From positions 877,818 to 941,817 of the forward strand of contig NZ_JALXFV010000008.1 of assembly GCF_023699475.1 (NCBI RefSeq): a DNA stretch of 64,000 bases, read 5' to 3'. Within the stretch, counting starts at the first letter, position 1, and every line of letters begins with the position of its first letter. Positions 1-64,000 of the stretch are shown piece after piece. The notes beneath the pieces were generated by a model. The model saw only the letters and a list, made by a program, of their open reading frames with translations, was not told the origin of the DNA and searched no databases. This DNA is from Halomarina rubra. Its GTDB lineage: Archaea; Halobacteriota; Halobacteria; Halobacteriales; Haloarculaceae. The position numbers and the translations under genes are program-made.

Positions 1-47
1 CCGGCCCGTACGGTGTGTCATCGAATATTTTGGTAACTCGACCCCCA

Positions 48-82
48 GTATATTTATACGGTATCGAACCTATAATTTATTC
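48..82 (+). promoter_or_regulatory. AT-rich promoter region with two TATA-like boxes
   Basis: Two AT-rich boxes, tatatttatac at about 49-59 and tataatttat at 71-80, stand out from the GC-rich background on the plus strand ahead of the HalOD1 gene. Either would leave a 5' leader of roughly 90-110 nt before the ATG at 195, which is long for this genome, where most boxes lie 25-31 nt from the start codon. Confidence 0.45.
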
Positions 83-194
83 GAAGGACGAGGAACCCAG
101 GGAACTTCGGTTCGTCGACGACGGGCGGTACGGTTCCGTCCCGGCGACACGAGCGGGCAAGCGGGTTCACGCGTTCCACGCAACCACGCACACC

Positions 195-545
195 ATGACA
201 CACCAGAGTCCCATCTACCCCTCCGAGAACCTACGGCAGAACGACGATTCGGACGTACAGGTCTCCTTCGACCCGACGACCGAGTCCACCTGCGAACGGG
301 TCGTGCTGACCGTCGCCGACCACCTCGACAGCGACCCGATGCGGCTTCCACTGCTCTACGACGTCGTCGACCCGGACGCACTCGACGCCCTGTTCGACGA
401 CGCCTGCTCTGAGGGAGGGTTCGACACGAACTGTTCCGTGTCGTTCACGTACGCGAACCACCTCGTCAACGTCTATTCGGCCGGATACCTCACGCTCACG
501 GCGACCGACGAACCCAGCGGCCCCGTCGAGACGGTCGCGGCCTGA
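195..545 (+). CDS. HalOD1 output-domain protein (116 aa)
   Basis: This small soluble protein looks like the HalOD1 output domain, which in Halobacteria occurs alone or at the end of signalling proteins and has no established biochemical role. The pattern VSFDPTTEST, then DSDPMRLPLLYDVVDPDALD, then a beta-rich end (SVSFTYANHLVNVYSAGYL), is typical. I chose the ATG at 195 because the protein aligns from there with the second HalOD1 protein of this window (14091-14366). The frame stays open upstream to a GTG at 15, but that stretch does not resemble the family. The neighbours suggest no partner. Confidence 0.75.
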   Translation: MTHQSPIYPSENLRQNDDSDVQVSFDPTTESTCERVVLTVADHLDSDPMRLPLLYDVVDPDALDALFDDACSEGGFDTNCSVSFTYANHLVNVYSAGYLTLTATDEPSGPVETVAA

Positions 546-643
546 GCCGGTCGAGCCACCCCGAACCGAAGCCGCCGGAGCCTCGACCGCCGACGCACGA
601 ACGACCTATCTTTTTGGTACGGCCGCGTCAGGAGTCGAACGCA

Positions 644-1042
644 ATGGCAGACGTCGAAGCAACCACAACGTCCGAAGAGGGGTACACGAGTGTCAGCCGC
701 GTCGGCGACTACGAACTGACCGTCGACGCCACTGGAGAGGACGGCCCGTCGCCGAACCAGGTGCTCGCGGCGAACTACGCCTCCTGTTTCATCCCCGCGT
801 TCCGCGTCGGCGGGAACAAGGAGGGCCACGACGACCTCGGGAAGATCACGGTCGAGGTCGAGGCCGACCTGAACGGCGACGACGACCTGGACGCGGTTCG
901 CTTCGTCATGCACGTCGAGGCCGACCTCTCCGACGAGGAGTTCGACGCCATCGTCGAGCGCGCCGAGGACATCTGTCACGTCCACGACTCGCTCAAGGAG
1001 TCGCTCCACGCCGAGATTACGGTCCACGGCGGCCAGTTCTAA
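644..1042 (+). CDS. OsmC/Ohr family peroxiredoxin-like protein
   Basis: The OsmC family reduces organic hydroperoxides with a cysteine pair and low-molecular-weight or protein thiols. Over 132 aa the protein has the family layout: an N-terminal antiparallel sheet, a helix carrying the first cysteine (NYASCF), and a second helix with the other cysteine (DICHVHDSL), so both redox residues are present. The start at ATG 644 is set by a TATA-like box at 607-615, about 33 nt upstream, giving an almost leaderless mRNA. An in-frame TTG at 614 would fall within or beside that box. It is probably monocistronic, and the peroxide substrate cannot be read from sequence. Confidence 0.85.
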   Translation: MADVEATTTSEEGYTSVSRVGDYELTVDATGEDGPSPNQVLAANYASCFIPAFRVGGNKEGHDDLGKITVEVEADLNGDDDLDAVRFVMHVEADLSDEEFDAIVERAEDICHVHDSLKESLHAEITVHGGQF

Positions 1043-1132
1043 CCGGGCCGCTCCACCACGTCTTTTCGGGACGCCACCGACCACAGCAGCGGCGCTCGTC
1101 GGATTACCGAGCGCCGTCGCGACCGCTCGCTG

Positions 1133-1282
1133 TTACTCCCGTGCGACCGCGATGTTCTTCGTCGCGCCACCGCACACCGGACACGCCCCGACGTGCTCCT
1201 CGGAGACGAGACGGTGGTGACACTCCAGGCACTCGAACACCGACTCCTCGGGGCGGTACGGGTCGACGAGACCGTGACTCAT
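1133..1282 (-). CDS. Rubrerythrin-like zinc-ribbon microprotein (49 aa)
   Basis: A 49-residue protein made almost wholly of a zinc ribbon, with CLEC near the middle and CPVCGG towards the end, closing in NIAVARE. This closely resembles the short proteins annotated in Halobacteria as rubrerythrin-like domain proteins. They keep only the rubredoxin-like metal knuckle, not the diiron domain, so peroxidase activity is not expected. I use the ATG at 1282 (MSHGLVDPYRPEES). An upstream in-frame ATG at 1327 would add residues that do not fit the family. Its role is unknown; binding of one zinc or iron atom is inferred from the four cysteines. Confidence 0.75.
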   Translation of the reverse strand: MSHGLVDPYRPEESVFECLECHHRLVSEEHVGACPVCGGATKNIAVARE

Positions 1283-1358
1283 ACCCCGATTCGGGAGGTA
1301 CGACACAAGTGTGTTGTGTGGTAACACATCAATGCCGTAAGAGGAGGTACTAGGCCGA

Positions 1359-1913
1359 CTAAGGTGCTCGTCGGGCCGAGCAGACGAACGTCTCCTGGCG
1401 CTCGCTGGTCGTCTCGACGGAGAAGCCTGCGGCCTCGAACGCGGCGATACAGTCGTCGAGAGCGAACCGTTCGTCGAGGGGCGGACCGTCCCGACCTTCG
1501 CCCTCGGCCGTCCAGTCGACGATAGCGACGCGAGCGTCGGGGGCCAGGACGCGACCCAGCTCCGCGAGCGCGTCCTCGCTGTGGAACTCGTGGTACGTCA
1601 TCGTCGAGAACGCGCCGTCGAGGTGGCCGTCGGGGAACGGCAGGTCGTCGACCGCTGCCTCGACGCACTCGACGGTCTCGGGGAGGCCCTTCTCGCGGTA
1701 GAACTCGTGCATCTCGCGCTGGACGTCGACGGCGTAGCACGTCTCGACGTAGGGGGCGACGTCGTCGGTGTAGAACCCCGTCCCGCTGCCGAGGTCCGCG
1801 ACGGTGCCCCCGAGGTCGAACAGCGCCCGTAGCTCCTCGGCCGAGCAGTAGCGGTACCGCGAGGCGTCTTCGAGGGCCGGCGCGCGGTCGGCGTCGTACG
1901 TGTGAAAGCCCAT
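1359..1913 (-). CDS. Class I SAM-dependent methyltransferase
   Basis: This 184-aa protein has the Rossmann methyltransferase fold. Motif I is VADLGSGTGFYT (about residues 40-51), the acidic end of strand 2 is YAVDVQ, and the post-I region contains DLPFPDGHLDGAFSTMTYHE, as in UbiE/Methyltransf_11 enzymes acting on small molecules. The substrate is unknown. The start at 1913 (MGFHTYD) puts motif I at the usual distance. The frame extends upstream to 2198, but that part would overlap the HEWD gene on the other strand. It is divergent from that gene with about 88 nt between starts. Confidence 0.8.
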   Translation of the reverse strand: MGFHTYDADRAPALEDASRYRYCSAEELRALFDLGGTVADLGSGTGFYTDDVAPYVETCYAVDVQREMHEFYREKGLPETVECVEAAVDDLPFPDGHLDGAFSTMTYHEFHSEDALAELGRVLAPDARVAIVDWTAEGEGRDGPPLDERFALDDCIAAFEAAGFSVETTSERQETFVCSARRAP

Positions 1914-2001
1914 GGAAGCGGGACGACCGCCCACCACATAGTGATAGCCCGTCGCGACTGCCGGCGTCGGATTGATACGCGTCCGTGTACTTTCGACAGC
2001 T

Positions 2002-2172
2002 ATGGTGCGAATCACCCCGCCGTCGGAGCGGACCTGCGAACGCTGTGGCCGAGAGGACGTCTGGAGCACGGACGCCCAGTCGTGGGTCATCGGGGGGGCG
2101 GAGGGCGACCCGTACTGCCTCCACGAGTGGGACATCAACGGGACGTTCAACCCGGTCGCCGACGCGGAGTGA
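2002..2172 (+). CDS. HEWD family small protein (56 aa)
   Basis: A 56-aa protein with CERCG near the N-terminus and the signature HEWDINGTFNP near the end. The HEWD signature defines a small Halobacteria-only family of unknown function. The single CxxC pair plus histidine could bind a metal, but this is inference. The start at ATG 2002 lies directly behind the short intergenic region shared with the divergent methyltransferase gene. No operon partner is evident. Confidence 0.75.
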   Translation: MVRITPPSERTCERCGREDVWSTDAQSWVIGGAEGDPYCLHEWDINGTFNPVADAE

Positions 2173-2295
2173 GCCGACCCCACGACCGCCCGGCACACGA
2201 CTGTTCACCACACGACGCCCCACTACACGACACCCCACAACACGACGAACCGTCAGGCGACCGTCCGCCGAGTTCTGCCGGCGACGACCGACCGG

Positions 2296-3384
2296 TCAGA
2301 ACGGCGTCCCGGTGAGTCCGGCCAGTTCCAGAACCCCGATACCGACACTACAGACGAACACCGCGGCGAACGGCGCGTCGAAGTGCGTGTCGGCGTGGGC
2401 GTAGAAGACCCGTTCGAGCAGTTCTCCGAGTAGCGCCGCCACTATCCCCGAGGCCGTGCCGACCGCCAACGCGACGGGCAGTGAGAACGAGGCGGAGTCC
2501 GCCGGTGTCCCGGGCGCAGCGACGCTCGTCGCCTCGACCGGGGCGAGTACGAGAACTGCCATCCCGGCGACGAGTGCGACGTGGTAGACGACCGGCACCG
2601 CCTCGCGGACCGCGAACGCGAGGAGCGCGGCGGCCGCGAGACCGAACGCGAGGAGCCAACTCGCCGTGAAGTACGCGAGCGCCGCCGAGACGAGTCCCAC
2701 GCCCACCCCGAGCGCGGTCGTGGTCCGCCAGTCGCTCTGGTAGGGCGCGAACGGTTCGACGACGTAGCGGGTCGCGCCGACGGGTGTGCCCCGCTGCGTG
2801 GTCGTCTCCCGGCCGTCCACGGGTCGCCCGTCGCCGAGCGTCCGACCACCGTCGGTCATCGGTTCGCGGCGCTCACCGCGTTCGTACGGCGAGAGGTCGA
2901 GCAGTCCGCCCCGGACCGCCCCGACCAGCGGGTAGCCGAAGACGATTCGATGCAGGAACGCCGAGAGGACGACGGTAGCGGCGACGGGGTCGAACGGTGC
3001 GCCGACGAGCGTGTACAGCCACGCGATTCCCGCGCCGACGACGCCGAAGACGCCACCGACGGCGAGCGCTTTCGAGTGCCGGGCGAGCGGGAACGTGACG
3101 TCTTTCGCCGGGTGGTACGGGTACGACTCGTCCATGTAGCCCCGGCGGACGGCGAACGCCGCCGCCGCAGCACCCCCTCCCAGGACCGTGTGGGGGCCGA
3201 CCCAGACGCTGTAGCCGAGCGGCGTCGCCACGGGGAGACTCACGTCCATCAACACGAGTAGTTCGCCCGCGACGACGAACACTCCGAGCGCGCCGAGCGC
3301 GAGGTAGCCGCCGAGCGCGGCCCCCACGACGCCGCCGAGCGCGGCGACGGCGACGAGCGCCACGACGGTGACGGGGTCGACCAC
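2296..3384 (-). CDS. Multi-pass membrane protein of unknown function
   Basis: This 362-aa protein is strongly hydrophobic, with about nine or ten predicted membrane segments in two clusters (roughly residues 1-165 and 225-350). A hydrophilic, charge-rich loop of about 50 residues (SPYERGERREPMTDGG onward) separates them. I do not recognise a family motif and give no function. Small-residue-rich helices (GGVVGAALGGYLALGALG) are common in both transporters and uncharacterised haloarchaeal membrane proteins. It ends about 120 nt from the HEWD gene, convergently, and its ATG at 3384 faces the divergent gene at 3547. Confidence 0.6.
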   Translation of the reverse strand: MVDPVTVVALVAVAALGGVVGAALGGYLALGALGVFVVAGELLVLMDVSLPVATPLGYSVWVGPHTVLGGGAAAAAFAVRRGYMDESYPYHPAKDVTFPLARHSKALAVGGVFGVVGAGIAWLYTLVGAPFDPVAATVVLSAFLHRIVFGYPLVGAVRGGLLDLSPYERGERREPMTDGGRTLGDGRPVDGRETTTQRGTPVGATRYVVEPFAPYQSDWRTTTALGVGVGLVSAALAYFTASWLLAFGLAAAALLAFAVREAVPVVYHVALVAGMAVLVLAPVEATSVAAPGTPADSASFSLPVALAVGTASGIVAALLGELLERVFYAHADTHFDAPFAAVFVCSVGIGVLELAGLTGTPF

Positions 3385-3546
3385 TCAGCGCTCACCTCGA
3401 CCCTGTGCGTTCATGTCACCACGTGATGGGGAGGGGTAGAAAGGCGTGTCTACTTCCCTCGGGAACCGAACCGTTCAACGGGTTTATGTTCCTGAACCGA
3501 TGCAGGCGAGGTATGGAACGGCGAGGGGCATCGCGGGTGGGAACGG

Positions 3547-3954
3547 ATGCGTGATTCGCTCTGTCGTGACCTGACGGGGACGTTCGTCGGGTGCGACGGT
3601 GAGCCGACGCGCGCGACCTGTAGCTTCCACGACCGCCCGTGTGTCCTCGCCGCGGGCGACCTCCTCCAACTCGAAGTCGAGCGGATGAACGGCGAGTGGA
3701 CGCCGTTGTTCCACCGCTGTGCGGACCACGCCGTCGAGACGTTCCCCGACGAACACACCGTCCACGGCACCGCGCAGGCGCTCGTCACCGCCCGCCTCGA
3801 ACCGACGGGCGCACACCTCCCGACGACGGGCCGCTACGACCCAGAGGCACTCACCATCGGCGACGTCGAGGTGCTCGACGTGTCGAGGGCGACCGAGGGT
3901 CGTCGCTCGCCTCTCGCTGACACCGACCGACTTCCCGAGCGCGACGAACGCTGA
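3547..3954 (+). CDS. Uncharacterised haloarchaeal protein (135 aa)
   Basis: A 135-aa soluble protein with an acidic bias typical of haloarchaeal proteins and four cysteines in the first 60 residues (LCRD, VGCD, ATCSF, RPCVL). No known domain is recognised. Cysteine spacing is irregular and does not form a CxxC knuckle. The C-terminal 20 residues look disordered. An AT-rich box (ggtttatg) at 3481-3488 would leave a leader of about 30 nt before the ATG at 3547. Codon usage (strong G/C at third positions) supports a real gene, but no function can be given. Confidence 0.5.
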   Translation: MRDSLCRDLTGTFVGCDGEPTRATCSFHDRPCVLAAGDLLQLEVERMNGEWTPLFHRCADHAVETFPDEHTVHGTAQALVTARLEPTGAHLPTTGRYDPEALTIGDVEVLDVSRATEGRRSPLADTDRLPERDER

Positions 3955-4016
3955 GCAGGCTGGAGGCTGACGAGACCGACACGACCGCGAGAAGCGTCGC
4001 GCGAGAACTCCCGTAC

Positions 4017-4799
4017 TCAGACGAGACCGCCAGCGGCGTCCTCGTGGAGCGTCGTCGAGAGGTCGTCCATCAGCGTTCGGAGGTTGACGGCGTCGTCGCG
4101 GTTGTACGACACCAGCGTCTCCAGGGAGTCCGTCGAGCCGCGTTCGTACTCCTTCCAGAGACGGACGGCGTCCCGTCCGGAGATGTCGGGGCGGTCGCGT
4201 TCGATGCCGACGTCCTTCTCGATGGCCTTCAGCCCACCCGAGAGACCGACGCGCCCGCAGGCGTACCGGAGGTCGAGGTGGGGGCCGTCGAGGTCGAGGT
4301 CGTAACTGGTCTCGAGGAACGGCACGTCGAACGTCGTGCCGTTGAACGTCACCAGCAACGGCGCGTCGAGCGCCTCCCGGAGCGTCTCGCACGTGAGCGG
4401 TTCGCCGACGACGGGGTCGGGGTCGTTGACGAGCGTTCGGACCTCGCCGTCGTGGAGGAGACTGACGGTCGTCACCTGGTCGCGGTGGTGTGAGAGACCC
4501 GTCGTCTCGATGTCGAAGAAACACGCCGACTCGCGGAAGTCCTCGTACAGTCGCCAGCGGTGCTGACTCGGGAACGCGGCGTCGAAGAAACGCGCGTTCC
4601 CCTCGGCGAGGTGGTCACGGCCCTCGTCGATGAACGACGCGATGCGCTCGCCAGTCACCTCGCCCACCGCGCTCTGTTCGAACTCGTCCCAGTGGGTGAT
4701 GCCCTGTTCCCACAGGCGGCGTTCGGTCGTCTCCCCGACGCCCTGGACGGGGATGAAGCTGTTCTCGATTCGCACGACGGTCCTCGGGCGTGCCGACAA
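4017..4799 (-). CDS. RNase H-like (DnaQ/YprB) 3'-5' exonuclease-type protein
   Basis: This 260-aa protein carries a DEDD exonuclease core like that of YprB/RNase_H_2 proteins: Exo I FFDIETTGLSHHRDQV, Exo II LVTFNGTTFDVPFLET, and Exo III SYNRDDAVNL. All four acidic metal ligands appear present, so 3'-5' exonuclease activity on nucleic acid is likely, though not proven. The first 70 residues (FIPVQGVGETTERRLWEQGI) resemble a helix-hairpin-helix DNA-binding segment. It appears monocistronic. Its partner and substrate are unknown. Confidence 0.8.
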   Translation of the reverse strand: MSARPRTVVRIENSFIPVQGVGETTERRLWEQGITHWDEFEQSAVGEVTGERIASFIDEGRDHLAEGNARFFDAAFPSQHRWRLYEDFRESACFFDIETTGLSHHRDQVTTVSLLHDGEVRTLVNDPDPVVGEPLTCETLREALDAPLLVTFNGTTFDVPFLETSYDLDLDGPHLDLRYACGRVGLSGGLKAIEKDVGIERDRPDISGRDAVRLWKEYERGSTDSLETLVSYNRDDAVNLRTLMDDLSTTLHEDAAGGLV

Positions 4800-4920
4800 C
4801 TAAGCGCTTCGATGAGTTCGTTCCCTCGGCGGTCCACACTGTCTCGCTCCCCGTCGAGTCGCTGCTCGGAGCTCCGACCGCGAACGACAGACTGAGTCCG
4901 CGACGGCCCCGAGGTGTGGT

Positions 4921-5157
4921 ATGGCCGTTCCGCTCCGTGGCTCGTTCGTCCTCCAGTCCGTCGACCGCCGCATCGTCGCCCGGGGGTCACGCGTCGCCGA
5001 CTGTCCGGTGTGCGGTCGCCACCTCGCCGAGGACGACTGGCACGTCGCGGCGACCGTCCGTTCTGGGTCGCTGGCGGCCCCCCGGGAGTCGGTCCACCAT
5101 CTCTGTGACGACGACTGCCTGTCGGACTGGCTGGCGCTGATGGACGAACGTTCTTGA
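4921..5157 (+). CDS. Small zinc-knuckle protein (78 aa)
   Basis: A 78-aa protein with CPVCGRH around residue 28 and LCDDDCLSDW near residue 62. This CxxC plus CxxxC arrangement is able to hold one zinc. The second knuckle followed by an aromatic residue resembles the ends of other short haloarchaeal zinc proteins. I cannot name the family with confidence. The start ATG at 4921 follows a gap of about 120 nt from the divergent exonuclease gene. Function unknown. Confidence 0.6.
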   Translation: MAVPLRGSFVLQSVDRRIVARGSRVADCPVCGRHLAEDDWHVAATVRSGSLAAPRESVHHLCDDDCLSDWLALMDERS

Positions 5158-5407
5158 GGGGTTACGAGACCAGCGCCCGCGTGGTCTGAGAGTCGCTCCC
5201 GGTGGGTTCGCGGTCGTGCGACCACTCCTCCGGGCGTTCCCGCTCGGTCGCCTGCACGCACCCGTTGCTCGCGAGCGACGCCATCGACTTCGGCGAACTC
5301 GCAGTCGCAGCCCTCAGTGCTCTCGCTCGCCGTGCTCGAAGGAACCTGAACCTCGAACCGCGCTACTGCTCGTGGTTCTCACTCGCTACCGCTCGTTCCG
5401 AACCGCG
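5158..5407. other. Gene-free interval with a dispersed repeat
   Basis: This 250-nt interval lies between the 3' ends of two convergent genes and holds no credible reading frame. Near its right end it carries one copy of a 31-nt dispersed repeat (5374-5404), flanked on both sides by the words gaaccgcgctact, which gives it a partly duplicated look. Confidence 0.6.
5374..5404 (-). repeat. 31-nt dispersed imperfect palindrome, copy 1
   Basis: The stretch beginning ggttctcactcgct and ending gctcgttccgaacc matches the reverse complement of 25956-25986 at 28 of 31 positions by direct comparison. Its ends (ggttc/gaacc) are complementary. This copy is intergenic, whereas the other lies inside ilvN. 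Confidence 0.7.
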
Positions 5408-6097
5408 CTACTCCTGGACGGTCTCTGCCTCCGGCGCGACGCGGATGAGGTGGGCTACCTCCGCCGGGAGGCTCTGTTCGCCCTCCGGACCCGTCACCGT
5501 GACCATCCCGAACGGAGCGACCTCGACGAGTTCGAGGGTGGCACCGGGGGAGACGCCCGAGTCGGAGAGGTACTGGAGCTCCGCGTCCGTCCGATGGCGA
5601 ACCCGCTGGACGACGACGCGGTCGCCGACGGTACACTCGTCGAGTCGTCGACCGGGGGCGTCCTCGGGCGGCGAGAGGTCCGCCCGCGGGATGGGGTCGC
5701 CGTGCGGGTCGACCACCGGGTCACCGAGCGCCTCGGCGATACGCGCCTCGAACGTCTCGCTGATGTGGTGTTCGAGGCGGTCGGCCTCCTCGTGGACGTC
5801 GGTCCAGTCGTAGTCGAGCGCCTCGGCGAGGTACGCCTCGATGAGTCGGTGGTGGCGCAACACCTCGATGGCGACCGTCTCGCCCTCGGCGGTCAGCCGC
5901 ACCCCCTTGTACTTCTCGCGGTCGACCAGGCCGCGATCGGAGAGCTTGTCGAGCATACTCGTCACCGTCGGCGGCGTGACGTCGAGCCGTCCCGCGATGG
6001 CCGAGGTCGAGATGCGCTCTGCGGACGCGTCGGGACCCGCCTCGCGCTGGAGGACGTAGATGGTCTTCAGGTAGTCCTCCATCACGGCACTGAGCAT
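5408..6097 (-). CDS. DtxR/MntR family metal-dependent transcriptional regulator
   Basis: This 229-aa repressor has the full three-part DtxR layout. A winged helix-turn-helix (about residues 1-65; MEDYLKTIYVLQRE, TPPTVTSMLDKLSDRGLV) is followed by a metal-binding dimerisation domain (about 70-140; RHHRLIEAYL, HEEADRLEHHIS) and a C-terminal FeoA/SH3-like domain (about 150-225). DtxR-type proteins bind palindromic operators when loaded with Fe2+ or Mn2+. In Halobacteria such regulators control iron and manganese uptake and export. A TATA-like box on the minus strand at about 6119-6127 places the start near a leaderless 5' end. Whether it senses Fe or Mn cannot be decided here. A palindrome at 39042-39057 is a possible target. 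Confidence 0.88.
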   Translation of the reverse strand: MLSAVMEDYLKTIYVLQREAGPDASAERISTSAIAGRLDVTPPTVTSMLDKLSDRGLVDREKYKGVRLTAEGETVAIEVLRHHRLIEAYLAEALDYDWTDVHEEADRLEHHISETFEARIAEALGDPVVDPHGDPIPRADLSPPEDAPGRRLDECTVGDRVVVQRVRHRTDAELQYLSDSGVSPGATLELVEVAPFGMVTVTGPEGEQSLPAEVAHLIRVAPEAETVQE

Positions 6098-6183
6098 GGT
6101 TCGACAGAGCGGATATGAGGTTAAAAACGGTTCCCTCCCGTCGTCAGGGTCGCGACCCGAGCGCGGTCAGGAGCCGAGTGGCG

Positions 6184-7155
6184 TCACTTGGCGGTCGGTG
6201 CGGGGCGTTCGTCGGCGTCGCCGTCGAGGTCGATGTCACCGGTGACGTAGTCGACGGCGAGGACGACGGCCGCACCGACGACGACCGCACTCAGCACACC
6301 GAGCGCCGTCGCCGCAGTCCACGACTCGACGGCCTTCAGGACCTCGTTGCTCGGGTAGTACAGCGCCCCGACCATCAGCGCGACGAGGAACGTCAGCGTC
6401 GCCTCGCGGTAGTGTTCGAGCGCCCACTTGACCGCGTGTGCGACCGACAGCAGGCCGACGACCGCGCCCGCACAGAACGTGACGACGACGGTGCCCGGTT
6501 CGACGAGCGCGTCGACGCTCCCGCCGCGGGCGACGTCGACGAGCCGTTCGGTGAACGTCGAGAGCGTCCCGGTCAGGAACTCGTACTGACCGAGCAACAG
6601 CAAGATGAGCGACCCCGAGACGCCCGGCAGGATCATCGCACAGATGGCGATGCCGCCGACGACGAACAGCACCGGAAGGCTGCTCGGGAGCGCACTGCCG
6701 ACCTCCGACGCGACGACGACGGCGAGCGAGACGCCGGCGAGTCCGGCGACCAGTCGCCCGGTCGTCCCCAGGTCGACCTCGTCGCGCAGGACGACCGCGC
6801 TCGCGGCGATGAGGCCGACGAAGAACGCGAACAGCAGGGCACGGTGTGCGTGCATCGCCCACTCGACGAGGCGAGCGACGGTGATGAGCGCCGTCACGAT
6901 GCCGAGACCGAGCGCCATCAGGAACGGCACCTCCATCTCGACGAGTCGCTCACGGAAGCGCGCCCGCCCGTCGGCGGTCGTCACGCCCGGCAGGAGTGCG
7001 AGCGCCCGCGGGTCGAGTTCGGTGATGGCGGTCACCAGTCGCTCGTAGATGCCCGTGATGAGGGCGATGGTGCCCCCCGAGACGCCGGGCACGGCGTCGG
7101 CCGCACCCATCGCGATGCCTCGGAGGTAGACGCCGAGGTACGCTCGCACACCCAT
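6184..7155 (-). CDS. DUF368 membrane protein, candidate polyprenyl-phosphate transporter (PopT-like)
   Basis: This 323-aa, roughly eight-helix membrane protein carries the two internally related DUF368 signatures: AVPGVSGGTIALITGIYERL near the N-terminus and ILPGVSGSLILLLLGQYEFL about 170 residues later. In bacteria, DUF368 proteins (PopT) have been implicated in returning undecaprenyl phosphate across the membrane. Here the gene starts within the aglB stop codon (TGATG overlap, 7153-7157), so the two are almost surely cotranscribed and translationally coupled. I infer that it recycles dolichyl phosphate after AglB has used the glycan. The family assignment is secure; the archaeal substrate is inference. 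Confidence 0.85.
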   Translation of the reverse strand: MGVRAYLGVYLRGIAMGAADAVPGVSGGTIALITGIYERLVTAITELDPRALALLPGVTTADGRARFRERLVEMEVPFLMALGLGIVTALITVARLVEWAMHAHRALLFAFFVGLIAASAVVLRDEVDLGTTGRLVAGLAGVSLAVVVASEVGSALPSSLPVLFVVGGIAICAMILPGVSGSLILLLLGQYEFLTGTLSTFTERLVDVARGGSVDALVEPGTVVVTFCAGAVVGLLSVAHAVKWALEHYREATLTFLVALMVGALYYPSNEVLKAVESWTAATALGVLSAVVVGAAVVLAVDYVTGDIDLDGDADERPAPTAK

Positions 7156-10100
7156 CAGGCGACCCGTGCGTCGGCGACGAGCGCCGCCCGAGCGTCGAGC
7201 GCGGTCGCCGTCGAGTCGTTGCCGGAGGCGTTCGTCCCGTCCGTGCCGTTCGTGGTGGTCGCGTTCGTCCCGCTGGACGCGTTTGACGCGTTCGAGCCGT
7301 CGTCGGTTGCCGACTCGTTGGTCGGGACGTCGTCGCTCGGTGCGGCGGTCTCGTTCTCGCTGGTCCGGTTGCCCGGCGGCTGGATGGTCGTCCCCTCGCC
7401 GAGGTCGACCTGCACCGTCGAGTCGTCCTCGCCGAGGACCTGCGCCTCGCTCACGTCGGCGCTCGCGTTGTAGACGGTCTGGGCGAGGTTCTCACCCTGC
7501 TCGACCGAGCGGAACTCGTAGGCACCCGTCGCACGGACGCTGACGTTCGTGTGGCCGTTCTCCGGCCCGAACTCGTCGTACCCCGTCGAGGAGTACGGCA
7601 GCGTCATCGTGAACTGCCCGTTCTCGTCGGTCTCGGCCTGCTGGACGTAGGTGAACGTCTCGCTCTGGGTCCCGTTCTGCGTCGGGATACGCAACTGGAC
7701 GCTCGCGCTGACGGTGGCGTTGGCGGGCCCGGTGCCCTCGACCGTCGCACCGTCGACGCGCTCGAACGTCTTGACCCACGGCCCGACGCGCTGGTTGGTC
7801 TCCTCGCTGACGTGGACCAGGCGGTAGTGTTCGAGCGCCGGGACGTACTCGGTCGGGACGCCCTGGATGCCGCCGATCTGGGAGGTGGTGTCGTTGGCGA
7901 CGTACGCCTCGGCCTCCTCCATCGAGGAGAACGTCTTGAACGTCTCCGTGATGTTCCCGTTCGGCGTCGCGGGCACCGCGCTCGTCGGCCCCTGTGGCGT
8001 CTGGAGTTCGCGGTTCTGCCAGTCGAGGACGAGCACCTCGCCGTTCGGGCCGCGCGGGCTGACCGCGCTCCCGTGGAACTGGTAGAGGCGGGTCCGCATC
8101 GAGTCGTAGTGTTGCTGGGTGCGGACGTAGCGGTAGATCTGTGGCTGGCCGGTGAACGGGTTCTCCGTGTAGATGGCGTTCTCGATGAGTACGTTCTGGC
8201 CGCCGTTGGCCTGCGACGGGTAGGCGTTGACGCCGAGGTTGTCGAACGCCGTCGGCGCGGTGTACTTCGAGGAGCGCGGGTCCGCCAGCTTCCAGTCGAT
8301 CATGACGTAGCGCGTGCCCTCGGCCTCGTCGTCGACGAAGTCGGTCGCCTCGCTCTCGTTGGTCGAGAGCAGGAAGTTCGCGGCCGTGCTCGCACTCTGC
8401 TGGAACGGGTTGGCGTTCGGGATGCGCTCGCCTTCGACGGTGATGAAGTGGCCGTAGTCCCACCACGACATCACGCCGTAGGCCCCGTCGGGGTACTCGA
8501 AGTCCTCGGTCTGTGCGAACTGCCCGTAGTACTCCATCGGCGCGTTGTCGGCGTTCGAACTGCCGTACTGGCCCTCGGTGGGCGTGCTGTTGGCCAGCCA
8601 CTCGAGGCTGCTGTCCCAGGAGGTGACCTCACCGGGACTGTTGAAGTCGGCGGACTGCGACGACTGGACCGTCACGGCACCGGGGTCGCTCAGGACCGGA
8701 CCGGTGAACGCGATGAACGGAGCGACGACGACCAGGACGACCACGAACACCGTCATCACCTGGGCGGCGTCGAGGTCCGAGACGCCCTCGGTCGCGCTGA
8801 GGCCGACGAGGTCGACGACGTAGCCGACGACGAACGCCGTCAACGTCGCGATGGGGACGGCCAGGTAGTAGTCGAAGCGGTTCTGGGTGAGCGTCGCCAG
8901 GATCATCAGGACGAACCAGGTGACGAGCAACAGCGACTCGCCGCGCGGTTCGTCGTCGAGCAGGTACTTCGCGAGGAGCACGACCGCACCGACCCCCGCG
9001 ATGAAGAAGGTGAAGCGGTAGCGCTCGGCGAAGAACTGGCCGGCCTCGCCCAGCGGCACCGGCTGTGCCTCGTTGACCGTTCGGACCGCGGCGTCGGCGT
9101 CCAGCCCGTAGATGCGGAGGAACTGGTCGACGAAGAACGAGAACGTGTCGGGGACGGCGAGCCACGCGACCAGCGCGATGGCGGCGAACGCACCGACGAT
9201 GACGCCGGGGAAGGTGAGTCGGGAGTCCGAGCGACCCTCGACGGCGCGTGCGAGCGCAGCGAACGCCGCGAGCACGGCGGCTAGCCCGAAGAACGCGAGG
9301 GGCTGGAGCAGCGAGAAGTTCGACGCACTCAGTGCGAACTCGGAGACCTTCACCACCGAGAGCAGGCCGGCGACGACCGACATGACGACACCGGCGACGG
9401 CGACGTGCTCGGGGCTCCGACCCTTGAGGAACACGACGACGGTGTGGACGAGGAAGAACAGGCCCAGCACCGAGACGAAGAAGATGGCGGGCGGCCACAC
9501 CCAGACGTAGAGCGCGAGGGCGACCCCTGCGAGCACGCTGTAGAGGAGCGTCGGGCGGAGGGCGGACCACTCGCGGGCACGGAACTGCTCGTAGACGGGG
9601 AGGTCACGCTGGGCGACGCTGACGGCGACCATCACCGCGAGCACGGCGATGACCTGGAACAGCACCTCGGCGATGTGGTGGTCCGAGAAGCCGACGAGGC
9701 TCCGGAACAGGAACGCACCGGGCGTCAGCGCCAGCACGAGGACGGCGACGACGCCGCCGAGGCGGCCACCGAAGCGTTTGGCGAGGAAGTACGCCGGGAT
9801 GCCGACGGCCGTCCCGAACACGGCGGGCGCGAACAGGAGCGCCACCGTCGTCGCCTGGTCCTGCGGCATGAACAGGCCGAGGACGAGTGCTCCCGCGGCG
9901 ACCAGTTGGTCGAACAGCGTCCCGAACTGGCCGGAGGACGTCCCCGTGGGGAAGTTCGTCCACGGGTCGAACGGCATGGTGAACGGGAAGTTCTCGACGA
10001 CGTAGCTCGTCGAGCGGAGGTGGTACCAGGCGTCGTTCCCCCGGAACATGAACTCGCCGTCCACCGAGAAGTTCTCCCACGTCTTTACCCGGTTCCACAG

Positions 10101-10214
10101 CATGAAAACCAGCAGTAAAGCGACCGCGGGGATGTGATACAGCTCCCGGACGCGGCCGAGGACGGAGTCGGCGTCGAACGCCAGCCCGTCCTCACGCTCC
10201 GTTGGCTGACTCAT
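7155..10214 (-). CDS. aglB: Oligosaccharyltransferase AglB (STT3 family)
   Basis: AglB transfers the lipid-linked glycan from dolichyl phosphate to Asn in N-x-S/T sequons on the outer face of the membrane. The 1019-aa protein has an N-terminal domain of about 13 membrane helices with the first external loop acidic pair (FRGNDAWYHLRS). Its soluble C-terminal domain carries the catalytic WWDYG motif at residues 584-588. The tail (7218-7370) is unusual: it holds nine sequons in about 51 residues. I start at ATG 10214 (MSQPTERED), since a minus-strand TATA-like box at about 10238-10246 lies 28 nt upstream. The frame remains open further upstream but antisense to aglG. It overlaps the downstream DUF368 gene by one base. 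Confidence 0.95.
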   Translation of the reverse strand: MSQPTEREDGLAFDADSVLGRVRELYHIPAVALLLVFMLWNRVKTWENFSVDGEFMFRGNDAWYHLRSTSYVVENFPFTMPFDPWTNFPTGTSSGQFGTLFDQLVAAGALVLGLFMPQDQATTVALLFAPAVFGTAVGIPAYFLAKRFGGRLGGVVAVLVLALTPGAFLFRSLVGFSDHHIAEVLFQVIAVLAVMVAVSVAQRDLPVYEQFRAREWSALRPTLLYSVLAGVALALYVWVWPPAIFFVSVLGLFFLVHTVVVFLKGRSPEHVAVAGVVMSVVAGLLSVVKVSEFALSASNFSLLQPLAFFGLAAVLAAFAALARAVEGRSDSRLTFPGVIVGAFAAIALVAWLAVPDTFSFFVDQFLRIYGLDADAAVRTVNEAQPVPLGEAGQFFAERYRFTFFIAGVGAVVLLAKYLLDDEPRGESLLLVTWFVLMILATLTQNRFDYYLAVPIATLTAFVVGYVVDLVGLSATEGVSDLDAAQVMTVFVVVLVVVAPFIAFTGPVLSDPGAVTVQSSQSADFNSPGEVTSWDSSLEWLANSTPTEGQYGSSNADNAPMEYYGQFAQTEDFEYPDGAYGVMSWWDYGHFITVEGERIPNANPFQQSASTAANFLLSTNESEATDFVDDEAEGTRYVMIDWKLADPRSSKYTAPTAFDNLGVNAYPSQANGGQNVLIENAIYTENPFTGQPQIYRYVRTQQHYDSMRTRLYQFHGSAVSPRGPNGEVLVLDWQNRELQTPQGPTSAVPATPNGNITETFKTFSSMEEAEAYVANDTTSQIGGIQGVPTEYVPALEHYRLVHVSEETNQRVGPWVKTFERVDGATVEGTGPANATVSASVQLRIPTQNGTQSETFTYVQQAETDENGQFTMTLPYSSTGYDEFGPENGHTNVSVRATGAYEFRSVEQGENLAQTVYNASADVSEAQVLGEDDSTVQVDLGEGTTIQPPGNRTSENETAAPSDDVPTNESATDDGSNASNASSGTNATTTNGTDGTNASGNDSTATALDARAALVADARVA

Positions 10215-10237
10215 TGGTTGCACAAGCCACAAAACGC

Positions 10238-10246
10238 GCATAAGCC
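10238..10246 (-). promoter_or_regulatory. aglB promoter TATA-like box
   Basis: On the minus strand the box gcttatgcg lies about 28 nt from the aglB start, the spacing of a leaderless haloarchaeal promoter. The 93-nt gap is shared with the divergent aglG gene. Confidence 0.55.
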
Positions 10247-10307
10247 TTTTGACCTCGCCCCGGGGTGAAGGGAAAACGCCTTGCCACGCGACGGTGGACC
10301 CCATCGC

Positions 10308-11309
10308 ATGCGAATCTCGGTCGTCGTCTGTACGCACACCACGGAGCGGTACCCGGACCTGAAGGAGGCGGTCGAGAGCGTCCTCGCGAACGACTACGAC
10401 GACCGCGAGGTGGTCGTCGTCAGCGACGGGAGCGAGGCCGTCCACGAACGGATGCTGGCGGACTTCGGCGACAACGAGGAGGTGGTCGTCCACCTCCACG
10501 AACCGAACTCGGGGCTGCTCACGGTCCGGAACGTTGGTGCTGACCTCGCGTCGGGTGACGTAGTGGCGTTCGTCGACGACGACGCGCTCGCCCACGAGGA
10601 CTGGCTGGCCGAACTCGCGGCGGTGTACGAACGGACGGTCGAGCCGTGGTCCGACGGCGGGCGCGCGTCGTCCCCCCGCACGCCGGGCGAGACCCGCACT
10701 GCGAGCGAGGAGGCCGAGGAGGTGCTCGCCGTCGGGGGGAAGATGCTCCCGAAGTGGGTCGCCGGCGAACCGACGTTCCTCCCCGAGGAGTTCTACTGGC
10801 TCATCGGCGTCACCCACCGCGGGTTCGCCGAGGAGGCCGGTGAGGTCCGGAACACCAACGGCTCGAACATCTCGTTTCGTGCCGAGGTGTTCGACGCGCT
10901 CGACGGGTTCGACACCGACGTCGGAGGCCGTCAGGGGGACAACCACCTCCAGGGCGGCGAGACCGAACTGTGCGCGCGCCTCCGCGAGGAGTTCGGTGTC
11001 GGCGTCCAGTACAACCCCGACGCGGCGGTCGAACACAAGATATTCGACTACCGGACCAGCCCCCGGTGGCTCGTCGAACGAGCGTTCTGGCAGGGGTTCT
11101 CGAAACGCGGGATGCAGGTGTTCGTCCCCGAGTCGACCGGCGAGGAGGGCCAGTTCCTCGTGGACCTCCTCCTGCGGTTCGTCCCCGAGCGCGTGCGGGG
11201 ACTGGTCGAGGAGTTCTCCGTCGCGAAGCTCCAGCAGTTGATGATGCTGGTCGTCCTCACCGGTGTGGTCGGTCTGGGCTATCTCTACGGCGTCGTCAAG
11301 TGGCGCTGA
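10308..11309 (+). CDS. aglG: AglG-like dolichyl-phosphate glycan glycosyltransferase (GT2)
   Basis: A 333-aa GT-A fold glycosyltransferase: ISVVVCTHTTERY at the N-terminus, VVVVSDGS for nucleotide binding, VVAFVDDDALAHEDWL with the metal-binding DDD, and the acceptor region EEFYWLIGVTHRGFAEEAGEVRNTNGSNISFR. The C-terminus has one membrane segment (LMMLVVLTGVVGLGYLYGV). From memory, the GVTHRGFA...NTNGSNISFR block closely resembles AglG of Haloferax volcanii, a glucuronosyltransferase acting on glucosyl-dolichyl phosphate. Here the exact sugar is inferred. The start at 10308 (MRISVVVC) fits the family better than the in-frame ATG at 10281. It is divergent from aglB. Confidence 0.85.
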   Translation: MRISVVVCTHTTERYPDLKEAVESVLANDYDDREVVVVSDGSEAVHERMLADFGDNEEVVVHLHEPNSGLLTVRNVGADLASGDVVAFVDDDALAHEDWLAELAAVYERTVEPWSDGGRASSPRTPGETRTASEEAEEVLAVGGKMLPKWVAGEPTFLPEEFYWLIGVTHRGFAEEAGEVRNTNGSNISFRAEVFDALDGFDTDVGGRQGDNHLQGGETELCARLREEFGVGVQYNPDAAVEHKIFDYRTSPRWLVERAFWQGFSKRGMQVFVPESTGEEGQFLVDLLLRFVPERVRGLVEEFSVAKLQQLMMLVVLTGVVGLGYLYGVVKWR

Positions 11310-11321
11310 CTCTCGGGGAGG

Positions 11322-12161
11322 TTACGACGTCTCGGTCGTGTCCGTGCTCTCGTACTCCCAGGTCAGGTCGAAGAACCGACCCAGCCCGGCGACGAACGCA
11401 CCGTTCTCGGTGATGGCTGCCTGCCGGAGGTGGTTGGGGACGTCGTCCTCCTGGACGAGCAGGATGGCCTCGCCGCCCTCGTAGGAGAACGTCGGGTCGG
11501 CGAAGGTGCCTCGCCACGGCAGCTGTTCGGTCGAGTAGCGAACCGACACGTCGTACTCGGCGAGGCGCTCGGCCACCGCGCTCTGGCGGTCGCGCTCGTC
11601 CGGGTCCAGTTCGTCGGGGTGTAACAACAGCACGCGGACGTCGACGCCGCGGTCGAGGGCGTCGGTGAGGGCGGGTTCCACCGTCTCGAAGTACTCGAAC
11701 CCCTTCGAGAGGATGCAGACCCGTTCGTTGGCCTCGCGGTAGATGCGCCGCGTCTCGCGCTCGGAGGGCTGGCCGACGTCGACGACGTAGAACAGCTCCT
11801 CGGTGGCGGTGATGTCCTCGCCCGCCGCCTCGAACCGAGGCTGGAACTCCGCGAGGAACGACTCGCGTTCGGCCTCGACGTCCTGGACGAACGACTCCAT
11901 CTCCTGTCGGCGGTTCTCCTCGGCGCGGTCGAGGATGGTCGCGGGGTCGTGGGGCTGGTAGTGCTTCGGCCGGCCGGGAATCACCTTCACGAACCCCTCG
12001 TCGGCCAGCGAGTCGAGGACGCCGTACACCCGTGCTTTGGGGATTCCCGCCGCCTCGGCGAGGTTCGGCGCGGTCGTCCGCCCGAGCGTCAACAGCTCGA
12101 CCAGTGCGGTCTCCTCGTACTCCGTCAGCCCGAGGCGGTCGAACACGTCCGTCTCGCTCAT
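11322..12161 (-). CDS. TrmB family transcriptional regulator
   Basis: This 279-aa protein has an N-terminal TrmB winged helix (LGLTEYEETALVELLTLGRT, then GIPKARVYGVLDSLADEGFV, residues about 7-65) followed by a PLD/sugar-binding-like C-terminal half. TrmB proteins are archaeal regulators of sugar metabolism and, in Halobacteria, of other pathways too. I use ATG 12161 (MSETDVFDRLG) because it places the HTH at the usual position. An upstream ATG at 12224 has no family support. It ends 13 nt from the aglG stop, convergently, and lies between two glycosylation genes, so control of glycan synthesis is a reasonable guess. Confidence 0.85.
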   Translation of the reverse strand: MSETDVFDRLGLTEYEETALVELLTLGRTTAPNLAEAAGIPKARVYGVLDSLADEGFVKVIPGRPKHYQPHDPATILDRAEENRRQEMESFVQDVEAERESFLAEFQPRFEAAGEDITATEELFYVVDVGQPSERETRRIYREANERVCILSKGFEYFETVEPALTDALDRGVDVRVLLLHPDELDPDERDRQSAVAERLAEYDVSVRYSTEQLPWRGTFADPTFSYEGGEAILLVQEDDVPNHLRQAAITENGAFVAGLGRFFDLTWEYESTDTTETS

Positions 12162-12284
12162 ACCGTCACTGGCCCGTGTGGGGTGGTAAAACCGCCGGTC
12201 CAGGGCCTCGGCGACGCTCCGCACCCCGCCACCACCGCCCGGTCTCCGGCCGTCGTGACGGTTCGTCGACAGCCCGACACCCGA

Positions 12285-12296
12285 ATATATTTATAC
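12285..12296 (+). promoter_or_regulatory. TATA box of the 42-aa CxC microprotein gene
   Basis: The box atatatttatac is the strongest AT-rich promoter element near this gene. It would place transcription about 10 nt ahead of ATG 12330. Confidence 0.65.
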
Positions 12297-12329
12297 GCCG
12301 GGCGAGAGTTACTCAGATAGCGAGTAACC

Positions 12330-12458
12330 ATGTCCGACACGAAAACCGACGACGACCGGGCGCATCTCGAAGACGTCGAGGACGGCTGTGGCTGTGCGGA
12401 GATCATGGACCACCTCTCCGAGAAACGCGCCGCGGCGGCCGCCACCGACGACGACTGA
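12330..12458 (+). CDS. Acidic 42-aa microprotein with CGC motif
   Basis: A very short gene, well supported by its strong promoter, acidic composition and third-position GC bias. The product begins MSDTKTDDDRAHLEDVEDG, has the pair GCGC, then a helix AEIMDHLSEKRAAAAA. The CxC could ligate a metal or join two chains. I do not recognise a named family, although small RAHLEDV...GxGCxEIxxHLSE-like proteins seem familiar from Halobacteria. It lies between the trmB-like gene (divergent) and aglJ (same strand, about 170 nt further on). Confidence 0.65.
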   Translation: MSDTKTDDDRAHLEDVEDGCGCAEIMDHLSEKRAAAAATDDD

Positions 12459-12571
12459 GTCGGCGACCGCGGAGTCGGTGTCCCCGACACGATGTCTGCT
12501 CTCCCCGTCTCCTCACCGTCTTCTGACCACCCACGACTCCCACCAGCCGACCGCTCGTAACCGAGACACCC

Positions 12572-12588
12572 GCCCACGCAGCGTGGGC
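12572..12588. promoter_or_regulatory. 17-bp perfect palindrome upstream of aglJ
   Basis: GCCCACGC a GCGTGGGC is a perfect inverted repeat of 8-bp arms around one base. It ends about six bases before the aglJ TATA-like box (ggttttt, 12594-12600), the position of an activator or repressor site. Confidence 0.55.
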
Positions 12589-12626
12589 CGGCAGGTTTTT
12601 GGCCGCGTGCGGTCGACCTGAGGCAA

Positions 12627-13667
12627 ATGAACGACTCGGACGTCTGTGTCCTCATCCCGACGCTCGACGAGGCCGAGACCATCGGCCCCGTCATCGACGG
12701 CTTCGTCGAGCACGGGTTCGAGAACATCCTCGTGGTCGACGGCGGGTCGACCGACGGGACACGCGACCTCGCCAGCGAGCGAGGCGCTCGCGTCGTCCAA
12801 CAACGCGGCGAGGGGAAGGGCCAGGCCGTCCGGGAGGCGTTCGAGTACATCGAGACGCCGTACGTGCTGATGCTCGACGGCGACATGACCTACGACCCGG
12901 CCGACGCCCGGAAGATGCTCGAACCGCTGTTCGAGGGTCGGGCCGACCACGTCATCGGCGACCGGTTCGCCGACATGCACGACGAGGCGATGCCACGACT
13001 CAACCAGTTGGGTAACCGACTCATCAACGGCGCGTTCGCGACCATCCACGGCCGGAACCTGGGGGATATCCTCAGCGGCTACCGAGCGTTCACCCTCGAC
13101 TCGGTCCGCCGCATCGAACTCGAATCGGACGGGTTCACCATCGAGACGGAACTCGCCGTCGAGTGCGTCAAACACGGCATCAGAACCGCCGTCGTCCCCG
13201 TCTCCTACCACCCCCGACCGGACGACTCCGACACCAACCTCCACCCCGTCAAAGACGGCGGGCGCATCATCCTCGCGCTGTACAGTCTGGCGAAACTCAA
13301 CAACCCGCTGTTCTACTTCGGGAGCGTCGGTATCGCCAGCGGCCTCGCGGGGGCGCTGCTCGGGGCGTGGGTCGGCTACGAGTGGTGGGTCGTCGGCATC
13401 TCCCACCAGGTGTACGCCGTCGTCGCGGGCGTCGCCATCCTGCTCGGCGCGCAACTGCTGATGTTCGCGGTGCTCTCGGACATGATCGTCGCGGTCAACC
13501 GCGAGCAGACCCACCGCCTCGAAGCGCTCGCCGACCGCATCAGCCCCGAGTCCCGCAACGGCCACGGTCGGGGACCGCTCGACCCCGACGCCGTCACCCG
13601 GTCGACGGACGCCACCGACCGCGTCGCCCGCGAGGAGCGAGAACGCGAACTCCGTCCCGAGGAGTGA
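12627..13667 (+). CDS. aglJ: AglJ-type dolichyl-phosphate glycosyltransferase
   Basis: In Haloferax volcanii, AglJ adds the first sugar of the S-layer N-glycan to dolichyl phosphate. This 346-aa protein has the same plan: a GT2 domain (VCVLIPTLDEAETI, ILVVDGGSTDGT, YVLMLDGDMTYDPAD with the metal-binding DGD, HVIGDRFADM, LGDILSGYRAF), a linker RPDDSDTNLHPVKDG, then two membrane helices (about residues 226-248 and 255-288) and a charged tail. The segment LAKLNNPLFYFGSVG is also characteristic as I recall it. A TATA-like box about 29 nt upstream, preceded by a palindrome, sets the start at ATG 12627. Confidence 0.88.
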   Translation: MNDSDVCVLIPTLDEAETIGPVIDGFVEHGFENILVVDGGSTDGTRDLASERGARVVQQRGEGKGQAVREAFEYIETPYVLMLDGDMTYDPADARKMLEPLFEGRADHVIGDRFADMHDEAMPRLNQLGNRLINGAFATIHGRNLGDILSGYRAFTLDSVRRIELESDGFTIETELAVECVKHGIRTAVVPVSYHPRPDDSDTNLHPVKDGGRIILALYSLAKLNNPLFYFGSVGIASGLAGALLGAWVGYEWWVVGISHQVYAVVAGVAILLGAQLLMFAVLSDMIVAVNREQTHRLEALADRISPESRNGHGRGPLDPDAVTRSTDATDRVAREERERELRPEE

Positions 13668-13717
13668 GGGAGACTGTCGGCGAGCGAGGTGCCACTCGGC
13701 GGTCGCTCGACCGACGC

Positions 13718-14047
13718 TCAGAAGGGGACGAACGAACGGAGTCGGCCGACGATGCCGACGCGGTTGTTCTCGCGGGCGTCCTCGAACACCGGGTGGAGTG
13801 CGTTGAGGAACGCCTGCTCGGTCTCGAAACGGGTCTCGGACAGTTCGTCGAGTGCTTCGCCGACGGTCATCGTGCTCCCCGAAGCGTCGTAGGGCACCGG
13901 GACGTCACCGACGGTCTCGCGGACAGTCGACACGTCCGCCGGGAACGTCAGTTCGGCTCGGTCGAGGCGCGCGTCGAGCGCGGCGATACCGAACGCGATG
14001 CTGTCCGACTCGTCGTCGATGCCGTCGGTCGGGGGACGTGCTCGCAT
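13718..14047 (-). CDS. Small conserved haloarchaeal protein (109 aa)
   Basis: A 109-aa acidic protein. Its core LTFPADVSTVRETVGDVPVP, then TVGEALDELSETRFETEQAF, is reminiscent of the DUF5789 group of Halobacteria-only proteins (a short domain with a TFxSAEDA-like helix), but I cannot confirm this. The C-terminus NRVGIVGRLRSFVPF is basic and amphipathic. It lies 43 nt downstream of the HalOD1 gene on the same strand and may be cotranscribed with it. No function is known. Confidence 0.5.
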   Translation of the reverse strand: MRARPPTDGIDDESDSIAFGIAALDARLDRAELTFPADVSTVRETVGDVPVPYDASGSTMTVGEALDELSETRFETEQAFLNALHPVFEDARENNRVGIVGRLRSFVPF

Positions 14048-14090
14048 GAGTTCCCGTTGGGGCGACGGAACCGAAAAGCCTGCGACCGCT

Positions 14091-14366
14091 TCACTCGCCG
14101 AACAGTCCGACGTACCCGTCCGTCGAGAGGACGACTCGGTAGCCGGCGTACGGGAAGCGAACGGTCATCGACGAGCGCGGCGGCCGCGCGCACTTGTCGA
14201 GGGCGTCGGGGTCGACCGCCGTCAGTAACGGTGGCAGTCGCATCGGGTCCTCGTCGCTCGCGACCGCGACGGCTCTGACGAGGACGTCGCTCGGGCGCTC
14301 GTCGGTCGGGTCGAACGAGACCTCGACGTCGGGCGAGCCGACCTCGCTCCACCGTTGGCCGGTCAT
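14091..14366 (-). CDS. HalOD1 output-domain protein (91 aa)
   Basis: A second HalOD1 protein: VEVSFDPTDERPSD, DEDPMRLPPLLTAVDPDALD, and a beta-rich end VRFPYAGYRVVLSTDGYV line up with the protein at 195-545. Its start overlaps the stop of the upstream DUF7344-like gene by 4 nt (ATGA), so the two form a translationally coupled pair. This suggests that the winged-helix protein and the HalOD1 domain act together in one signalling step. The biochemical role of HalOD1 is not established. Confidence 0.75.
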   Translation of the reverse strand: MTGQRWSEVGSPDVEVSFDPTDERPSDVLVRAVAVASDEDPMRLPPLLTAVDPDALDKCARPPRSSMTVRFPYAGYRVVLSTDGYVGLFGE

Positions 14367-14695
14367 ACCCAGCCGGGCGGGAGCTTCGAGGGGTTCTCGG
14401 CCAGCATGCGCACCAGTGGCTCGACTGCCCCGTAGCGCTCGCCGCGCGCGACGACGTCTCGCTCGCGGTTCCAGTCGACGAAGTCGGCCTCGTCGAGTTT
14501 CGGGAGGTGGACGTGGTGGAGTCGCGTCGGCACCTCCGCGGCCGGGTCGGGGACGAGGTCCGCAGTGTCGACGCGCGACTCCGAGAGCAACGCGACCAGG
14601 AGTCGACGTCGGTAGACGTTGGTCAGGAGACTGAACGTCTCGTCCGTCGTGGGCATCGTGACGGTGGTCTCACCGTCGACGTGTGGTACGGTCAT
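14363..14695 (-). CDS. DUF7344-like winged-helix regulator
   Basis: A 110-aa protein with a compact winged helix: TFSLLTNVYRRRLLVALL, then VPTRLHHVHLPKLDEADFVD, ending in a short tail. The LHHVHLPKL recognition helix is characteristic of small Halobacteria DNA-binding proteins now grouped (from memory) as DUF7344; the protein at 50447-50827 shows the same motif. The start ATG 14695 (MTVPHVDG) was chosen; a later in-frame ATG (MPTTDETFSL) is an alternative. It is coupled to the HalOD1 gene by an ATGA overlap. Target promoters are unknown. Confidence 0.7.
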   Translation of the reverse strand: MTVPHVDGETTVTMPTTDETFSLLTNVYRRRLLVALLSESRVDTADLVPDPAAEVPTRLHHVHLPKLDEADFVDWNRERDVVARGERYGAVEPLVRMLAENPSKLPPGWV

Positions 14696-14881
14696 GGATG
14701 ACGGAACGCGTGTGAACCGTGTGGTGCGATCCGTCTGTGGAAGGACGTAGCGTGTTCGAGCGTCACCTCGAATGCACAGTGCGTAATCTCGGTTCCGGCT
14801 AGAAGTCACGTCGCCCGACGGAAAAGGGTGGTGCCGGCGAATCACACAACCGATAAACCGCCGGGCGGTGTTCGCTCACCC

Positions 14882-15091
14882 ATGACGGAGTACACCACGG
14901 TCTCGATTCCGAAGGACCTCGCTGTCCGGGTCGAAGACACCATCGAGGGGACGAGTTTCTCCTCGACCAGCGACCTCGTCCGATTTCTCCTCCGGAGCAT
15001 CGTCATCCAGCACCAGCGGCAGGGCGAACTCAGCGAGGCGGAGTTCGAGGAGATCGCCCAGCAGTTGCGCGACCTCGGCTACCTGAAGTGA
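14882..15091 (+). CDS. Ribbon-helix-helix (CopG-like) protein
   Basis: A 69-aa protein with a ribbon-helix-helix fold: beta strand EYTTVSIPKDLAVRVEDTI, then FSSTSDLVRFLLRSIVIQHQ. RHH dimers bind DNA through the N-terminal strand. The C-terminal LSEAEFEEIAQQLRDLGYLK tail is shared by many haloarchaeal CopG-like proteins. A TATA-like box (gataaac, near 14851-14857) about 29 nt upstream sets the ATG at 14882. No toxin gene is adjacent, so an antitoxin role is not supported. Confidence 0.8.
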   Translation: MTEYTTVSIPKDLAVRVEDTIEGTSFSSTSDLVRFLLRSIVIQHQRQGELSEAEFEEIAQQLRDLGYLK

Positions 15092-15115
15092 CCTCCGGAC
15101 TCGACGCGACGCTCC

Positions 15116-15517
15116 TCAGGTGACCGACTCGGAGGGCGGGACGGCGTCGACGACGGTCACCGGGAGACGCGTCCCCCCACGGTCGTACGCGACCACCTCG
15201 TCCCAGGGCGGGGTCGCGACGAACACCACCTCGTGGAAGTCGTCGGTGCGTTTGAGACGGTCGTCGCCGTCGGGGTGAGAGACGAACCGCCCCTGGGTTC
15301 GCGGACTGGCGAGGTCGATGCCGAACACCGCGTTGACCGACCCGCCGGCGTCCGGGTGGTAGAAGTGGGTGAACACCTGCGTCTCCGGGTCGAGGTCGTC
15401 GCCGCCGTCGAGGTCGGACGCCGGTGTGACCGTCAACCCGACCGTCACCGACTGGGGGTCGCGGTCGCTCGCCACCGAGAGGAGCAGTTCGACGAGGCCG
15501 CTCGTGATGGTGACCAC
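15116..15517 (-). CDS. Uncharacterised haloarchaeal protein (133 aa)
   Basis: A 133-aa acidic protein, predicted mostly beta (GLVELLLSVASDRD, VTVGLTVTPASDLDG, ETQVFTHFYHPDAGG, DFHEVVFVATPPWDEVVAY). I do not recognise the family. Haloarchaeal composition and strong third-position GC support the reading frame. It is convergent with the ribbon-helix-helix gene and divergent from the micropeptide gene. No function can be offered. Confidence 0.55.
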   Translation of the reverse strand: MVTITSGLVELLLSVASDRDPQSVTVGLTVTPASDLDGGDDLDPETQVFTHFYHPDAGGSVNAVFGIDLASPRTQGRFVSHPDGDDRLKRTDDFHEVVFVATPPWDEVVAYDRGGTRLPVTVVDAVPPSESVT

Positions 15518-15601
15518 GACTACAGGGAGGGCGGCGACCGAAAAGAGCGCGTCGGCCGTGCGTCTGACTCCCGGCAGTTCGGGTAATTCTTCTTACAATA
15601 C

Positions 15602-15611
15602 GTTTATGAAT
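15602..15611 (+). promoter_or_regulatory. TATA-like box of the 43-aa membrane peptide gene
   Basis: gtttatgaat is centred about 30 nt before ATG 15636, matching leaderless promoters in this window. This argues for the downstream start; the ATG at 15606 lies within the box. Confidence 0.5.
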
Positions 15612-15635
15612 ATTGAACTCGACTCGACTGACACG

Positions 15636-15767
15636 ATGCCGAGCAAGACGCTCAAGACGTTCCTCGCGGAGCACCCGAAACTGTTCGAACTCGCGTTCGC
15701 CGGGACCATGGTCGTCGGGACGATCGGCTCCGAGATGAACACTATCGCCGGTAACCCCGGCCCCTAG
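15636..15767 (+). CDS. 43-aa membrane micropeptide (DUF7503-like)
   Basis: The peptide reads MPSKTLKTFLAEHPKLFEL, then a hydrophobic segment AFAGTMVVGTIG, then SEMNTIAGNPGP. This closely recalls very short haloarchaeal proteins with an LKTYLAEHPR-like start, one membrane segment and a GP end (DUF7503, from memory). Their role is unknown. It overlaps the 3' end of the convergent CHAT protease gene by 4 nt, the tightest possible convergent arrangement. A longer version beginning at ATG 15606 is possible but would bury the TATA-like box in coding sequence. Confidence 0.6.
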   Translation: MPSKTLKTFLAEHPKLFELAFAGTMVVGTIGSEMNTIAGNPGP

Positions 15768-17857
15768 AACTGGCTCCTTTGGAGCTCCGTGCTCCACCAG
15801 CACCGGTTGCGGAAGTACACCGGGCAGGAACTGATGTCGAGGAGCGACCGCACGTTCTCTTCACGGACCGAGTAGGCCGGCGTCCTGTTCCCCGCGAGGA
15901 TACTCTCCGTGTGGCCCTCGAGTACGGGTGTCCCGAGCGTCCCCATCCCGTACAGTCGCGTCGGGTAGAACTGAAAGGAGAGTCGGTACCTTGCGGCTTC
16001 GCCCGTTCGGTCGTCGCGTTCTTCGAGGTGTACGACGGACGTCGCGCCGGCTTCCGACTGGGCGATCTCGGTGTTCCCGTCGCCGACGACGAGGTACTGC
16101 GCACCGACGAGGCTCTCGTCGCTGGCGATGTTGAGCGCCGCCTGCAGCGGGAACCCCGCGTTCAACAGTCGAGCGAGCATTCGGCCGACGGCGGTCGCGC
16201 CCGTGTTGACCACCTCGTCGACGGTGACGACGCCGCCGACGGCCCCCGCTTCGATGAGCGCCATCCCCTGCTGGTAGGAGGTGCAGGCGTTGAGGAAGAA
16301 CGCGTCGGTGCCGACGTCATCGAGGTCGGCCGCGTCGAGGTGGCCGTCGGGACAGCAGAACCCTCCGGCGTCGATGTGGCCGATGTAGTGGACGAACTCC
16401 ACGCCCGACTCGAGGACCTCTGCGAGTTCGGTCGTCGTCGCGTTGCGGTGGACGGTGACGTCGAACGGGAGCGACTCACGGGAGCCGTAGACGTCGCTGG
16501 CCGTCTCGTGTTCGGTCAGCATCGACTCGTCGTTGCAGATGACCGCGATGGAGAGCGACCCGTCGGTCGGCTCCTGACGCAGGCGGTTGCGGAACGCCGC
16601 GACGCTCACCTTGCTCGCACCGACCGGGACGTCCGGGCCGACCCACGCCTGTTCGAGCGAGTCGGTCCGCTCGGGACGGACGAGTCGCGGCGTCGGCGGT
16701 GGCGACCCCGGCTGGGTACCGGAGCGCGACCGGGTCGGCCCGTCGCTCATGAACGACTCGATGGCCGCCGACTGCGCCTCCGCGGGCGTGACCTCCCGGG
16801 CGCTCGGCGTCCGGATGGTCGAGAGGTCGTCGACGAGGTACGGCAGCGTCTCGAGGTTGGTCGGGACCGGGTCGACGTGGCTCGTCAGCTTCCACGTCGG
16901 CATGTGGGGTTCGAGCGACTCGTAGGGCACCGAGAGGTACGCCCGCACCTGCTCGGCGAGCGACCGGTCGTAGGTCGCCGCGAGGTCGAACGGCAACACG
17001 TCCTCGACGGCCGTCCGCTCCTGTAGTTCGACCGGGTAGTACCCCTCGGTCCGGACGACGCAGTCGAGAAAGAGGAGCTGTTTCAGCGTCCGTCCGACCG
17101 TCCGCTCGAACCCAGCCGGTCCCTCCAGAGGGGAGACGAACTCCCCGGCGAGGAGTCGCGGGTCGGACCCGGCGACGACCTCCGCACCGAGGTAGTACGC
17201 CAGCGGTGCGACGACGACGCCGGCGTCGAGCGTCGGCGGCACCTCGACGGTGACGCCGGTGTCGGGCCTCACGAGACCGTCCGGGACGTCGAGTTCCTCG
17301 CCGAGGGTCATCGCGGGCGGGTGGCCTCGGAGCGTGGGAAACGACCGCTCGGGCGTCGTCGTCTTCAGCGCCGACCCGAGGTACGACAGCGCGGTGAACA
17401 CGTCCTCGGGAGCGTCCGTCGTGGTGATGGTCGCCGCCGGGCGCTCGTGGTACGAACGTGCCCCGACGAGCACCTCGCTGGCGGCCGCGAACGAGAGGAC
17501 GGTCGTGTCGCCGTCGGCGTCGACGGTCAGCGGCCCCTCCACCCGGAGATAGAGCTTGATGGGCGAGCAGAGTTCGACGCTGAACGTCCCTGCAGGGAGG
17601 TCGTAGCGCTCGAAGTGGCGAATCTGGTGGACGAGCGCGCCGTCGTCGTCCCGGACGTACGCCTCGACGACGTCCGGGAACGTCAGTTCGCCGACCTCGA
17701 CGGCCGCGGCGGCGTCGACCGGGACGGAGAACGCGTCGTCGTCGACGGGGCGCGGCGTCGCCGCGGTGTCGGTGTAGAGGGCACAGCGACGGCGTTCGAT
17801 GGCGTCGCGGATGCGGAGGTGGCCGTTCGAGTCGCGGTCGATATCGACGAACGTCAC
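15764..17857 (-). CDS. CHAT-domain cysteine protease-like protein
   Basis: CHAT domains are caspase-like peptidases found in bacterial and archaeal defence, cell-death and signalling systems. This 697-aa protein has a long unrecognised N-terminal region (about 1-330), a Ser/Pro/Arg-rich linker near 370-400 and a CHAT domain (about 410-620). Both catalytic residues are in place: His494 in VHYIGHIDAGGF and Cys525 in FFLNACTSYQQG, followed by AGAVGGVVTVDEVV. The start is GTG 17857, which overlaps the stop of a 12-codon upstream frame. No membrane segment or partner sensor is evident. Targets are unknown. The small membrane peptide gene convergent with it is the only tight neighbour. Confidence 0.85.
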   Translation of the reverse strand: MTFVDIDRDSNGHLRIRDAIERRRCALYTDTAATPRPVDDDAFSVPVDAAAAVEVGELTFPDVVEAYVRDDDGALVHQIRHFERYDLPAGTFSVELCSPIKLYLRVEGPLTVDADGDTTVLSFAAASEVLVGARSYHERPAATITTTDAPEDVFTALSYLGSALKTTTPERSFPTLRGHPPAMTLGEELDVPDGLVRPDTGVTVEVPPTLDAGVVVAPLAYYLGAEVVAGSDPRLLAGEFVSPLEGPAGFERTVGRTLKQLLFLDCVVRTEGYYPVELQERTAVEDVLPFDLAATYDRSLAEQVRAYLSVPYESLEPHMPTWKLTSHVDPVPTNLETLPYLVDDLSTIRTPSAREVTPAEAQSAAIESFMSDGPTRSRSGTQPGSPPPTPRLVRPERTDSLEQAWVGPDVPVGASKVSVAAFRNRLRQEPTDGSLSIAVICNDESMLTEHETASDVYGSRESLPFDVTVHRNATTTELAEVLESGVEFVHYIGHIDAGGFCCPDGHLDAADLDDVGTDAFFLNACTSYQQGMALIEAGAVGGVVTVDEVVNTGATAVGRMLARLLNAGFPLQAALNIASDESLVGAQYLVVGDGNTEIAQSEAGATSVVHLEERDDRTGEAARYRLSFQFYPTRLYGMGTLGTPVLEGHTESILAGNRTPAYSVREENVRSLLDISSCPVYFRNRCWWSTELQRSQF

Positions 17858-17892
17858 GCTCGCCGACCCCGGTCACTCGATGGCCCTGGCAT
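17854..17892 (-). other. 12-codon upstream frame overlapping the CHAT start
   Basis: A short frame beginning with ATG at 17892 (MPGPSSDRGRRA) ends in a TGA that overlaps the CHAT GTG start in a GTGA arrangement. A TATA-like box (acttttgcc on the minus strand, about 17918-17926) lies 30 nt upstream of this ATG. A leaderless mRNA would therefore begin with the short frame, and the CHAT start would be reached by reinitiation or coupling. Confidence 0.35.
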
Positions 17893-17934
17893 AGATACCG
17901 AAACAGTGACTCGTCCCGGCAAAAGTCTTCGGCC

Positions 17935-18609
17935 TCAGCCCAACATTCCGCGGAGCGCCTGGAGATACGCCGTCGGCGCACGCCGGCGCGAACCGTCGAT
18001 AGCGTCCCTGACGGCGCTCCCGGCGTCGGTCGTCACACCGCGCCCGTGACCGACGAGCAGGCGCTCGGCGTCGTAGTCGGCCAACTCTCTCGGTGGCGTC
18101 ATCCGGAGCATCGGGTGGACGCCGACGCGTTCGTCGCCCGCCCGGAAGTACGCCGCTGTCCCCAGCGCCTCGGAAACGACGAGCGTTCGGTCCTCGGGGT
18201 GGTAGAGGTACGCCTCGCGCCAGACGGGCGTGTCGTAGAGCTGATACACCTCGTAGCCGGTGTCGCCGAGTCGCGTTCCGAGGTCCTCGACGGGCGCGAG
18301 GTAGTTCGAGTCGATGCCGTCCATCCACGCCGGGCGGTACACCGTCGCGTCGTGACGGCGCGCGATGGCGTCGGCGTCCCGGTTGTGACGGTCGAGGAGG
18401 ACGAGACAGCCGGCTACCTCGCCCAACTCGGCCAGCAGGTCGTCGAGTCCGTCGGCGTCGACGGGGTCGACGAGGTAGACGCCCTCGTCGGTCGCCAGCG
18501 CGTGACTCGCCCGCTGCATCTCCTCGTCGGGGTGGGCCAGCCACCCGACGCCGCCGTCGTGCCTGTCGATCTCGGCCAGCGAGGTCCCGCCGGACCCTTT
18601 CATCGGCAT
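17935..18609 (-). CDS. Metallo-beta-lactamase-fold-like protein, active site apparently degenerate
   Basis: A 224-aa protein whose order of elements recalls the metallo-beta-lactamase fold: VGWLAHPDEE at the start, GVYLVDPVDADGLDDLL, CLVLLDRHNRDADAIARRH where HxHxDH would be expected, TLVVSEALGTA, and LLVGHGRGV near the end. The classical HxHxDH ligand set is reduced to DRHNRD, so hydrolase activity is doubtful. The start at 18609 (MPMKGSGG) lies 27 nt behind a minus-strand TATA-like box (ggtttatgcc, about 18631-18640). It is divergent from the VOC gene. The fold call is moderate; no substrate is proposed. Confidence 0.6.
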   Translation of the reverse strand: MPMKGSGGTSLAEIDRHDGGVGWLAHPDEEMQRASHALATDEGVYLVDPVDADGLDDLLAELGEVAGCLVLLDRHNRDADAIARRHDATVYRPAWMDGIDSNYLAPVEDLGTRLGDTGYEVYQLYDTPVWREAYLYHPEDRTLVVSEALGTAAYFRAGDERVGVHPMLRMTPPRELADYDAERLLVGHGRGVTTDAGSAVRDAIDGSRRRAPTAYLQALRGMLG

Positions 18610-18719
18610 ACCCTGACTTCGGCCGCGGCGGGCATAAACCGTGGCGACGGGGCAGTCGAGGGGACTGTCCGTCACCGGCCTGCCCGGCAGTTATTACCAC
18701 CGACGACCGAGTGTGCGGT

Positions 18720-19448
18720 ATGCCATCGCTCCGCTGGCTCGCGCTCGAAGCGAAGGACCTCGACCGGATGGGCGAGTTCTACCGCACGCACCTCGACTTG
18801 TCGGTCGAACGGGGCGACGAGGAACTCCGCACCCGGATCGGCGAGACGGCGCTGGTGTTCCGCCGACCGACGGGCGTCCCGCGCGGCGGGGTCCACACCC
18901 ACTACGCGTTCTCGACGCCGTTCGACCGCTACGACGCCTGGTTCGACCGCCTGGACGACGCGTTCGACCTCGAAGAGCACCGCTTCGGGGAGGCACGCTC
19001 GCTGTACTTCTACGACCCCGAGGGCAACTGCGTCGAGATCGGGCAGGTCGAACGCGGGTCGGCGGCCACCGACGAGCGTGCCCCCGGCGACGGTACGACC
19101 GACGAGGACGCCGGCCTCACCGGAATCTTCGAGGTGGTGTTCGAGGTCGAAGACCTCGACCGCGCCGTCGCGTTCTACACGGCTCTCGGCTTCGAGACGA
19201 TGGACGAGGGGACGAACCGCCGTCGGGTCCGCCTCACCGCCGGCCCGTTCGACGTCGAGCTGTGGGAGCCACATCTCGGTATCGCCGACGCGCGCGGTGG
19301 CCTCCACGTCGACGTCGGTGTCGCGGTGACCGACCCGACCGAGACTGCGCGGCGAGTCCGGAACCTCGCGACGGACGTGACGCCCGTCGAGTCGGGTGTC
19401 AGGGTACGCGACGCCGACGGTCACTACGTCACGCTCGTCGAGGGGTGA
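18720..19448 (+). CDS. Two-domain VOC/glyoxalase superfamily protein
   Basis: A 242-aa protein made of two vicinal-oxygen-chelate modules: residues about 1-105 (LRWLALEAKDLDRMGEFYR ... LYFYDPEGNCVEI) and about 130-242 (IFEVVFEVEDLDRAVAFYTALGF ... VRDADGHYVTLVE). Both keep the YDPEGN or RDADGH strand that usually ends in a metal ligand. VOC enzymes include glyoxalases, dioxygenases and resistance proteins, so the reaction cannot be named. A TATA-like box (ttattac, 18691-18697) lies about 26 nt before ATG 18720. Confidence 0.8.
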   Translation: MPSLRWLALEAKDLDRMGEFYRTHLDLSVERGDEELRTRIGETALVFRRPTGVPRGGVHTHYAFSTPFDRYDAWFDRLDDAFDLEEHRFGEARSLYFYDPEGNCVEIGQVERGSAATDERAPGDGTTDEDAGLTGIFEVVFEVEDLDRAVAFYTALGFETMDEGTNRRRVRLTAGPFDVELWEPHLGIADARGGLHVDVGVAVTDPTETARRVRNLATDVTPVESGVRVRDADGHYVTLVEG

Positions 19449-19481
19449 GCCGTCCGGACCAGCGAGGAAGAGCGACGACGG

Positions 19482-19775
19482 TCACTCCAGTCGGTCGGTG
19501 TCGATGAGCACGCCCGGCGGGGTGACGATGAGGAACCCCCGGAAGTGGACGAGGTGGCCCCCCATGTCCCGGACGTCGCGAGCGAACCCGCTCGCGAGGT
19601 CGCGTAGCTCGCCGTCGACCGAGAGGACCAACACCGCACCGTCGCGGACGAGTCGCTGCCACTCGGCCGCGCCGGTGTCACCGTCCAGCACGCCGAGGAC
19701 GACCTCGCCGCTCGCGTCCTCGGTGTCCGCTATCTCGCGCTCGACCGCGCCGAGGTCGAGTTCGAAGGAACCCAT
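19482..19775 (-). CDS. DUF5779-like haloarchaeal protein (97 aa)
   Basis: A 97-aa acidic protein: FELDLGAVEREIADTE, VVLGVLDGDTGAAEWQRLV, VLVLSVDGELRDLASGFARD, then VRDMGGHLVHFRGFLIVTPP. From memory this pattern matches the Halobacteria-only DUF5779 family, for which no function is known. The C-terminal MGGHLVHFRGFL is highly regular and likely packs as a beta hairpin. It is cotranscribable with ilvD, which lies 72 nt downstream on the same strand, but a link to amino acid synthesis is only positional. Confidence 0.65.
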   Translation of the reverse strand: MGSFELDLGAVEREIADTEDASGEVVLGVLDGDTGAAEWQRLVRDGAVLVLSVDGELRDLASGFARDVRDMGGHLVHFRGFLIVTPPGVLIDTDRLE

Positions 19776-19847
19776 GAGGAGCGCTTCGAGTGGGTGGGTA
19801 AAAAGGTGCGCTCGTTCGGGTCGCCCCCGCTGGGCCGGGGGACCGCC

Positions 19848-21566
19848 TCACTCCCGACGGACGCCGGGGTTCGTCACCGCACCCTCGGACGCCGACCCGA
19901 ACGTCGCGGCGTACTTCGCGAGCACGCCGTCGGTGTAGTTCGGCTCCGGTCGCTCCCACGCCTCGCGGCGTTCGTCGAGTTCCTCGTCGGTCAGGTCGAC
20001 CGACAGCTCTCGGTTCTCGACGTCGATGGTCACCACGTCGCCGTCTTCGAGCAGGCCGATGGGGCCGCCGACGAACGCTTCGGGGGCGACGTGCCCGATG
20101 GAGAAGCCCCGCGTGGCCCCCGAGAACCGCCCGTCGGTGAACAGCGCGACGTCCTCGGCGTGGTCCTGGCCCGCGACGGCGGCGGTGACGCCGAGCATCT
20201 CGCGCATCCCCGGGCCGCCCCGTGGCCCTTCGTTGCGGATACAGAGCACGTCGCCGCGTTCGACGTTGTCCTCCTGAACGTAGCGCATCGCGGTCTCCTC
20301 CCGTTCGAACACCCTGACGGGGCCTTCGTGACGCAGGTCGTCTCTCCCGGTGACTTTGAGCACCGCGCCGCCGGGCGCCAGGTTGCCCGTGAGGATACGG
20401 ATGGCCCCCTGCTCGCTGAACGGGTCCGAGACGGGCCGCAGGAAGTCGGCGTCGGAGCCCTCGGAGCCGTCGACACCGAGTTCGTCCAGTTCCTCGGCGA
20501 CCGTTCGACCCGTCACCGTCGTCGCGCCGCCGTCGACGAGGCCGGCGTCGAGCAGGCGTTTCATCACGACGGGGACGCCGCCGACGTCGTGGAGGTCCTT
20601 CATCACGCGGGTGCCGCCGGGTTGGAGGTTGGCTATCTTCGGGGTCGCCCGGGATATCTCGTCGAACGTCTCGATAGAGAGGTCGACACCCGCCTCCGCC
20701 GCGAGCGCGAGCAGGTGGAGCACGGCGTTCGTCGACCCGCCCATCGACACCTGGAGCGCGATGGCGTTCTCGAAGGAGGCACGCGAGAGGATGTCGGAGG
20801 GCGTGCGGTCCTCCTCGACACACTCCAGGGCGAGTTCGCCGGCGCGTCGAGCGGTCTCCAGTCGCTCCTCGCTCTCGGCGGGCGGAGAAGCGCTGCCCAG
20901 CGGGGCGAGGCCGAGCGCCTCCGAGATGGAGGCCATCGTGTTCGCGGTGAACATCCCGCCGCAGGAGCCAGCGCCGGGGCAGGCGTTGCGCTCCAGTTCG
21001 TCCAACTCCTCGCGGCTCATCTCGCCGGAGGCGTAGGTGCCGACGCCCTCGAAGACGTTCTGCACCGTGACCTCCCGGCCCTCGTGTTCGCCGGGGAGGA
21101 TTGACCCGCCGTAGACGAACACGCTCGGGAGGTCGGTTCGGATGGCGGCCATCATCATCCCGGGGAGGTTCTTGTCACAGCCGGCGACGGTGACGAGCGC
21201 GTCCATGCGCTCGCCGAACGAGACCAACTCGACGGAGTCGGCGATGACCTCTCTGGATATCAGGGAGGCCTTCATCCCCTCGGTCCCCATCGAGATGGCG
21301 TCGGAGATGGTGATGGTGCCGAACTCGATAGGCATCCCTCCGGCGTCGTCGATGCCCTCGTAGGCCGCGTCGGCCACGTCGTCGAGGTGGACGTTACACG
21401 GCGTGATGTCGGCCGCGGGGTTCGCGAGACCGACCATCGGCGCGTCGAAGTCCGCGTCGTCGTAGCCCATCGCTCGGAACATCGCGCGGTGGGGCGCACG
21501 CTCCGGTCCCTGCGTCACCTCGGCGCTTCGGAGACGCTTCCCGTCTCCCGTGGCATCGTCACTCAT
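19848..21566 (-). CDS. ilvD: Dihydroxy-acid dehydratase
   Basis: IlvD dehydrates 2,3-dihydroxy-isovalerate and 2,3-dihydroxy-3-methylvalerate to the 2-oxo acids, the last shared step before valine, isoleucine and leucine diverge. The 572-aa protein has the family motifs: NPAADITPCNVHL, VTVAGCDKNLPGMMMA, and NACPGAGSCGGMFTANTMA with the iron-sulfur cysteines. DGRFSGATRGFSIGHVAPEA lies near the C-terminus. Length is normal for the ILVD/EDD family. The start ATG 21566 (MSDDATGDGKR) was preferred over longer upstream readings that lack homology. It is divergent from leuA, with 354 nt between. Confidence 0.95.
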   Translation of the reverse strand: MSDDATGDGKRLRSAEVTQGPERAPHRAMFRAMGYDDADFDAPMVGLANPAADITPCNVHLDDVADAAYEGIDDAGGMPIEFGTITISDAISMGTEGMKASLISREVIADSVELVSFGERMDALVTVAGCDKNLPGMMMAAIRTDLPSVFVYGGSILPGEHEGREVTVQNVFEGVGTYASGEMSREELDELERNACPGAGSCGGMFTANTMASISEALGLAPLGSASPPAESEERLETARRAGELALECVEEDRTPSDILSRASFENAIALQVSMGGSTNAVLHLLALAAEAGVDLSIETFDEISRATPKIANLQPGGTRVMKDLHDVGGVPVVMKRLLDAGLVDGGATTVTGRTVAEELDELGVDGSEGSDADFLRPVSDPFSEQGAIRILTGNLAPGGAVLKVTGRDDLRHEGPVRVFEREETAMRYVQEDNVERGDVLCIRNEGPRGGPGMREMLGVTAAVAGQDHAEDVALFTDGRFSGATRGFSIGHVAPEAFVGGPIGLLEDGDVVTIDVENRELSVDLTDEELDERREAWERPEPNYTDGVLAKYAATFGSASEGAVTNPGVRRE

Positions 21567-21846
21567 ACCGTCCCTCTCCGCCCGCGTGCTAATGAACCCC
21601 CGTAGCGGGGCAGGTGTTGCACCCTTCTCGGGGCGCGCCGAGGGGGCCGGACGGGCTACAGACGGGACGCGGACGAACCACGGACGGAGCGCGGGCGAGG
21701 TCGAGTCGCCGGCGACGCCACCGACCGACCGCACACTCGCGGCAAGCACTGCGTCGACTGGGCTGGACTACCACACCACACACGTGGGTACGCCTTCCAT
21801 CTGTTGAAGGTCGTACTAGGCCGCGCCCGCTTGCGGTTCGTCTGTA

Positions 21847-21884
21847 CGGCGGCGAGTTCTGGACGAGTGTAAGGTTCGCCGCCG
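21847..21884. promoter_or_regulatory. 9-bp inverted repeat upstream of leuA promoter
   Basis: CGGCGGCGA at 21847-21855 and TCGCCGCCG at 21876-21884 are perfect inverted copies, 20 nt apart. The pair ends 7 nt before the leuA TATA-like box and so probably lies outside the transcript. That makes it a candidate operator rather than an RNA hairpin. Confidence 0.45.
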
Positions 21885-21891
21885 GAGCAAC

Positions 21892-21899
21892 CCTTATTA
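21892..21899 (+). promoter_or_regulatory. leuA TATA-like box
   Basis: ccttatta in the context gcaacccttattac lies about 26 nt before ATG 21921 and 31 nt before ATG 21926. The preceding word gcaac also precedes the ilv leader promoter box (23247-23251). Confidence 0.6.
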
Positions 21900-21920
21900 C
21901 CGACCGGACGTTGGCGAGAG

Positions 21921-23165
21921 ATGCAATGTCATACACGACGGAGGACACGTCGGAGGTCCCGGCGGGTCGAGTTCTTCGACGGTACGCTGAGAACTTCTGC
22001 TGAATTCGACGACGCACGGATCTTCGACACGACGCTGCGCGACGGCGAGCAGTCGCCACGCACCTCGTTCTCGTACGACGACAAGCGCGACATAGCCGCG
22101 CAACTGGACGCGATGGGCGTCCACGTCGTCGAGGCGGGGTTCCCGGTGAACTCCGACGCGGAGTTCGCCGCGGTGCGCGACATCGCCGAGAGCGCGTCGA
22201 ACGGAACGGACGTCTGCGGGTTGGCTCGTGTGGTCGAGAAGGACGTGGAGGCGGCGCTCGACGCGGGCGTCGACGTCGTCCACGTGTTCGCCTCGACCAG
22301 CGACGTCCAACTGGAGGACTCGATGCACGCCACGCGCGAGGAGGTGGTCGACCGCTCCGTGGACGCGGTACGGCGCGTCCGCGAGGCCGGTGTCGAGGTG
22401 ATGTTCTCGCCGATGGACGCCACCCGGACGGACCCGGAGTTCCTGCGCGAGGTCGTCGAGACCGTCTCCGAGGCGGGCGTCGACTGGGTGAACATCCCCG
22501 ACACCTGCGGGGTCGCCACTCCGGCGCGGTTCGCCACGCTCGTCGAGCAGTTCACCGAGTGGACGGACGCACGCATCGACGTCCACACGCACGACGACTT
22601 CGGGTTGGCGAGCGCGAACGCGCTGGCCGGCTTCGAGGCGGGCGCGGCCCAGGCGCAGGTGTCGGTCAACGGCATCGGCGAGCGCGCGGGCAACGCCGCC
22701 TTCGAGGAGGTCGTGATGGCCGTCGAGTCCATCCACGGCGTCGAGACGGGTATCGACACCACCCGCATCACCGAGTTGGCGCGGATGGTCGAGGAGAAGA
22801 GCGACGTCCCGGTGCCGGCGAACAAGCCGGTCGTCGGCGACAACGCCTTCGCCCACGAGTCGGGCATCCACGCCGCGGGCGTCATCGAGAACGCCGCGAC
22901 GTTCGAACCCGGCGTCATGACCCCCGAGATGGTCGGAGCCGAGCGCGAACTGGTGATGGGCAAACACACCGGGACGCACTCGGTGCGCGAGCGACTGCGC
23001 GAGGCGGGCTACGACCCGACCGATGAGCAGGTCCGCGCGGTCACTCGGAAGGTCAAGGACACCGGCGCGGCCAAAGAGCGCGTCACCGACGAGCGCGTCC
23101 GGGAGTTCGCCGAGACGGTCGGCGTCGAACGTACCCCCGAGCGAGTCACGGAGGGGTCGCGCTGA
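21921..23165 (+). CDS. leuA: 2-isopropylmalate synthase / (R)-citramalate synthase family enzyme
   Basis: This enzyme condenses acetyl-CoA with 2-oxoisovalerate (leucine) or pyruvate (isoleucine by the citramalate route). Which one applies cannot be settled here. The HMGL-like barrel is clear: ARIFDTTLRDGEQSPRTSFSYDDKR, DWVNIPDTCGVATP, RIDVHTHDDFGLASANALAGF, and FAHESGIHAAGV with the metal-binding HxH pair. At 414 aa it stops after the linker domain, so the C-terminal LeuA regulatory domain is absent. The N-terminus is odd. The only in-frame start before VEFFDGTL is ATG 21921, giving an Arg-rich leader, while a normal-looking leader starts at 21926 in another frame. It precedes the ilv operon. 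Confidence 0.9.
   Translation: MQCHTRRRTRRRSRRVEFFDGTLRTSAEFDDARIFDTTLRDGEQSPRTSFSYDDKRDIAAQLDAMGVHVVEAGFPVNSDAEFAAVRDIAESASNGTDVCGLARVVEKDVEAALDAGVDVVHVFASTSDVQLEDSMHATREEVVDRSVDAVRRVREAGVEVMFSPMDATRTDPEFLREVVETVSEAGVDWVNIPDTCGVATPARFATLVEQFTEWTDARIDVHTHDDFGLASANALAGFEAGAAQAQVSVNGIGERAGNAAFEEVVMAVESIHGVETGIDTTRITELARMVEEKSDVPVPANKPVVGDNAFAHESGIHAAGVIENAATFEPGVMTPEMVGAERELVMGKHTGTHSVRERLREAGYDPTDEQVRAVTRKVKDTGAAKERVTDERVREFAETVGVERTPERVTEGSR
21926..22003 (+). other. 25-codon out-of-frame overlap at the leuA 5' end
   Basis: A frame starting MSYTTEDTSEVPAGR and ending YAENFC overlaps the leuA start in a different register. Its first 14 residues look like a normal haloarchaeal N-terminus, while the leuA frame there reads MQCHTRRRTRRR. 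It may be a leader peptide, or the true LeuA N-terminus interrupted by a one-base change in the ggg at about 21961-21964. Confidence 0.45.
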
Positions 23166-23234
23166 TGGCGGCCGCCGCCGACGAACCGGAGAGGGAGCGA
23201 CGGCTCTCGCCACAGTCGCCCACTGGCGGCGAAC

Positions 23235-23251
23235 GTTGCCAGTCGGGCAAC
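23235..23251. promoter_or_regulatory. Inverted repeat abutting the ilv leader promoter
   Basis: GTTGCC agtcg GGCAAC is a perfect 6-bp inverted repeat that ends where the TATA-like box begins. A second 6-bp repeat, ACTGGC at 23222-23227 with GCCAGT at 23238-23243, overlaps it. The position over the BRE element suits a repressor or Lrp-type regulator. Confidence 0.5.
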
Positions 23252-23258
23252 TATTATC
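23251..23258 (+). promoter_or_regulatory. TATA-like box of the ilv leader transcript
   Basis: ctattatc is centred about 28 nt before ATG 23283. This is the same spacing as other leaderless promoters here, so the mRNA should begin at or within a few bases of the leader-peptide start codon. Confidence 0.65.
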
Positions 23259-23282
23259 ATCGTCCGGTCGTACGTGGTGGTA

Positions 23283-23351
23283 ATGACGCACACACGGACC
23301 CTCGCAACGGCCGTCGTGAGCGTCGCGCTCGTGATTATTGTAGGGGCGTAG
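23283..23351 (+). CDS. Candidate ilv leader peptide (22 aa)
   Basis: A 22-codon frame begins MTHTRTLATA and ends VVSVALVIIVGA. Nine of its 22 residues are Val, Ile or Leu, eight of them packed into codons 11-20. These are exactly the end products of the genes behind it. Its start lies about 28 nt from a TATA-like box, so it would be the first thing translated on a leaderless mRNA. Its last three codons and the TAG stop are part of a perfect hairpin (23340-23358), and ilvB begins 91 nt after the stop. The layout matches bacterial ilv attenuator leaders. Whether the peptide is made, and whether ribosome stalling regulates the operon, is inference. Confidence 0.6.
   Translation: MTHTRTLATAVVSVALVIIVGA
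23318..23330 (+). promoter_or_regulatory. Upstream 5-bp hairpin within the leader peptide codons
   Basis: GAGCG tcg CGCTC can form a small hairpin over the Val-Ser-Val-Ala-Leu codons of the leader frame, 9 nt before the larger hairpin. It is weak, and worth noting only as a possible alternative structure. Confidence 0.3.
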
Positions 23352-23358
23352 CCCCTAC
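23340..23358 (+). promoter_or_regulatory. Perfect 8-bp hairpin at the leader stop codon (attenuator candidate)
   Basis: GTAGGGGC gta GCCCCTAC has a perfect 8-bp stem and a 3-nt loop. The TAG stop of the leader frame spans the loop and the first base of the right arm. The following tccaccctctcctc is pyrimidine-rich but poor in T, so it is not a standard U-tract terminator. Confidence 0.6.
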
Positions 23359-23442
23359 TCCACCCTCTCCTCGACCCGTCGCCGTACCGTCTTCCGACCC
23401 AGCGACCAGCACGAACCCACAACACACGAGCGAACACAGCAG

Positions 23443-25284
23443 ATGAGCGAGCGCACGAGCACCACGACTACCCACCGGTATCGAGAACGAACGGACCCGC
23501 AGACGACCGCCGAGTCGACCACCGAGTCGGCGACGGAGTCTGCCGAGACGACTGAGACGGACGACGGGCCGACGAGCGACACACCGACGACGGGCGCACA
23601 GGCGGCCGTCGCGGCGCTCGAAGCGGCGGGCGTCGAGCACGTCTTCGGCGTGCAGGGCGGGGCCATCATGCCCGTCTACGACGCGCTGTACGACGCCGAC
23701 CCCGACCACGTCACGATGGCTCACGAGCAGGGAGCGGTTCACGCCGCCGACGCGTACGGCCAGGTGACGGGACGTCCCGGCGTCTGCATGGCGACGTCGG
23801 GGCCGGGGGCGACGAACCTCGTCACCGGCATCGCCGACGCGAACATGGATTCGGACCCGCTCGTCGCGCTGACGGGCCAGGTCCCGACGGCGTTCGTCGG
23901 GAACGACGCGTTCCAGGAGACCGACACGGTCGGCGTCACCCGCCCTATCACGAAGACGAACTTCTTCGCGGGCGACACCGACACCGTCGGTGCGACCGTC
24001 GGCGACGCCATCGCACTCGCGGGCGAGGGGCGGCCAGGACCGACGCTCGTCGACCTCCCGAAGGACGTGACGACCGGCGAGACGAGCGCGGAGCCGACCC
24101 CGACCACCGAGACCGAGGAGGAGCCACCGGCAGCCGACGCCGACGCGGTCGCACGGGCGGTCCGTGCACTCACCGACGCCGACCAGCCGCTCATCCTCTC
24201 CGGTGGCGGCGTGACCAAAGGCGAGGCCAGCGAGGAGCTACAGGCGTTCGCCACCGAGTTCGGCATCCCAGTCACGACGACGATGCCCGGCATCGGGACG
24301 TTCCCCGAGGACCACGACCTCTCGCTGTCGTGGGCCGGGATGCACGGCACCGGGTACGCGAACATGGCCATCAGCCACACCGACTGCATGCTCGCCGTGG
24401 GCACCAGATTCGACGACCGTCTCACGGGTGGCATCGAGACGTTCGCCCCCGACGCGACGGTCGTCCACGTCGACATCGACCCCGCGGAGATATCGAAGAA
24501 CGTCCACGCCGACCACCCGCTCGTCGGCGACGCCGGGACGGTCCTCGAACAGCTCCACGACGCGATGGGCGACGCCTTCGAGGAGTCGGGGCTGACCGGC
24601 GACGCCTACGACTCCTGGAGAACGACCTGTACGGACTGGAAGACGGAGTACCCGCTGACGTACGACACACCCGAGGACGAACCCCTCAAGCCGCAGTTCG
24701 TCGTCGAAGCGACGGACGAGTTGACCCCCGACGACACGCTCGTGACGACGGGCGTCGGCCAGCACCAGATGTGGGCCGCGCAGTTCTGGACGTACACCGA
24801 ACCACGGACCTACATCTCCTCGCACGGGCTGGGGACGATGGGCTACGGCCTGCCCGCCGCCATCGGCGCGAAGGTGGCCGCCCCGGACCGCGAGGTGGTC
24901 TGTTTCGACGGCGACGGAAGCTTCCTGATGACGATGCAGGAACTCGCCGTCGCGGTCCGGGAGAACCTCGACGTCACGGTCGTCGTGCTCAACAACGAGG
25001 CCATCGGGATGGTCCGTCAGTGGCAGGACGCCTTCTTCGAGGGTCGCCGCATGGCCTCGGAGTACGGCTGGGTGCCCGACTTCGCGGCGCTCGCCGAGGC
25101 GTTCGGCGCGAAGGGGTTCACCCTGCGCGAGTACGACGAGACCGCCGAGACTCTCCGCGAAGCCATCGACTACGACGGCCCGAGCGTCGTCGACGCCCAC
25201 ATCGACCCGACCGAGAACGTCTACCCGATGGTCCCCAGCGGCGGCGACAACTGCCAGTTCGCGCTCTCGGAGGACCAGCTATGA
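23443..25284 (+). CDS. ilvB: Acetolactate synthase, catalytic subunit
   Basis: IlvB is the thiamine-diphosphate enzyme that joins two pyruvates, or pyruvate and 2-oxobutyrate, to start valine/leucine and isoleucine synthesis. The 613-aa protein has a Ser/Thr/Glu-rich N-terminal extension of about 45 residues, then the three ThDP-enzyme domains. The first starts at VEHVFGVQGGAIMPVYDALY with the catalytic Glu in MAHEQGAVH; the middle FAD/DHS-like domain follows; the C-terminal ThDP-binding motif is CFDGDGSFLMTMQELAVAV...VVLNN. It overlaps ilvN by 4 nt (ATGA). Expression is probably set by the leader region in front of it. Confidence 0.95.
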   Translation: MSERTSTTTTHRYRERTDPQTTAESTTESATESAETTETDDGPTSDTPTTGAQAAVAALEAAGVEHVFGVQGGAIMPVYDALYDADPDHVTMAHEQGAVHAADAYGQVTGRPGVCMATSGPGATNLVTGIADANMDSDPLVALTGQVPTAFVGNDAFQETDTVGVTRPITKTNFFAGDTDTVGATVGDAIALAGEGRPGPTLVDLPKDVTTGETSAEPTPTTETEEEPPAADADAVARAVRALTDADQPLILSGGGVTKGEASEELQAFATEFGIPVTTTMPGIGTFPEDHDLSLSWAGMHGTGYANMAISHTDCMLAVGTRFDDRLTGGIETFAPDATVVHVDIDPAEISKNVHADHPLVGDAGTVLEQLHDAMGDAFEESGLTGDAYDSWRTTCTDWKTEYPLTYDTPEDEPLKPQFVVEATDELTPDDTLVTTGVGQHQMWAAQFWTYTEPRTYISSHGLGTMGYGLPAAIGAKVAAPDREVVCFDGDGSFLMTMQELAVAVRENLDVTVVVLNNEAIGMVRQWQDAFFEGRRMASEYGWVPDFAALAEAFGAKGFTLREYDETAETLREAIDYDGPSVVDAHIDPTENVYPMVPSGGDNCQFALSEDQL

Positions 25285-26162
25285 GCGGCCAGTCCGAGCA
25301 GTCCGAGCACTCGGAGGCCCCCGAGCGGCGGACGACGACCCCCTCGTCGACCGGGCAGCACCCCGAAGCACGCGACCGCCCGAACGGGCGACGCTCCTCG
25401 CAGGGTATCCGCGTCGACCCGCACGCCGAGGCGACCCACGAACCGCGCCGGACGACCATCTCGGCGCTCGTTCGGCACGAACCGGGCGTCCTCGCGGAGG
25501 TGTCCGGGCTCGTGAGTCGCCGACAGTTCAACATCGAGTCGCTGACCGTCGGGTCGACGACGAACCCCGAGACGGCACGCATCACGCTCGTCATCGAGGA
25601 GCCCGAACCGGGCGTCCGACAGGTCGAGCGCCAGTTGGCGAAACTGCGCCCGGTCATCTCGGTCGGTGAGTTGGACGGCGACGCGGTGCGCCGTGAACTG
25701 GTCGTCCTGAAGGTCCACGGCGACCGGCCGGGCGACGTGCAGGCCGTCACCGAGATGTACGACGGCACCACCCTCGACGCCGGTCCCCGGACCATCACCG
25801 TCGAGATAACGGGCGACGAGCAGACCATCGACGACGCCATCGACGCGTTCCGGCAGTTCGGCATCCGCGAACTCGCCCGCACCGGCCACACCGCGCTGGC
25901 TCGCGGCGAGACGTGGACGACGCCGGACGAACAGGAGCGCTACGAGGAGTTGCGCGGTTCGGAGCGAGCGCCAGCGAGTGAGAACCGCGCGAATGCGAAC
26001 GGGGAGCGAAAGCGACCCGTGAGCGAAGACGGCGACACTGGCTCGAAAGAGCGACTCGCGACGGACGGCGGCGAGAACGATGCTCTCGCTACTCGGCCGG
26101 ACGAGTCCGGCGACGGTGGCGAGGACGCCGACACGACGACCGACCACCGCAGATACCTGTAG
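25281..26162 (+). CDS. ilvN: Acetolactate synthase, regulatory subunit, with long C-terminal tail
   Basis: IlvN binds IlvB and confers feedback control by valine. The ACT domain is seen at about residues 53-125 ([36 protein letters not shown]) and the C-terminal subunit domain at about 130-215 ([40 protein letters not shown]). The usual subunit is about 160-220 aa, whereas this one is 293 aa. The excess is a disordered N-terminus of about 50 residues and a 70-residue hydrophilic tail after YEELR, in which a dispersed repeat (25956-25986) is read in frame. It is coupled to ilvB and is followed after 4 nt by ilvC. Confidence 0.93.
25956..25986 (+). repeat. 31-nt dispersed imperfect palindrome, copy 2, inside ilvN
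   Basis: The segment from ggttcggagcgagcg to cgagtgagaacc is the inverted copy of 5374-5404 (28 of 31 positions identical). It codes in frame for [10 protein letters not shown] within the ilvN tail, so it appears to have been inserted without breaking the gene. Confidence 0.7.
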
Positions 26163-26166
26163 ACCC

Positions 26167-27201
26167 ATGACTGACAACCAGATCTACTACGACGACGACG
26201 CATCGTACGAAGACATCGAGGAGAAGACCGTGGCCGTCCTCGGCTACGGGAGCCAGGGCCACGCCCACGCGCTCAACCTCGCGGACAGCGCCATCGACGT
26301 GGTCGTGGGCCTGCGCGAGGGCTCCTCGTCACGCGCGGCGGCCCGCGACGACGGCCTCCGGGTGGCGACGCCCACGGAGGCGGCCGCGGAAGCCGACCTC
26401 GTGGCGATGCTCGTCCCCGACACCGTCCAGCCGGACGTGTTCGACGCCATCGAACCGCACCTCGACGCCGGCGACACGCTGCTGTTCGCTCACGGGTTCA
26501 ACGTCCACTACGGGCAGATAGAGCCACCGGAGGACGTCGACGTGTCGATGATAGCGCCCAAATCGCCGGGCCACCTCGTGCGCCGGAACTTCGAGGCCGG
26601 CGAGGGCACGCCAGGGTTGCTCGCCATCTACCGCGACGCGACCGGCGACGCCCGCGACGAGGCGCTCGCGTACGCCCAGGCCATCGGCTGCACCCGCGCC
26701 GGGGTGGTCGAGACGACGTTCCGCGAGGAGACCGAGACCGACCTGTTCGGCGAGCAGGCCGTGCTCTGCGGTGGCGTCACCGAACTCGTCAAGGCGGGCT
26801 ACGAGACGCTCGTCGACGCGGGGTACAGCCGCGAGATGGCGTACTTCGAGTGTATGAACGAGCTGAAACTCATCGTCGACCTGCTGTACGAGGGCGGTCT
26901 CGGCGAGATGTGGGACTCGGTGAGCGACACCGCCGAGTACGGCGGGCTCACCCGCGGCGAGGTGGTGGTCGACGACCACGCCCGCGACCGGATGGAGACC
27001 GTTCTGGAGGAGGTTCAGAACGGCGAGTTCGCCCGCGAGTGGATCACCGAGAACCAGGCCGGTCGACCCGCCTACACGCAGCGCCGGAAGGCCGAGCAGG
27101 CCCACGACATCGAGGACGTGGGCGCGGAGCTCCGCGCGCTGTTCGCGTGGGGCGGCGAGGAACGGGACGCGGAGACGCCGAAAGCACCAGCGGACGACTG
27201 A
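26167..27201 (+). CDS. ilvC: Ketol-acid reductoisomerase
   Basis: IlvC isomerises and reduces acetolactate and acetohydroxybutyrate to the dihydroxy acids. The 344-aa class I enzyme has the Rossmann motif [19 protein letters not shown], the loop [12 protein letters not shown] that contacts the cofactor phosphate, [10 protein letters not shown] and [13 protein letters not shown]. The C-terminal knotted domain has the metal-binding [13 protein letters not shown] and [17 protein letters not shown]. The Ser-rich loop suggests NADPH, which is inference. The last 15 residues are an acidic tail. It starts 4 nt after ilvN and is followed 9 nt later by the small unknown gene. Confidence 0.95.
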
Positions 27202-27210
27202 CCAGAGACG

Positions 27211-27558
27211 ATGACCCAGACGACACGCGACGACCGATCGGACCGACGCACCGACCGACGAGCAACCGACCGACGCACCGGCGAGCGAGCGAGCCTCGCC
27301 GACGTCGACCACACACATCCCCGGACCGGCGAGAGCTTCGGCGACGCGATGGTGTACCACCGCGGTCCGACCGTCGCCGCCGACGGTGGGACCGAGCGCT
27401 CCGGCGAGACCCGGACCGAGGACGACGAGACCCTCGCGGACCTCGACCACACGCCGCCGCGAGACGCCGACGACGCCAACACGGTCCACGAACGCGGCGG
27501 CGAACACGAGGCGGAGACCGACCGAGCGACAGAGAGCGACGAGCACGAATCCGTATGA
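27211..27558 (+). CDS. Small acidic repeat protein in the ilv-leu operon (115 aa)
   Basis: I do not recognise a family with a known function. The protein has an Arg/Asp-rich start followed by two related units: SLADVDHTHPRTGESFGDAM ending VYHRGPTVA, and TLADLDHTPPRDADDANTV ending HERGGEH. The shared pattern is LADxDHTxPR, then after a spacer V(Y)HxRG. The rest is likely disordered. It sits 9 nt behind ilvC and 28 nt before leuC on the same strand, so it is an operon member. From memory, a small hypothetical gene occurs at this place in other Halobacteria. The His-Thr and Arg-Gly pattern suggests a binding role, but this is only inference. Confidence 0.65.
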   Translation: MTQTTRDDRSDRRTDRRATDRRTGERASLADVDHTHPRTGESFGDAMVYHRGPTVAADGGTERSGETRTEDDETLADLDHTPPRDADDANTVHERGGEHEAETDRATESDEHESV

Positions 27559-27586
27559 CGAGCACGACGACGGGAGACGAACGTCC

Positions 27587-29038
27587 ATGAGCGAGAACAC
27601 GCTGTACGACGACGTGTGGGACCGCCACCGCGTCCGGACCCTGCCCTCCGGGCAGGACCAGCTGTTCGTCGGGCTCCACCTCGTCCACGAGGTGACCAGC
27701 CCCCAGGCGTTCGGGATGCTGGAGGAGCGCGACCGCGAGGTCGCCCGGCCCGACCTGACCCACGCGACGGCCGACCACATCGTCCCGACCGACGACCGCT
27801 CGCGGCCCTACGGCGACGCCGCCGCCGAGTCGATGCTGAGCGAGTTGGAGGCGAACGTCGGCGACTCCGACATCGCGTTCGACCACCCCGACACCGGTCG
27901 GCAGGGTATCGTCCACGTGGTCGGTCCCGAACAGGGCCGCACCCAGCCGGGGATGACCGTCGTCTGCGGGGACTCACACACCGCCACCCACGGCGCGTTC
28001 GGCGCGCTCGCGTTCGGCATCGGCACCTCCCAGATTCGAGACGTGCTCGCGACTCAGACCGTCGCGATGGAGAAGAAGCGGGTCCGACGCGTCGAAGTCA
28101 CGGGCGAACTCGACGACGGCGTCACCGCCAAGGACGTGATTCTGACCGTCATTCGCGAACTCGGCACCGACGGCGGCGTCGGCTACGTCTACGAGTACGG
28201 CGGCCCCGTCGTCGAAGCGATGGACATGGCCGGGCGGATGACCGTCTGTAACATGTCCATCGAGGGCGGTGCCCGTGCGGGCTACGTCGAACCCGACGAG
28301 ACGACCTACGAGTGGCTCCGCGAGACCGACGCGTTCGCCGAGGACCCGGAACGGTTCGCCGAGTTGCGCGAGTACTGGGAGTCCATCCGCTCGGGGCCGG
28401 ACGCCGAGTACGACGACGTCGTCACCATCGACGGCGACGCCATCGAACCGGTCGTGACGTGGGGGACCACCCCCGGCCAGGTCGTCGGCGTCACCGAACC
28501 GGTCCCCGACCCCGACTCGTTCGAGGAGGGCGAGCGCGAGGTCGCCCGTCGGGCACAGGACCACACGGGCGTGACGCCGGGCGAGTCCATGCAGGGCTAC
28601 CCCGTCGACGTGGCGTTCGTCGGGTCGTGTACGAACGCGCGACTCTCGGACCTGCGGGACGCCGCGCGCGTCGTCCGTGGGCGCGAGATTCACGACGACG
28701 TCCGCGGACTGGTCGTCCCCGGCAGTCAGCGCGTCGCCGCGGCCGCCGAGCGGGAGGGCCTCGATACGGTCTTCCGCGACGCCGGCTTCCAGTGGCGTGC
28801 TCCCGGCTGTTCGATGTGTCTGGGGATGAACGACGACCAACTCGTCGGCGACGAGGTGTGTGCCTCTTCCTCGAACCGGAACTTCGTCGGCCGGCAGGGG
28901 TCGAAGGAGGGCCGCACGCTCCTGATGAGTCCACGGATGGTCGCCGCCGCCGCCGTCACGGGCGGAGTGACCGACGTGCGCGAGATGTCGCTGGTCGAAG
29001 CGGACGACGCCGAGGAGACCGCGGAGGTGACTCGATGA
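27587..29038 (+). CDS. leuC: 3-isopropylmalate dehydratase, large subunit
   Basis: LeuC with LeuD isomerises 2-isopropylmalate to 3-isopropylmalate using a 4Fe-4S cluster, and the same pair can act on citramalate. The 483-aa protein is an aconitase-family large subunit: LYDDVWDRHRV, VCGDSHTATHGAFGALAFGIGTSQ, VAFVGSCTNARLSDL with the first cluster cysteine, and APGCSMCLGMNDDQL with the other two. The motif CASSSNRNFVGRQG follows as usual. Start ATG 27587 (MSENTLYDD) fits the family; longer readings upstream overlap the repeat protein in another frame. Its stop overlaps leuD (ATGA). Confidence 0.95.
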   Translation: MSENTLYDDVWDRHRVRTLPSGQDQLFVGLHLVHEVTSPQAFGMLEERDREVARPDLTHATADHIVPTDDRSRPYGDAAAESMLSELEANVGDSDIAFDHPDTGRQGIVHVVGPEQGRTQPGMTVVCGDSHTATHGAFGALAFGIGTSQIRDVLATQTVAMEKKRVRRVEVTGELDDGVTAKDVILTVIRELGTDGGVGYVYEYGGPVVEAMDMAGRMTVCNMSIEGGARAGYVEPDETTYEWLRETDAFAEDPERFAELREYWESIRSGPDAEYDDVVTIDGDAIEPVVTWGTTPGQVVGVTEPVPDPDSFEEGEREVARRAQDHTGVTPGESMQGYPVDVAFVGSCTNARLSDLRDAARVVRGREIHDDVRGLVVPGSQRVAAAAEREGLDTVFRDAGFQWRAPGCSMCLGMNDDQLVGDEVCASSSNRNFVGRQGSKEGRTLLMSPRMVAAAAVTGGVTDVREMSLVEADDAEETAEVTR

Positions 29039-29697
29039 GCGACGCGAACGACGGCGGTCCGAGCACGCCCGACACGCCCGCCGTCGAACGCGTCGAGGGG
29101 CCTGGCATCGCCGTCCGTGGGGACGACGTCGACACCGACCAGATTCTCCCCGCACGGTTCCTGAAGGTGCTCACCTTCGAGGGACTGGGCGAGTTCGCGT
29201 TCTTCGACCAGCGCTTCGAGGAGGTCGAGACCGACGGCACGGTCGAGGAACGCGAGACCGACCACCCGTTCAACGACCCCGCCCACCGTGACGCGTCGGT
29301 ACTCGTCGTCGGCAGCAACTTCGGCTGTGGCTCCTCACGGGAGCACGCTCCGCAGGCGCTCCAGCGGTGGGGTATCGACGCCGTCGTCGGCGAGTCGTTC
29401 GCCGAGATTTTCGCGGGCAACTGTCTCGCGCTCGGCGTCCCGACGGTGACGCTCGACGGCGACGCGGTCGAGGCGCTCCAGTCGTTCGTCGAGGCCGATC
29501 CGGACGCCGACGTCGTGGTCGACGTGGGCGAAGAGACGGTCAGCTACGACGGTCGAACGGTCGACGCGACCGTCGACGACGCCCACCAGCACGCGCTCAC
29601 CGAGGGACAGTGGGACACGACCGCACAACTGGCGGCCGTCCCCGAACGGATAACCGAAACCGCGAACGACCTGCCGTACGTCGAGTCCACACGATGA
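29035..29697 (+). CDS. leuD: 3-isopropylmalate dehydratase, small subunit
   Basis: LeuD is the swivel-domain partner of LeuC that closes the substrate site. The 220-aa protein contains the family blocks [42 protein letters not shown] and [20 protein letters not shown] short acidic, Pro-rich extension precedes them. It is translationally coupled to both neighbours by ATGA overlaps (start 29035 within the leuC stop, stop within the leuB start), which supports one polycistronic message with balanced synthesis. Confidence 0.95.
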
Positions 29698-30677
29698 GCG
29701 ACGACGTCGAAATCGCCGTCGTCCCCGGTGACGGCATCGGTCGGGAGGTGACCCCCGCCACCGTCCGGGTGCTCGACGCACTCGACGCCCCGCTCTCGTT
29801 CAGCGAGTACGAGGCCGGCGACGCGGTGGCCGACGAGCGCGGGACGCCGCTCCCCGAGGAGACCGTCGAGGGCGTCGACGCGGCCGACGCGACGCTGTTC
29901 GGCGCGGCCGGTGAGACCGCGGCGGACGTCATCCTGCCGTTGCGCGAGGCGGTCGGGAGCTTCGCCAACGTCCGGCCCGTCAAGGCCTACCCCGGCGTCG
30001 ACGCGCTCCAACCGGAGACGGACCTCGTGTTCGTCCGGGAGAACACCGAGGGCGTCTACGCCGGCATCGAGAGCGAACTCGCGCCGGGCGTGACGACCTG
30101 TACCCGCGTCGTCACCGACGACGCGTCGCGGCGAGTCGCCGAGTTCGCGTTCGACTACGCCGCCGAGCGCGACGCGCGGGTGACAGTCGCGCACAAGGCG
30201 AACGTGATGCGCGTCACGGACGGGCAGTTCCTCGACTCCGTCCGAGCCGTGGCGGACGACCGCGGTGCGGCCCACGACGAGGCGCTGATGGACGCGCTGG
30301 CGATGCACCTCGTCCAGCGCCCGGCCGACTACGACGTGGTGTGCTGCCCGAACCTCGCTGGCGATATGTTGAGCGACCTCGCCGCCGGTCTCGTCGGCGG
30401 CCTCGGTCTCCTCCCGAGCGCGAACGTCGGCGGCGCGAACGCGCTGTTCGAACCGGTCCACGGCACCGCACCCGACATCGCCGGCGAGGGCGTCGCCAAC
30501 CCCGCCGCGACGATGCTCTCGGCGGCGCTCATGCTGGAGTGGCTCGGTGAGACCGACGCGGGCGAGCGAGTCCGCACGGCGGTCGAGTCGGTGCTGGCCG
30601 ACGGGCCGCGGACACCGGACCTGGGGGGCGAGGCGACGACGGCGGACGTAACCGCGGCGGTCCTCGAGCGTCTCTGA
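29694..30677 (+). CDS. leuB: 3-isopropylmalate dehydrogenase
   Basis: LeuB oxidatively decarboxylates 3-isopropylmalate to 2-oxoisocaproate, or methylmalate on the isoleucine route. The 327-aa protein has the isocitrate/isopropylmalate dehydrogenase pattern: [47 protein letters not shown] with the active-site Lys, [19 protein letters not shown] with the metal-binding Asp residues, and [19 protein letters not shown] for nucleotide binding. It is coupled to leuD and is the last recognised gene of the operon; the next gene is on the other strand. Confidence 0.95.
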
Positions 30678-30692
30678 GAGGACCGTCGTCGG

Positions 30693-30878
30693 TCACTCAC
30701 GGGACGCCGAGGCGTTCAGTTGTGCCATGACGTACCCACCGAGGCCGATGGCGACACCAGCGATGACGAGAAGTCCGTACGGCTCGGCCCCGGCCCCGTT
30801 CTGGCTCTGTCCGACGTAGAACAGCCCACTCGACACCGAAATCAGAATCCCGACGAGCAACCAGTCCTGTGCGGCCAT
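30693..30878 (-). CDS. Small two-helix membrane protein (61 aa)
   Basis: A 61-aa protein with two hydrophobic segments, WLLVGILISVSSGLFYVG and YGLLVIAGVAIGLGGYVMA, joined by a short polar loop (QSQNGAGAEP). No family is recognised. It is convergent with leuB (16 nt apart) and lies 27 nt downstream of the DUF5799-like gene on the same strand, so it may be cotranscribed with that gene. Function unknown. Confidence 0.6.
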   Translation of the reverse strand: MAAQDWLLVGILISVSSGLFYVGQSQNGAGAEPYGLLVIAGVAIGLGGYVMAQLNASASRE

Positions 30879-30905
30879 ATCGCGACGTCCGTCACCACCG
30901 ACAAG

Positions 30906-31349
30906 TCACTCCCGGTTCTGTTCCTCGGCTGCGATTTGCCGAATCTCCTCCCAGCGCCCGCGGTCTTCGAGTCGCTGCTGGAGGCGGTCGGTGTACTCCG
31001 CGACGAGGCTCTCTGCGGCCTCCTTGCGCTCGGCGTCCTTCGCCTCTTGGTCGTCGCCCATCCCGAGTGCGTTCTTGATTGAGCCGAACATCCCGCCACC
31101 CCCGGAGTTCCGGTCGGCGTTGGGCTGTTCGGCGGCGATGCGGTCCATCTCGGGGACGACCGAGTCGAGTTTCGAGGTGTCGCCGACGAGGCGGGCAGCG
31201 CCGGGGTCGTCGACGTCCGCGATGCGGAACTCCGTGGCCGTCATCACGAGGCTCCACTCCTGGGGCGACAGCGACGACTCGGCGACCCGGTCGTTGAACT
31301 CGCGGTCGACGGCCATCCGCGAGCCAACGAGGCGGTCGGTCCACGTCAT
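30906..31349 (-). CDS. DUF5799-like haloarchaeal protein (147 aa)
   Basis: A 147-aa acidic protein beginning MTWTDRLVGSRMAVDREFND, with SLSPQEWSLVMTATEFRI, a Gly-rich hinge SGGGGMFGSIKNALGMGDD, then a long charged helix EAAESLVAEYTDRLQQRLED. From memory this is the Halobacteria-only DUF5799 family, of unknown function. The hinge between two helical halves is its most regular feature. ATG 31349 was chosen as the start because the family begins there and the upstream extension is Arg-rich, a sign of a shadow frame. Confidence 0.7.
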   Translation of the reverse strand: MTWTDRLVGSRMAVDREFNDRVAESSLSPQEWSLVMTATEFRIADVDDPGAARLVGDTSKLDSVVPEMDRIAAEQPNADRNSGGGGMFGSIKNALGMGDDQEAKDAERKEAAESLVAEYTDRLQQRLEDRGRWEEIRQIAAEEQNRE

Positions 31350-31393
31350 ACGCACACCGTCGCCGTCCCGGGGTAAACCTCTTCGCCCGCGTC

Positions 31394-31849
31394 TCAGAAG
31401 TCGGGGAGGTCGTCGGGGGCGTCGAACGCCGACTCCCACTCGATGTACTCCGATTTGAGTACGTCAGAGACGACCCCGCCGAGTTCGGTCAGCGAGGCGT
31501 TGATGCTCGACACGCGCGCCCACGAGTCGAGGTCGGGGTGCAGGTCGCGCTCGCGCCAGTCCTCGGGGAGGCCGGGAGCGTGGTAGCCGACGCGGTCGGC
31601 GAAGTCGTCCCAGAAGAAGTCGAACTGCGGGACGAGGTCGAGGTCCTCGACGATTCCCCACTCCGTCTCGTCGAGTTCGGTGTGCTCGGCCCACTCGCCG
31701 AACGCCCGCTCCCACGCGCCGTCGTGGAGGTACTCGTCGAGTTCCTCGCGACGGTAGTCGTCGCCGACGACGTCGGCGTCCTCGTACGCGTCGGGGTCGA
31801 ACGCGGGTTCGAGGTCGGGCGGGTCCGGCGGCGAGACGTCGAGACTCAT
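31394..31849 (-). CDS. Uncharacterised acidic protein (151 aa)
   Basis: A very acidic 151-aa protein rich in Asp, Glu and Trp (PAFDPDAYEDADVVGDDYRR, LDLVPQFDFFWDDFADRVGY, WESAFDAPDDLPDF). No family is recognised. The composition suits a soluble cytoplasmic haloarchaeal protein. The frame stays open far upstream through nop5, but only the part from ATG 31849 has haloarchaeal composition. It lies 44 nt downstream of the gene-dense minus-strand group start at 31349 and may be cotranscribed. Function unknown. Confidence 0.6.
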   Translation of the reverse strand: MSLDVSPPDPPDLEPAFDPDAYEDADVVGDDYRREELDEYLHDGAWERAFGEWAEHTELDETEWGIVEDLDLVPQFDFFWDDFADRVGYHAPGLPEDWRERDLHPDLDSWARVSSINASLTELGGVVSDVLKSEYIEWESAFDAPDDLPDF

Positions 31850-31961
31850 GGCCGACGATTGGACGGGTGATGGCAAAAAGCGTGTGTCGTCGTGCACCAC
31901 CGAGCGACCGTCTCCCCGGTGGTCCGGAGCCGATAAGCACCCTGCCCGACGACCGACGGTC

Positions 31962-32165
31962 GTGTCCGAGGACCAACCGCTCGACATCGGCCGTCGGGCC
32001 GTGGTGACGAAGCCGGGCCACCCCCGGCGCGGGGAGCGGTGCACCGTCGTCGACGTCACCACGTACTCGCACCCGGTGTTCGAGCGCCGTTCGTACGTCG
32101 TCGAGTTCGACGGAGCGGGCGAACGGGCCGTCCTCACCCGAGCGCACCTCCGGGCCCTCGACTGA
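31962..32165 (+). CDS. Small uncharacterised protein (67 aa, GTG start)
   Basis: From GTG 31962 the product reads as a 67-aa, largely beta protein (SEDQPLDIGRRAVVTKPG, RCTVVDVTTYSHPVFERRSY, VVEFDGAGERAVLTRAHLR), like a small SH3/KOW-type barrel. No named family is recognised. An in-frame ATG at 31848 exists, but it would share bases with the divergent start at 31849 and add atypical sequence, so I prefer the GTG. A role in nucleic acid binding would be a guess. Confidence 0.5.
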   Translation: MSEDQPLDIGRRAVVTKPGHPRRGERCTVVDVTTYSHPVFERRSYVVEFDGAGERAVLTRAHLRALD

Positions 32166-32196
32166 CCCCTCCTGCGGTTCGACGTTCGAGAGCGTG

Positions 32197-32838
32197 CTAC
32201 TCCGGTCGCGCCACCACCGCGAGGTGGTCCTCGTGGTAAGGGTCGAGCGACGTCGTCTCCAGCACCTCGTAGCCCGACAGCGCGTCGAGGAACGCCTCGA
32301 ACACGTCCTCGGGGTCGGCGGTGACGTCCTCCGAGCGCGCCTTCACGACCGCGAGCAGACGACCGTCCTCGCGCAGGAACCGCCGGTTCCGGTTGGCGAC
32401 CTCCGCCTGCCCGCGGGTCGCGACGTCCTGCACCAGTGCGTCCACCGGTTCGACGACGTGGGCGTACGTCTCCGGTTTGCGGGCGTCCTTGAGCAACGGG
32501 AACAGGTTGTCCCGGGCCTCGGCGACCGGCAGGAGGTCGCGCGTCGGTCGCGGGGCGAACTCGACGGCGTAGGTCGGGCCGGCGAAGTCCGCGACGTGAC
32601 TGACGGTCGTCCCAGACGCCGCGCCGAGGTACAGCACCGTCTCGCCGCCGCCGAGGCCGGTGTCCATCCCGCTCTGGAGCATCGCGCCGAGTTTCGAGCG
32701 GCCGGCGTCCCAGACGCGCCACTCGCCGTCGGTCGGTTCGCCGTACACTGGCTCGCCCCGCGTCGCCAGTCGGTCGCGACCGTCGAGCCGTCGGCGCTCG
32801 ACGCCCGCGGGGAGGTCGGGGTCCGACTCGGGACTCAC
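32197..32838 (-). CDS. flpA: Fibrillarin-like rRNA/tRNA 2'-O-methyltransferase
   Basis: FlpA is the catalytic subunit of the archaeal box C/D RNP, which methylates ribose 2'-OH of rRNA and tRNA at guide-RNA-specified sites. The 213-aa protein has the fibrillarin layout: YGEPTDGEWRVWDAGRSKLG, SAM-binding VLYLGAASGTTVSHVADF, YAVEFAPRPTRDLLPVA, and the catalytic region VDALVQDVATRGQAEVANRN. Near the end comes LLAVVKARSEDVTADPEDVF. Its start overlaps the nop5 stop (ATGA), so the two partners are made together. The third protein, L7Ae, is coded at 60294-60656. Confidence 0.95.
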   Translation of the reverse strand: MSPESDPDLPAGVERRRLDGRDRLATRGEPVYGEPTDGEWRVWDAGRSKLGAMLQSGMDTGLGGGETVLYLGAASGTTVSHVADFAGPTYAVEFAPRPTRDLLPVAEARDNLFPLLKDARKPETYAHVVEPVDALVQDVATRGQAEVANRNRRFLREDGRLLAVVKARSEDVTADPEDVFEAFLDALSGYEVLETTSLDPYHEDHLAVVARPE

Positions 32839-33752
32839 GCGTCGTCACCCCCGTCGTCGGAGGCGGCATCGTCGGTCGGCTCCACGTCGGTGTCCGGCGC
32901 ACTGTTCGGTCCGGGGTCGTCGGTCCGGGCGCGAATCGTCGTGATTCGCTCGTCGAGTTCGGCCTGTAGCTCGGGGCGCAAGTCGCCCGAGTAGTGGTCG
33001 ACGCGGGCGGCGATGGAGAGCTTCCCGGCGAGCGCGCGGGCCGCCGAGCCGCGTTCGTCGGGGTGGGTGTTGCGGACGTAGTCGTGGACGAAGATGACGC
33101 CGTGTTTCGGCGAGGACGCGCGGCCCGCGAGATGGGCGAACAGCGCGTCCTCCGCGCCGAGCACCTGGACGGTCCCGGAGGGTTTCTTCGCCAGCGATTC
33201 GAGACCACCGGCGAGGGCGACGAGTCGTGCGGCGAGGACGGGACCGGCCATCGCCGAGAGGTTCGGCGCGACCTCGGGAGCAGTTCGTTCGACGAACGCC
33301 CGCAGGTCGTCGCGTTCGTCGGTGAGGTCGACGACACGTCGGGCGAGCGAGACGACGCGCTCGTCGGCGGGGTCGGTCGGGTCGCGCGCTGCGAGGTCGC
33401 GTGCGGCGTCGACACCCGTCCCGGCGTCGGGGTAGCGCGTCCCGGCCCACTCCGCGAGGCGCTCGGCGAGTTCGTTGGCGACGCGCTCGGTGTCGTCCAT
33501 CGACCGCACCGCGTGGACGAGTTGGCGGTCGCCGGCGGTCTCGGCCTCCCGGACGGCCGCGCGGGTCGCCGCGAGCGTCGCCTCCCGGAGTCGGTCGTAG
33601 TACGCCTCGGTGTCGGCGGCGAACCCCGACTCGACGGCCAGCGCGGGCCACTGGCGAGGCGAGTCGGTCTCCCCGTCGCGGATTCGGCGGGCGGCCCCCT
33701 CGGCGTCGTCGGGCGCGAGGCCCGCGAACCAGCCACCCTCGGTGTCGCTCAT
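32835..33752 (-). CDS. nop5: Nop5/Nop56/58 box C/D RNP scaffold protein
   Basis: Nop5 bridges L7Ae and fibrillarin on box C/D guide RNAs. The 305-aa protein has the N-terminal fibrillarin-binding domain, a coiled-coil helical region around residues 75-160, and the Nop domain (LSAMAGPVLAARLVALAGGL, KKPSGTVQVLGAEDALFAHL, SPKHGVIFVHDYVRNTHPD, AARALAGKLSIAARVDHYSG). The GAEDALFAHL and GKL regions contact RNA in known structures. A 25-residue acidic tail follows. It precedes flpA in a two-gene operon. Confidence 0.93.
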   Translation of the reverse strand: MSDTEGGWFAGLAPDDAEGAARRIRDGETDSPRQWPALAVESGFAADTEAYYDRLREATLAATRAAVREAETAGDRQLVHAVRSMDDTERVANELAERLAEWAGTRYPDAGTGVDAARDLAARDPTDPADERVVSLARRVVDLTDERDDLRAFVERTAPEVAPNLSAMAGPVLAARLVALAGGLESLAKKPSGTVQVLGAEDALFAHLAGRASSPKHGVIFVHDYVRNTHPDERGSAARALAGKLSIAARVDHYSGDLRPELQAELDERITTIRARTDDPGPNSAPDTDVEPTDDAASDDGGDDA

Positions 33753-33825
33753 GGCACGGGGTTGCCGCCGGGGCCGTATATCCGTCCCGATACCGCGAGT
33801 CCCGCCGCCGAGGTCCGGCGTCGAA

Positions 33826-34746
33826 TCAGAGCCGTTCGACGACCCGTTCGTGAAAGCGCGTCAACGCGCGCTCGGGGTCGTCGCCGCTCGCCCCCACGAG
33901 GACGTGGTCGACCCCGAGGGCGTCCAGCCGGCGGAAGTACTCGACGAACCACTCCTCGCCGGCGCGATAGCCCTGATGGCGCGGTTCGGGGTCGGCGTCG
34001 GGGTCGTCGGCCAACTCGGCGCGGACGACCATCGCGTATGGCTTCTCGCCCGCCGCGTCGCGCCAGTCGTCGAGGAACGATTCGAGCGTCCCCTCGGGGA
34101 GGTGGTAGAACAGCCAGCCGTCGCCGTGTTCGCCGAGCCACGCGACGTCCTGTCGGGAGTGGCCCGTCGGCAGCACCGGAACGGTGTCCCCCGTCGGCTT
34201 CGGCACCAGGTCTAGTGCACCGTCGAGGCGGCCCCACTCGCCCTCTGTCTCGGGGAACTCGTCGCGCCAGACGGTTCGCAGGCAGTCGACGGCCTCGCGG
34301 AAGCGCGCCCCACGTGCCTCGTGGTCGACGCCGAACGCCTCGAACTCGGGAGCGCGGTCGCCCGTCGCCACGCCCATGACGAACCGCCCACCGGAGAGTT
34401 GGTCGAGCGAGGCCGCCTGCTTCGCGACGTGCAGCGGGTGACGCAGCGGGAGGACGACGCTCGCGGTTCCGAGCGCGACGTCGTCGGTGTGGGCGGCGAC
34501 GTAGCTCAGCCACGTCCACGGGTCGAACGTCTGGCCGGCGTCGCCGAAGCGCGGCCAGAACAACGGGACGTCGCGCGCCCAGAGCGCGTCGTACCCGAGG
34601 TCCTCGGCGTGCGTAGCGAGTCGTCGCTCCTCGGCGACGTCGGGGCGGTCAGTCCGCGCGCCCGTCAGCGGGAAGCCGACGCCGACGGTGAGGTCGTCGG
34701 TCTCGAACAGTCGTCGCCAGCCGGCGTTCTCGTGGCCATCGGTCAC
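33826..34746 (-). CDS. LLM-class (luciferase-like) flavin oxidoreductase
   Basis: A 306-aa TIM-barrel monooxygenase-like protein: LTVGVGFPLTGARTD, LGYDALWARDVPLFWPRFGD, DPWTWLSYVAAHTDDVALGTAS, HPLHVAKQAASLDQLSGGRFVMGVATGDR. These are hallmark regions of F420- or FMN-dependent LLM enzymes. The start EGHSRQDVAWL-type motif (VLPTGHSRQDVAWLGEHGDGW) suggests the subgroup named TIGR03571, from memory. The substrate is unknown. It seems monocistronic, between nop5 and the MFS gene on the same strand. Confidence 0.85.
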   Translation of the reverse strand: MTDGHENAGWRRLFETDDLTVGVGFPLTGARTDRPDVAEERRLATHAEDLGYDALWARDVPLFWPRFGDAGQTFDPWTWLSYVAAHTDDVALGTASVVLPLRHPLHVAKQAASLDQLSGGRFVMGVATGDRAPEFEAFGVDHEARGARFREAVDCLRTVWRDEFPETEGEWGRLDGALDLVPKPTGDTVPVLPTGHSRQDVAWLGEHGDGWLFYHLPEGTLESFLDDWRDAAGEKPYAMVVRAELADDPDADPEPRHQGYRAGEEWFVEYFRRLDALGVDHVLVGASGDDPERALTRFHERVVERL

Positions 34747-34820
34747 TGGGAGGTGGTTCGCGAGCGGTCGGCAAAGACGTACCGTCGTCGGGTGTCGGTC
34801 TCGTCGACCGCCGTCTCGCG

Positions 34821-36041
34821 TCAGTCGTCGGCCACGTCGGTCGTCCGCGGATCGATGCGCCCCGTCTGGGCGTAGACGCTCCCGACGAGCACCAACCCCG
34901 CGAGCACCGGGACGACCGCACAGGCGGCGTACAGCGGCGCGAACCCGACGCGCTCGACGAGCGGAAGCGAGACCATCGGGCCGAGACCGCCGCCGAGGTC
35001 ACCGAGGATGTTGTTCGTCCCGACGGCCCGGCCCATCCGGTCGCCGGGGGTCATGTCCGCCAGCAGGGCGATGAGCGGGCCGCTCGTCCCGCCCTGGCCG
35101 GCCCCGATGAGGACGCAGGCGACGACCAGCGTCGCCAGCGAGTCGGCCAGTGCCAGCGCGAGGAAGCCCGCGAACGAGACGCCGAGGAAGACGAGGAGGA
35201 CCGGCGTCCGACTCTCGGCGGTGTCGCTGACGCGCCCGCCGCCGATCATGAACCCCGACGCCGAGAGGACGGTGACGGCCATCAACAGGCCGGACATCCC
35301 CTGTGGGCCGTAGCCCCAGACGGCGATGTCGGTGGCTTCGAGGAACAGGACGAGCGTCGAGAACAGCGCCCCCAGGTACGCGAAGTAGAGACCGAAGTTG
35401 ACGAACCCGACGGTCAGCGTCGGGACGCTCGCGTCGACCTCCCACGGCCGGACGGCCTCGCGGCGCTCCTCGACGTGCGTCTCGGGTACGAACGCGTAGG
35501 CGATGGCGCTCGCGAGGAGGGCGAGGGCGGCGGCGACGACGAACGCCGTCGTGACGTCGTAGAGGTCGCTGACGACGCCCCCGAGGACGAGGCCCGCGGG
35601 GAAGCCGAGGGTGATGCCGCCGCGGACGACGCCCATGCTCGTCCCACGGGAGTCGCCGTCGCTCACGTCGGCGGCGATGGTGTAGGCCGTCGCGAACACG
35701 AGCGCGCTCCCGACGCCCCAGACGATTCGCGCGGCGAGGAACCACGCCTCGGGGAGCGACGACCCGATGGCGACGACGTACGCGAGCGTGGCGAGCGCTT
35801 CGACGAACAGGCCGACGACGAGCGGCGTCCGGGTGCCGATGCGGTCGACGAGTGCGCCGGCGGGCGCGTTGGCGACGATGCGGGTGAACCGGTTGGCGCT
35901 CAGGACGAGACCGACGAGAAACGGCGAGATGCCGATGATGGTCCCGAGGTTCGGCAGGATGGGGAAGACGACGCCCCCGCCGAACCCGACGAAGAAGGTG
36001 CTCACGACGAGCGCGAACACGACGGTTCGCGCCCGCGTCAT
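34821..36041 (-). CDS. MFS transporter
   Basis: A 406-aa protein with 12 predicted membrane helices and the MFS loop 2-3 motif (NAPAGALVDRIGTRTPLVVG). The N-terminal half has ARIVWGVGSALVFATAYTIAAD with DGDSRGTSMGVVRGGITLGF after it, as in drug/proton antiporters of the DHA1 type. The central loop (PETHVEERREAVRPWEVD) is charged. The C-terminal half repeats the fold (GQGGTSGPLIALLADMTPGDRMGR). The substrate is unknown. It begins 80 nt from the downstream end of the hydrolase gene on the same strand. Confidence 0.85.
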   Translation of the reverse strand: MTRARTVVFALVVSTFFVGFGGGVVFPILPNLGTIIGISPFLVGLVLSANRFTRIVANAPAGALVDRIGTRTPLVVGLFVEALATLAYVVAIGSSLPEAWFLAARIVWGVGSALVFATAYTIAADVSDGDSRGTSMGVVRGGITLGFPAGLVLGGVVSDLYDVTTAFVVAAALALLASAIAYAFVPETHVEERREAVRPWEVDASVPTLTVGFVNFGLYFAYLGALFSTLVLFLEATDIAVWGYGPQGMSGLLMAVTVLSASGFMIGGGRVSDTAESRTPVLLVFLGVSFAGFLALALADSLATLVVACVLIGAGQGGTSGPLIALLADMTPGDRMGRAVGTNNILGDLGGGLGPMVSLPLVERVGFAPLYAACAVVPVLAGLVLVGSVYAQTGRIDPRTTDVADD

Positions 36042-36121
36042 CGAATCGCTCCGTCGTCGTGCCGGTTCGACCGGCGGTGCTCGAAGGCCACGTAGTCGTC
36101 TCCCCTCACCGCGGCGGACGA

Positions 36122-36997
36122 TTAGCTCTGACGTTCTGCCGGTCCGCGTTCGTCACGCGACAGGAACTCCAGAACCGGCGAATCGAAGCGCTCGCCGGTG
36201 CAGACGACCGCCTCGTGGCCCACCCCGTCGAGGCGGACGAACGGGGCGTCGAGGCTGGCGGCCGTCCGCTCGAACGCGTCTGCGGTGAAGAACGGGTCCG
36301 TGGTCCCGCCGACGACGAGCGTGGGGACCGGCGGGACGCGCTCGCGGGCGTCGTGGGCGAGGCAGGCGTCGACCGAGAGGGCGAAGTCGACGCCGGCCGG
36401 TGGGTAGTCGACGAGTCGCTCGTAGGGGTAGGTCGCCGCCCGCATCGCCCGCCGGAGGGGGCCGACGGCCACCGCGTCACAGCCGGCGCGGTAGATGCGC
36501 CCCCACTCGCCGCGTGCGGCCCACTCGCGCCAGCGTTCGACGGTGTGCCGGCCGTGTTCGGAGAGGCGCGCGCCGGCCAACCCGAGTACGAGACGACGGA
36601 CGCGCTCGGGGGCGTCGGTGGCGCAGTGGTGAGCGACGAACCCACCCATCGAGACGCCGAGCAGGTCGGCCGGCCGGTCGAAGCCGGCGAGGAACTGCGC
36701 GAGGTCACGGCCCATCGCGCGGGTGGTGTGGTCCTCCGGGAGGCCGACGGGGCGACTCGTCAGGTAGACGGGTCCGGGGTAGCCGCGTCGGCGGAGACGG
36801 ACCCCGAGGGAGGCGACGACCCCGGCGAACCAGAGCGAGTCGGTGACGCGCAACAGCGGGTCGTTGAGTCCCGTCACGACGACGAGCGGTGGGTCGTCGG
36901 TTCGGTCGGCGGGCGGCCCGACGCGGACGAACGGGTGGCCGGCACGCTCGCCGAGTCGGACCGTCGGCGGTCGCCTCGTCGAGTGGTCGCGACTCAT
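36122..36997 (-). CDS. Alpha/beta hydrolase
   Basis: A 291-aa alpha/beta-hydrolase fold protein. The nucleophile elbow is GVSMGG with Ser116, the acid lies in VVGGTTDPFF, and the His in LDGVGHEAVV, completing a catalytic triad. The N-terminal strand region PPLVVVTGLNDPLLRV carries a Gly-Leu-Asn oxyanion segment. There is no signal peptide. The start ATG 36997 overlaps the stop of the upstream lipoprotein gene by 4 nt (ATGA), so the two are coupled. The substrate (ester, lipid or other) cannot be read from sequence. Confidence 0.85.
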   Translation of the reverse strand: MSRDHSTRRPPTVRLGERAGHPFVRVGPPADRTDDPPLVVVTGLNDPLLRVTDSLWFAGVVASLGVRLRRRGYPGPVYLTSRPVGLPEDHTTRAMGRDLAQFLAGFDRPADLLGVSMGGFVAHHCATDAPERVRRLVLGLAGARLSEHGRHTVERWREWAARGEWGRIYRAGCDAVAVGPLRRAMRAATYPYERLVDYPPAGVDFALSVDACLAHDARERVPPVPTLVVGGTTDPFFTADAFERTAASLDAPFVRLDGVGHEAVVCTGERFDSPVLEFLSRDERGPAERQS

Positions 36998-37707
36998 TCG
37001 GCGAGGAGTTCGTCGTACAGCGGTCGGTTGAGCAGCGTCCCCTGCCAGTAGCCGTCGAGCGTGATGCCCGCGACCGTCACCGCCCCCGCTCGGCCGAACC
37101 AGTCGTCGCTCACGACGAACGCGTCGTCGACGGGGTCGTCCTCGACGGCGACGTCCTCGCCCGCGATGCGGACCTCGTAGCTCGCCGGTGGAGGCAAGGC
37201 GTAGACGACGTAGCTCCGCGGCGGGGTAGTCACGGTCGTCGACAGTCGCGTCCCGCCGGGGTCGGCCCGGCCGATACGGACCGTGAACCGCCACCGCGAG
37301 ACGCTCTCGTTGACGAGCGCCAGCGCGTGGGGCGGCGCGGGGGCGGTCGGGTCGTCCTCGTCGGCGGCCTCGCCTGCGCTGGCCGTGGTAGCGCCGTCCT
37401 CGTCGTCGCCGACTGCACTGCCGTCACCGCCCCCCTCGTCGCCGACGGTCGTCACGTCGAGGCGCTCCATCGCTCGGAGACGGTCGACGGTGGGGACGTA
37501 CAGCGACCGGACGACGGTCCTGCGAGACTGTGACTCGTCGGCGGGGACCGACGGTGTGGTCTCGGTCGGGACGGCCGCCGGAGTGACCGTCGAGGCCCCG
37601 TCCGCCGACGGGGCAGGCTCGGGCGTCGTCTGACAGCCGGCGAGCGAGCCGAGGAGGCCGAGCGCCGCGAGCGACCCGGCCGACCGTAGCGCCTCGCGTC
37701 GTCGCAT
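36994..37707 (-). CDS. Tat-exported lipoprotein of unknown function
   Basis: The N-terminus MRRREALRSAGSLAALGLLG followed by SLAGC shows a twin-arginine signal and a lipobox with Cys25. This is the usual route for haloarchaeal lipoproteins. A Thr/Pro/Asp-rich stalk (about residues 26-125) leads to a beta-rich domain (SVSRWRFTVRIGRADPGGTR, YEVRIAGEDVAVEDDP) that may resemble an immunoglobulin-like fold. No family is recognised. It is coupled to the downstream alpha/beta hydrolase, which is cytoplasmic, so a joint pathway is unclear. Confidence 0.75.
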   Translation of the reverse strand: MRRREALRSAGSLAALGLLGSLAGCQTTPEPAPSADGASTVTPAAVPTETTPSVPADESQSRRTVVRSLYVPTVDRLRAMERLDVTTVGDEGGGDGSAVGDDEDGATTASAGEAADEDDPTAPAPPHALALVNESVSRWRFTVRIGRADPGGTRLSTTVTTPPRSYVVYALPPPASYEVRIAGEDVAVEDDPVDDAFVVSDDWFGRAGAVTVAGITLDGYWQGTLLNRPLYDELLAE

Positions 37708-37749
37708 GTCGAGGTCGACGGACGGGCGGGAGAAATCGGTTGCGCCGGC

Positions 37750-39021
37750 TCAGAGCACGCCGAAGCCGAACAGCGGGCCGACGGCGAGGTGGACGGCGAC
37801 GCCGACGATGAGCGCCGGGATGGTCGTGTAGATGGAGGCGACCACGGCGGCGGTCTTGTCGATGGCGATGAGCGGGAACAGCGCGTCGCCGTCCTGGCTG
37901 ATGGCGTTGGCCGTCAGCGTCGAGAACGGGATGGCTCCCTCGGCGTACGCCGTCGCGAGCACGATCTGGGGGCCACAGCCGGGGATGAGACCGAGCAGCG
38001 CGCCCGCGATGGGCGCGAGGACGCCGGCGGCGACAGCCATCGCGGCGATGTCGATGTTCAACAGCGCGACGGGGTACTCGTACAGCAGGTACGCGGCGAT
38101 GACCCAGACGGTGACGAACGACGTCTCCATGGCGGCGTGGGTGAACGTCTCCTGGAGAGTGGCGAACGTGTCGCGGCCGCGGCCGACGTGACCGTGCCCG
38201 ACGTATCGCCGCCCCACGAAGTAGAGGTAGAACGACAGGGCGGTGCCGACGATGCCGGCGACGGTGAACACACCCGCGTAGCTCACGCCGAGTTCGATCG
38301 CGACGTCGGGTGCGCCACGCAGGAGGTAGAGCGTGCCGGCGACGAGCGCGACCGCGGCGGCGACCCACCACAGCGCGAGTGCGCCCTCGGTGAGTCGTCG
38401 CAGGACCGTCGACTCGCGCGTCGGGGCCTCGATCTCACAGCCGGCTTCGTCCTCGTAGTGGTGGACGTGGCTCCCGCCGGGGGCGGCGAACCCGCCGTCG
38501 GTGGTGACGCCGCCGTCGGTCTCGACGCCACCGATGCGCCGGACCGCGTGGTCGACGCGCCCGACGCCGAGGCCGAAGCTGTCGATAGCGTAGCCGAACA
38601 GCACCGCGGCGACGAACGCCAACCCGTAGGCGTACAGCGCGGCTTCGGGAGCGAGCGCGAGGATGACGAACGCGCTGTCGCCCGCGGTCGCCGCCAGCGT
38701 CGCGACGACCGTCCCGAACGAGACGGACCCGCGGAGGTACAGCGGCATCATCACGATGGCACCACCACACCCCGGCGTCAGCCCCATCAGCGCACCGACG
38801 AGCGGTTGGGCACGCTCGTTCTCCTCGAGACGCCGGATGAGTCGCCCGTCGGTCTTGTACTGGACGTAGCTGAACAGGAGGACGGTCACCGCGACGAACG
38901 CGCTGACCTGGACGAAGCCGTCGCGGACCGACGCGACGAATATCTCCGCTATCTCCGGCGGCACGACCCCGAACACCCCCTCCGCCTGCGAGACGAGACC
39001 GCCGAGAACGCTACCCATCAC
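37750..39021 (-). CDS. Putative 10-TM heavy-metal (manganese) exporter, ArsP_2 family
   Basis: This 423-aa membrane protein has two halves with matching signatures, GALMGLTPGCGGAIVMMPLY and GALLGLIPGCGPQIVLATAY. These are typical of the ArsP_2 '10TM heavy-metal exporter' family, often annotated as putative manganese transporters. A His-rich cytoplasmic or loop segment (SHVHHYEDEAGCE) lies between the halves and could bind metal. The promoter region holds the palindrome ATTAGA cgca TCTAAT (39042-39057) about 21-36 nt from the start, overlapping the TATA position. That suits control by a DtxR/MntR-type regulator such as the one at 5408-6097. The transported ion is inferred. Confidence 0.8.
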   Translation of the reverse strand: MMGSVLGGLVSQAEGVFGVVPPEIAEIFVASVRDGFVQVSAFVAVTVLLFSYVQYKTDGRLIRRLEENERAQPLVGALMGLTPGCGGAIVMMPLYLRGSVSFGTVVATLAATAGDSAFVILALAPEAALYAYGLAFVAAVLFGYAIDSFGLGVGRVDHAVRRIGGVETDGGVTTDGGFAAPGGSHVHHYEDEAGCEIEAPTRESTVLRRLTEGALALWWVAAAVALVAGTLYLLRGAPDVAIELGVSYAGVFTVAGIVGTALSFYLYFVGRRYVGHGHVGRGRDTFATLQETFTHAAMETSFVTVWVIAAYLLYEYPVALLNIDIAAMAVAAGVLAPIAGALLGLIPGCGPQIVLATAYAEGAIPFSTLTANAISQDGDALFPLIAIDKTAAVVASIYTTIPALIVGVAVHLAVGPLFGFGVL

Positions 39022-39041
39022 ACATCACCACTCGTCGAAAG

Positions 39042-39057
39042 ATTAGACGCATCTAAT
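39042..39057. promoter_or_regulatory. Palindrome at the metal exporter promoter
   Basis: ATTAGA cgca TCTAAT has perfect 6-bp arms and overlaps the likely TATA region of the minus-strand exporter gene (start 39021). AT-rich TTAG/CTAA-type palindromes are bound by DtxR family proteins, which makes this a candidate operator. Confidence 0.5.
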
Positions 39058-39179
39058 TCTATCTTTTGCACTATGATACTTATAGTTGGTGGCTGGCACC
39101 TCGTCGTGGCACCGGCCGGACACGAAGACAGTCACGTTCGACCCGTATCGTCAAGACGGGGCCGAACCGAGAGGCACGT

Positions 39180-40412
39180 ATGTCCGAAGTCTACGTCGTC
39201 GGGGCCGGCCAGTCGGACTTCGGTTCGTTCCCCGACGAGACCTACCGTTCGCTGTTCGCCACCGCCTTCGAGGCGGCGTGCGACAGCGTCCCCGCGGGAG
39301 TCGACCGGTCGGCCATCGACGAGGCGTACGTCGGCACGCTCGGCGTGGGCGGTCGCCAACTCGGCCTCCCGGGTCCCGCCGTCGCCGACCACGTCGGCCT
39401 CGACGGCATCCCCGTGACGCGCGTCGAGAACGCCTGTGCGGCGGGGGGCAGCGCCGTCCGCCAGGGCGTCAACGCCATCCGTGCGGGGACCGCCGACGTC
39501 GTCCTCGCGGGCGGCGTCGAGGTGATGACCGACGTGTCGAACGACGCCGTGCGGTTCTGGCTGGGCGTCTCTGGCGAGACCGAGTGGGAACGGCTCTCCG
39601 GAACGACGTTCTCGGGCGTCTACGCCCAGATGGCCAGCGCGCACATGGCCGAGTACGGTACGACGCAGGACCACCTCAGCCACGTCGCGGTGAAGAACCA
39701 CGCCAACGGCGCGAAGAACCCCCACGCGCACCTCCGATTCGAGTGCTCGCTCGAACAGGCGACGAACGCCCCCACCGTCGCCGACCCGCTCACGCTGTTC
39801 CACTGCTGTCCGACCACCGACGGTGCGGCGTGCGTCCTGCTCGTCAGCGAGGACGTCGTCGACGAGTTCACCGACGACCGCATCCGGGTCGCGGGCGTCG
39901 GCGCGGCCGCGGACTCGGTGGGCCTGTTCCAGCGGGACACCTACACCGCGGTCCCCGCGAGTCAGCGGGCCGCCGAGACGGCCTACGCAGAGGCCGACAT
40001 GGGACCGGAGGACGTCGACTTCGCGGAGGTCCACGACTGCTTCGCCATCGCGGAGCTGATGGCCTACGAGGACCTCGGGTTCTGCGAACCGGGCGAGGCC
40101 GGCCCGTACGTCGCGAGCGGCGCGACGGCCCTCGACGGCGAACTCCCCGTCAACCCCTCGGGCGGGCTGAAGTCGAAGGGCCACCCCATCGGCGCGACCG
40201 GGACGGGACAGCTCTCGGAGGCGTTCCACCAGCTCTCGGGCACGGCGGGCGACAGGCAGGTCGATGGCGCACGCGTCGGGCTGACCCACAACGTCGGTGG
40301 GAGCGGTGGGGCCGCGGTCGTCCACGTGCTGGAGCGCGAGGAGCCGCGCTCCTCGGGAGAGTCGAGCGGGCACCGCCCGCGAGAACGCGAGGAAGGAGGT
40401 GACGACCGATGA
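39180..40412 (+). CDS. Thiolase family protein
   Basis: A 410-aa thiolase-fold protein like archaeal acetyl-CoA acetyltransferases, which make acetoacetyl-CoA for isoprenoid synthesis. The active-site Cys lies in ENACAAGGSAVRQG, the His in PNPSGG-type VNPSGGLKSKGHPIGATG, and the second Cys/His region in LTHNVGGSGGAAVVHVL. The start ATG 39180 (MSEVYVVGAGQ) fits the family. Its last 25 residues (PRSSGESSGHRPREREEGG) form a charged tail containing a perfect hairpin at DNA level. It overlaps the next gene (DUF35 fusion) by 4 nt, which suggests the two work as a complex. Confidence 0.9.
   Translation: MSEVYVVGAGQSDFGSFPDETYRSLFATAFEAACDSVPAGVDRSAIDEAYVGTLGVGGRQLGLPGPAVADHVGLDGIPVTRVENACAAGGSAVRQGVNAIRAGTADVVLAGGVEVMTDVSNDAVRFWLGVSGETEWERLSGTTFSGVYAQMASAHMAEYGTTQDHLSHVAVKNHANGAKNPHAHLRFECSLEQATNAPTVADPLTLFHCCPTTDGAACVLLVSEDVVDEFTDDRIRVAGVGAAADSVGLFQRDTYTAVPASQRAAETAYAEADMGPEDVDFAEVHDCFAIAELMAYEDLGFCEPGEAGPYVASGATALDGELPVNPSGGLKSKGHPIGATGTGQLSEAFHQLSGTAGDRQVDGARVGLTHNVGGSGGAAVVHVLEREEPRSSGESSGHRPREREEGGDDR
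40338..40354. repeat. Perfect 7-bp hairpin with 3-nt loop in the thiolase tail
   Basis: GAGGAGC cgc GCTCCTC lies near the 3' end of the thiolase gene. It has the same geometry as 23340-23358 and 46195-46211. Confidence 0.55.
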
Positions 40413-41800
40413 GTCGACCCGCCATCCGCGCAGTGGGTGCGTACGCCCCGTCGCGACGTCTCCCCGCCGACGCCATCGACGCGGCGTGGGGGAGTTCGCC
40501 GTCGGGTGTCGAGTCCACCGCGGTCCCGGCCGCCGACGAGGACGCCCTGACGATGGGCGTCGCGGCGGCGAAGCGAGCGCTCGACGCTGGAGGCGTCGAA
40601 CCGAACGCGCTCGACTGGCTCGGCTTCGCCACGACCACGCCGCCGATGGCAGAGGGTGACCTGCTCGCACGCCTCGCCTCGATGCTCGGCGTGCCCGAGG
40701 ACACCACGACCCGACTCTACACCGGGAGCGTCCGCGCGGGGACCGCCGCCCTGCTCGACGCGCCCGGGTCGGGACTCGTCGTGGTCGCGGACTGCCCACG
40801 TGGAGCGCCCGACGACGACCGCGGCCACGCCGCCGGGGCGGGAGCGGCGGCGTTCCTGACCGGGCCCGAGGGGGTCGCGCCGACGACGGTCACCGCACAC
40901 GCGACCCACGCCGAACCCGCACCGGGCGTCCGGTTCCGACGGGCCGGCAGCGAGACGGTCGAGGGACTCGGCGTCTCGACGTACGACCGCTCGGCGTTCG
41001 TCGACCCCGTCGCGACCGCTTGCGAGGACGTGCGGACCGAGGACGCCGACGCCGTCGCCATCACGGCCCCCGACGGGAAACGACCGTACCGCGCGACCGG
41101 CGCGCTCGGAGTCGAGAGCGAGGCCATCCGTGCTTGCAGCCCGGTCCACGAGTTGGGGGACCTCGGGGCGGCGAGCGCGCCGGTCGCGCTCGCGCGGGCG
41201 CTCGCGGAGGGTCACGAGACCGTCGTCTGCGTCGGCGTCGGCGGAGGCGGCGCGGACGTCCTCCGCGTCGAGTCGACTGGAACCATCCCCGCTTCGCTCG
41301 CGCTGGACGCCGGGGAGACGGTGGAGTACGCCGAGGCCCTCCGACTGCGCGGCGAGTTGAGCGACGAGGAGGCCGGCACCGGCGCGGCCTACGTCACGAT
41401 GCCGACGTGGACCCGCTCGCTCCCACAGCGCCACCGTCTCGTCGCCGGTCGATGTCCCGACTGCGACGCGCTCGCGTTCCCGCCGGAGGGAGCGTGCCCC
41501 GACTGTCGGGAACTGGTCGACTACGAGGCGGTCAGCCTCGCACCCACCGGGACCGTCGAGGCCGCGACTCGAATCGGCCAGGGTGGCGCGCCGCCGGAGT
41601 TCGCCCCCCAGCAGGCGCGTGGTGGTGCGTTCGGGGTCGCCGTCGTCCGCTTCGAGGCCGCCGACGGTGCCGGGAGCGTCAGCCTGCCGGGGCAGGTCGT
41701 CGGCGAGGCGAGCGTCGGCGACGAGGTTCGAGGCGTTCTGCGGCGACTGTACACCCAGGAGGGCGTCACGCGGTACGGGACGAAGTTCGAGCGCGTCTGA
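40409..41800 (+). CDS. HMG-CoA-synthase-like / DUF35 OB-fold fusion, catalytic Cys absent
   Basis: This 463-aa protein has a thiolase-fold N-terminal region (about 1-310) resembling HMG-CoA synthase or KAS III (IRAVGAYAPSRRLPADAI, LDWLGFATTTPPMAEGDLLA, SVRAGTAALL, HELGDLGAASAPVALARAL). It is fused to a DUF35 module: rubredoxin-like zinc ribbon CPDCDALAFPPEGACPDC and an OB fold (PTGTVEAATRIGQ ... GAFGVAVVRFEA). In active HMG-CoA synthases the segment aligned to SVRAGT is ACxxGT; here the Cys position is Val108. Catalysis is therefore unlikely and a scaffold or acyl-channelling role with the coupled thiolase is more probable. Archaeal thiolase and HMG-CoA synthase are known to share a DUF35 protein. 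Confidence 0.75.
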   Translation: MSRPAIRAVGAYAPSRRLPADAIDAAWGSSPSGVESTAVPAADEDALTMGVAAAKRALDAGGVEPNALDWLGFATTTPPMAEGDLLARLASMLGVPEDTTTRLYTGSVRAGTAALLDAPGSGLVVVADCPRGAPDDDRGHAAGAGAAAFLTGPEGVAPTTVTAHATHAEPAPGVRFRRAGSETVEGLGVSTYDRSAFVDPVATACEDVRTEDADAVAITAPDGKRPYRATGALGVESEAIRACSPVHELGDLGAASAPVALARALAEGHETVVCVGVGGGGADVLRVESTGTIPASLALDAGETVEYAEALRLRGELSDEEAGTGAAYVTMPTWTRSLPQRHRLVAGRCPDCDALAFPPEGACPDCRELVDYEAVSLAPTGTVEAATRIGQGGAPPEFAPQQARGGAFGVAVVRFEAADGAGSVSLPGQVVGEASVGDEVRGVLRRLYTQEGVTRYGTKFERV

Positions 41801-41895
41801 ACCGAACCCGTACGGGCAGAGGGGTTCTGGCGGTCACCACCGGGCGCTCTTCGCACCGTGTGTCGACATCGCACGCCCCCGTCGGTTTGACAAGG

Positions 41896-41903
41896 ATTAA
41901 ACC
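41896..41903 (+). promoter_or_regulatory. TATA-like box of the zinc microprotein/EF-1beta operon
   Basis: gattaaac is centred about 27 nt before ATG 41926, consistent with a leaderless message. Confidence 0.55.
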
Positions 41904-41925
41904 GCGCCGGCCGGTGACGTGAGGT

Positions 41926-42102
41926 ATGAGTCAGGAACAGCGCCAGAAGCGCAAGTGCGTCTCCTGCGGGATCAACATCTCCGGGACGACGGCGGCCGCG
42001 TTCAAGTGCCCCGACTGTGGCCAGCAGATCTACCGCTGCTCGAAGTGCCGCAAGCAGAGCAACCTCTACGAGTGCCCGGACTGCGGGTTCACGGGGCCGT
42101 AA
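41926..42102 (+). CDS. HVO_2753-type zinc finger microprotein (58 aa)
   Basis: A 58-aa protein with four cysteine knuckles in order: KCVSCG, KCPDCG, RCSKCR and ECPDCG. Two treble-clef or zinc-ribbon sites can be formed. It closely matches, from memory, the HVO_2753 family of Haloferax volcanii, in which the zinc microprotein affects swarming and biofilm formation, and whose gene precedes the EF-1beta gene as here. The start ATG 41926 follows a leaderless promoter. Only two bases separate its stop from the EF-1beta ATG (42105), so the pair is cotranscribed and perhaps linked to translation. Confidence 0.9.
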
Positions 42103-42104
42103 TC

Positions 42105-42371
42105 ATGGGGAAGGTCGCCGCCCGACTCAAGGTCATGCCGAACGACCCCGAGATCGACCTCGAGGACCTCGAGAGCCGTCTCGAGGACTCGCTCCCAGAG
42201 GGCGCGAAGATCTCGCGGACCGACCGCGAGGACGTCGCGTTCGGTCTCATCGCGCTGCTGCCGACCGTCATCGTCCCCGACGAGGCCGGCGGGACGGAGG
42301 CCGTCGAGGAGGCCTTCGAGAACGTCGAGGGCGTCGAGAGCGTCGGCGTCGACGAAGTCGGCCGCATCTGA
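42105..42371 (+). CDS. ef1b: Translation elongation factor aEF-1beta
   Basis: aEF-1beta is the nucleotide exchange factor that reloads aEF-1alpha with GTP. The 88-aa protein is the usual short archaeal form, a single alpha-beta sandwich: [40 protein letters not shown], and [20 protein letters not shown]. The last segment ([13 protein letters not shown]) is the conserved C-terminus. It follows the zinc microprotein gene by 2 nt. Confidence 0.93.
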
Positions 42372-42501
42372 GCGTCCGAACAGTTCTCACCGTTCTCAGT
42401 TCCCCCGGAGCGGCCGCCGTCGCCGAACTCCGGCGAGCGACTCGCGTGCCGAACCCGCCGCTACCAACGGAGTGAAACCCTCGTCCGCGCTCAGGGGGCG
42501 T

Positions 42502-42852
42502 ATGCGTGGGGCACAGCCACTCGTCTCGGCCGCGGCACTCGACCGGGTGCGCGTTCTCCCGCCGGGCCGCCGAGTGACGATGTCCCGCGAGGGCGACGTC
42601 CTCCCGCCGGGGTTCGCCCACTCGCCGTTCTCGATTCCCTGGACCGCCCGGCGCGTCTATCGCGAGGTGAGCGCGACGGACGCGCTGGTGCTCGCGGTGT
42701 TCGAAGACCGCGTCGTGGTCCGTCGCGAGCGGTTCCACCCGATGGCACACCCGCTCAGACACCTGCTGTTCGACCGGTTCGCGGTCGTGGTCGTGTTCCT
42801 CGTGGCGTGGCTGGTCGCGAGTCGTCGCCGTGGCAACGACCCACGTCGGTGA
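42502..42852 (+). CDS. Small membrane-anchored protein (116 aa)
   Basis: A 116-aa basic and hydrophobic protein. A soluble part with [18 protein letters not shown] and [20 protein letters not shown] precedes one C-terminal membrane helix ([14 protein letters not shown]) and a basic tail [10 protein letters not shown], which suggests a C-tail anchor. No family is recognised. The start ATG 42502 is preferred to 42472 on composition. Its basic bias is unlike most neighbours, so a shadow frame cannot be fully excluded. Confidence 0.4.
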
Positions 42853-42866
42853 GCGTGGAACGTGCC

Positions 42867-42873
42867 TTTTATG
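42867..42873 (+). promoter_or_regulatory. L21e operon TATA-like box
   Basis: ttttatg in the context gccttttatgtcc is centred about 29 nt before ATG 42899, as expected for a strong leaderless ribosomal protein promoter. Confidence 0.6.
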
Positions 42874-42898
42874 TCCGTCGTGTTGGTATCCACGGCAA

Positions 42899-43192
42899 AT
42901 GCCGAGTTCCAAGGGCCCCTACCACGGTACCCGTGAGAAGCTGTCGAACGACCCACGCAAGCGCGGGACGTCGCCCCCCCAGCGCAAGATCCAGCAGTAC
43001 GAGGACGGCGAGAAGGTCCACCTGCAGATCGACCCCTCGACGCCCGAGGGCCGGTTCCACCCGCGGTTCAACGGCCACACCGGCACCGTCGTCGGCAAGC
43101 AGGGTCGCGCGTTCAAGGTGCAGATCAACGACGGCGGCAAGGACAAGACGCTCATCGCCCGCGCCGCGCACCTGACGCGCCAGCAGGAGTAG
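42899..43192 (+). CDS. rpl21e: Large-subunit ribosomal protein L21e
   Basis: A 97-aa ribosomal protein found only in archaea and eukaryotes. It contains [41 protein letters not shown] and [20 protein letters not shown], the core of an SH3-like barrel with a basic N-terminal arm. Length is as usual. It starts the block L21e-rpo4-DUF655-ksgA, which is conserved across Euryarchaeota and links ribosome, RNA polymerase and rRNA modification. The rpo4 start follows 3 nt after its stop. Confidence 0.95.
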
Positions 43193-43195
43193 GTA

Positions 43196-43552
43196 ATGAC
43201 GATATTCAAGGAAATCGTCGACGAGGAGTATCTCACCGTTCCCGAAGTGAAGGAACTGCTCGCCGACATCGAGGACGAACGCGCGCTCGACGAGGAGCGC
43301 GAGATGCGCTACGAACTCGCGCGCGCCATCGAACACGTCAACCGGTTCGCCGAACTCGACGCCGAGGACTCTCGTGCGCTCGTCGAGGAGCTGCAGGAAC
43401 ACGAGAAGGTCACCGAGACCATCGCGTTCAAGATCGCCGACCTGCTTCCGCGCACCCGCGCCGAGATGCGCTCGGTGTACGCCCAACAGCGTTACTCGCT
43501 GTCGGGCGACGAACTCGACGACCTCCTCAACGTCGTCAAGAAGTACGTCTGA
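43196..43552 (+). CDS. rpo4: DNA-directed RNA polymerase subunit Rpo4 (RpoF)
   Basis: Rpo4 pairs with Rpo7 to form the stalk of archaeal RNA polymerase, which binds emerging RNA and helps open complex formation. The 118-aa protein has the Rpb4 HRDC-like helical fold: EIVDEEYLTVPEVKELLADI, then RYELARAIEHVNRFAELD, and DLLPRTRAEMRSVYAQQRYS near the end. The partner Rpo7 gene is not in this window. It follows L21e by 3 nt. Confidence 0.92.
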   Translation: MTIFKEIVDEEYLTVPEVKELLADIEDERALDEEREMRYELARAIEHVNRFAELDAEDSRALVEELQEHEKVTETIAFKIADLLPRTRAEMRSVYAQQRYSLSGDELDDLLNVVKKYV

Positions 43553-43614
43553 GCGACCCGCGTTCCGGCGGGGCCACGTGCCGAACGTGACAGGCGACTC
43601 GCACTCGACGTACC

Positions 43615-43624
43615 CTTAAATATC
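43615..43624 (+). promoter_or_regulatory. TATA-like box of the DUF655 gene
   Basis: cttaaatatc is centred about 26 nt before ATG 43645. Confidence 0.55.
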
Positions 43625-43644
43625 TCCTTCGCGTTGAGTGGCAC

Positions 43645-44196
43645 ATGTCCAGTGCCGACGGCGGTTCGGGCGCTGTCGTTCTCGACGTCCTCCCACACGG
43701 GCGAGCCGACGACGACCGCCCCCGCTACCAGAAACAGCCGCTGGCGTACGCCCTCGGTGTCGACGACTTCCGACTGTACGAGTGTGTCGTCGCCGACGGC
43801 GCAGACGTCTCGTTCGGCGACCGCATCGACGTCCACGGTGACGAGGTCACGACGGTGTCGCGGGTCTCGTTCGAGGACCTGTCGGGCAGCGCGCGCTCCG
43901 AGGTCCAGTACGCCGTCGAGGACATCGTCGACGAGGACGAACAGCGGTTCGTGAACCACTACAACGAGGCCCAGCCCATCACGCTGCGCCTCCACCAGTT
44001 GAACCTGCTCCCGGGCATCGGCGAGAAGCTCAGGGACAACATCGTCGACCAGCGTCGCCGGCAGCCGTTCGAGAGCTTCGATGACCTCGACGAACGCGTC
44101 AAGGGGCTCCACGACCCGAAGAAGGTCATCGTCGAGCGCATCCTCGAAGAGATACGGGAAGACGACCTGAAGTACCGCTCGTTCGTGACGGCCTGA
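43645..44196 (+). CDS. DUF655 RNA-binding-like protein
   Basis: A 183-aa archaeal protein of the DUF655 family, structurally an S1/OB-like barrel (DVLPHGRADDDRPRYQKQPL ... VSFGDRIDVHGDE) followed by a helix-hairpin-helix domain (HQLNLLPGIGEKLRDNIVDQ, FESFDDLDERVKGLHDPKKV). HhH domains bind nucleic acid backbone, so a role in RNA or DNA binding is likely. The specific function has not been established as far as I know. Its place between rpo4 and ksgA is conserved in archaea. Confidence 0.88.
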   Translation: MSSADGGSGAVVLDVLPHGRADDDRPRYQKQPLAYALGVDDFRLYECVVADGADVSFGDRIDVHGDEVTTVSRVSFEDLSGSARSEVQYAVEDIVDEDEQRFVNHYNEAQPITLRLHQLNLLPGIGEKLRDNIVDQRRRQPFESFDDLDERVKGLHDPKKVIVERILEEIREDDLKYRSFVTA

Positions 44197-44251
44197 GCGC
44201 GGCGAGCGCGATGAAACGCCTTTTTGCCCGCCGACGGAGTACACCGGGCCA

Positions 44252-45121
44252 ATGAGCGAGCGACCGGTGACGGCCGGCACGCGCGACCCCGACGCCCTCA
44301 TCCGCCGCGCGGGGGCGCGGGGCGACCCGAACCACGACCAGCACTTCCTCGTCGACGACCGGGTCGTCGACCGCATCCCGGGGTACCTCCCGGAAGACGC
44401 CGACCGCAGCCACGTCCTCGAAATCGGCGGTGGGCCGGGCGTGCTGACCGACCGCCTGCTCGCGAGCGCGCCCGAGGACGGCCGCGTGACGGTCGTCGAG
44501 CGCGACCCGATGTTCGCGGGGTTCCTCCGCGAGGAGTTCGCGGACGCCGTCGATGCGGGGGACCTGACCGTCCTCGAAGGCGACGCGCTCGACGTGGAGT
44601 TACCGGACGACGTCACCGCGAGCGTCTCGAACCTGCCGTACAGCGTCTCCTCGGAGATAACGTTCCGCCTGCTCCCGCTCGGTATCCCGCTCGTGTTGAT
44701 GTTCCAGCGTGAGTTCGCCGAGCGGATGGCCGCCGACCCCGGAACGGCCGAGTACGGTCGTCTCTCGGTGACGGCGGGCCACTACGCCGACGTCGAGGTG
44801 GTCGAGCCGGTTCCGAAGGAGGCGTTCTCGCCCGCGCCGGCCGTCGAGAGCGCCGTCGTCCGCGCGACGCCGCGCGACCCGGACTACGCCGTCCCGAACG
44901 CCGAGTTCTTCTTGCGGTTCGTCACGGCCGTGTTCACCCAGCGTCGGAAGACCGTCCGAAACGCCATCCGCAACACGGCCCACATCTCGGAACTGGACGA
45001 CGCCGACGCCGTCGTCGACGTGGCCGACGAAGAGCTGTTGAGCGCGCGAGCGGGCGACCTCTCGCCGGCGGACTTCGCCGCGTTGGCGTCGCTGGCGTGG
45101 GAGCACGGGGACCCACGCTGA
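44252..45121 (+). CDS. ksgA: 16S rRNA dimethyladenosine transferase KsgA/RsmA
   Basis: KsgA dimethylates two adjacent adenines in helix 45 of 16S rRNA and acts as a late checkpoint of small-subunit assembly. The 289-aa protein shows NHDQHFLVDDRVVDRI, SAM motif I VLEIGGGPGVLTDRLL, the acidic VTVVERDPMF, catalytic motif IV SNLPYSVSSEITF, and the C-terminal helical domain with FSPAPAVESAVVR. A TATA-like box (cctttttgc, about 44218-44226) lies 28 nt upstream. Its stop overlaps the mscS start by one base (TGATG). Confidence 0.95.
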   Translation: MSERPVTAGTRDPDALIRRAGARGDPNHDQHFLVDDRVVDRIPGYLPEDADRSHVLEIGGGPGVLTDRLLASAPEDGRVTVVERDPMFAGFLREEFADAVDAGDLTVLEGDALDVELPDDVTASVSNLPYSVSSEITFRLLPLGIPLVLMFQREFAERMAADPGTAEYGRLSVTAGHYADVEVVEPVPKEAFSPAPAVESAVVRATPRDPDYAVPNAEFFLRFVTAVFTQRRKTVRNAIRNTAHISELDDADAVVDVADEELLSARAGDLSPADFAALASLAWEHGDPR

Positions 45122-46224
45122 TGCAGGGCGGGGGGGTTCTCGGGGTAGATGTGGAGTCGGTCGTCCAGACCGCACTGGCGCTGTTGGCTCTCGCGCTCGT
45201 CGCGCTGTTGGTGAAACGACTGGGTGACCCGCTCGAACGTCGCGTCGATTCGGTGACCGCGGACGCGACGCAGTCCATCGTGTTCATGCTCGCGGCCATC
45301 GCGACTGGGTGGTTCATCCTGACGACGTGGGACGCAGCCGACCAGCTCGTCGAGACGCTCGGGGTGGGAGGTATCGAACCCGTCGAGGCTGGCGTCCGGG
45401 CGCTAGTCGCGGGACTCGTCGTCGTCGTCGCCTACACGCTGACGCGCATCAGCAAGACGCTGCTCGTCGAGCGCGACAGCGACTACATCACCGGCCACCG
45501 CCAGGAGGCGTTCCACCACGTCGTCCAGCTCGCCATCTACCTCCTGACCATCCTCGTCCTCCTCGGGCTGGTCGGCGTCAACCCACGTGACCTCGTGCTC
45601 AGTGCGGGGGCGCTGGGTGTCGTGCTCGGTCTCGCCGCCAGACAGACGCTCGGGGCGGTGTTCGCGGGGTTCGTCCTCCTCTTCTCGCGACCGTTCGAGA
45701 TCGGCGACTGGGTCGAGATGTCCGACCGAGAGGGCATCGTCCGTGACATCAGCCTGTTCAACACGACCTTGCGGACGTTCGACGACGAGCACGTCATCAT
45801 CCCGAACGACGAGGTGACCTCGAACGACATCGTCAACCGCTCGCGGATGGGTCGGCTCCGGGTGTCACTGGAGGTCGGCGTCGACTACGACGCCGACGTC
45901 GAGCGGGCGGTCTCGCTGTCCGAGGAGGCGATGCGCGACTGCGACGAGTTGATGGAGACGCCCGGTCCACGGGCGGTCGTGACGCGATTCGGGGACAGCG
46001 CCGTCGTGCTCGAACTGCGCTTCTGGATAAAGAACCCGAGCGCGGCCCGGTACTGGCAGGCCCGTAGCGCGGTCGTCGAGGCCGTCAAGACGCGCTTCGA
46101 GGACGAGGGCGTCGCCATTCCGTTCCCACAGCGCGTCCTCTCGACGCGCCCGGAGGCGACGTTCGACGCGGACGTCGACGCACCGATGCGCGGGCCGGAG
46201 CAACGCTCCGGAGGTGACGACTAG
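45121..46224 (+). CDS. MscS-type mechanosensitive ion channel
   Basis: A 367-aa MscS family channel that would open under membrane tension and release solutes on osmotic downshock. Three or more N-terminal membrane helices lead to the pore helix (LVLSAGALGVVLGLAARQTL) and the beta domain signature (FVLLFSRPFEIGDWVEMSDREGIVRDISLFNTTLRTFDDEHVIIPN read in parts), then the alpha-beta vestibule domain. The ATG at 45121 was chosen because it overlaps the ksgA stop. It separates ksgA from hemK2, which are adjacent in many archaea. A hairpin at 46195-46211 sits near its 3' end. Confidence 0.9.
   Translation: MQGGGVLGVDVESVVQTALALLALALVALLVKRLGDPLERRVDSVTADATQSIVFMLAAIATGWFILTTWDAADQLVETLGVGGIEPVEAGVRALVAGLVVVVAYTLTRISKTLLVERDSDYITGHRQEAFHHVVQLAIYLLTILVLLGLVGVNPRDLVLSAGALGVVLGLAARQTLGAVFAGFVLLFSRPFEIGDWVEMSDREGIVRDISLFNTTLRTFDDEHVIIPNDEVTSNDIVNRSRMGRLRVSLEVGVDYDADVERAVSLSEEAMRDCDELMETPGPRAVVTRFGDSAVVLELRFWIKNPSAARYWQARSAVVEAVKTRFEDEGVAIPFPQRVLSTRPEATFDADVDAPMRGPEQRSGGDD
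46195..46211. repeat. Perfect 7-bp hairpin with 3-nt loop at the mscS 3' end
   Basis: CCGGAGC aac GCTCCGG ends 13 nt before the mscS stop and just before hemK2. It has the same geometry as 40338-40354. Confidence 0.55.
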
Positions 46225-46803
46225 ATGGTCGACCGCGAGAAGGCGACCGAGCAGGTGTACCAACCGGCCGAGGACTCCCACCTGCTGGCCGAGACCACCG
46301 CCGAGCAGGTGGCGAATCTGGAGGCCGACGCACGGGTCGTCGACGTCGGGACGGGGTCGGGCTACGTCGCCGCGACGGTCGCGGAGGCGACGGGCGTCGA
46401 CGTCCTCGGCGTCGACATCAGCCCGCTCGCGGTCCGGGAGGCGCGCGACCACGGCGTCACGGCCGTCCGGTCGAACCTGCTCGACGGACTCGCCGGGCCG
46501 TTCGACGCCGTCACGTTCAACCCGCCGTACCTGCCGACCGACCCCGACGCGGAGTGGGACGACTGGATGGAGTACGCGCTGTCGGGCGGCCCCGACGGGC
46601 GACGCGCCATCGACCCGTTCCTCGACGACCTGCCGCGCGTGCTCGCACCCGCCGGCCGGGGGTTCCTGCTCGTCTCCTCGCTGACCGACGTCGAGGCGGT
46701 GAGCGAGCGGGCGGCGGCGAACGGCCTCGCGACCCGCGAACTCGCCGAGGAGTCGTTCCCGTTCGAGCGACTGGTCGTCCTCGAACTCACCCACGCCGAA
46801 TAA
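46225..46803 (+). CDS. HemK2/Mtq2-like protein glutamine methyltransferase
   Basis: A 192-aa methyltransferase with VYQPAEDSHLLAETTAEQVA, motif I VVDVGTGSGYVAATVAEA and the catalytic NPPY at residues 99-102 (VTFNPPYLPTD). This pattern is shared with eukaryotic HemK2 (Mtq2), which methylates Gln of the GGQ motif in release factor eRF1. The archaeal protein is expected to act on aRF1, though other substrates are possible. It starts directly at the base after the mscS stop codon, so cotranscription with ksgA and mscS is likely. Confidence 0.88.
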   Translation: MVDREKATEQVYQPAEDSHLLAETTAEQVANLEADARVVDVGTGSGYVAATVAEATGVDVLGVDISPLAVREARDHGVTAVRSNLLDGLAGPFDAVTFNPPYLPTDPDAEWDDWMEYALSGGPDGRRAIDPFLDDLPRVLAPAGRGFLLVSSLTDVEAVSERAAANGLATRELAEESFPFERLVVLELTHAE

Positions 46804-46826
46804 CCACAGAGCATTTTCTGACTGAG

Positions 46827-46839
46827 TAAATATTATCTG
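46827..46839 (+). promoter_or_regulatory. TATA-like box of the MetE-like operon
   Basis: taaatattatctg is the most AT-rich stretch near the gene, centred about 31 nt before ATG 46863. Confidence 0.6.
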
Positions 46840-46862
46840 GGGTCGTTCCGTAGCCCCGGTCG

Positions 46863-47852
46863 ATGACCGAACTCGTCGCGACGACGACCGGCCTGTTCCC
46901 GCTGCCCGACTGGGCGAAGTCGGAGTTGGCGGACCTGAAGGGCCACCAGAAAGACGACCTCGTCAGCGGTGACGAACCGCCGGCGGTAGTCGACCAGTAC
47001 GACCGGGCGCGCTCGGAGGTCGTGGCCCGCCAGCAGGAGGCGGGTCTCGACCGAATCGTCGAGGGCCAACTCCGGTGGGACGACATCCTCGCCCACCCGC
47101 TCGCCGTCGCCGAGAACGTCGAGACACGCGGCATCGTCCGCTACTACGACAACAACAACTTCTATCGGGAACCCGTCGTCACCGGCGACCTCTCGCCGAC
47201 GGGCGACCTCGCGGCGGACCTCGAGGCCGCCGACGTCCCCGCCGAGGAGTTGCAGGCCGTGATTCCCGGCCCCTACACGCTCGCCGACCTCGCGACCGAC
47301 GACCACTACGGCGAGGAGTTCCTCGACGCCATCACCGAGTTCCTCGTCGGCGAAGTCGAGCAGTTCCCCGAGCACGCCACGCTGCTCGTGCTCGAACCGT
47401 CGCTCGTCGAGGAGCCACCGGGGGACGGCGCGGACGAACGCGCCAGCGAGGCCATCGACCGCGTCGTCGGTGCGAGCGCCGCCGAGAGCGTCGTCTACCC
47501 GTTCTACGGCGCGCTGAGCGAGAAGATGCACGCGCACCTGCTCGACGCCGACGTCGACGCCGTGGGCTACGACTTCGTGACCGACCACGAGGACAACCTC
47601 TACAACATCAACGAGTACGGCACGACCGACTCGGTCGCACTCGGGTTCCTCGAAGGGCAGAACACGAACGTCGAGTCGCCGGACCTGCTGCGCCAGCGCG
47701 TCGAGTGGGTCGAGGAGAACACGCCCGCCGCGACGTTCGAGCGGGCGTACGTCCTGCCGAACACCGAGACGTTCTACCTGCCGACCGAGCGGTTCGAAGC
47801 GAAACTCGATGCACTGGGTGCGCTGACGCGCCCCGAGGAGGTCGAAGCATGA
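46863..47852 (+). CDS. MetE-like paralogue lacking zinc ligands
   Basis: A 329-aa protein of the UROD/MetE-like barrel family. It shares the layout of the following gene (TTGLFPLPDWAKSELADLKG, RDYDN-type YYDNNNFYREPVVTGDL, VIPGPYTLADLATDDHYGEE). At the place where MetE has HVCYG zinc ligands it reads VVYPFYGAL, and no later CGLK-type Cys is found. It is thus unlikely to catalyse methyl transfer by itself. A role as a partner subunit to the coupled MetE gene (ATGA overlap at 47849-47852) is a fair inference. Confidence 0.8.
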   Translation: MTELVATTTGLFPLPDWAKSELADLKGHQKDDLVSGDEPPAVVDQYDRARSEVVARQQEAGLDRIVEGQLRWDDILAHPLAVAENVETRGIVRYYDNNNFYREPVVTGDLSPTGDLAADLEAADVPAEELQAVIPGPYTLADLATDDHYGEEFLDAITEFLVGEVEQFPEHATLLVLEPSLVEEPPGDGADERASEAIDRVVGASAAESVVYPFYGALSEKMHAHLLDADVDAVGYDFVTDHEDNLYNINEYGTTDSVALGFLEGQNTNVESPDLLRQRVEWVEENTPAATFERAYVLPNTETFYLPTERFEAKLDALGALTRPEEVEA

Positions 47853-48985
47853 CACGCAATCCAGCAGCCAACCGCGAGCAGTTCCGCCCCGAGAACCACC
47901 CGAACGACCACTTCATCCTCACGACCGTCGTGGGGAGCTACCCCAAACCGAAGTGGCTCAACCGCGCCCGCGACCTCCACCACGGCGAGTTGGAGGTCAA
48001 AGCGGCCGACCGCGCCAGCGACGAACCGCGCGGGAGTTTCGACATCGACGTCGACTTCGACGAGGGCAACTGGCAGGAGGCGAAAGACGACGCCTCGCGA
48101 CTCATCACGAACGAACACGAGCGAGCGGGTCTCGACGCCGTCGTCGACGGCGAGATGCGGCGCAACGAGATGGTCGAGTACTTCGCCGAGCGTATCGCGG
48201 GCTACGAGTTCCACGGCCCAGTCAAGGTGTGGGGGCACAACTACTTCGACAAACCAAGCGTCGTCAGCGAGGTCGAGTACGACGAACCGTGGCTGGTCGA
48301 CGAGTTCGAGTTCACGAACGACGTGGCCCAGCGACCGGTCAAGGTACCGATAACCGGGCCGTACACCCTGGCGAACTGGTCGTTCAACGAGCACTACGAC
48401 GACGAAGCCGAACTGGCGTTCGCGCTCGCCGAACTCGTCAACCTGGAAGTGGAGAAACTCGTCGAGGCAGGCGCGCGCTACATCCAGATCGACGAACCCG
48501 CACTCGCGACGACGCCGGACGACCACGCCATCGTCGGGGAGTGTCTGGAGTACATCACCGACGGCATCCCCGAGGACGTCCGTATCGGGTTGCACGTCTG
48601 TTACGGCGACTACTCGCGCATCTACCCCGAGATTCTCGACTTCCCCATCGACGAGTTCGACGTCGAACTCTGCAACGGCGACTACGACCAACTCGACGTG
48701 TTCACCGAACACGAGTTCACCGCGGACCTCGCACTCGGTGTCGTCGACGCTCACACCGCCGAGGTCGAACCCGTCGAGGACATCGTCGAGAACGTCCAAC
48801 GTGGCTTCGAGGTCGTCCCGCCCGAACAGCTCACCGTCTCGCCGGACTGTGGGCTGAAACTGCTGCCCCGCGACATCGCCTACGGCAAGATGGAGAACAT
48901 GGTGACCGCGACGAGACAGCTCGAGGCCGCACTCGACCGCGGCGAGGTCGACCTCTCGGGCGTCGCCGCCCGGGCGGACGACTAG
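47849..48985 (+). CDS. metE: Methionine synthase, cobalamin-independent (MetE C-terminal type)
   Basis: A 378-aa protein equivalent to the catalytic C-terminal half of bacterial MetE, which makes methionine from homocysteine with a zinc ion. It has TTVVGSYPKPKWLNRARDLH, DAVVDGEMRRNEMVEYFAER, ITGPYTLANWSF, the substrate-binding YIQIDEPAL, zinc ligands in LHVCYGDYS and SPDCGLKLLPRD. Archaeal enzymes of this type are short, and the methyl donor may be a corrinoid protein or a pterin other than polyglutamyl folate. It is coupled to the paralogue upstream. Confidence 0.9.
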   Translation: MTRNPAANREQFRPENHPNDHFILTTVVGSYPKPKWLNRARDLHHGELEVKAADRASDEPRGSFDIDVDFDEGNWQEAKDDASRLITNEHERAGLDAVVDGEMRRNEMVEYFAERIAGYEFHGPVKVWGHNYFDKPSVVSEVEYDEPWLVDEFEFTNDVAQRPVKVPITGPYTLANWSFNEHYDDEAELAFALAELVNLEVEKLVEAGARYIQIDEPALATTPDDHAIVGECLEYITDGIPEDVRIGLHVCYGDYSRIYPEILDFPIDEFDVELCNGDYDQLDVFTEHEFTADLALGVVDAHTAEVEPVEDIVENVQRGFEVVPPEQLTVSPDCGLKLLPRDIAYGKMENMVTATRQLEAALDRGEVDLSGVAARADD

Positions 48986-49048
48986 AGCGTCCAGGCGGAG
49001 CTTTTCGTCCTTCGAAAGCCGTCAGATGACCGGCGTGTGCCGCGTCAA

Positions 49049-49057
49049 CCGTTATAT
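49049..49057 (+). promoter_or_regulatory. TATA-like box upstream of the zinc microprotein gene
   Basis: cgttatatg stands out as AT-rich. It lies about 89 nt before ATG 49142, so a leader of about 60 nt would result if it drives that gene. Confidence 0.35.
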
Positions 49058-49141
49058 GTCAAGGTCAAGTAGCGGACAGTCCACCTGGGACGTGTCGCCC
49101 CGAGTCGGTCGAAATCGGCACGCCGGGTCCACGGTGCTCAC

Positions 49142-49309
49142 ATGCAACAACAACGAATCGTCTGCTGTTCGGCGTGCGGCCGGGCGTACACCGCTCGACT
49201 GCGCGACGACGGGACGTTCATCCTCCCCACCACCGACGGGCGGTGTCGGTGCGGGGCCGACCGGTTCAGCGAGTTCGAGAGTCCGACGGCCGGCGAGACG
49301 CCGTCGTAG
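49142..49309 (+). CDS. Zinc-binding microprotein (55 aa)
   Basis: A 55-aa protein: MQQQRIVCCSACGRAYTARL near the N-terminus supplies CCxxC, and GRCRCGADRFSEF near the middle supplies CxC. Together they can hold one zinc. The remainder is short and polar (ESPTAGETPS). It resembles the numerous haloarchaeal microproteins with two cysteine pairs, most of which have no known role. The gene lies between the MetE operon and the ribose-1,5-bisphosphate isomerase gene on the same strand. Confidence 0.6.
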   Translation: MQQQRIVCCSACGRAYTARLRDDGTFILPTTDGRCRCGADRFSEFESPTAGETPS

Positions 49310-49405
49310 CACCGGTACGGCGAGACCCACCAGCGTCCGGCCCGGTGTAGACCCGCGGACGGCGACCCGGAACAACTGTTTATCCCCTGACGTGGTAGCG
49401 GCAGT

Positions 49406-50362
49406 ATGGACCTCCACCCGACCGTCGAAGCGACCGCCGAGGACATCGCGTCGATGGAGATTCGCGGCGCGGCGACCATCGGGGCCGCTGCGGCGGCCGC
49501 GCTTCGCGAGCAGGCCGAGGCCTCCGACGCCGAGACCCCCGAGGCGTTCCGGGCGGAGGTTCGGGTAGCGGCGCGTCGTCTCCACGAGACGCGCCCGACC
49601 GCCGTGAGCCTCCCGAACGCGCTCCGGTACGTCCTCCGACGGATGGACGGCGGCGACGTCCCGCTCCTGCGCGCGAGCGTCGTCGAGGCGGCGACGGACT
49701 TCGAGCGCCGACTGGGACGCGCCCAGGCCCAACTCGGGGCCATCGGCGCGAACCGCCTCCAGGACGGCGACGTGGTGATGACCCACTGCCACTCGACGGA
49801 CGCGCTGGCGTGCGTCGAGGCGGCCGTCGAGCAGGGCAAGGACGTCGAGGCCATCGTCAAGGAGACCCGCCCGCGACTCCAGGGCCACATCACCGCGCGC
49901 CAACTCCGAGAGCTCGGGGTCCCCGTCACGCTCATCGTCGACAACGCCGCGCGCCGGTACCTCGACGACGCCGACCACGTCCTCGTCGGCGCGGACGCCA
50001 TCGCCGCCGACGGCAGCGTCATCAACAAGATCGGGACGTCGGGACTCGCGGTCAACGCCCGCGAGCGCGGGGTCCCCATCATGGTCGCCGCCCAGACCAT
50101 CAAGCTCCACCCGGCGACGATGACCGGCCACACCGTCGAGATAGAGATGCGCGACGAACGCGAGGTCGTCGACGACGAGGAACGGGCGGCCATCGGCGAC
50201 ATCACCGTCGAGAACCCGGCGTTCGACGTGACGCCGCCGCGCTACCTCGACGCCATCGTCACCGAGAGCGGGCAGTTCCCCCCCGAGAGCATCGTGACGC
50301 TGATGCGCGAACTGTTCGGCGACGGCGTCGCAGAGCCGTGGCTCGAACCCGAGAGGCGCTGA
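49406..50362 (+). CDS. Ribose 1,5-bisphosphate isomerase
   Basis: This enzyme converts ribose 1,5-bisphosphate to ribulose 1,5-bisphosphate, the RuBisCO substrate, in archaeal nucleotide degradation. The 318-aa protein is of the eIF2B-like family. Catalytic Cys128 lies in VMTHCHSTDALACVE and Asp197 in VLVGADAIAADGSVINKIG; both sit five residues before their counterparts Cys133 and Asp202 in the Thermococcus enzyme. GAATIGAAAA near the N-terminus is also typical. A TATA-like box (gtttatcc, about 49378-49385) lies 26 nt before ATG 49406. The nearby PfkB kinase and RuBisCO complete the pathway logic. Confidence 0.92.
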   Translation: MDLHPTVEATAEDIASMEIRGAATIGAAAAAALREQAEASDAETPEAFRAEVRVAARRLHETRPTAVSLPNALRYVLRRMDGGDVPLLRASVVEAATDFERRLGRAQAQLGAIGANRLQDGDVVMTHCHSTDALACVEAAVEQGKDVEAIVKETRPRLQGHITARQLRELGVPVTLIVDNAARRYLDDADHVLVGADAIAADGSVINKIGTSGLAVNARERGVPIMVAAQTIKLHPATMTGHTVEIEMRDEREVVDDEERAAIGDITVENPAFDVTPPRYLDAIVTESGQFPPESIVTLMRELFGDGVAEPWLEPERR

Positions 50363-50446
50363 CCGGCGGCCGAGGAGGGTCGACCGAGTAGTCCTCCGAG
50401 GAACGTGACGGCTCGAAGAGCGACGCGAGCGAGTGGTGGGGACCGT

Positions 50447-50827
50447 TCAGTCGAGCGCGGTCGACTCGCCGGGACAGAACCCCGACCCCGACGAGAGGTC
50501 GACCGGGATGCTCGCGAGGACCGAGGTGAGGTACGCCGTCGGTTCGACGAGGTCGTCACCGTCGGGTCGCTCGACGAGGCCCGCGCTCGCGAGCTTCGGG
50601 ACGTGTGCGTGGTGGAGACGGATGGTCGCTTCCCGACGCTGGGTCTCGGTCACGGCGGCCGGGACCGTGTCGTTGCGGCGGGCCGCGAGGTGGTGGCCGA
50701 GCGTCGACACCGTCGTCGCGCCGTTGCGGTCGAGATATCGGAGGACGAACCGCCGGTCGGCGTCGGCGAGCGCGCGAAACGTCTCGTCCATGCACGATTC
50801 GTCCGCGGCGTCGAAGTCCCCACTCAT
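50447..50827 (-). CDS. DUF7344-like winged-helix regulator
   Basis: A 126-aa protein with a compact winged helix: MDETFRALADADRRFVLRYL, then RREATIRLHHAHVPKLASAGLV, followed by a short tail with YLTSVLASIPVDLSS. The LHHxHxPKL helix is shared with 14363-14695. It is convergent with the isomerase gene and divergent from the PfkB kinase, 141 nt from its start, so it is placed to control either. The target and ligand are unknown. Confidence 0.7.
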   Translation of the reverse strand: MSGDFDAADESCMDETFRALADADRRFVLRYLDRNGATTVSTLGHHLAARRNDTVPAAVTETQRREATIRLHHAHVPKLASAGLVERPDGDDLVEPTAYLTSVLASIPVDLSSGSGFCPGESTALD

Positions 50828-50968
50828 AACGTACGGGTGTGTCACGAACCGACACGTAAAACACTTCGGGGGTTTCGGCCGGTTTTCGCGGAGGGCGACC
50901 CGTCGGTTGGCCTCCGGATACGGTTCCTTCCCGCGGGTTTTTTGCCCGCCGCCGGCGTCGGAGGGCCA

Positions 50969-51841
50969 ATGCGCGTCCTCTGTGCCGGGCACGTCAACTG
51001 GGACGTGACGCTCCGGGTCGACGAACTCCCGGAACCCGACGGCGAGGTGTCGGTCGAACAACGGGCGCAGGCCGGCGGCGGGAGCGCGGCGAACGTCTCG
51101 TGTACGCTCGCGGGCCTCGACGTGCCGACGGCGCTGTTCGGCAGCGTCGGCGACGACGAGGAGGGGCTGTTGGCCCGCAACGAACTCGACGCGTTCGGCG
51201 TCGACGTCGACCACCTCGTCACGGTGCCGAACCACGAGACGACCACGAAGTACCTCGTCGTCGACGGCACGGGGGAGGTGATGGTGCTGTCGAACACCGG
51301 CGCGAACGAGGCGTTCACCCCCGACGACCTCGACCCGGCGGTCCTCGCTCGCGTCGACCACCTCCACCTGACGAGCCAGCGACCCGCGACCGCCGCCCAC
51401 CTCGCGGAACTCGCTAGCGAGGCGGGCGCGAGCGTGAGCTTCGACCCCGGTCGACGCATCGCCAGTCGGGACTACGGCCGGACGCTCGGCGACGTGGACG
51501 TCCTCTTTCTCAACGAACGAGAGGCGCGGGTGCTCGCCGAACACGCCACCTTCGACTCGCTGGTCCGGGAGGCGACCGTCGTCGTCAAACACGGCGGGCA
51601 GGGCGCGACCCTCCACACCCGCGACGGGGAGGTCGACCACCCCGGCTACCCCGTCACCGCGCTCGACACGACCGGTGCGGGCGACGCCTTCGCCGCCGGC
51701 TACATCGCCGCGCGAACGGAGGGGTACGACCGGGCGCTCGCCGTTGCGAACGCCTGCGGCGCGCTCGCCGCCCTCCAGGTCGGGGCGCGGACCGCACCGA
51801 CCTGGGACGAGGTCGAGGCGTTCCTCACGGAGCACGCCTGA
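50969..51841 (+). CDS. PfkB family sugar kinase, candidate ribose-1-phosphate or nucleoside kinase
   Basis: A 290-aa ribokinase/PfkB protein: substrate-binding AGGGSAANVSCTLAGLDVPT near the N-terminus and ATP/anion-hole motif LDTTGAGDAFAAGYIAA near the C-terminus, with the catalytic Asp in GAGD. Haloarchaeal ribose-1-phosphate kinases of this family feed ribose 1,5-bisphosphate to the isomerase. The position between the isomerase gene and RuBisCO supports that role. Adenosine, ribose or other sugar substrates cannot be ruled out. A TATA-like box (gttttttgc, 50937-50945) lies about 28 nt before ATG 50969. Confidence 0.82.
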   Translation: MRVLCAGHVNWDVTLRVDELPEPDGEVSVEQRAQAGGGSAANVSCTLAGLDVPTALFGSVGDDEEGLLARNELDAFGVDVDHLVTVPNHETTTKYLVVDGTGEVMVLSNTGANEAFTPDDLDPAVLARVDHLHLTSQRPATAAHLAELASEAGASVSFDPGRRIASRDYGRTLGDVDVLFLNEREARVLAEHATFDSLVREATVVVKHGGQGATLHTRDGEVDHPGYPVTALDTTGAGDAFAAGYIAARTEGYDRALAVANACGALAALQVGARTAPTWDEVEAFLTEHA

Positions 51842-51893
51842 GCCGTGAAAAGCTGGGTTCAGTCGCTCGTCGTTCGTCGCTCTGGCCGACGGT

Positions 51894-53141
51894 CTACCGC
51901 GGGGTCTCGGTGCCCCACTTGTCGATAGCCACCTTCAGTTCGGGGTGGTCCTCGGCGTACTCCTCAAGCGAGGTGCCCTCGACGGTGGCGTCGACGGCCT
52001 GTCGGAACGCCTTCGCACCCGCGTGGGTGCCGTCGGGGTGGCCGTGGACGCCGCCGCCGGCCTGGACGCCGATGTTCGTCCCGACGCGCTTCACGAGTTC
52101 GGGGACGAGACCGGGGTGCAGGCCACCCGAAGCCATCGGGAGGACGTCGTTCGTGCCGTAGAGGTCGCCGTAGAGCCACTCGTTGATGCCGACGGTGTCC
52201 TCGTTGGCGAGTTTGCCGAGGTCTGCGGTCCCCGTGTGCAGTTGGTCCGCACCACAGAGCCGCGATATCTGCGCGATGACGCGCATCGAGACGCCCTGCG
52301 TGGGGACGCGGTCGAACGCGGCGTGCATCGCGCGGTGAGCGTGGATGGCCAGCCCGTGTTTCTCACAGCGTTCGCGGACGGCTTGGACGGCCGCCCACCC
52401 GCACGTGACGACGTCGACCATCACGTACTCACAGCCCTCCTCGGCCACGCGGTCGACGCGTTCGAGCATCGTGTTCGCGTCCGCGGTGACGTTGATGAGG
52501 TAGGACTTCTTCTCGCCGGTCTCGTCTTGGGCGTCGTCGCGTGCGGCCAGCGACTCGGTGAGACGCTCGTCGAAGCGGTTGAACGACTGGTCGGTGAGGT
52601 TCTCGTCGTCTTTCAGGAGGTCGAGGCCGCCGGTCCACGCCTCGTAGCCGACCTGCACGTGCTGGTCGGTGGAGAGGCCGACCTTCGGTTTCGGGACCGT
52701 CGCGGTGATGGGGCGCTCGCCCGCGTCGAAGATGTCGTTGCGAACCGCACTCCCGAACTGCGGCCCCATGAACGACGTGACGAGGCCCTCGGGCCACTCA
52801 CAGTCTTCGAGGCGGATGCGGTCGACCGCCTTCATCCCCATGATGTTGCCCGCGATGCACGAGAGCACCTGGGGCATGTTGCCCGCCTCGAACAGCTCTT
52901 CGGGGTACGCGACCTGCACGGTGTTGCCGTCGATGCCGAACGCCGTCGCCGAGAGGTCGGTGATGGTGCCGTCGACCTGGAGTTCCGCCCAGGTGCCGTT
53001 GGAGGACTCGCTGGCGACGCGGGAAGCGGCCGCGTCCATGTCCATGTCGCTCGCGGGTTGGACGGTGAACGTACAGACGAGGTCCGAGGCAACCGGTTCG
53101 TAGTCGAGGTCGAGGAAGTCCTCGTAGGTTATGCCGGTCAT
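51894..53141 (-). CDS. rbcL: Type III ribulose-1,5-bisphosphate carboxylase
   Basis: Archaeal type III RuBisCO fixes CO2 on ribulose 1,5-bisphosphate to give two 3-phosphoglycerates, mostly in nucleoside salvage rather than autotrophy. The 415-aa protein has all key residues: Lys151 and Lys153 in TVPKPKVGLS, carbamylation site Lys177 in GGLDLLKDDENL, metal ligands Asp178 and Glu180, His267-His269 in IHAHRAMHAAF, loop 6 Lys310 in TADLGKLANE and SGGLHPG plus AGGGVHGHPDG for phosphate binding. A minus-strand TATA-like box (ttttata, 53166-53172) is 28 nt from the start. It is convergent with the PfkB kinase. Confidence 0.95.
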   Translation of the reverse strand: MTGITYEDFLDLDYEPVASDLVCTFTVQPASDMDMDAAASRVASESSNGTWAELQVDGTITDLSATAFGIDGNTVQVAYPEELFEAGNMPQVLSCIAGNIMGMKAVDRIRLEDCEWPEGLVTSFMGPQFGSAVRNDIFDAGERPITATVPKPKVGLSTDQHVQVGYEAWTGGLDLLKDDENLTDQSFNRFDERLTESLAARDDAQDETGEKKSYLINVTADANTMLERVDRVAEEGCEYVMVDVVTCGWAAVQAVRERCEKHGLAIHAHRAMHAAFDRVPTQGVSMRVIAQISRLCGADQLHTGTADLGKLANEDTVGINEWLYGDLYGTNDVLPMASGGLHPGLVPELVKRVGTNIGVQAGGGVHGHPDGTHAGAKAFRQAVDATVEGTSLEEYAEDHPELKVAIDKWGTETPR

Positions 53142-53165
53142 GCCACTGACATTCGGCGGGCGGGG

Positions 53166-53172
53166 TTATAAA
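53166..53172 (-). promoter_or_regulatory. rbcL TATA box
   Basis: ttttata on the minus strand is centred 28 nt from the RuBisCO start codon, a canonical leaderless spacing. Confidence 0.65.
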
Positions 53173-53259
53173 ACGGGGGGCGAGAACGGGGTCGGTTCCA
53201 GAATCTGGGAATCGCGACAATCGGTTTACGTGTGTTCTCCGTAGAACAGGTCGCAACCA

Positions 53260-54294
53260 ATGAACGGTCCAGACCTCCACTCCCGACGCGCGATGCTCGT
53301 GGCCGCGGCGTCGACCGGTACGGCCCTCCTCGCGGGCTGTCTCGGCGACGCCTCGCCAGGCGAATCGGGGAACACGACGGCGACCACGCAGGCCCCCGCG
53401 ACCGACACCCCGGAGGACGTCGACTACGGCGGCTTCCTGAACGACGCGCAGGGCTGGAACGGCCCCGGGTCGACGGTCGACCGCCGCGGGGAGTCGGAAC
53501 TCTCCATCGGCGTGGGTGTCGGCGAGAACGAGTACGCGTTCGACCCTGTCGCGGTTCGCATCGACCCCGGGACCACGGTTCGCTGGGAGTGGGAGTCGCC
53601 CGGTCACAACGTACGTGCGCTCGTCGACGAGAACCTGGAGGGGGCCACTCCCGGAGACCCGCTGTTCGAGAGCTCTATTCGGAGCGACGGAACTTTCGAG
53701 TGGACGGCTCCCGACGTCGACGGCGTCGTCCCCTACGTCTGTGAGCCCCACGAGGGCAGCGGGATGAAAGGTGCACTCGCCATCGGAGACGTCCCGACGA
53801 CGACCGACCCCACGACGGCCACGCCAGCGCCCGAAGACACCCCGGAACCCGTCACCGAGGAACCCCCGGAGACCTCCGACCCGTGGGACGACGACTTCGA
53901 CGGTGCGCTCGCCGACACCGAGAACTACGACGGCACCGTCGCCGACGAGACCGACACCGACTCGGTCACCGTCGAGGTCGGTGCGGGTTGGGGCGACGAG
54001 GACCAGTACGGGTTCACGCCGCCCGCGGTCCGCGTCACGGCGGGGACGACCATCGAGTGGGTGTGGCGCTCGTCGGGCCACAACGTCCACGCGACCGCCG
54101 GTGCGGAGTTCGAGAGCATCATCCAGACCGAGGGCGACACGTTCGAGTGGGTGGTGCCGAGCGACCTCGGGAGCGGGGAGACGACTGGGACGGCGACCGA
54201 GACCGCCACACCGACCGGAACGCCTGACGTCGTCGAGTACCAGTGCGACCCGCACGCGGGGATGGGAATGGTAGGAGTCATCGTCGTGGAGTGA
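53260..54294 (+). CDS. Two-domain halocyanin-like blue copper lipoprotein
   Basis: Halocyanins are small blue copper proteins that carry electrons at the outer membrane face. The N-terminus (HSRRAMLVAAASTGTALLAGC) shows a twin-arginine signal and lipobox with Cys27. Two cupredoxin domains follow, about residues 70-175 and 225-344, joined by a Thr/Pro/Glu linker. Each has complete copper ligands: ESPGHNV with VCEPHEGSGMKG in the first, SSGHNVHA with QCDPHAGMGMVG in the second. The domain duplication (344 aa) is longer than single-domain halocyanins of about 160 aa. The redox partners are unknown. Confidence 0.9.
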   Translation: MNGPDLHSRRAMLVAAASTGTALLAGCLGDASPGESGNTTATTQAPATDTPEDVDYGGFLNDAQGWNGPGSTVDRRGESELSIGVGVGENEYAFDPVAVRIDPGTTVRWEWESPGHNVRALVDENLEGATPGDPLFESSIRSDGTFEWTAPDVDGVVPYVCEPHEGSGMKGALAIGDVPTTTDPTTATPAPEDTPEPVTEEPPETSDPWDDDFDGALADTENYDGTVADETDTDSVTVEVGAGWGDEDQYGFTPPAVRVTAGTTIEWVWRSSGHNVHATAGAEFESIIQTEGDTFEWVVPSDLGSGETTGTATETATPTGTPDVVEYQCDPHAGMGMVGVIVVE

Positions 54295-54380
54295 GAACCA
54301 GTCGAATCGACGGACAGTCCCACGGAAACGAACGACCCCTCCCCACCGAGATGACCGATGACCCACGACGGAGTTGACCG

Positions 54381-54761
54381 ATGGCGGCCCCACCGGACCC
54401 CGAGACGCGCCTGCAGACGGTGCTCGACGTGCTCGACGACCCCGACTGTCGGGCGTTGTTGCGGACCCTCCACGCGACCCCGGAACGGTCCCGTCAGGAA
54501 CTCGCCGAAGCGTGCGCCCTGGCGCGAACGACCGCCTACCGCAAGGTCGACCGTTTGGTCGAGGCCGACCTCGTCCGCCCGACGACCGAACTCCGGGACG
54601 ACGGCCACCACACCACGCGCTACGTCGTCGCCTTCGACGGCGTCACGGTCTCGCTCGACGAGGACAGCGAGTTCAGCGTCGACGTCGCCCGGCCCGAACC
54701 ACCGGACTCGCCCGACGAGCGACTGGCACGGTACTGGCGAGCCATGAGAGAGTCACGATGA
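54381..54761 (+). CDS. Winged-helix transcriptional regulator (126 aa)
   Basis: A 126-aa protein with an ArsR/HTH_20-like winged helix: LQTVLDVLDDPDCRALLRTL, RSRQELAEACALARTTAYRK, VDRLVEADLVRPTTELRDDG, then HTTRYVVAFDGVTVSL as the wing. It overlaps the next membrane-protein gene by 4 nt (ATGA). Halobacteria often pair a HTH protein with a small DUF7521-like membrane protein, which suggests a membrane-linked signal. The ligand and target genes are unknown. Confidence 0.8.
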   Translation: MAAPPDPETRLQTVLDVLDDPDCRALLRTLHATPERSRQELAEACALARTTAYRKVDRLVEADLVRPTTELRDDGHHTTRYVVAFDGVTVSLDEDSEFSVDVARPEPPDSPDERLARYWRAMRESR

Positions 54762-55039
54762 ACGGCGACCTCCCGCTGGTCGCGCTGGTGTTCAAGACGG
54801 CGACGTTGCTGCTCGGGGGCCTCGTCGCCGTCCTCGCCTACCGGGCGTACCGGACCACGCGTGCGGAGGGGTTGTGGCTCCTCGCGGTCGGGTTCGGGAC
54901 GGTGACCATCGGGGCGTTCGCGGCGGGCACGCTCGACCAGTTCGCGAACGTCGACCACGGCCTCGCCATCACCGTCGAGAGCGGCCTGACGGCGCTGGGG
55001 TTCGGCGTCATCGCCTACTCGCTGTACCGGCGGGAGTGA
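54758..55039 (+). CDS. DUF7521-like three-helix membrane protein (93 aa)
   Basis: A 93-aa protein with three hydrophobic helices: PLVALVFKTATLLLGGLVAV, LWLLAVGFGTVTIGAFAAGT, and SGLTALGFGVIAYSLYRRE. The short linker AYRAYRTTRAEG is positively charged and probably cytoplasmic. From memory it matches DUF7521, a Halobacteria family found next to HTH genes. It is translationally coupled to the regulator upstream. No enzymatic motif is seen, so a sensor or anti-regulator role is inferred only from the pairing. Confidence 0.7.
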   Translation: MNGDLPLVALVFKTATLLLGGLVAVLAYRAYRTTRAEGLWLLAVGFGTVTIGAFAAGTLDQFANVDHGLAITVESGLTALGFGVIAYSLYRRE

Positions 55040-55080
55040 ACGCCGCCTCGGTAGCGGTCGGTCTCCCCAGTTCGATCTCC

Positions 55081-55287
55081 TCAGTTCGACAGCATCACGT
55101 CGCTCGCCTTCACGACGGCCGTCGCCTCGTCGCCCTCGGCGAGTCCCAGACGCTCGACCGACCCGCTGGTGATGGTTGCCGCGATTTCGTTCCCCCCGCC
55201 GACGTCGAGGACCACCTCGGCGACCGGTCCCTCGACGGTGATGTTCGTGACGGTCCCCTCGATTCGGTTACGGGCAGAGAGTGCCAT
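55081..55287 (-). CDS. Molbindin-like TOBE-domain protein (68 aa)
   Basis: A single TOBE/Mop domain of 68 aa: SARNRIEGTVTNITVEGPVA, EVVLDVGGGNEIAATITSGS, then GLAEGDEATAVVKASDVML. Stand-alone TOBE domains (molbindins) bind molybdate or tungstate as oligomers and serve as storage or buffering. The oxyanion cannot be told from the sequence. No molybdate transporter gene is adjacent. It is on the minus strand, 68 nt downstream of the methyltransferase gene. Confidence 0.88.
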   Translation of the reverse strand: MALSARNRIEGTVTNITVEGPVAEVVLDVGGGNEIAATITSGSVERLGLAEGDEATAVVKASDVMLSN

Positions 55288-55355
55288 GTCGGACGTGACG
55301 GCACGGTGAGAGAAAGCGTCAGCGGCCGTCGTCGTGACCGTCTCCCGGCGGTGAC

Positions 55356-56213
55356 TCACTCCGGCGCGTGGGCCTTCAACGAGAACAGGAACGGGAGCGA
55401 CGCGCCGGGCAACTCCCAGAACCCGTCGTCTCGCTCTTCCATCCCGGCGACCTGCTCGAAGCAGGCGAACTCGTGTTCGTGGAGGAACTCGACGACGAGA
55501 CCCGCGTCGACGAGCGCCGTCACGATGTCGCCGAGCGGGTGGGGCCACTCGCGGGTCTCGGTGCTCCCGACCGACGCCTCCGCGTCGGCGTAACTGCCGT
55601 CGACGTCGTACGTCTGGGCGTGTTCGCCGAAGTACCGCCAGTCGGAGTGGAGGCGGCCGTCCCGGAGGCCGACGTCCATCAGCACGTGGCTGAACGGGTG
55701 AATCTCGGCGACGTAGAACGTCCCGCCCGGCGCGACGGTGTCGGCGACGACCTCTGCCCACCCCTCGATGTCGGGGAGCCACGTCAGGACACCGTAGGAG
55801 GTGAACACCACGTCGAAGCCGTCGTCGGGGGACGCGTCGGCCGCTTCGAGCGCCTCGACAGCGTCGTAGACGTTCGCCTCGACGAACTGGGAACGGTCTT
55901 CGAGGCCGGTGTCGCTCGCCAACTCCCGGGCGGTCGTGACGGCCTTCGCCGAGAAGTCGAGGCCGACTACGTCCCACCCCTCCCGTGCCCACGACAGCGT
56001 GTCCATCCCGAAGTGACACTGGAGGTGGAGCAGCGACGTCCCGTCGACGTCGCCCAGCTCCTCGCGTTCGAGCCACGTGAGCGAACTGTCGCCGTCGAGA
56101 AAGCCGTCGACGTCGTAGAACTCGGTCGTCGGGTGGAGTTCGGCGAGGTCCTCCCAGTGGGCGCGGTTGAGCGCCATCCCGTCGTCGGCCGCCCCGTCCG
56201 CATCGTCGTCCAT
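55356..56213 (-). CDS. Class I SAM-dependent methyltransferase (285 aa)
   Basis: A 285-aa methyltransferase with motif I variant SLLHLQCHFGMDTLSWAREG, motif II region VVGLDFSAKAVTTARELASD, and motif IV-like FDVVFTSYGVLTWLPDIEGW. The C-terminal half (SYADAEASVGSTETREWPHP, VVEFLHEHEFACF) is typical of the Methyltransf_25-type small-molecule group often seen in Halobacteria. The substrate is unknown. The start ATG 56213 (MDDDADGAAD) was chosen. It is divergent from the S9 peptidase gene. Confidence 0.85.
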   Translation of the reverse strand: MDDDADGAADDGMALNRAHWEDLAELHPTTEFYDVDGFLDGDSSLTWLEREELGDVDGTSLLHLQCHFGMDTLSWAREGWDVVGLDFSAKAVTTARELASDTGLEDRSQFVEANVYDAVEALEAADASPDDGFDVVFTSYGVLTWLPDIEGWAEVVADTVAPGGTFYVAEIHPFSHVLMDVGLRDGRLHSDWRYFGEHAQTYDVDGSYADAEASVGSTETREWPHPLGDIVTALVDAGLVVEFLHEHEFACFEQVAGMEERDDGFWELPGASLPFLFSLKAHAPE

Positions 56214-56376
56214 GTGCGACCTCTCAAGCGCGAAGGCAAATCCTTTCGGTGAGCGTGTGAGCCACACACAGGACACCGAGCGAGAGCTCTGCCGCCCGGT
56301 CGTCCGTTCGTATCAGAACGATTACCGAACGGCAGTTCTGGAAGCACTGATACGACGGGGCACAGACGGACGAACG

Positions 56377-58212
56377 ATGACGGAGACAGACGGCGACGTC
56401 CTCGAAGCGCTCGCCAGCCTTCCGACGATGGCCCACGCGACGGTGTCACCCGCGGGCGACCGTATCGCGTTCTACTACGACGTCTCGGGGCGCAACGAAC
56501 TGCACGTCCTCGACGTAGCGACGGGCGAACACGAGCAGGTCAGCGACGGCGAGGTCCCACGGAACGCCCGCTGGGGCCTCCACTGGAGCGCCGACGGCGA
56601 ACGGGTGTACTTCCACCTCGACGACGACGGCAACGAGCAGAACGACGTCTGGGCGTTCGACCTCGGCTCGCGTACCGCGGAACCGGTCGTCGAACTCGCC
56701 GGCCAGACCGCCCTGAGCGACGTGAGCGCGGACGGCGAGACGCTCGTGTTCGGCTCCTCGCGTGACGGGCAGATGAACATCTACGCCCACGACCGCACGA
56801 GCGGCGAGACGACGAAGCTCACCGACTACGAGCGAGCGGCCGGCGGCGCGACGTTCTCTCCCGACGGCGGGCGCATCGCGTACGCGACCAACGAGTCCGA
56901 CGACTTCGGGAATCGGGACGTCTACGTGATGGACGCGGACGGGTCGACCCCTCGGAACCTCCACGTCGGCACGGACGGCGCGGAGGCCAGCCCAGCGGAC
57001 TGGCACCCGGACGGAACCAAACTCCTCGTCGGCGACAACACTGAGGACCTCTCGCGCTGTGGCGTCTACGACCTCGACGGCGAGGAGGTCGAGTGGTTCG
57101 GTGACCTGACGGCCGAGGAGATGCCCGTCCACTTCCTCGACGAGGACCGGTTCCTCGCGCTCCGGACGCGCGACGCCGCTGCCCTTCCAGTGGTCTACGA
57201 CGTCGAAACCGGCGAGAGCGAGGAGTTCGACGTCCCGGAGGGCGTCGCGACGAGTCTCTCGGGCGAGAGCCTCCTCGACGACGGCCGCGTACCTATCACG
57301 TTCACGACGCCGAACCGCCGCCCCGAGATGCTCGCGTACGACCTCGACAGCGGCGAGACCGAGACGCTCGTCGACGCCGAGTACGGCCCGTTCGACCGCG
57401 GGGACTTCGCCGACGCGGAGTACTTCACCTTCGACTCGCACGATAGGACCGAAATCGGCGCACTGCTGTACGACTCGGGACAACGCCCCTCCCCCCTCAT
57501 CGTCAACCCCCACGGCGGGCCGCGTGCGGCCGACTACAAGTCCTTCGGCCTCTACACGCAGTTCCTCGTCTCGCGGGGCTACTCCGTCCTCCAGGTCAAC
57601 TACCGCGGGTCGACCGGCCACGGGAAGGCGTTCGTCGACATGTTGAAGATGGACTGGGGCGGCGGCGAACAGCGCGACATCGCGACTGCGACCGAACTCG
57701 TCAGCGACTACGACTGGGTCGACGACGACCGCGTCGTCGTGTTCGGTGGCTCGTACGGCGGCTACAGCGCCTACTGCCAGGCGACGATGTTCCCCGACCT
57801 CTACGACGCGAGCATCGCCTGGATCGGGCTGACCGACCTCGTCGACATGTACGAGAACACGATGCCCCACTTCCGGACCGAACTGATGGAGAAGTACCTC
57901 GGCACGCCCGAGGAGAACCCCGACCTCTACCACGACCGCTCGCCGGTCACCCACGCCGAGAACCTCGCCGCACCGCTCCTGATGGTCCACGGCGTCAACG
58001 ACCGCCGGGTCCCGGTCAGTCAAGCGCGCATCTTCCGCGACCGTCTCGACGAACTCGGGTTCGAAGAGGGCGAGGAGTACGAGTACGTCGAACTCGGCGA
58101 GGAGGGCCACGCCTCCTCGGACATCGACCAGAAGATTCGCCTGTTCGAGATCCTCGACGACTTCCTCGACCGCCGACTCGGGACGACCGTCGGGTCGCTC
58201 GCGGACGACTGA
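56377..58212 (+). CDS. S9 family (prolyl oligopeptidase-like) serine peptidase
   Basis: A 611-aa peptidase of the acylaminoacyl-peptidase/dipeptidyl-peptidase type. The first 360 residues form a beta-propeller of TolB/WD40-like blades (GRNELHVLDVATGE, DEQN-type GNEQNDVWAFDL, TFSPDGGRIAYATN). The C-terminal alpha/beta-hydrolase domain carries the triad Ser459 (GGSYGGYSA), Asp542 (HGVNDRRVP) and His578 (GEEGHASS). PHGGPRAADYKSFG supplies the oxyanion loop. There is no signal peptide, so it probably acts on peptides in the cytoplasm. The start ATG 56377 fits the family; the upstream open stretch shows no homology. Confidence 0.9.
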   Translation: MTETDGDVLEALASLPTMAHATVSPAGDRIAFYYDVSGRNELHVLDVATGEHEQVSDGEVPRNARWGLHWSADGERVYFHLDDDGNEQNDVWAFDLGSRTAEPVVELAGQTALSDVSADGETLVFGSSRDGQMNIYAHDRTSGETTKLTDYERAAGGATFSPDGGRIAYATNESDDFGNRDVYVMDADGSTPRNLHVGTDGAEASPADWHPDGTKLLVGDNTEDLSRCGVYDLDGEEVEWFGDLTAEEMPVHFLDEDRFLALRTRDAAALPVVYDVETGESEEFDVPEGVATSLSGESLLDDGRVPITFTTPNRRPEMLAYDLDSGETETLVDAEYGPFDRGDFADAEYFTFDSHDRTEIGALLYDSGQRPSPLIVNPHGGPRAADYKSFGLYTQFLVSRGYSVLQVNYRGSTGHGKAFVDMLKMDWGGGEQRDIATATELVSDYDWVDDDRVVVFGGSYGGYSAYCQATMFPDLYDASIAWIGLTDLVDMYENTMPHFRTELMEKYLGTPEENPDLYHDRSPVTHAENLAAPLLMVHGVNDRRVPVSQARIFRDRLDELGFEEGEEYEYVELGEEGHASSDIDQKIRLFEILDDFLDRRLGTTVGSLADD

Positions 58213-58266
58213 AACCGGCACCGTCGACCCGTCGCCAATCGACCGTTCGGACCGAGACGGGGGCCG

Positions 58267-58770
58267 TCAGTTCGGGAGCGGCCCGAGAATCTCCAGGTCG
58301 TACCCCGCCGCGCGTTCGGTCAGCATCGCCACGTCCGGTTCGGCGGGTGGGGGCGTCTCCAGACGCTCGGCGGGCATCCCGACGTCGGTGAAGAACGCCT
58401 CCAACCCGCTCGGCGTCACCTGGATGAGCATCCGACACGGTTCGTCGCTCACGACCCGGAAGCCGTGGGGGAGGTCACGCGGGAGGTACACCGTCTCGTC
58501 CGGCCCGGCCCGGACCACGTGCTCCCCGTCGTCGCCGTACCGGCACTCGATCTCTCCGGTGAGGACGTAGAACAGTTCGTCCTCGCCGTGGTGGACGTGG
58601 TACGGCGTCTCGAAACCGGGGTCGGCGAGGTGCTCGACGAGCGAGAACGCACCGCCGGTCTCCTCGGGCCCCAGTTTGACGGTGACGAGTGCACCGACGC
58701 TCCACAGCGCGGCCCCCTCCTCGGCCCCGATCTTCGACGGCGTCGCTCTGGCGTTGCTCTTCACGGCCAT
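58267..58770 (-). CDS. Cupin-domain protein (167 aa)
   Basis: A single-domain cupin. Motif 1 is YHVHHGEDELFYVLTGEIEC, with two His and a Glu as metal ligands; motif 2 is PRDLPHGFRVVSDEPCRM, with the last His. The N-terminal LVTVKLGPEETGGAFSLVEH forms the first strands. Cupins of this type act as isomerases, dioxygenases or sensors, so no reaction is named. The C-terminus holds a helix (PSGLEAFFTDVGMPAERLE). It is convergent with the S9 peptidase gene. Confidence 0.85.
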   Translation of the reverse strand: MAVKSNARATPSKIGAEEGAALWSVGALVTVKLGPEETGGAFSLVEHLADPGFETPYHVHHGEDELFYVLTGEIECRYGDDGEHVVRAGPDETVYLPRDLPHGFRVVSDEPCRMLIQVTPSGLEAFFTDVGMPAERLETPPPAEPDVAMLTERAAGYDLEILGPLPN

Positions 58771-58840
58771 ACCGGTGGCGTACGCCGTCGTGGGGGATAA
58801 CCTATATCTACGGTTCGCCGGACGGTACGGCGTTCGAGAA

Positions 58841-58963
58841 TCACGAGTCGAACCGGTAGTCACGGAGCGAACCGGCGCACCCCGGACACGACCGCGTCGT
58901 CGTGAGTCGCCGCTCTCCACACCGTCCACACGTCCGCAGTTCTCGTCGCGATTGCTCGCTCAC
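58841..58963 (-). CDS. Zinc-ribbon microprotein (40 aa, GTG start)
   Basis: A 40-aa frame from GTG 58963: SEQSRRELRTCGRCGERR, then TTTRSCPGCAGSLRDYRFDS. Two CxxC pairs in this spacing make a zinc ribbon. It is Arg-rich, which weakens the case, and the start is not ATG. The cysteine pattern and the clean stop favour a real microprotein. The nearest cotranscribable gene upstream on the minus strand is ndk, about 170 nt away. Confidence 0.4.
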   Translation of the reverse strand: MSEQSRRELRTCGRCGERRLTTTRSCPGCAGSLRDYRFDS

Positions 58964-59132
58964 CCGTCGTCTCCGCCGACCGGGGCGATGTGTTCGTCCG
59001 ATGGTAACACGACACAGTTTCGAGGGGTGCTGTGCGTCCGGTCGCTCTGGAGCCGGTGGGTGAAGAACAGCGACGAGCGGCGTCGGCACTGTGCGACCGT
59101 GAGAATCGGAGAGAATCCGAAAGAACCGTCGG
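58964..59132. other. Short gap between the GTG microprotein and ndk
   Basis: No credible gene or clear terminator is seen in this 169-nt interval, which lies downstream of the ribosomal protein-ndk operon on the minus strand. Together with 58771-58840 it forms a gene-poor stretch of about 360 nt broken only by the microprotein frame. Confidence 0.5.
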
Positions 59133-59594
59133 TTACTCGTAGAGCCAGCTCTCGTCGACGCGCTCGTAGTCGACCAGTTCGTCGTCGTCGAAGAACAGGT
59201 CGATCTCGCGCTCCGCGGAGCCCTCCTCGGTGTCCGAGCCGTGGATGACGTTCCGGCCGAGGTCGAGGCCGTAGTCACCGCGGATGGTGCCGGGGGCCGC
59301 GTCGAGCGGGTCCGTCGCACCCATCATGCGGCGACCCTGAGCGACCGCGTCCTGGCCCTCCCAGACCATCGCGAGGACGGGACCCGACGTGATGAAGTCG
59401 GTCAGGCCCTCGAAGAACGGCTTGTCCTCGTGCTCGGCGTAGTGCTGTTCGGCGAGGTCCTGGCTGATCTGCATGAACTTCGCGCCGACCAGCTTCAGAC
59501 CGCGCTCTTCGAGACGGGAGACGACGTCGCCGGCGATGCCGCGCTGGACGCCGTCGGGCTTGACCATCAGGAACGTCCGTTCGTGGTCGCTCAC
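59133..59594 (-). CDS. ndk: Nucleoside diphosphate kinase
   Basis: Ndk balances nucleoside triphosphates by moving phosphate through a histidine. The 153-aa protein has [20 protein letters not shown] at the start, [18 protein letters not shown] and the active-site His118 in GRNVIHGSD. Its C-terminal [20 protein letters not shown] is highly acidic, as in other haloarchaeal Ndk proteins, which form stable hexamers in salt. Start ATG 59594 overlaps the L24e stop by 4 nt (ATGA), so it is coupled to the ribosomal protein operon. Confidence 0.95.
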
Positions 59595-60067
59595 TGGTCG
59601 TCCTCCTCCTCGCTGGCCTCGGCCTCGGCGGATTCGAGGTCGGGCGCGTTGTCCGCGTCCTCGACGCCGTCGGCCTCCTTGCCGCCGCCGACGTCCTCGA
59701 CGGGTTCCTCGTCCTCGTCACCGCGTGCCTCCTCGTCGGGGGTGTCGGCCTCGACGCCCTCGCTGGCGTCCGCGCGGACCTCCTCCTCGTCGGGTTCGGC
59801 GACGTCCGAGGTCGGCTCGGGCTCGTCCATCTCGGTCGAGCCCTCGTCGGCGACGGTGTCGGCGTCCTCGGTGGGGCGGTTGGCGGCGCGCGCACGGCGG
59901 CCGGCCTCGGTCCACTCGAGGTCACGAGCCTCGCGGCCCATCAGGTAGTTCTTCTCGGCCTTCGAGTTCACGAAGTGCAGGACGCTGCCGTCGTTCTTGA
60001 CGTACATGACGCCCGTACCGGGTTCGATCTCTTCGCCCGTGTAGTCACAGGTTCGGTTGGCTGGCAT
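59591..60067 (-). CDS. rpl24e: Ribosomal protein L24e with lost zinc ligands and long acidic tail
   Basis: The N-terminal 65 residues match L24e: [48 protein letters not shown]. In usual zinc-type L24e the knuckles are CDYCG and CSSKC. Here they read CDYTG and VNSKA, so three of four ligands are gone and zinc cannot be held. A tail of about 90 residues, mostly Glu and Asp, follows and brings the length to 158 aa, against about 65 for the usual protein. It lies between S28e (whose stop directly abuts its start) and ndk, as in other archaea. Confidence 0.88.
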
Positions 60068-60289
60068 CTACTGACCTCCGATGGAGTCTGCCTCGCGGGC
60101 GGTCTCGCGCAGCTGCAGCACGTCGCCGACGCGGACCGGCCCGAGGACGTTTCGCGCGATGATGCGACCCTGGTTCTCGCCCTCGCGGATGCGACACTTG
60201 ACCTGCATGGCTTCGCCGTGCATGCCGGTCTTGCCGACGATCTCGACGACCTCGGCGGACGTCGCACCGCTCTCTTCTTCGGCGCTCAT
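60068..60289 (-). CDS. rps28e: Small-subunit ribosomal protein S28e
   Basis: A 73-aa S28e with the OB-fold core [57 protein letters not shown]. It binds near the mRNA exit region of the small subunit. The C-terminus is the usual LRETxREA segment plus a short tail. It is 4 nt downstream of L7Ae and abuts L24e directly. Confidence 0.95.
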
Positions 60290-60293
60290 CGCT

Positions 60294-60656
60294 CTAGTTC
60301 AGCTCCTCGAGCTTGTCCGCGATGTCCTCGACATCGGGGGCCGCTTCGCCGGCGTCGACGATGGCGGCAGCGGCGGAGCCGACTTCGAGACCGGCGGCGT
60401 GGCCGATGTCGTCCTGCGTCTCGACGAAGAGATACGGGATGTCCTGCTCCGAGGCGAGCTCGGGGATGTGCATCACGACCTCTTCGGGCGAGACGTCTTC
60501 TGCGACGAAGACGAGCAGCGCGTTGCCTCGCTCGATGGCTTTGGTGGTCTCGTTCGTTCCCTTCTTGACGGAGCCGGTGTCCCGCGCGACCTGGAGCGCC
60601 TCGACGGCGTCGTCTTCGAGGTCGGCCGGAACGTCGAAATCTACGTATACTGGCAT
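60294..60656 (-). CDS. rpl7ae: Ribosomal protein L7Ae / k-turn binding protein
   Basis: L7Ae binds kink-turns in rRNA, in box C/D and H/ACA guide RNAs, and in RNase P RNA. The 120-aa protein contains [40 protein letters not shown] and [20 protein letters not shown], with the RNA-binding GTNETTK loop intact. It forms one complex with Nop5 and FlpA coded at 32197-33752. The promoter box lies about 170 nt upstream, giving an unusually long leader for this genome. Archaeal L7Ae is known in some species to bind its own leader. Confidence 0.95.
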
Positions 60657-60797
60657 GATTGGATCAACCTCCCACGCGGTGGCTCGCGCCCCCTCCGCCT
60701 CGGTGGCGAGTGGCCCACTCGACCGCTCGGTCCACCTACCGGCGCGTACCGGCGAAAGTCCCTGGCTGGGGGCATCATCAACCCCACGCGGGTTGTA
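60657..60797 (-). promoter_or_regulatory. Long 5' leader of the L7Ae operon
   Basis: If transcription begins about 25 nt after the TATA-like box at 60818-60827, the mRNA has a leader of about 140 nt. Near its 5' end it can form the hairpin GGGG-TTGATGATG-CCCC (about 60769-60785), whose loop carries TGATGA, the box C sequence of L7Ae-bound RNAs. A matching CTGA was not found. A second ttgat lies 11 nt before the start codon. Confidence 0.4.
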
Positions 60798-60817
60798 CCC
60801 CGTCTTTTCGATGGAGG

Positions 60818-60827
60818 GCATAAAAGC
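60818..60827 (-). promoter_or_regulatory. TATA-like box of the L7Ae operon
   Basis: cgcttttatgcc on the minus strand is the only clear TATA-like box in the 287-nt gap between L7Ae and the oxidoreductase gene. The remainder of the gap (60828-60943) shows no feature I can assign. Confidence 0.5.
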
Positions 60828-60943
60828 GCTTCCGAACGCGTCCGTCCGTGTGCCGCAACCACACGCCTCCTCCGACCAGTTCTCGCACCCGACGGTCACG
60901 AACACATGAACGCGTCGTCCAGTCGAGGACACGAGTCGACCAG

Positions 60944-61957
60944 TCACTCGCGGTCTGCGACCTTCACCACCTGTTTCCCGACGTTGACCCCGTCGAACAG
61001 TCCGAGGAACGCGTCGGGAGCGTTCTCCAGTCCGTCGGTGGTCGTCTCGCGGTACTGGACGGTGCCGTCGTTCACCCACCGGCCGAGGCGGTCGGTCGCC
61101 TCGGCGAACCGGTCGGCGTAGTCACTGACGAGGACGCCCTCGACGCGGGCGCGCTTCTGGATGAGCTGGGTCAGCTTCCGCGGCCCCGTCGGGACCTCGG
61201 TCGCGTTGTAGAGGGCTATCTGCCCGCAGACGACGACGCGCGAGCGGACGTTCAGTTCCCGAAAGACGGCGTCGGTGACGGGGCCGCCGACGTTGTCGAA
61301 GTAGACGTCGACGCCGTCCGGCGCGGCCTCCCGGAGCGCGCCGTGGACGTCCTCGTCCTCGTAGTTGATTGCCGCGTCGAAGCCCAACTCGTCGGTGAGC
61401 CAGTCGACCTTCTCCTCTGCGCCGGCGACGCCGACGACGCGACAGCCCGCTTCCTTCGCGATCTGTCCGACGACGGAACCGACCGCCCCCGCGGCCCCCG
61501 AGACGACGACCGTGTCTCCCGGCGTCGGTTCGCCGACGTCGAGCAGGCCGAAATACGCCGTGCGCCCGGGCATCCCGAGAACGCCGAGCGCCGTCGAGAC
61601 CGGAGCCACGTCCGGGTCGACGCGAGTCAGTTCGTGACCGCCCGCGACGGCGTAGTCCGCCCACTGGAGGTTGCCGGTGACGACGTCGCCCTCCTCCCAA
61701 CGCGGGTGGTTCGACGCGACGATCTCGCCGACGACGCCGGCTTGCATCGGTTCGCCAACCTCCCAGGGGTCGGCGTAGCTCTCGGCGTCGCGCATCCGGC
61801 CGCGCATGTACGGGTCGACGGACATGTACAGCGTCCGGACCAGCACCTCGTCGCGGTCCGGGTCGGGGACGTCGCGTTCGACGAACTCGAAGCACTCGGC
61901 GTCGGGGCGGCCGTCGGGTCGCTGTGCCAGCAGCCAGACACGGTTGGTGTCGCGCAT
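60944..61957 (-). CDS. Zinc-independent MDR oxidoreductase (NADP-dependent alkenal/curcumin reductase-like)
   Basis: A 337-aa medium-chain reductase of the LTB4DH/curcumin reductase group. The N-terminal part has [12 protein letters not shown] and [20 protein letters not shown]. The nucleotide-binding part has [57 protein letters not shown] and [15 protein letters not shown]. The zinc ligands of alcohol dehydrogenases are missing, as usual in this group. The likely reaction is NADPH reduction of a C=C next to a carbonyl; the natural substrate is unknown. It is divergent from tmcA. Confidence 0.9.
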
Positions 61958-62098
61958 AGCCAGTGGTCGTGGCCCGACCACCTCACCGTACCGACGCCAG
62001 CAACATCTTCTGTCACCGCGAGCACTCGTCGCCGCGACCGACCAGGCGGTGACCGCTGGACCGCAGGACGCAAGCCCTCCGAGCGTCCACGAGCCACC

Positions 62099-64000
62099 AT
62101 GCTCGGTTCGCTCGCCCAGTCGCTCCGCGCGGAGGCCCGCCGCACCGACGAGCGACGGTGCTGCTGCCTCGCGGGCGACGCCGACCCCGAGACGGCGCTC
62201 CGGGAGGTGCTCGACGCGGCCGATCTCGCGACCGACGCGGTCCTCGTCGGCCACCGCGACCTCGTGGACCTGCCCCGTCACGAACCCCGACAGGCCGGCG
62301 CGTTGCTCGGGACCACTCACGACTGCGTCGTCGTCGACCTCCGCGACGAGTGCCGGCCCAACGCGCTCGGACGGTCGGTCGGGGCCGTCGACGGCGGCGG
62401 CCTCCTCGTCGTCGTGACGCCGCCGCTCGACGCGTGGCCAACGCGCCGCGACCGCTTCGACGAGACGCTCGCCGTCCCGCCGAACGTACTCGCCGACGTC
62501 GCCGGGAACTTCCGACGGCGACTCGCCGCACTCCTGCGCGTCCACCGGGGCATCGCCGTCGTCGACCTCGACTCGTGGACCGTCGAACGCGACGGACTGA
62601 CCGACCCCGCACCGGTACGGCCCCGTCCGGACCCTACCCCGCCCGCCCGTCACGCCTTCCCCCGCGTCGCCTACGACACGTGTCTCACCGACGACCAGGT
62701 CGCGGCCGTCCACGCCTTCGAGGCGCTCCGCGACCCCGACGCGGCGGTCGTCTGCACGGCCGATCGCGGCCGTGGGAAGTCGAGTGCCGCGGGCCTCGCC
62801 GCCGGGTCGCTCGCCGCCGCAGGACGGGACGTGCTCGTCACCGCGGGCGACCGCCGCGGAGCGACCGAACTGTTCGCTCGCGCTCGTGCGGTGCTCGACG
62901 AACTCGGTGTCCTCCTCGGCGACGGGGGCACCGACACCCTCCGTGCGGTCGACGGTGGCCGCGTCCGGTTCGCCGCTCCCGCCGACGCCGTCGAACTGCC
63001 GGCCGACCCGGACGTGGTGTTCGTCGACGAGGCGGCCGGCCTCCCCGTCGGGTTGCTCGCGTCGTTCCTCGGTCGCGTCCCGGTCGGGTACGCGACGACG
63101 CTCCACGGTTATGAGGGGGCGGGCCGTGGGTTCGCCGTCCGTTTCCGCGAGCGCCTGACCGACGGCGACGCCGACGTGACCGAGGTGACGATGACCGACC
63201 CCATCCGCTACGCGGCGAGCGACCCCGTCGAACCGTGGGCGTTCCGCGCGCTCCTCCTCGACGCCAACCCCCCGGTCGAACCGCTGGTCGTCGATGCGAC
63301 GCCGGACACCGTCGAGTACGTCGCCCCCTCACCCGAGGACCTGCTCGCCGACGAACACCTGCTCCGCGAGGCGTTCGGACTGCTGGTTCTGGCTCACTAC
63401 AAGACCGAACCAGACGACCTCGCACGCCTGCTCGACGCACCGAACCTCACGACGCACCTGCTGACTCACGACGGTCACGTCGTCGCCGTCGCCCTGGTCG
63501 CCCGCGAGGGCGGTCTCGACGCCGCGACCTGTGCCGAGGTGTACCGAGAGGGGCGCGTACAGGGCAACATGCTCCCGGACCTCATGACCGGCCAGTTGCG
63601 CGACCCCGACGCGGCGCGGCCGGTCGGCCGACGGGTCGTCCGCATCGCCGTCCACCCGCAGGTCCAGTCCCGAAAGCTGGGTAGTCGGTTGCTCGCCGCG
63701 TTACACGACGAGTTCGACGACGCCGACTGGTTCGGAACGAGTTTCGGGGCGACCCCGCGCCTGCTGGAGTTCTGGCAGGCCAACGGCTACCGACCGGTCC
63801 ACCTCTCGGCGACCCGCAACGCGACCAGCGGCGAACACTCCGCGGCGCTCCTGTGCGGTGACTCGCCGCTGGTCGACCGCCACACGCGCTGGTTCCGCGA
63901 GCGTGTGGGAGACGTGCTGGCCGACACGCTCCGCGACGTGGACGTCGACGTCGTTCGCCGGACGCTCGCCGGGACGGCCCACGACCCGCCCGACCTGACC
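62099..64000 (+). CDS. tmcA: tRNA(Met) cytidine acetyltransferase TmcA, 3' end outside the window
   Basis: TmcA acetylates cytidine using acetyl-CoA and ATP; archaeal homologues act on tRNA and, in some species, widely on rRNA. The 634 codons seen contain the N-terminal TmcA domain, a RecD-like helicase domain with the Walker A segment ADRGRGKSSAAG (Lys227) and Walker B-like DVVFVDEAAGLPVGL, and a GNAT domain with RIAVHPQVQSRKLGSRLLAA and SFGATPRLLEFWQANGYRPV. The C-terminal tRNA-binding region is cut off by the window end, with no stop codon reached. Start ATG 62099 (MLGSLAQSLRAEARR) matches the family. Confidence 0.92.
   Translation, partial: MLGSLAQSLRAEARRTDERRCCCLAGDADPETALREVLDAADLATDAVLVGHRDLVDLPRHEPRQAGALLGTTHDCVVVDLRDECRPNALGRSVGAVDGGGLLVVVTPPLDAWPTRRDRFDETLAVPPNVLADVAGNFRRRLAALLRVHRGIAVVDLDSWTVERDGLTDPAPVRPRPDPTPPARHAFPRVAYDTCLTDDQVAAVHAFEALRDPDAAVVCTADRGRGKSSAAGLAAGSLAAAGRDVLVTAGDRRGATELFARARAVLDELGVLLGDGGTDTLRAVDGGRVRFAAPADAVELPADPDVVFVDEAAGLPVGLLASFLGRVPVGYATTLHGYEGAGRGFAVRFRERLTDGDADVTEVTMTDPIRYAASDPVEPWAFRALLLDANPPVEPLVVDATPDTVEYVAPSPEDLLADEHLLREAFGLLVLAHYKTEPDDLARLLDAPNLTTHLLTHDGHVVAVALVAREGGLDAATCAEVYREGRVQGNMLPDLMTGQLRDPDAARPVGRRVVRIAVHPQVQSRKLGSRLLAALHDEFDDADWFGTSFGATPRLLEFWQANGYRPVHLSATRNATSGEHSAALLCGDSPLVDRHTRWFRERVGDVLADTLRDVDVDVVRRTLAGTAHDPPDLT

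Follow-up and report, generated by a model that had tools for sequence, protein, structure and literature searches.

A textbook mechanism of bacteria, ribosome-mediated attenuation requires tight coupling of translation to transcription. Leader-peptide attenuators precede the ilv operons of enteric bacteria, and in the bacterial pheST and trp attenuators a run of Phe or Trp codons lies in a leader peptide ahead of synthetase or biosynthetic genes. Leaderless attenuators that use cysteine codons were reportedly described in mycobacteria by Canestrari et al. in 2020 (as cited in PMC9094748). For bacterial ilvB genes, several attenuators based on an upstream open reading frame (uORF) are known, including the Corynebacterium ilvB-II motif (PMC10272879), and a three-hairpin attenuation model exists for ilvBNC of C. 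glutamicum (PMC11857589). Among Archaea, dRNA-seq of Haloferax volcanii placed uORFs of 15–31 aa downstream of mapped transcription starts, among them, in long 5'-UTRs, a frame of 26 aa ahead of pheS and one of 23 aa ahead of trpS; the paper does not name attenuation or leader peptides and does not list ilvB (PMC4983044). No report of archaeal leader-peptide attenuation was found in the open literature, most subscription papers lying outside the scope of the search, which agrees with the remark in an earlier note on this DNA that no such archaeal system was known.

The DNA analysed here (hereafter the window) is a stretch of 64,000 nt from Halomarina rubra. Judging from comparative sequence, a short ORF and a hairpin upstream of ilvB probably form a ribosome-mediated attenuator of the ilvBNC-leuCDB operon, which would sense charged tRNA-Ile/Val and act through transcription termination. 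The earlier note had raised a leader-peptide attenuator as a candidate, and the idea is supported by both the comparison of relatives and the Phe and Trp counterparts at pheS and trpS. As in bacterial ilv attenuators, a short uORF rich in branched-chain codons, with start and stop in frame, and an RNA hairpin stand before ilvB, in the same pathway. Unlike them, the haloarchaeal leader has an archaeal promoter, an apparently leaderless uORF and a stop codon inside a single short hairpin, and neither a U-run terminator nor an antiterminator nor an Rfam match was found for it. With the mycobacterial cysteine attenuators it would share a leaderless short ORF at the 5' end and a run of cognate codons predicted to control the downstream genes; that system is bacterial and concerns cysteine, and no relationship by descent is suggested. 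With the H. volcanii uORFs it shares a short frame downstream of a transcription start, here a predicted one. The arrangement looks like a ribosome-driven amino-acid sensor of the kind known from bacteria, apparently undescribed in Archaea.

The ilvB leader and its predicted promoter in the window

Matches to NCBIfam bore out the gene names ilvBNC-leuCDB given earlier, in the order leuA, ilvB, ilvN, ilvC, leuC, leuD, leuB, with ilvD divergent and upstream of leuA (Table 1). The leader frame was likewise confirmed as 22 codons with nine Val, Ile or Leu residues, running from ATG 23283 to TAG 23349–23351 and ending in ...ALVIIVGA-stop within the hairpin. The coordinates first given for the hairpin of 8 bp around this TAG were exact, and folded alone it reaches −14.7 kcal/mol. 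A short gap to ilvB had also been pointed out; it stands, with the distance from the hairpin end to ATG 23443 recomputed as 84 nt instead of 85 nt. The leader from 23283 to 23442 folds more stably than its dinucleotide shuffles (z −3.1). In shuffles of the 277-nt intergenic region, the chance of an ATG-initiated frame of 15–40 codons with at least 41% I/L/V is 0.01%, and that of a frame whose final 12 residues include 8 or more I/L/V is 0.005%. The uORF–hairpin arrangement in the window is real and lies far above chance expectation.

Table 1. Positions of the leader elements and operon genes in the window.
Feature	Position	Strand	Basis
leuA, upstream of ilvB	ends 23165		NCBIfam
Inverted repeat GTTGCC-N5-GGCAAC, possible regulator site	23235..23251	.	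sequence; TTGCC half-site counts
TATA-like box TATTAT	23252..23257	+	A+T peak and spacing across leaders
Leader ORF uORF1, MTHTRTLATAVVSVALVIIVGA-stop, 22 codons	23283..23351	+	ATG-open frame in 155/159 leaders
Proposed control codons ATT ATT GTA (Ile-Ile-Val), rare	23334..23342	+	codon counts, leaders vs ilvB genes
Hairpin GTAGGGGC-GTA-GCCCCTAC	23340..23358	+	sequence; TAG in loop and 3' arm
G-less pyrimidine-rich tract, proposed termination or factor-binding site	23359..23372	+	base composition, 159 leaders
GTACCG, instance of the conserved CGYAYCG motif	23384..23389	+	motif counts, 159 leaders
ilvB, acetolactate synthase large subunit, first gene under the proposed control	23443..25284	+	TIGR00118 over cut-off
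ilvN, ilvC, leuC, leuD, leuB, remainder of operon	25281..30677	+	NCBIfam matches

A TATA-like box had been described at 23251–23258, 28 nt before the ATG. The box is present, and both values were refined: its core is the TATTAT of Table 1, and the first base lies 31 nt upstream of ATG 23283. In 112 leaders where just one ATG qualifies as the start, A+T content peaks at 0.79–0.95 exactly at −32 to −27 from the uORF ATG, with an A-rich pair at −37/−36, and the spacing from box to ATG is 31–33 nt in 118 of the 138 leaders that have a recognisable box. Since archaeal TATA boxes lie about 26 nt upstream of the transcription start site, the mRNA would start at or a few bases from the uORF ATG. In the window this implies a transcript that would be leaderless or nearly so, beginning at the uORF1 ATG, and the position of the box is compatible with the leaderless mRNA proposed in the earlier note. 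The inverted repeat that was said to abut the box was found in that place. As a full repeat it is not generally conserved among 155 leaders; only the half-site TTGCC recurs (27/155, against 1/155 in a control interval).

Conservation of the frame and of its codons

We picked ilvB loci by protein similarity, blind to the element (80 from GTDB genomes and 30 from relatives), and it was found upstream of ilvB, as ATYGTAGGGS followed by a C-rich 3' arm, in 108 of the 110 usable loci. Both exceptions are diverged: one ends in ...GIIGIIGIIGAPQ-stop with a stem GGGGC...GCCCC, and the other has a stem GTACGGGCC/GGCCC where a frame lacking an ATG ends. At the level of genomes, 283 out of 292 from Halobacteria, each with a completeness of 90% or more, contain the pattern, mostly as a single copy. 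Where both coordinates are available, the match lies a few hundred bases upstream of ilvB in all genomes except one (G013), whose ilvB has a CTC-GTA variant. Several of the nine genomes without the pattern hold variants (GTA-GTA-GGG, CGT-ACG-GGC stems or a longer loop). The leader element is absent at ilvB in genus g76 (L117, L120) and in two deep lineages (L123, L124), and at the latter two loci other coding sequence seems to reach almost to ilvB. Elsewhere in the phylum, outside Halobacteria, matches to the pattern look random and lack an in-frame stop. To the extent that the pattern identifies it, the element is kept near class-wide in Halobacteria. In the alignment of ilvB upstream regions that the earlier note had proposed, the frame, the stop within the hairpin and the branched-chain codons are kept while the amino acids drift.

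Single additional matches were also seen. A further ATTGTAGGGGC, on contig C13 of the genome from which the window comes, was rejected, as it lies in another sequence context and has no 3' arm. One genome (G159, C2:397923; L319/L374) carries a second leader copy (MRQLDTDSHTAPASGGAVGARLIVGV-stop) at a site other than ilvB; it is followed by a short ORF bearing a VDHTPP motif, behind which no large leuC-like ORF lies. The motif resembles that of a predicted small ORF (115 aa) between ilvC and leuC in the window (27211–27558), which has repeats of (A/L)D(V/L)DHT(H/P)P.

Frame and codon statistics were pooled over 159 distinct leaders. Because most of these were collected by means of a motif in which Ile-Val-Gly is fixed, the near-invariance of I, V and G (Ile at the last position in 155/159, Val in 159/159) is partly built in, and the unbiased figure is the 108/110 given above. 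The frame of GTA-GGG is open upstream to an ATG in 155 of 159 leaders, against 1 and 12 for the other two frames. An in-frame stop follows the Ile codon in 159/159, by 12 nt (62 leaders), 15 nt (91) or 27 nt (6) and never elsewhere, and it stays in frame although loop lengths in the best stem run from 3 to 14 nt. Near-invariant arm nucleotides in the form of an inverted repeat are also what a protein-binding site in DNA or RNA would present, with the overlying frame incidental. A dimer operator would not be expected to vary its loop in this way, and a DNA operator is set aside for this reason; the frame counts further argue against an incidental frame, and we consider a protein-binding palindrome highly improbable.

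Still less probable is a functional microprotein cotranscribed with ilvB. In its favour, the ORF is conserved and extends for 14–36 codons before the hairpin, but the body of the peptide drifts, with little bias among codon positions (0.126, 0.114 and 0.146 differences per position), and conservation is limited to the residues that overlap the hairpin. The constraint therefore acts on the frame and the tail and not on a protein. Indel lengths are multiples of three in 32% of cases in the uORF vs 23% downstream, a weak difference drawn from gappy alignments.

Codon choice at the end of the frame departs strongly from that of the genes. The Val codon is GTA in 159/159 leaders, against 19 of 3519 Val codons (0.5%) in 80 ilvB genes, and it is retained even in leaders whose arm is unpaired at those bases. 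The last Ile codon is ATT in 116/155 (75%), compared with 112 of 1789 Ile codons (6%) in ilvB genes. Further upstream, I/L/V account for 56% of residues at position −3 and 51% at −5; Leu is a product of the operon, yet it has no fixed codon in the leaders, a point against the attenuator reading. Rare cognate codons would be the expected choice of a sensitive attenuator, and the fixed codon choice possibly reflects a signal at the nucleotide level.

The nearly invariant end residues I, V and G are also in line with nascent-chain arrest, in which a C-terminal IVG(A/V/P) would stall the ribosome via the exit tunnel, perhaps together with a metabolite, with the hairpin responding. This we judge very unlikely: the residues between IVG and the stop differ in number (1, 2 or 6), the codons themselves (GTA, GGG and ATT) are fixed or favoured beyond what the residues alone would demand, the loci pheS and trpS carry Phe and Trp cognate versions, and the diverged lineage has GIIGIIGIIGAPQ in place of the IVG end. 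Given the variable distance between the Ile codon and the stop, arrest at the stop codon is excluded, though not all forms of arrest during elongation are.

Hairpin, downstream sequence and predicted mode of control

The 34-nt hairpin regions of a third of the 159 leaders have a median z of −2.9 against dinucleotide shuffles. Shuffling the 3' arms among sequences leaves the stem length of the ilvB hairpin alike (6.92 vs 6.88), and this covariation test has no power because the arms are nearly invariant; the pairing consequently rests on complementarity and a few GTAGGGCC/GGCCCTAC variants. Beyond GGG/CCC, RNAalifold shows no second conserved (antiterminator) structure at ilvB, and an Rfam scan of 23150–23500 (T-box, ilvB motifs and others) gave nothing above threshold, the best two matches being far below their gathering scores.

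For about 20 nt past the hairpin the sequence is G-poor, with C+T at 0.78–0.94 and G at ≤0.09 at +14 to +20 from the CCC of the 3' arm (159 leaders), and a pyrimidine tract is conserved 12–20 nt past the start of that arm. No bacterial-type intrinsic terminator (stem plus U-run) was found, a C/U tract occupying its place, and the earlier description of this tail as not a classical terminator holds. The missing U-run counts against membership in the bacterial type and not against function, because archaeal termination rules differ. Some 32 nt past the 3' arm, CGYAYCG occurs in 115/159 leaders, against 41 and 18 in control intervals; this motif falls outside what the attenuation model explains.

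In haloarchaea, coupling between transcription and translation has been reported (PMC8576121). From the arrangement of frame, codons, hairpin and tract we infer that the ribosome stalls, that it thereby senses charged tRNA, in which direction control runs and that termination is the output, as follows. The leaderless mRNA would start at or just before ATG 23283, and a ribosome would translate it from its first bases while trailing RNA polymerase at a short distance. Under a shortage of charged tRNA-Ile or tRNA-Val, this ribosome would stall at ATT-ATT-GTA, codons that immediately precede the 5' hairpin arm and extend into it; once the last Ile codon or the Val codon occupied the A site, the ribosome would mask that arm, the hairpin would not form and the polymerase would continue into ilvB. 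With ample amino acids, the ribosome would get to the stop within the hairpin and depart, and the hairpin could form. The formed hairpin, together with the pyrimidine tract 12–20 nt on, would then release the polymerase, possibly with archaeal FttA/aCPSF1. The timing of release would matter, since a terminating ribosome also covers the hairpin.

The main rival to this termination model retains the sensing of charged tRNA by stalling and moves the output to translation or mRNA stability, through access to ilvB or reinitiation, in many species by way of a second short ORF whose end overlaps the start of ilvB. The stop of the second ORF overlaps the ilvB ATG as ATGA in 96/122 loci, which partly follows from ilvB beginning with ATGAG. 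Control of translation would also be in keeping with the lack of a detectable U-run terminator and with the gap of 84 nt between hairpin and ilvB in the window. The second ORF is, however, missing in the window's genus, though uORF1 and the hairpin persist there, and the pyrimidine tract is conserved near the hairpin and not near ilvB. On these grounds we regard a translational output as rather unlikely and favour termination.

The second short ORF often contains RYR (e.g. L006, L060, L099). The N-terminus of ilvB in the window contains THRYRER, as if the second short ORF had fused to ilvB.

Cognate leaders before pheS and trpS

In most haloarchaeal genomes looked at (L126–L155), pheS is preceded by a leader ORF of about 25 codons that ends in GFGFFF(A), for example GFGFFFAA-stop in L131. 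Its conserved stem pairs codons 4–6 with the GFG codons, and some compensatory changes occur in this stem (CCGAACCCC/GGGGUUCGG). The trpS leader ORF of relatives (L157–L185, L286, L287, L373) holds WRW or WRWH in or beside a stem, the arms of which covary: 17 cells changed on both sides, and the score of 0.271 compares with 0.119 after shuffling, with 0/500 shuffles as high. The trpS uORFs of Haloferax mediterranei and H. larsenii are 23 aa long and contain CWRW, the same length as that reported in H. volcanii. Upstream regions of leuA, trpE/trpD, hisS, leuS and ileS showed no comparable leader ORF (for leuS, the comparison covered only the seven full-length loci that extend to the start).

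The runs of Phe or Trp codons in these leaders resemble those of the bacterial pheST and trp attenuators; the haloarchaeal leaders differ in the domain of life, in their RNA structures and, for Trp, in standing before trpS and not before the trp genes. Apart from codon-specific ribosome stalling, little would readily account for cognate residues at three unrelated loci. It seems fairly likely from these comparisons that Halobacteria possess a general form of leader-peptide attenuation, covering at least Ile/Val at ilvB, Phe at pheS and Trp at trpS, which would combine leaderless uORFs with archaeal termination, would have arisen independently of the bacterial systems and would be the first ribosome-mediated attenuation described in Archaea. 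If true, attenuation has also evolved with an archaeal polymerase, archaeal termination and leaderless mRNAs, for three amino-acid groups, and the uORFs already mapped upstream of H. volcanii pheS and trpS may have a role of this kind.

Two further features of trpS leaders were noted. Downstream of the first stem, a CUC..UUUCUC tract and a candidate second stem follow. In plasmid-borne copies of trpS (L370, L371, L372), the stem is kept but the leader frame has been cut down to VSTSRETDERRWR or VSTSPETDERLWR.
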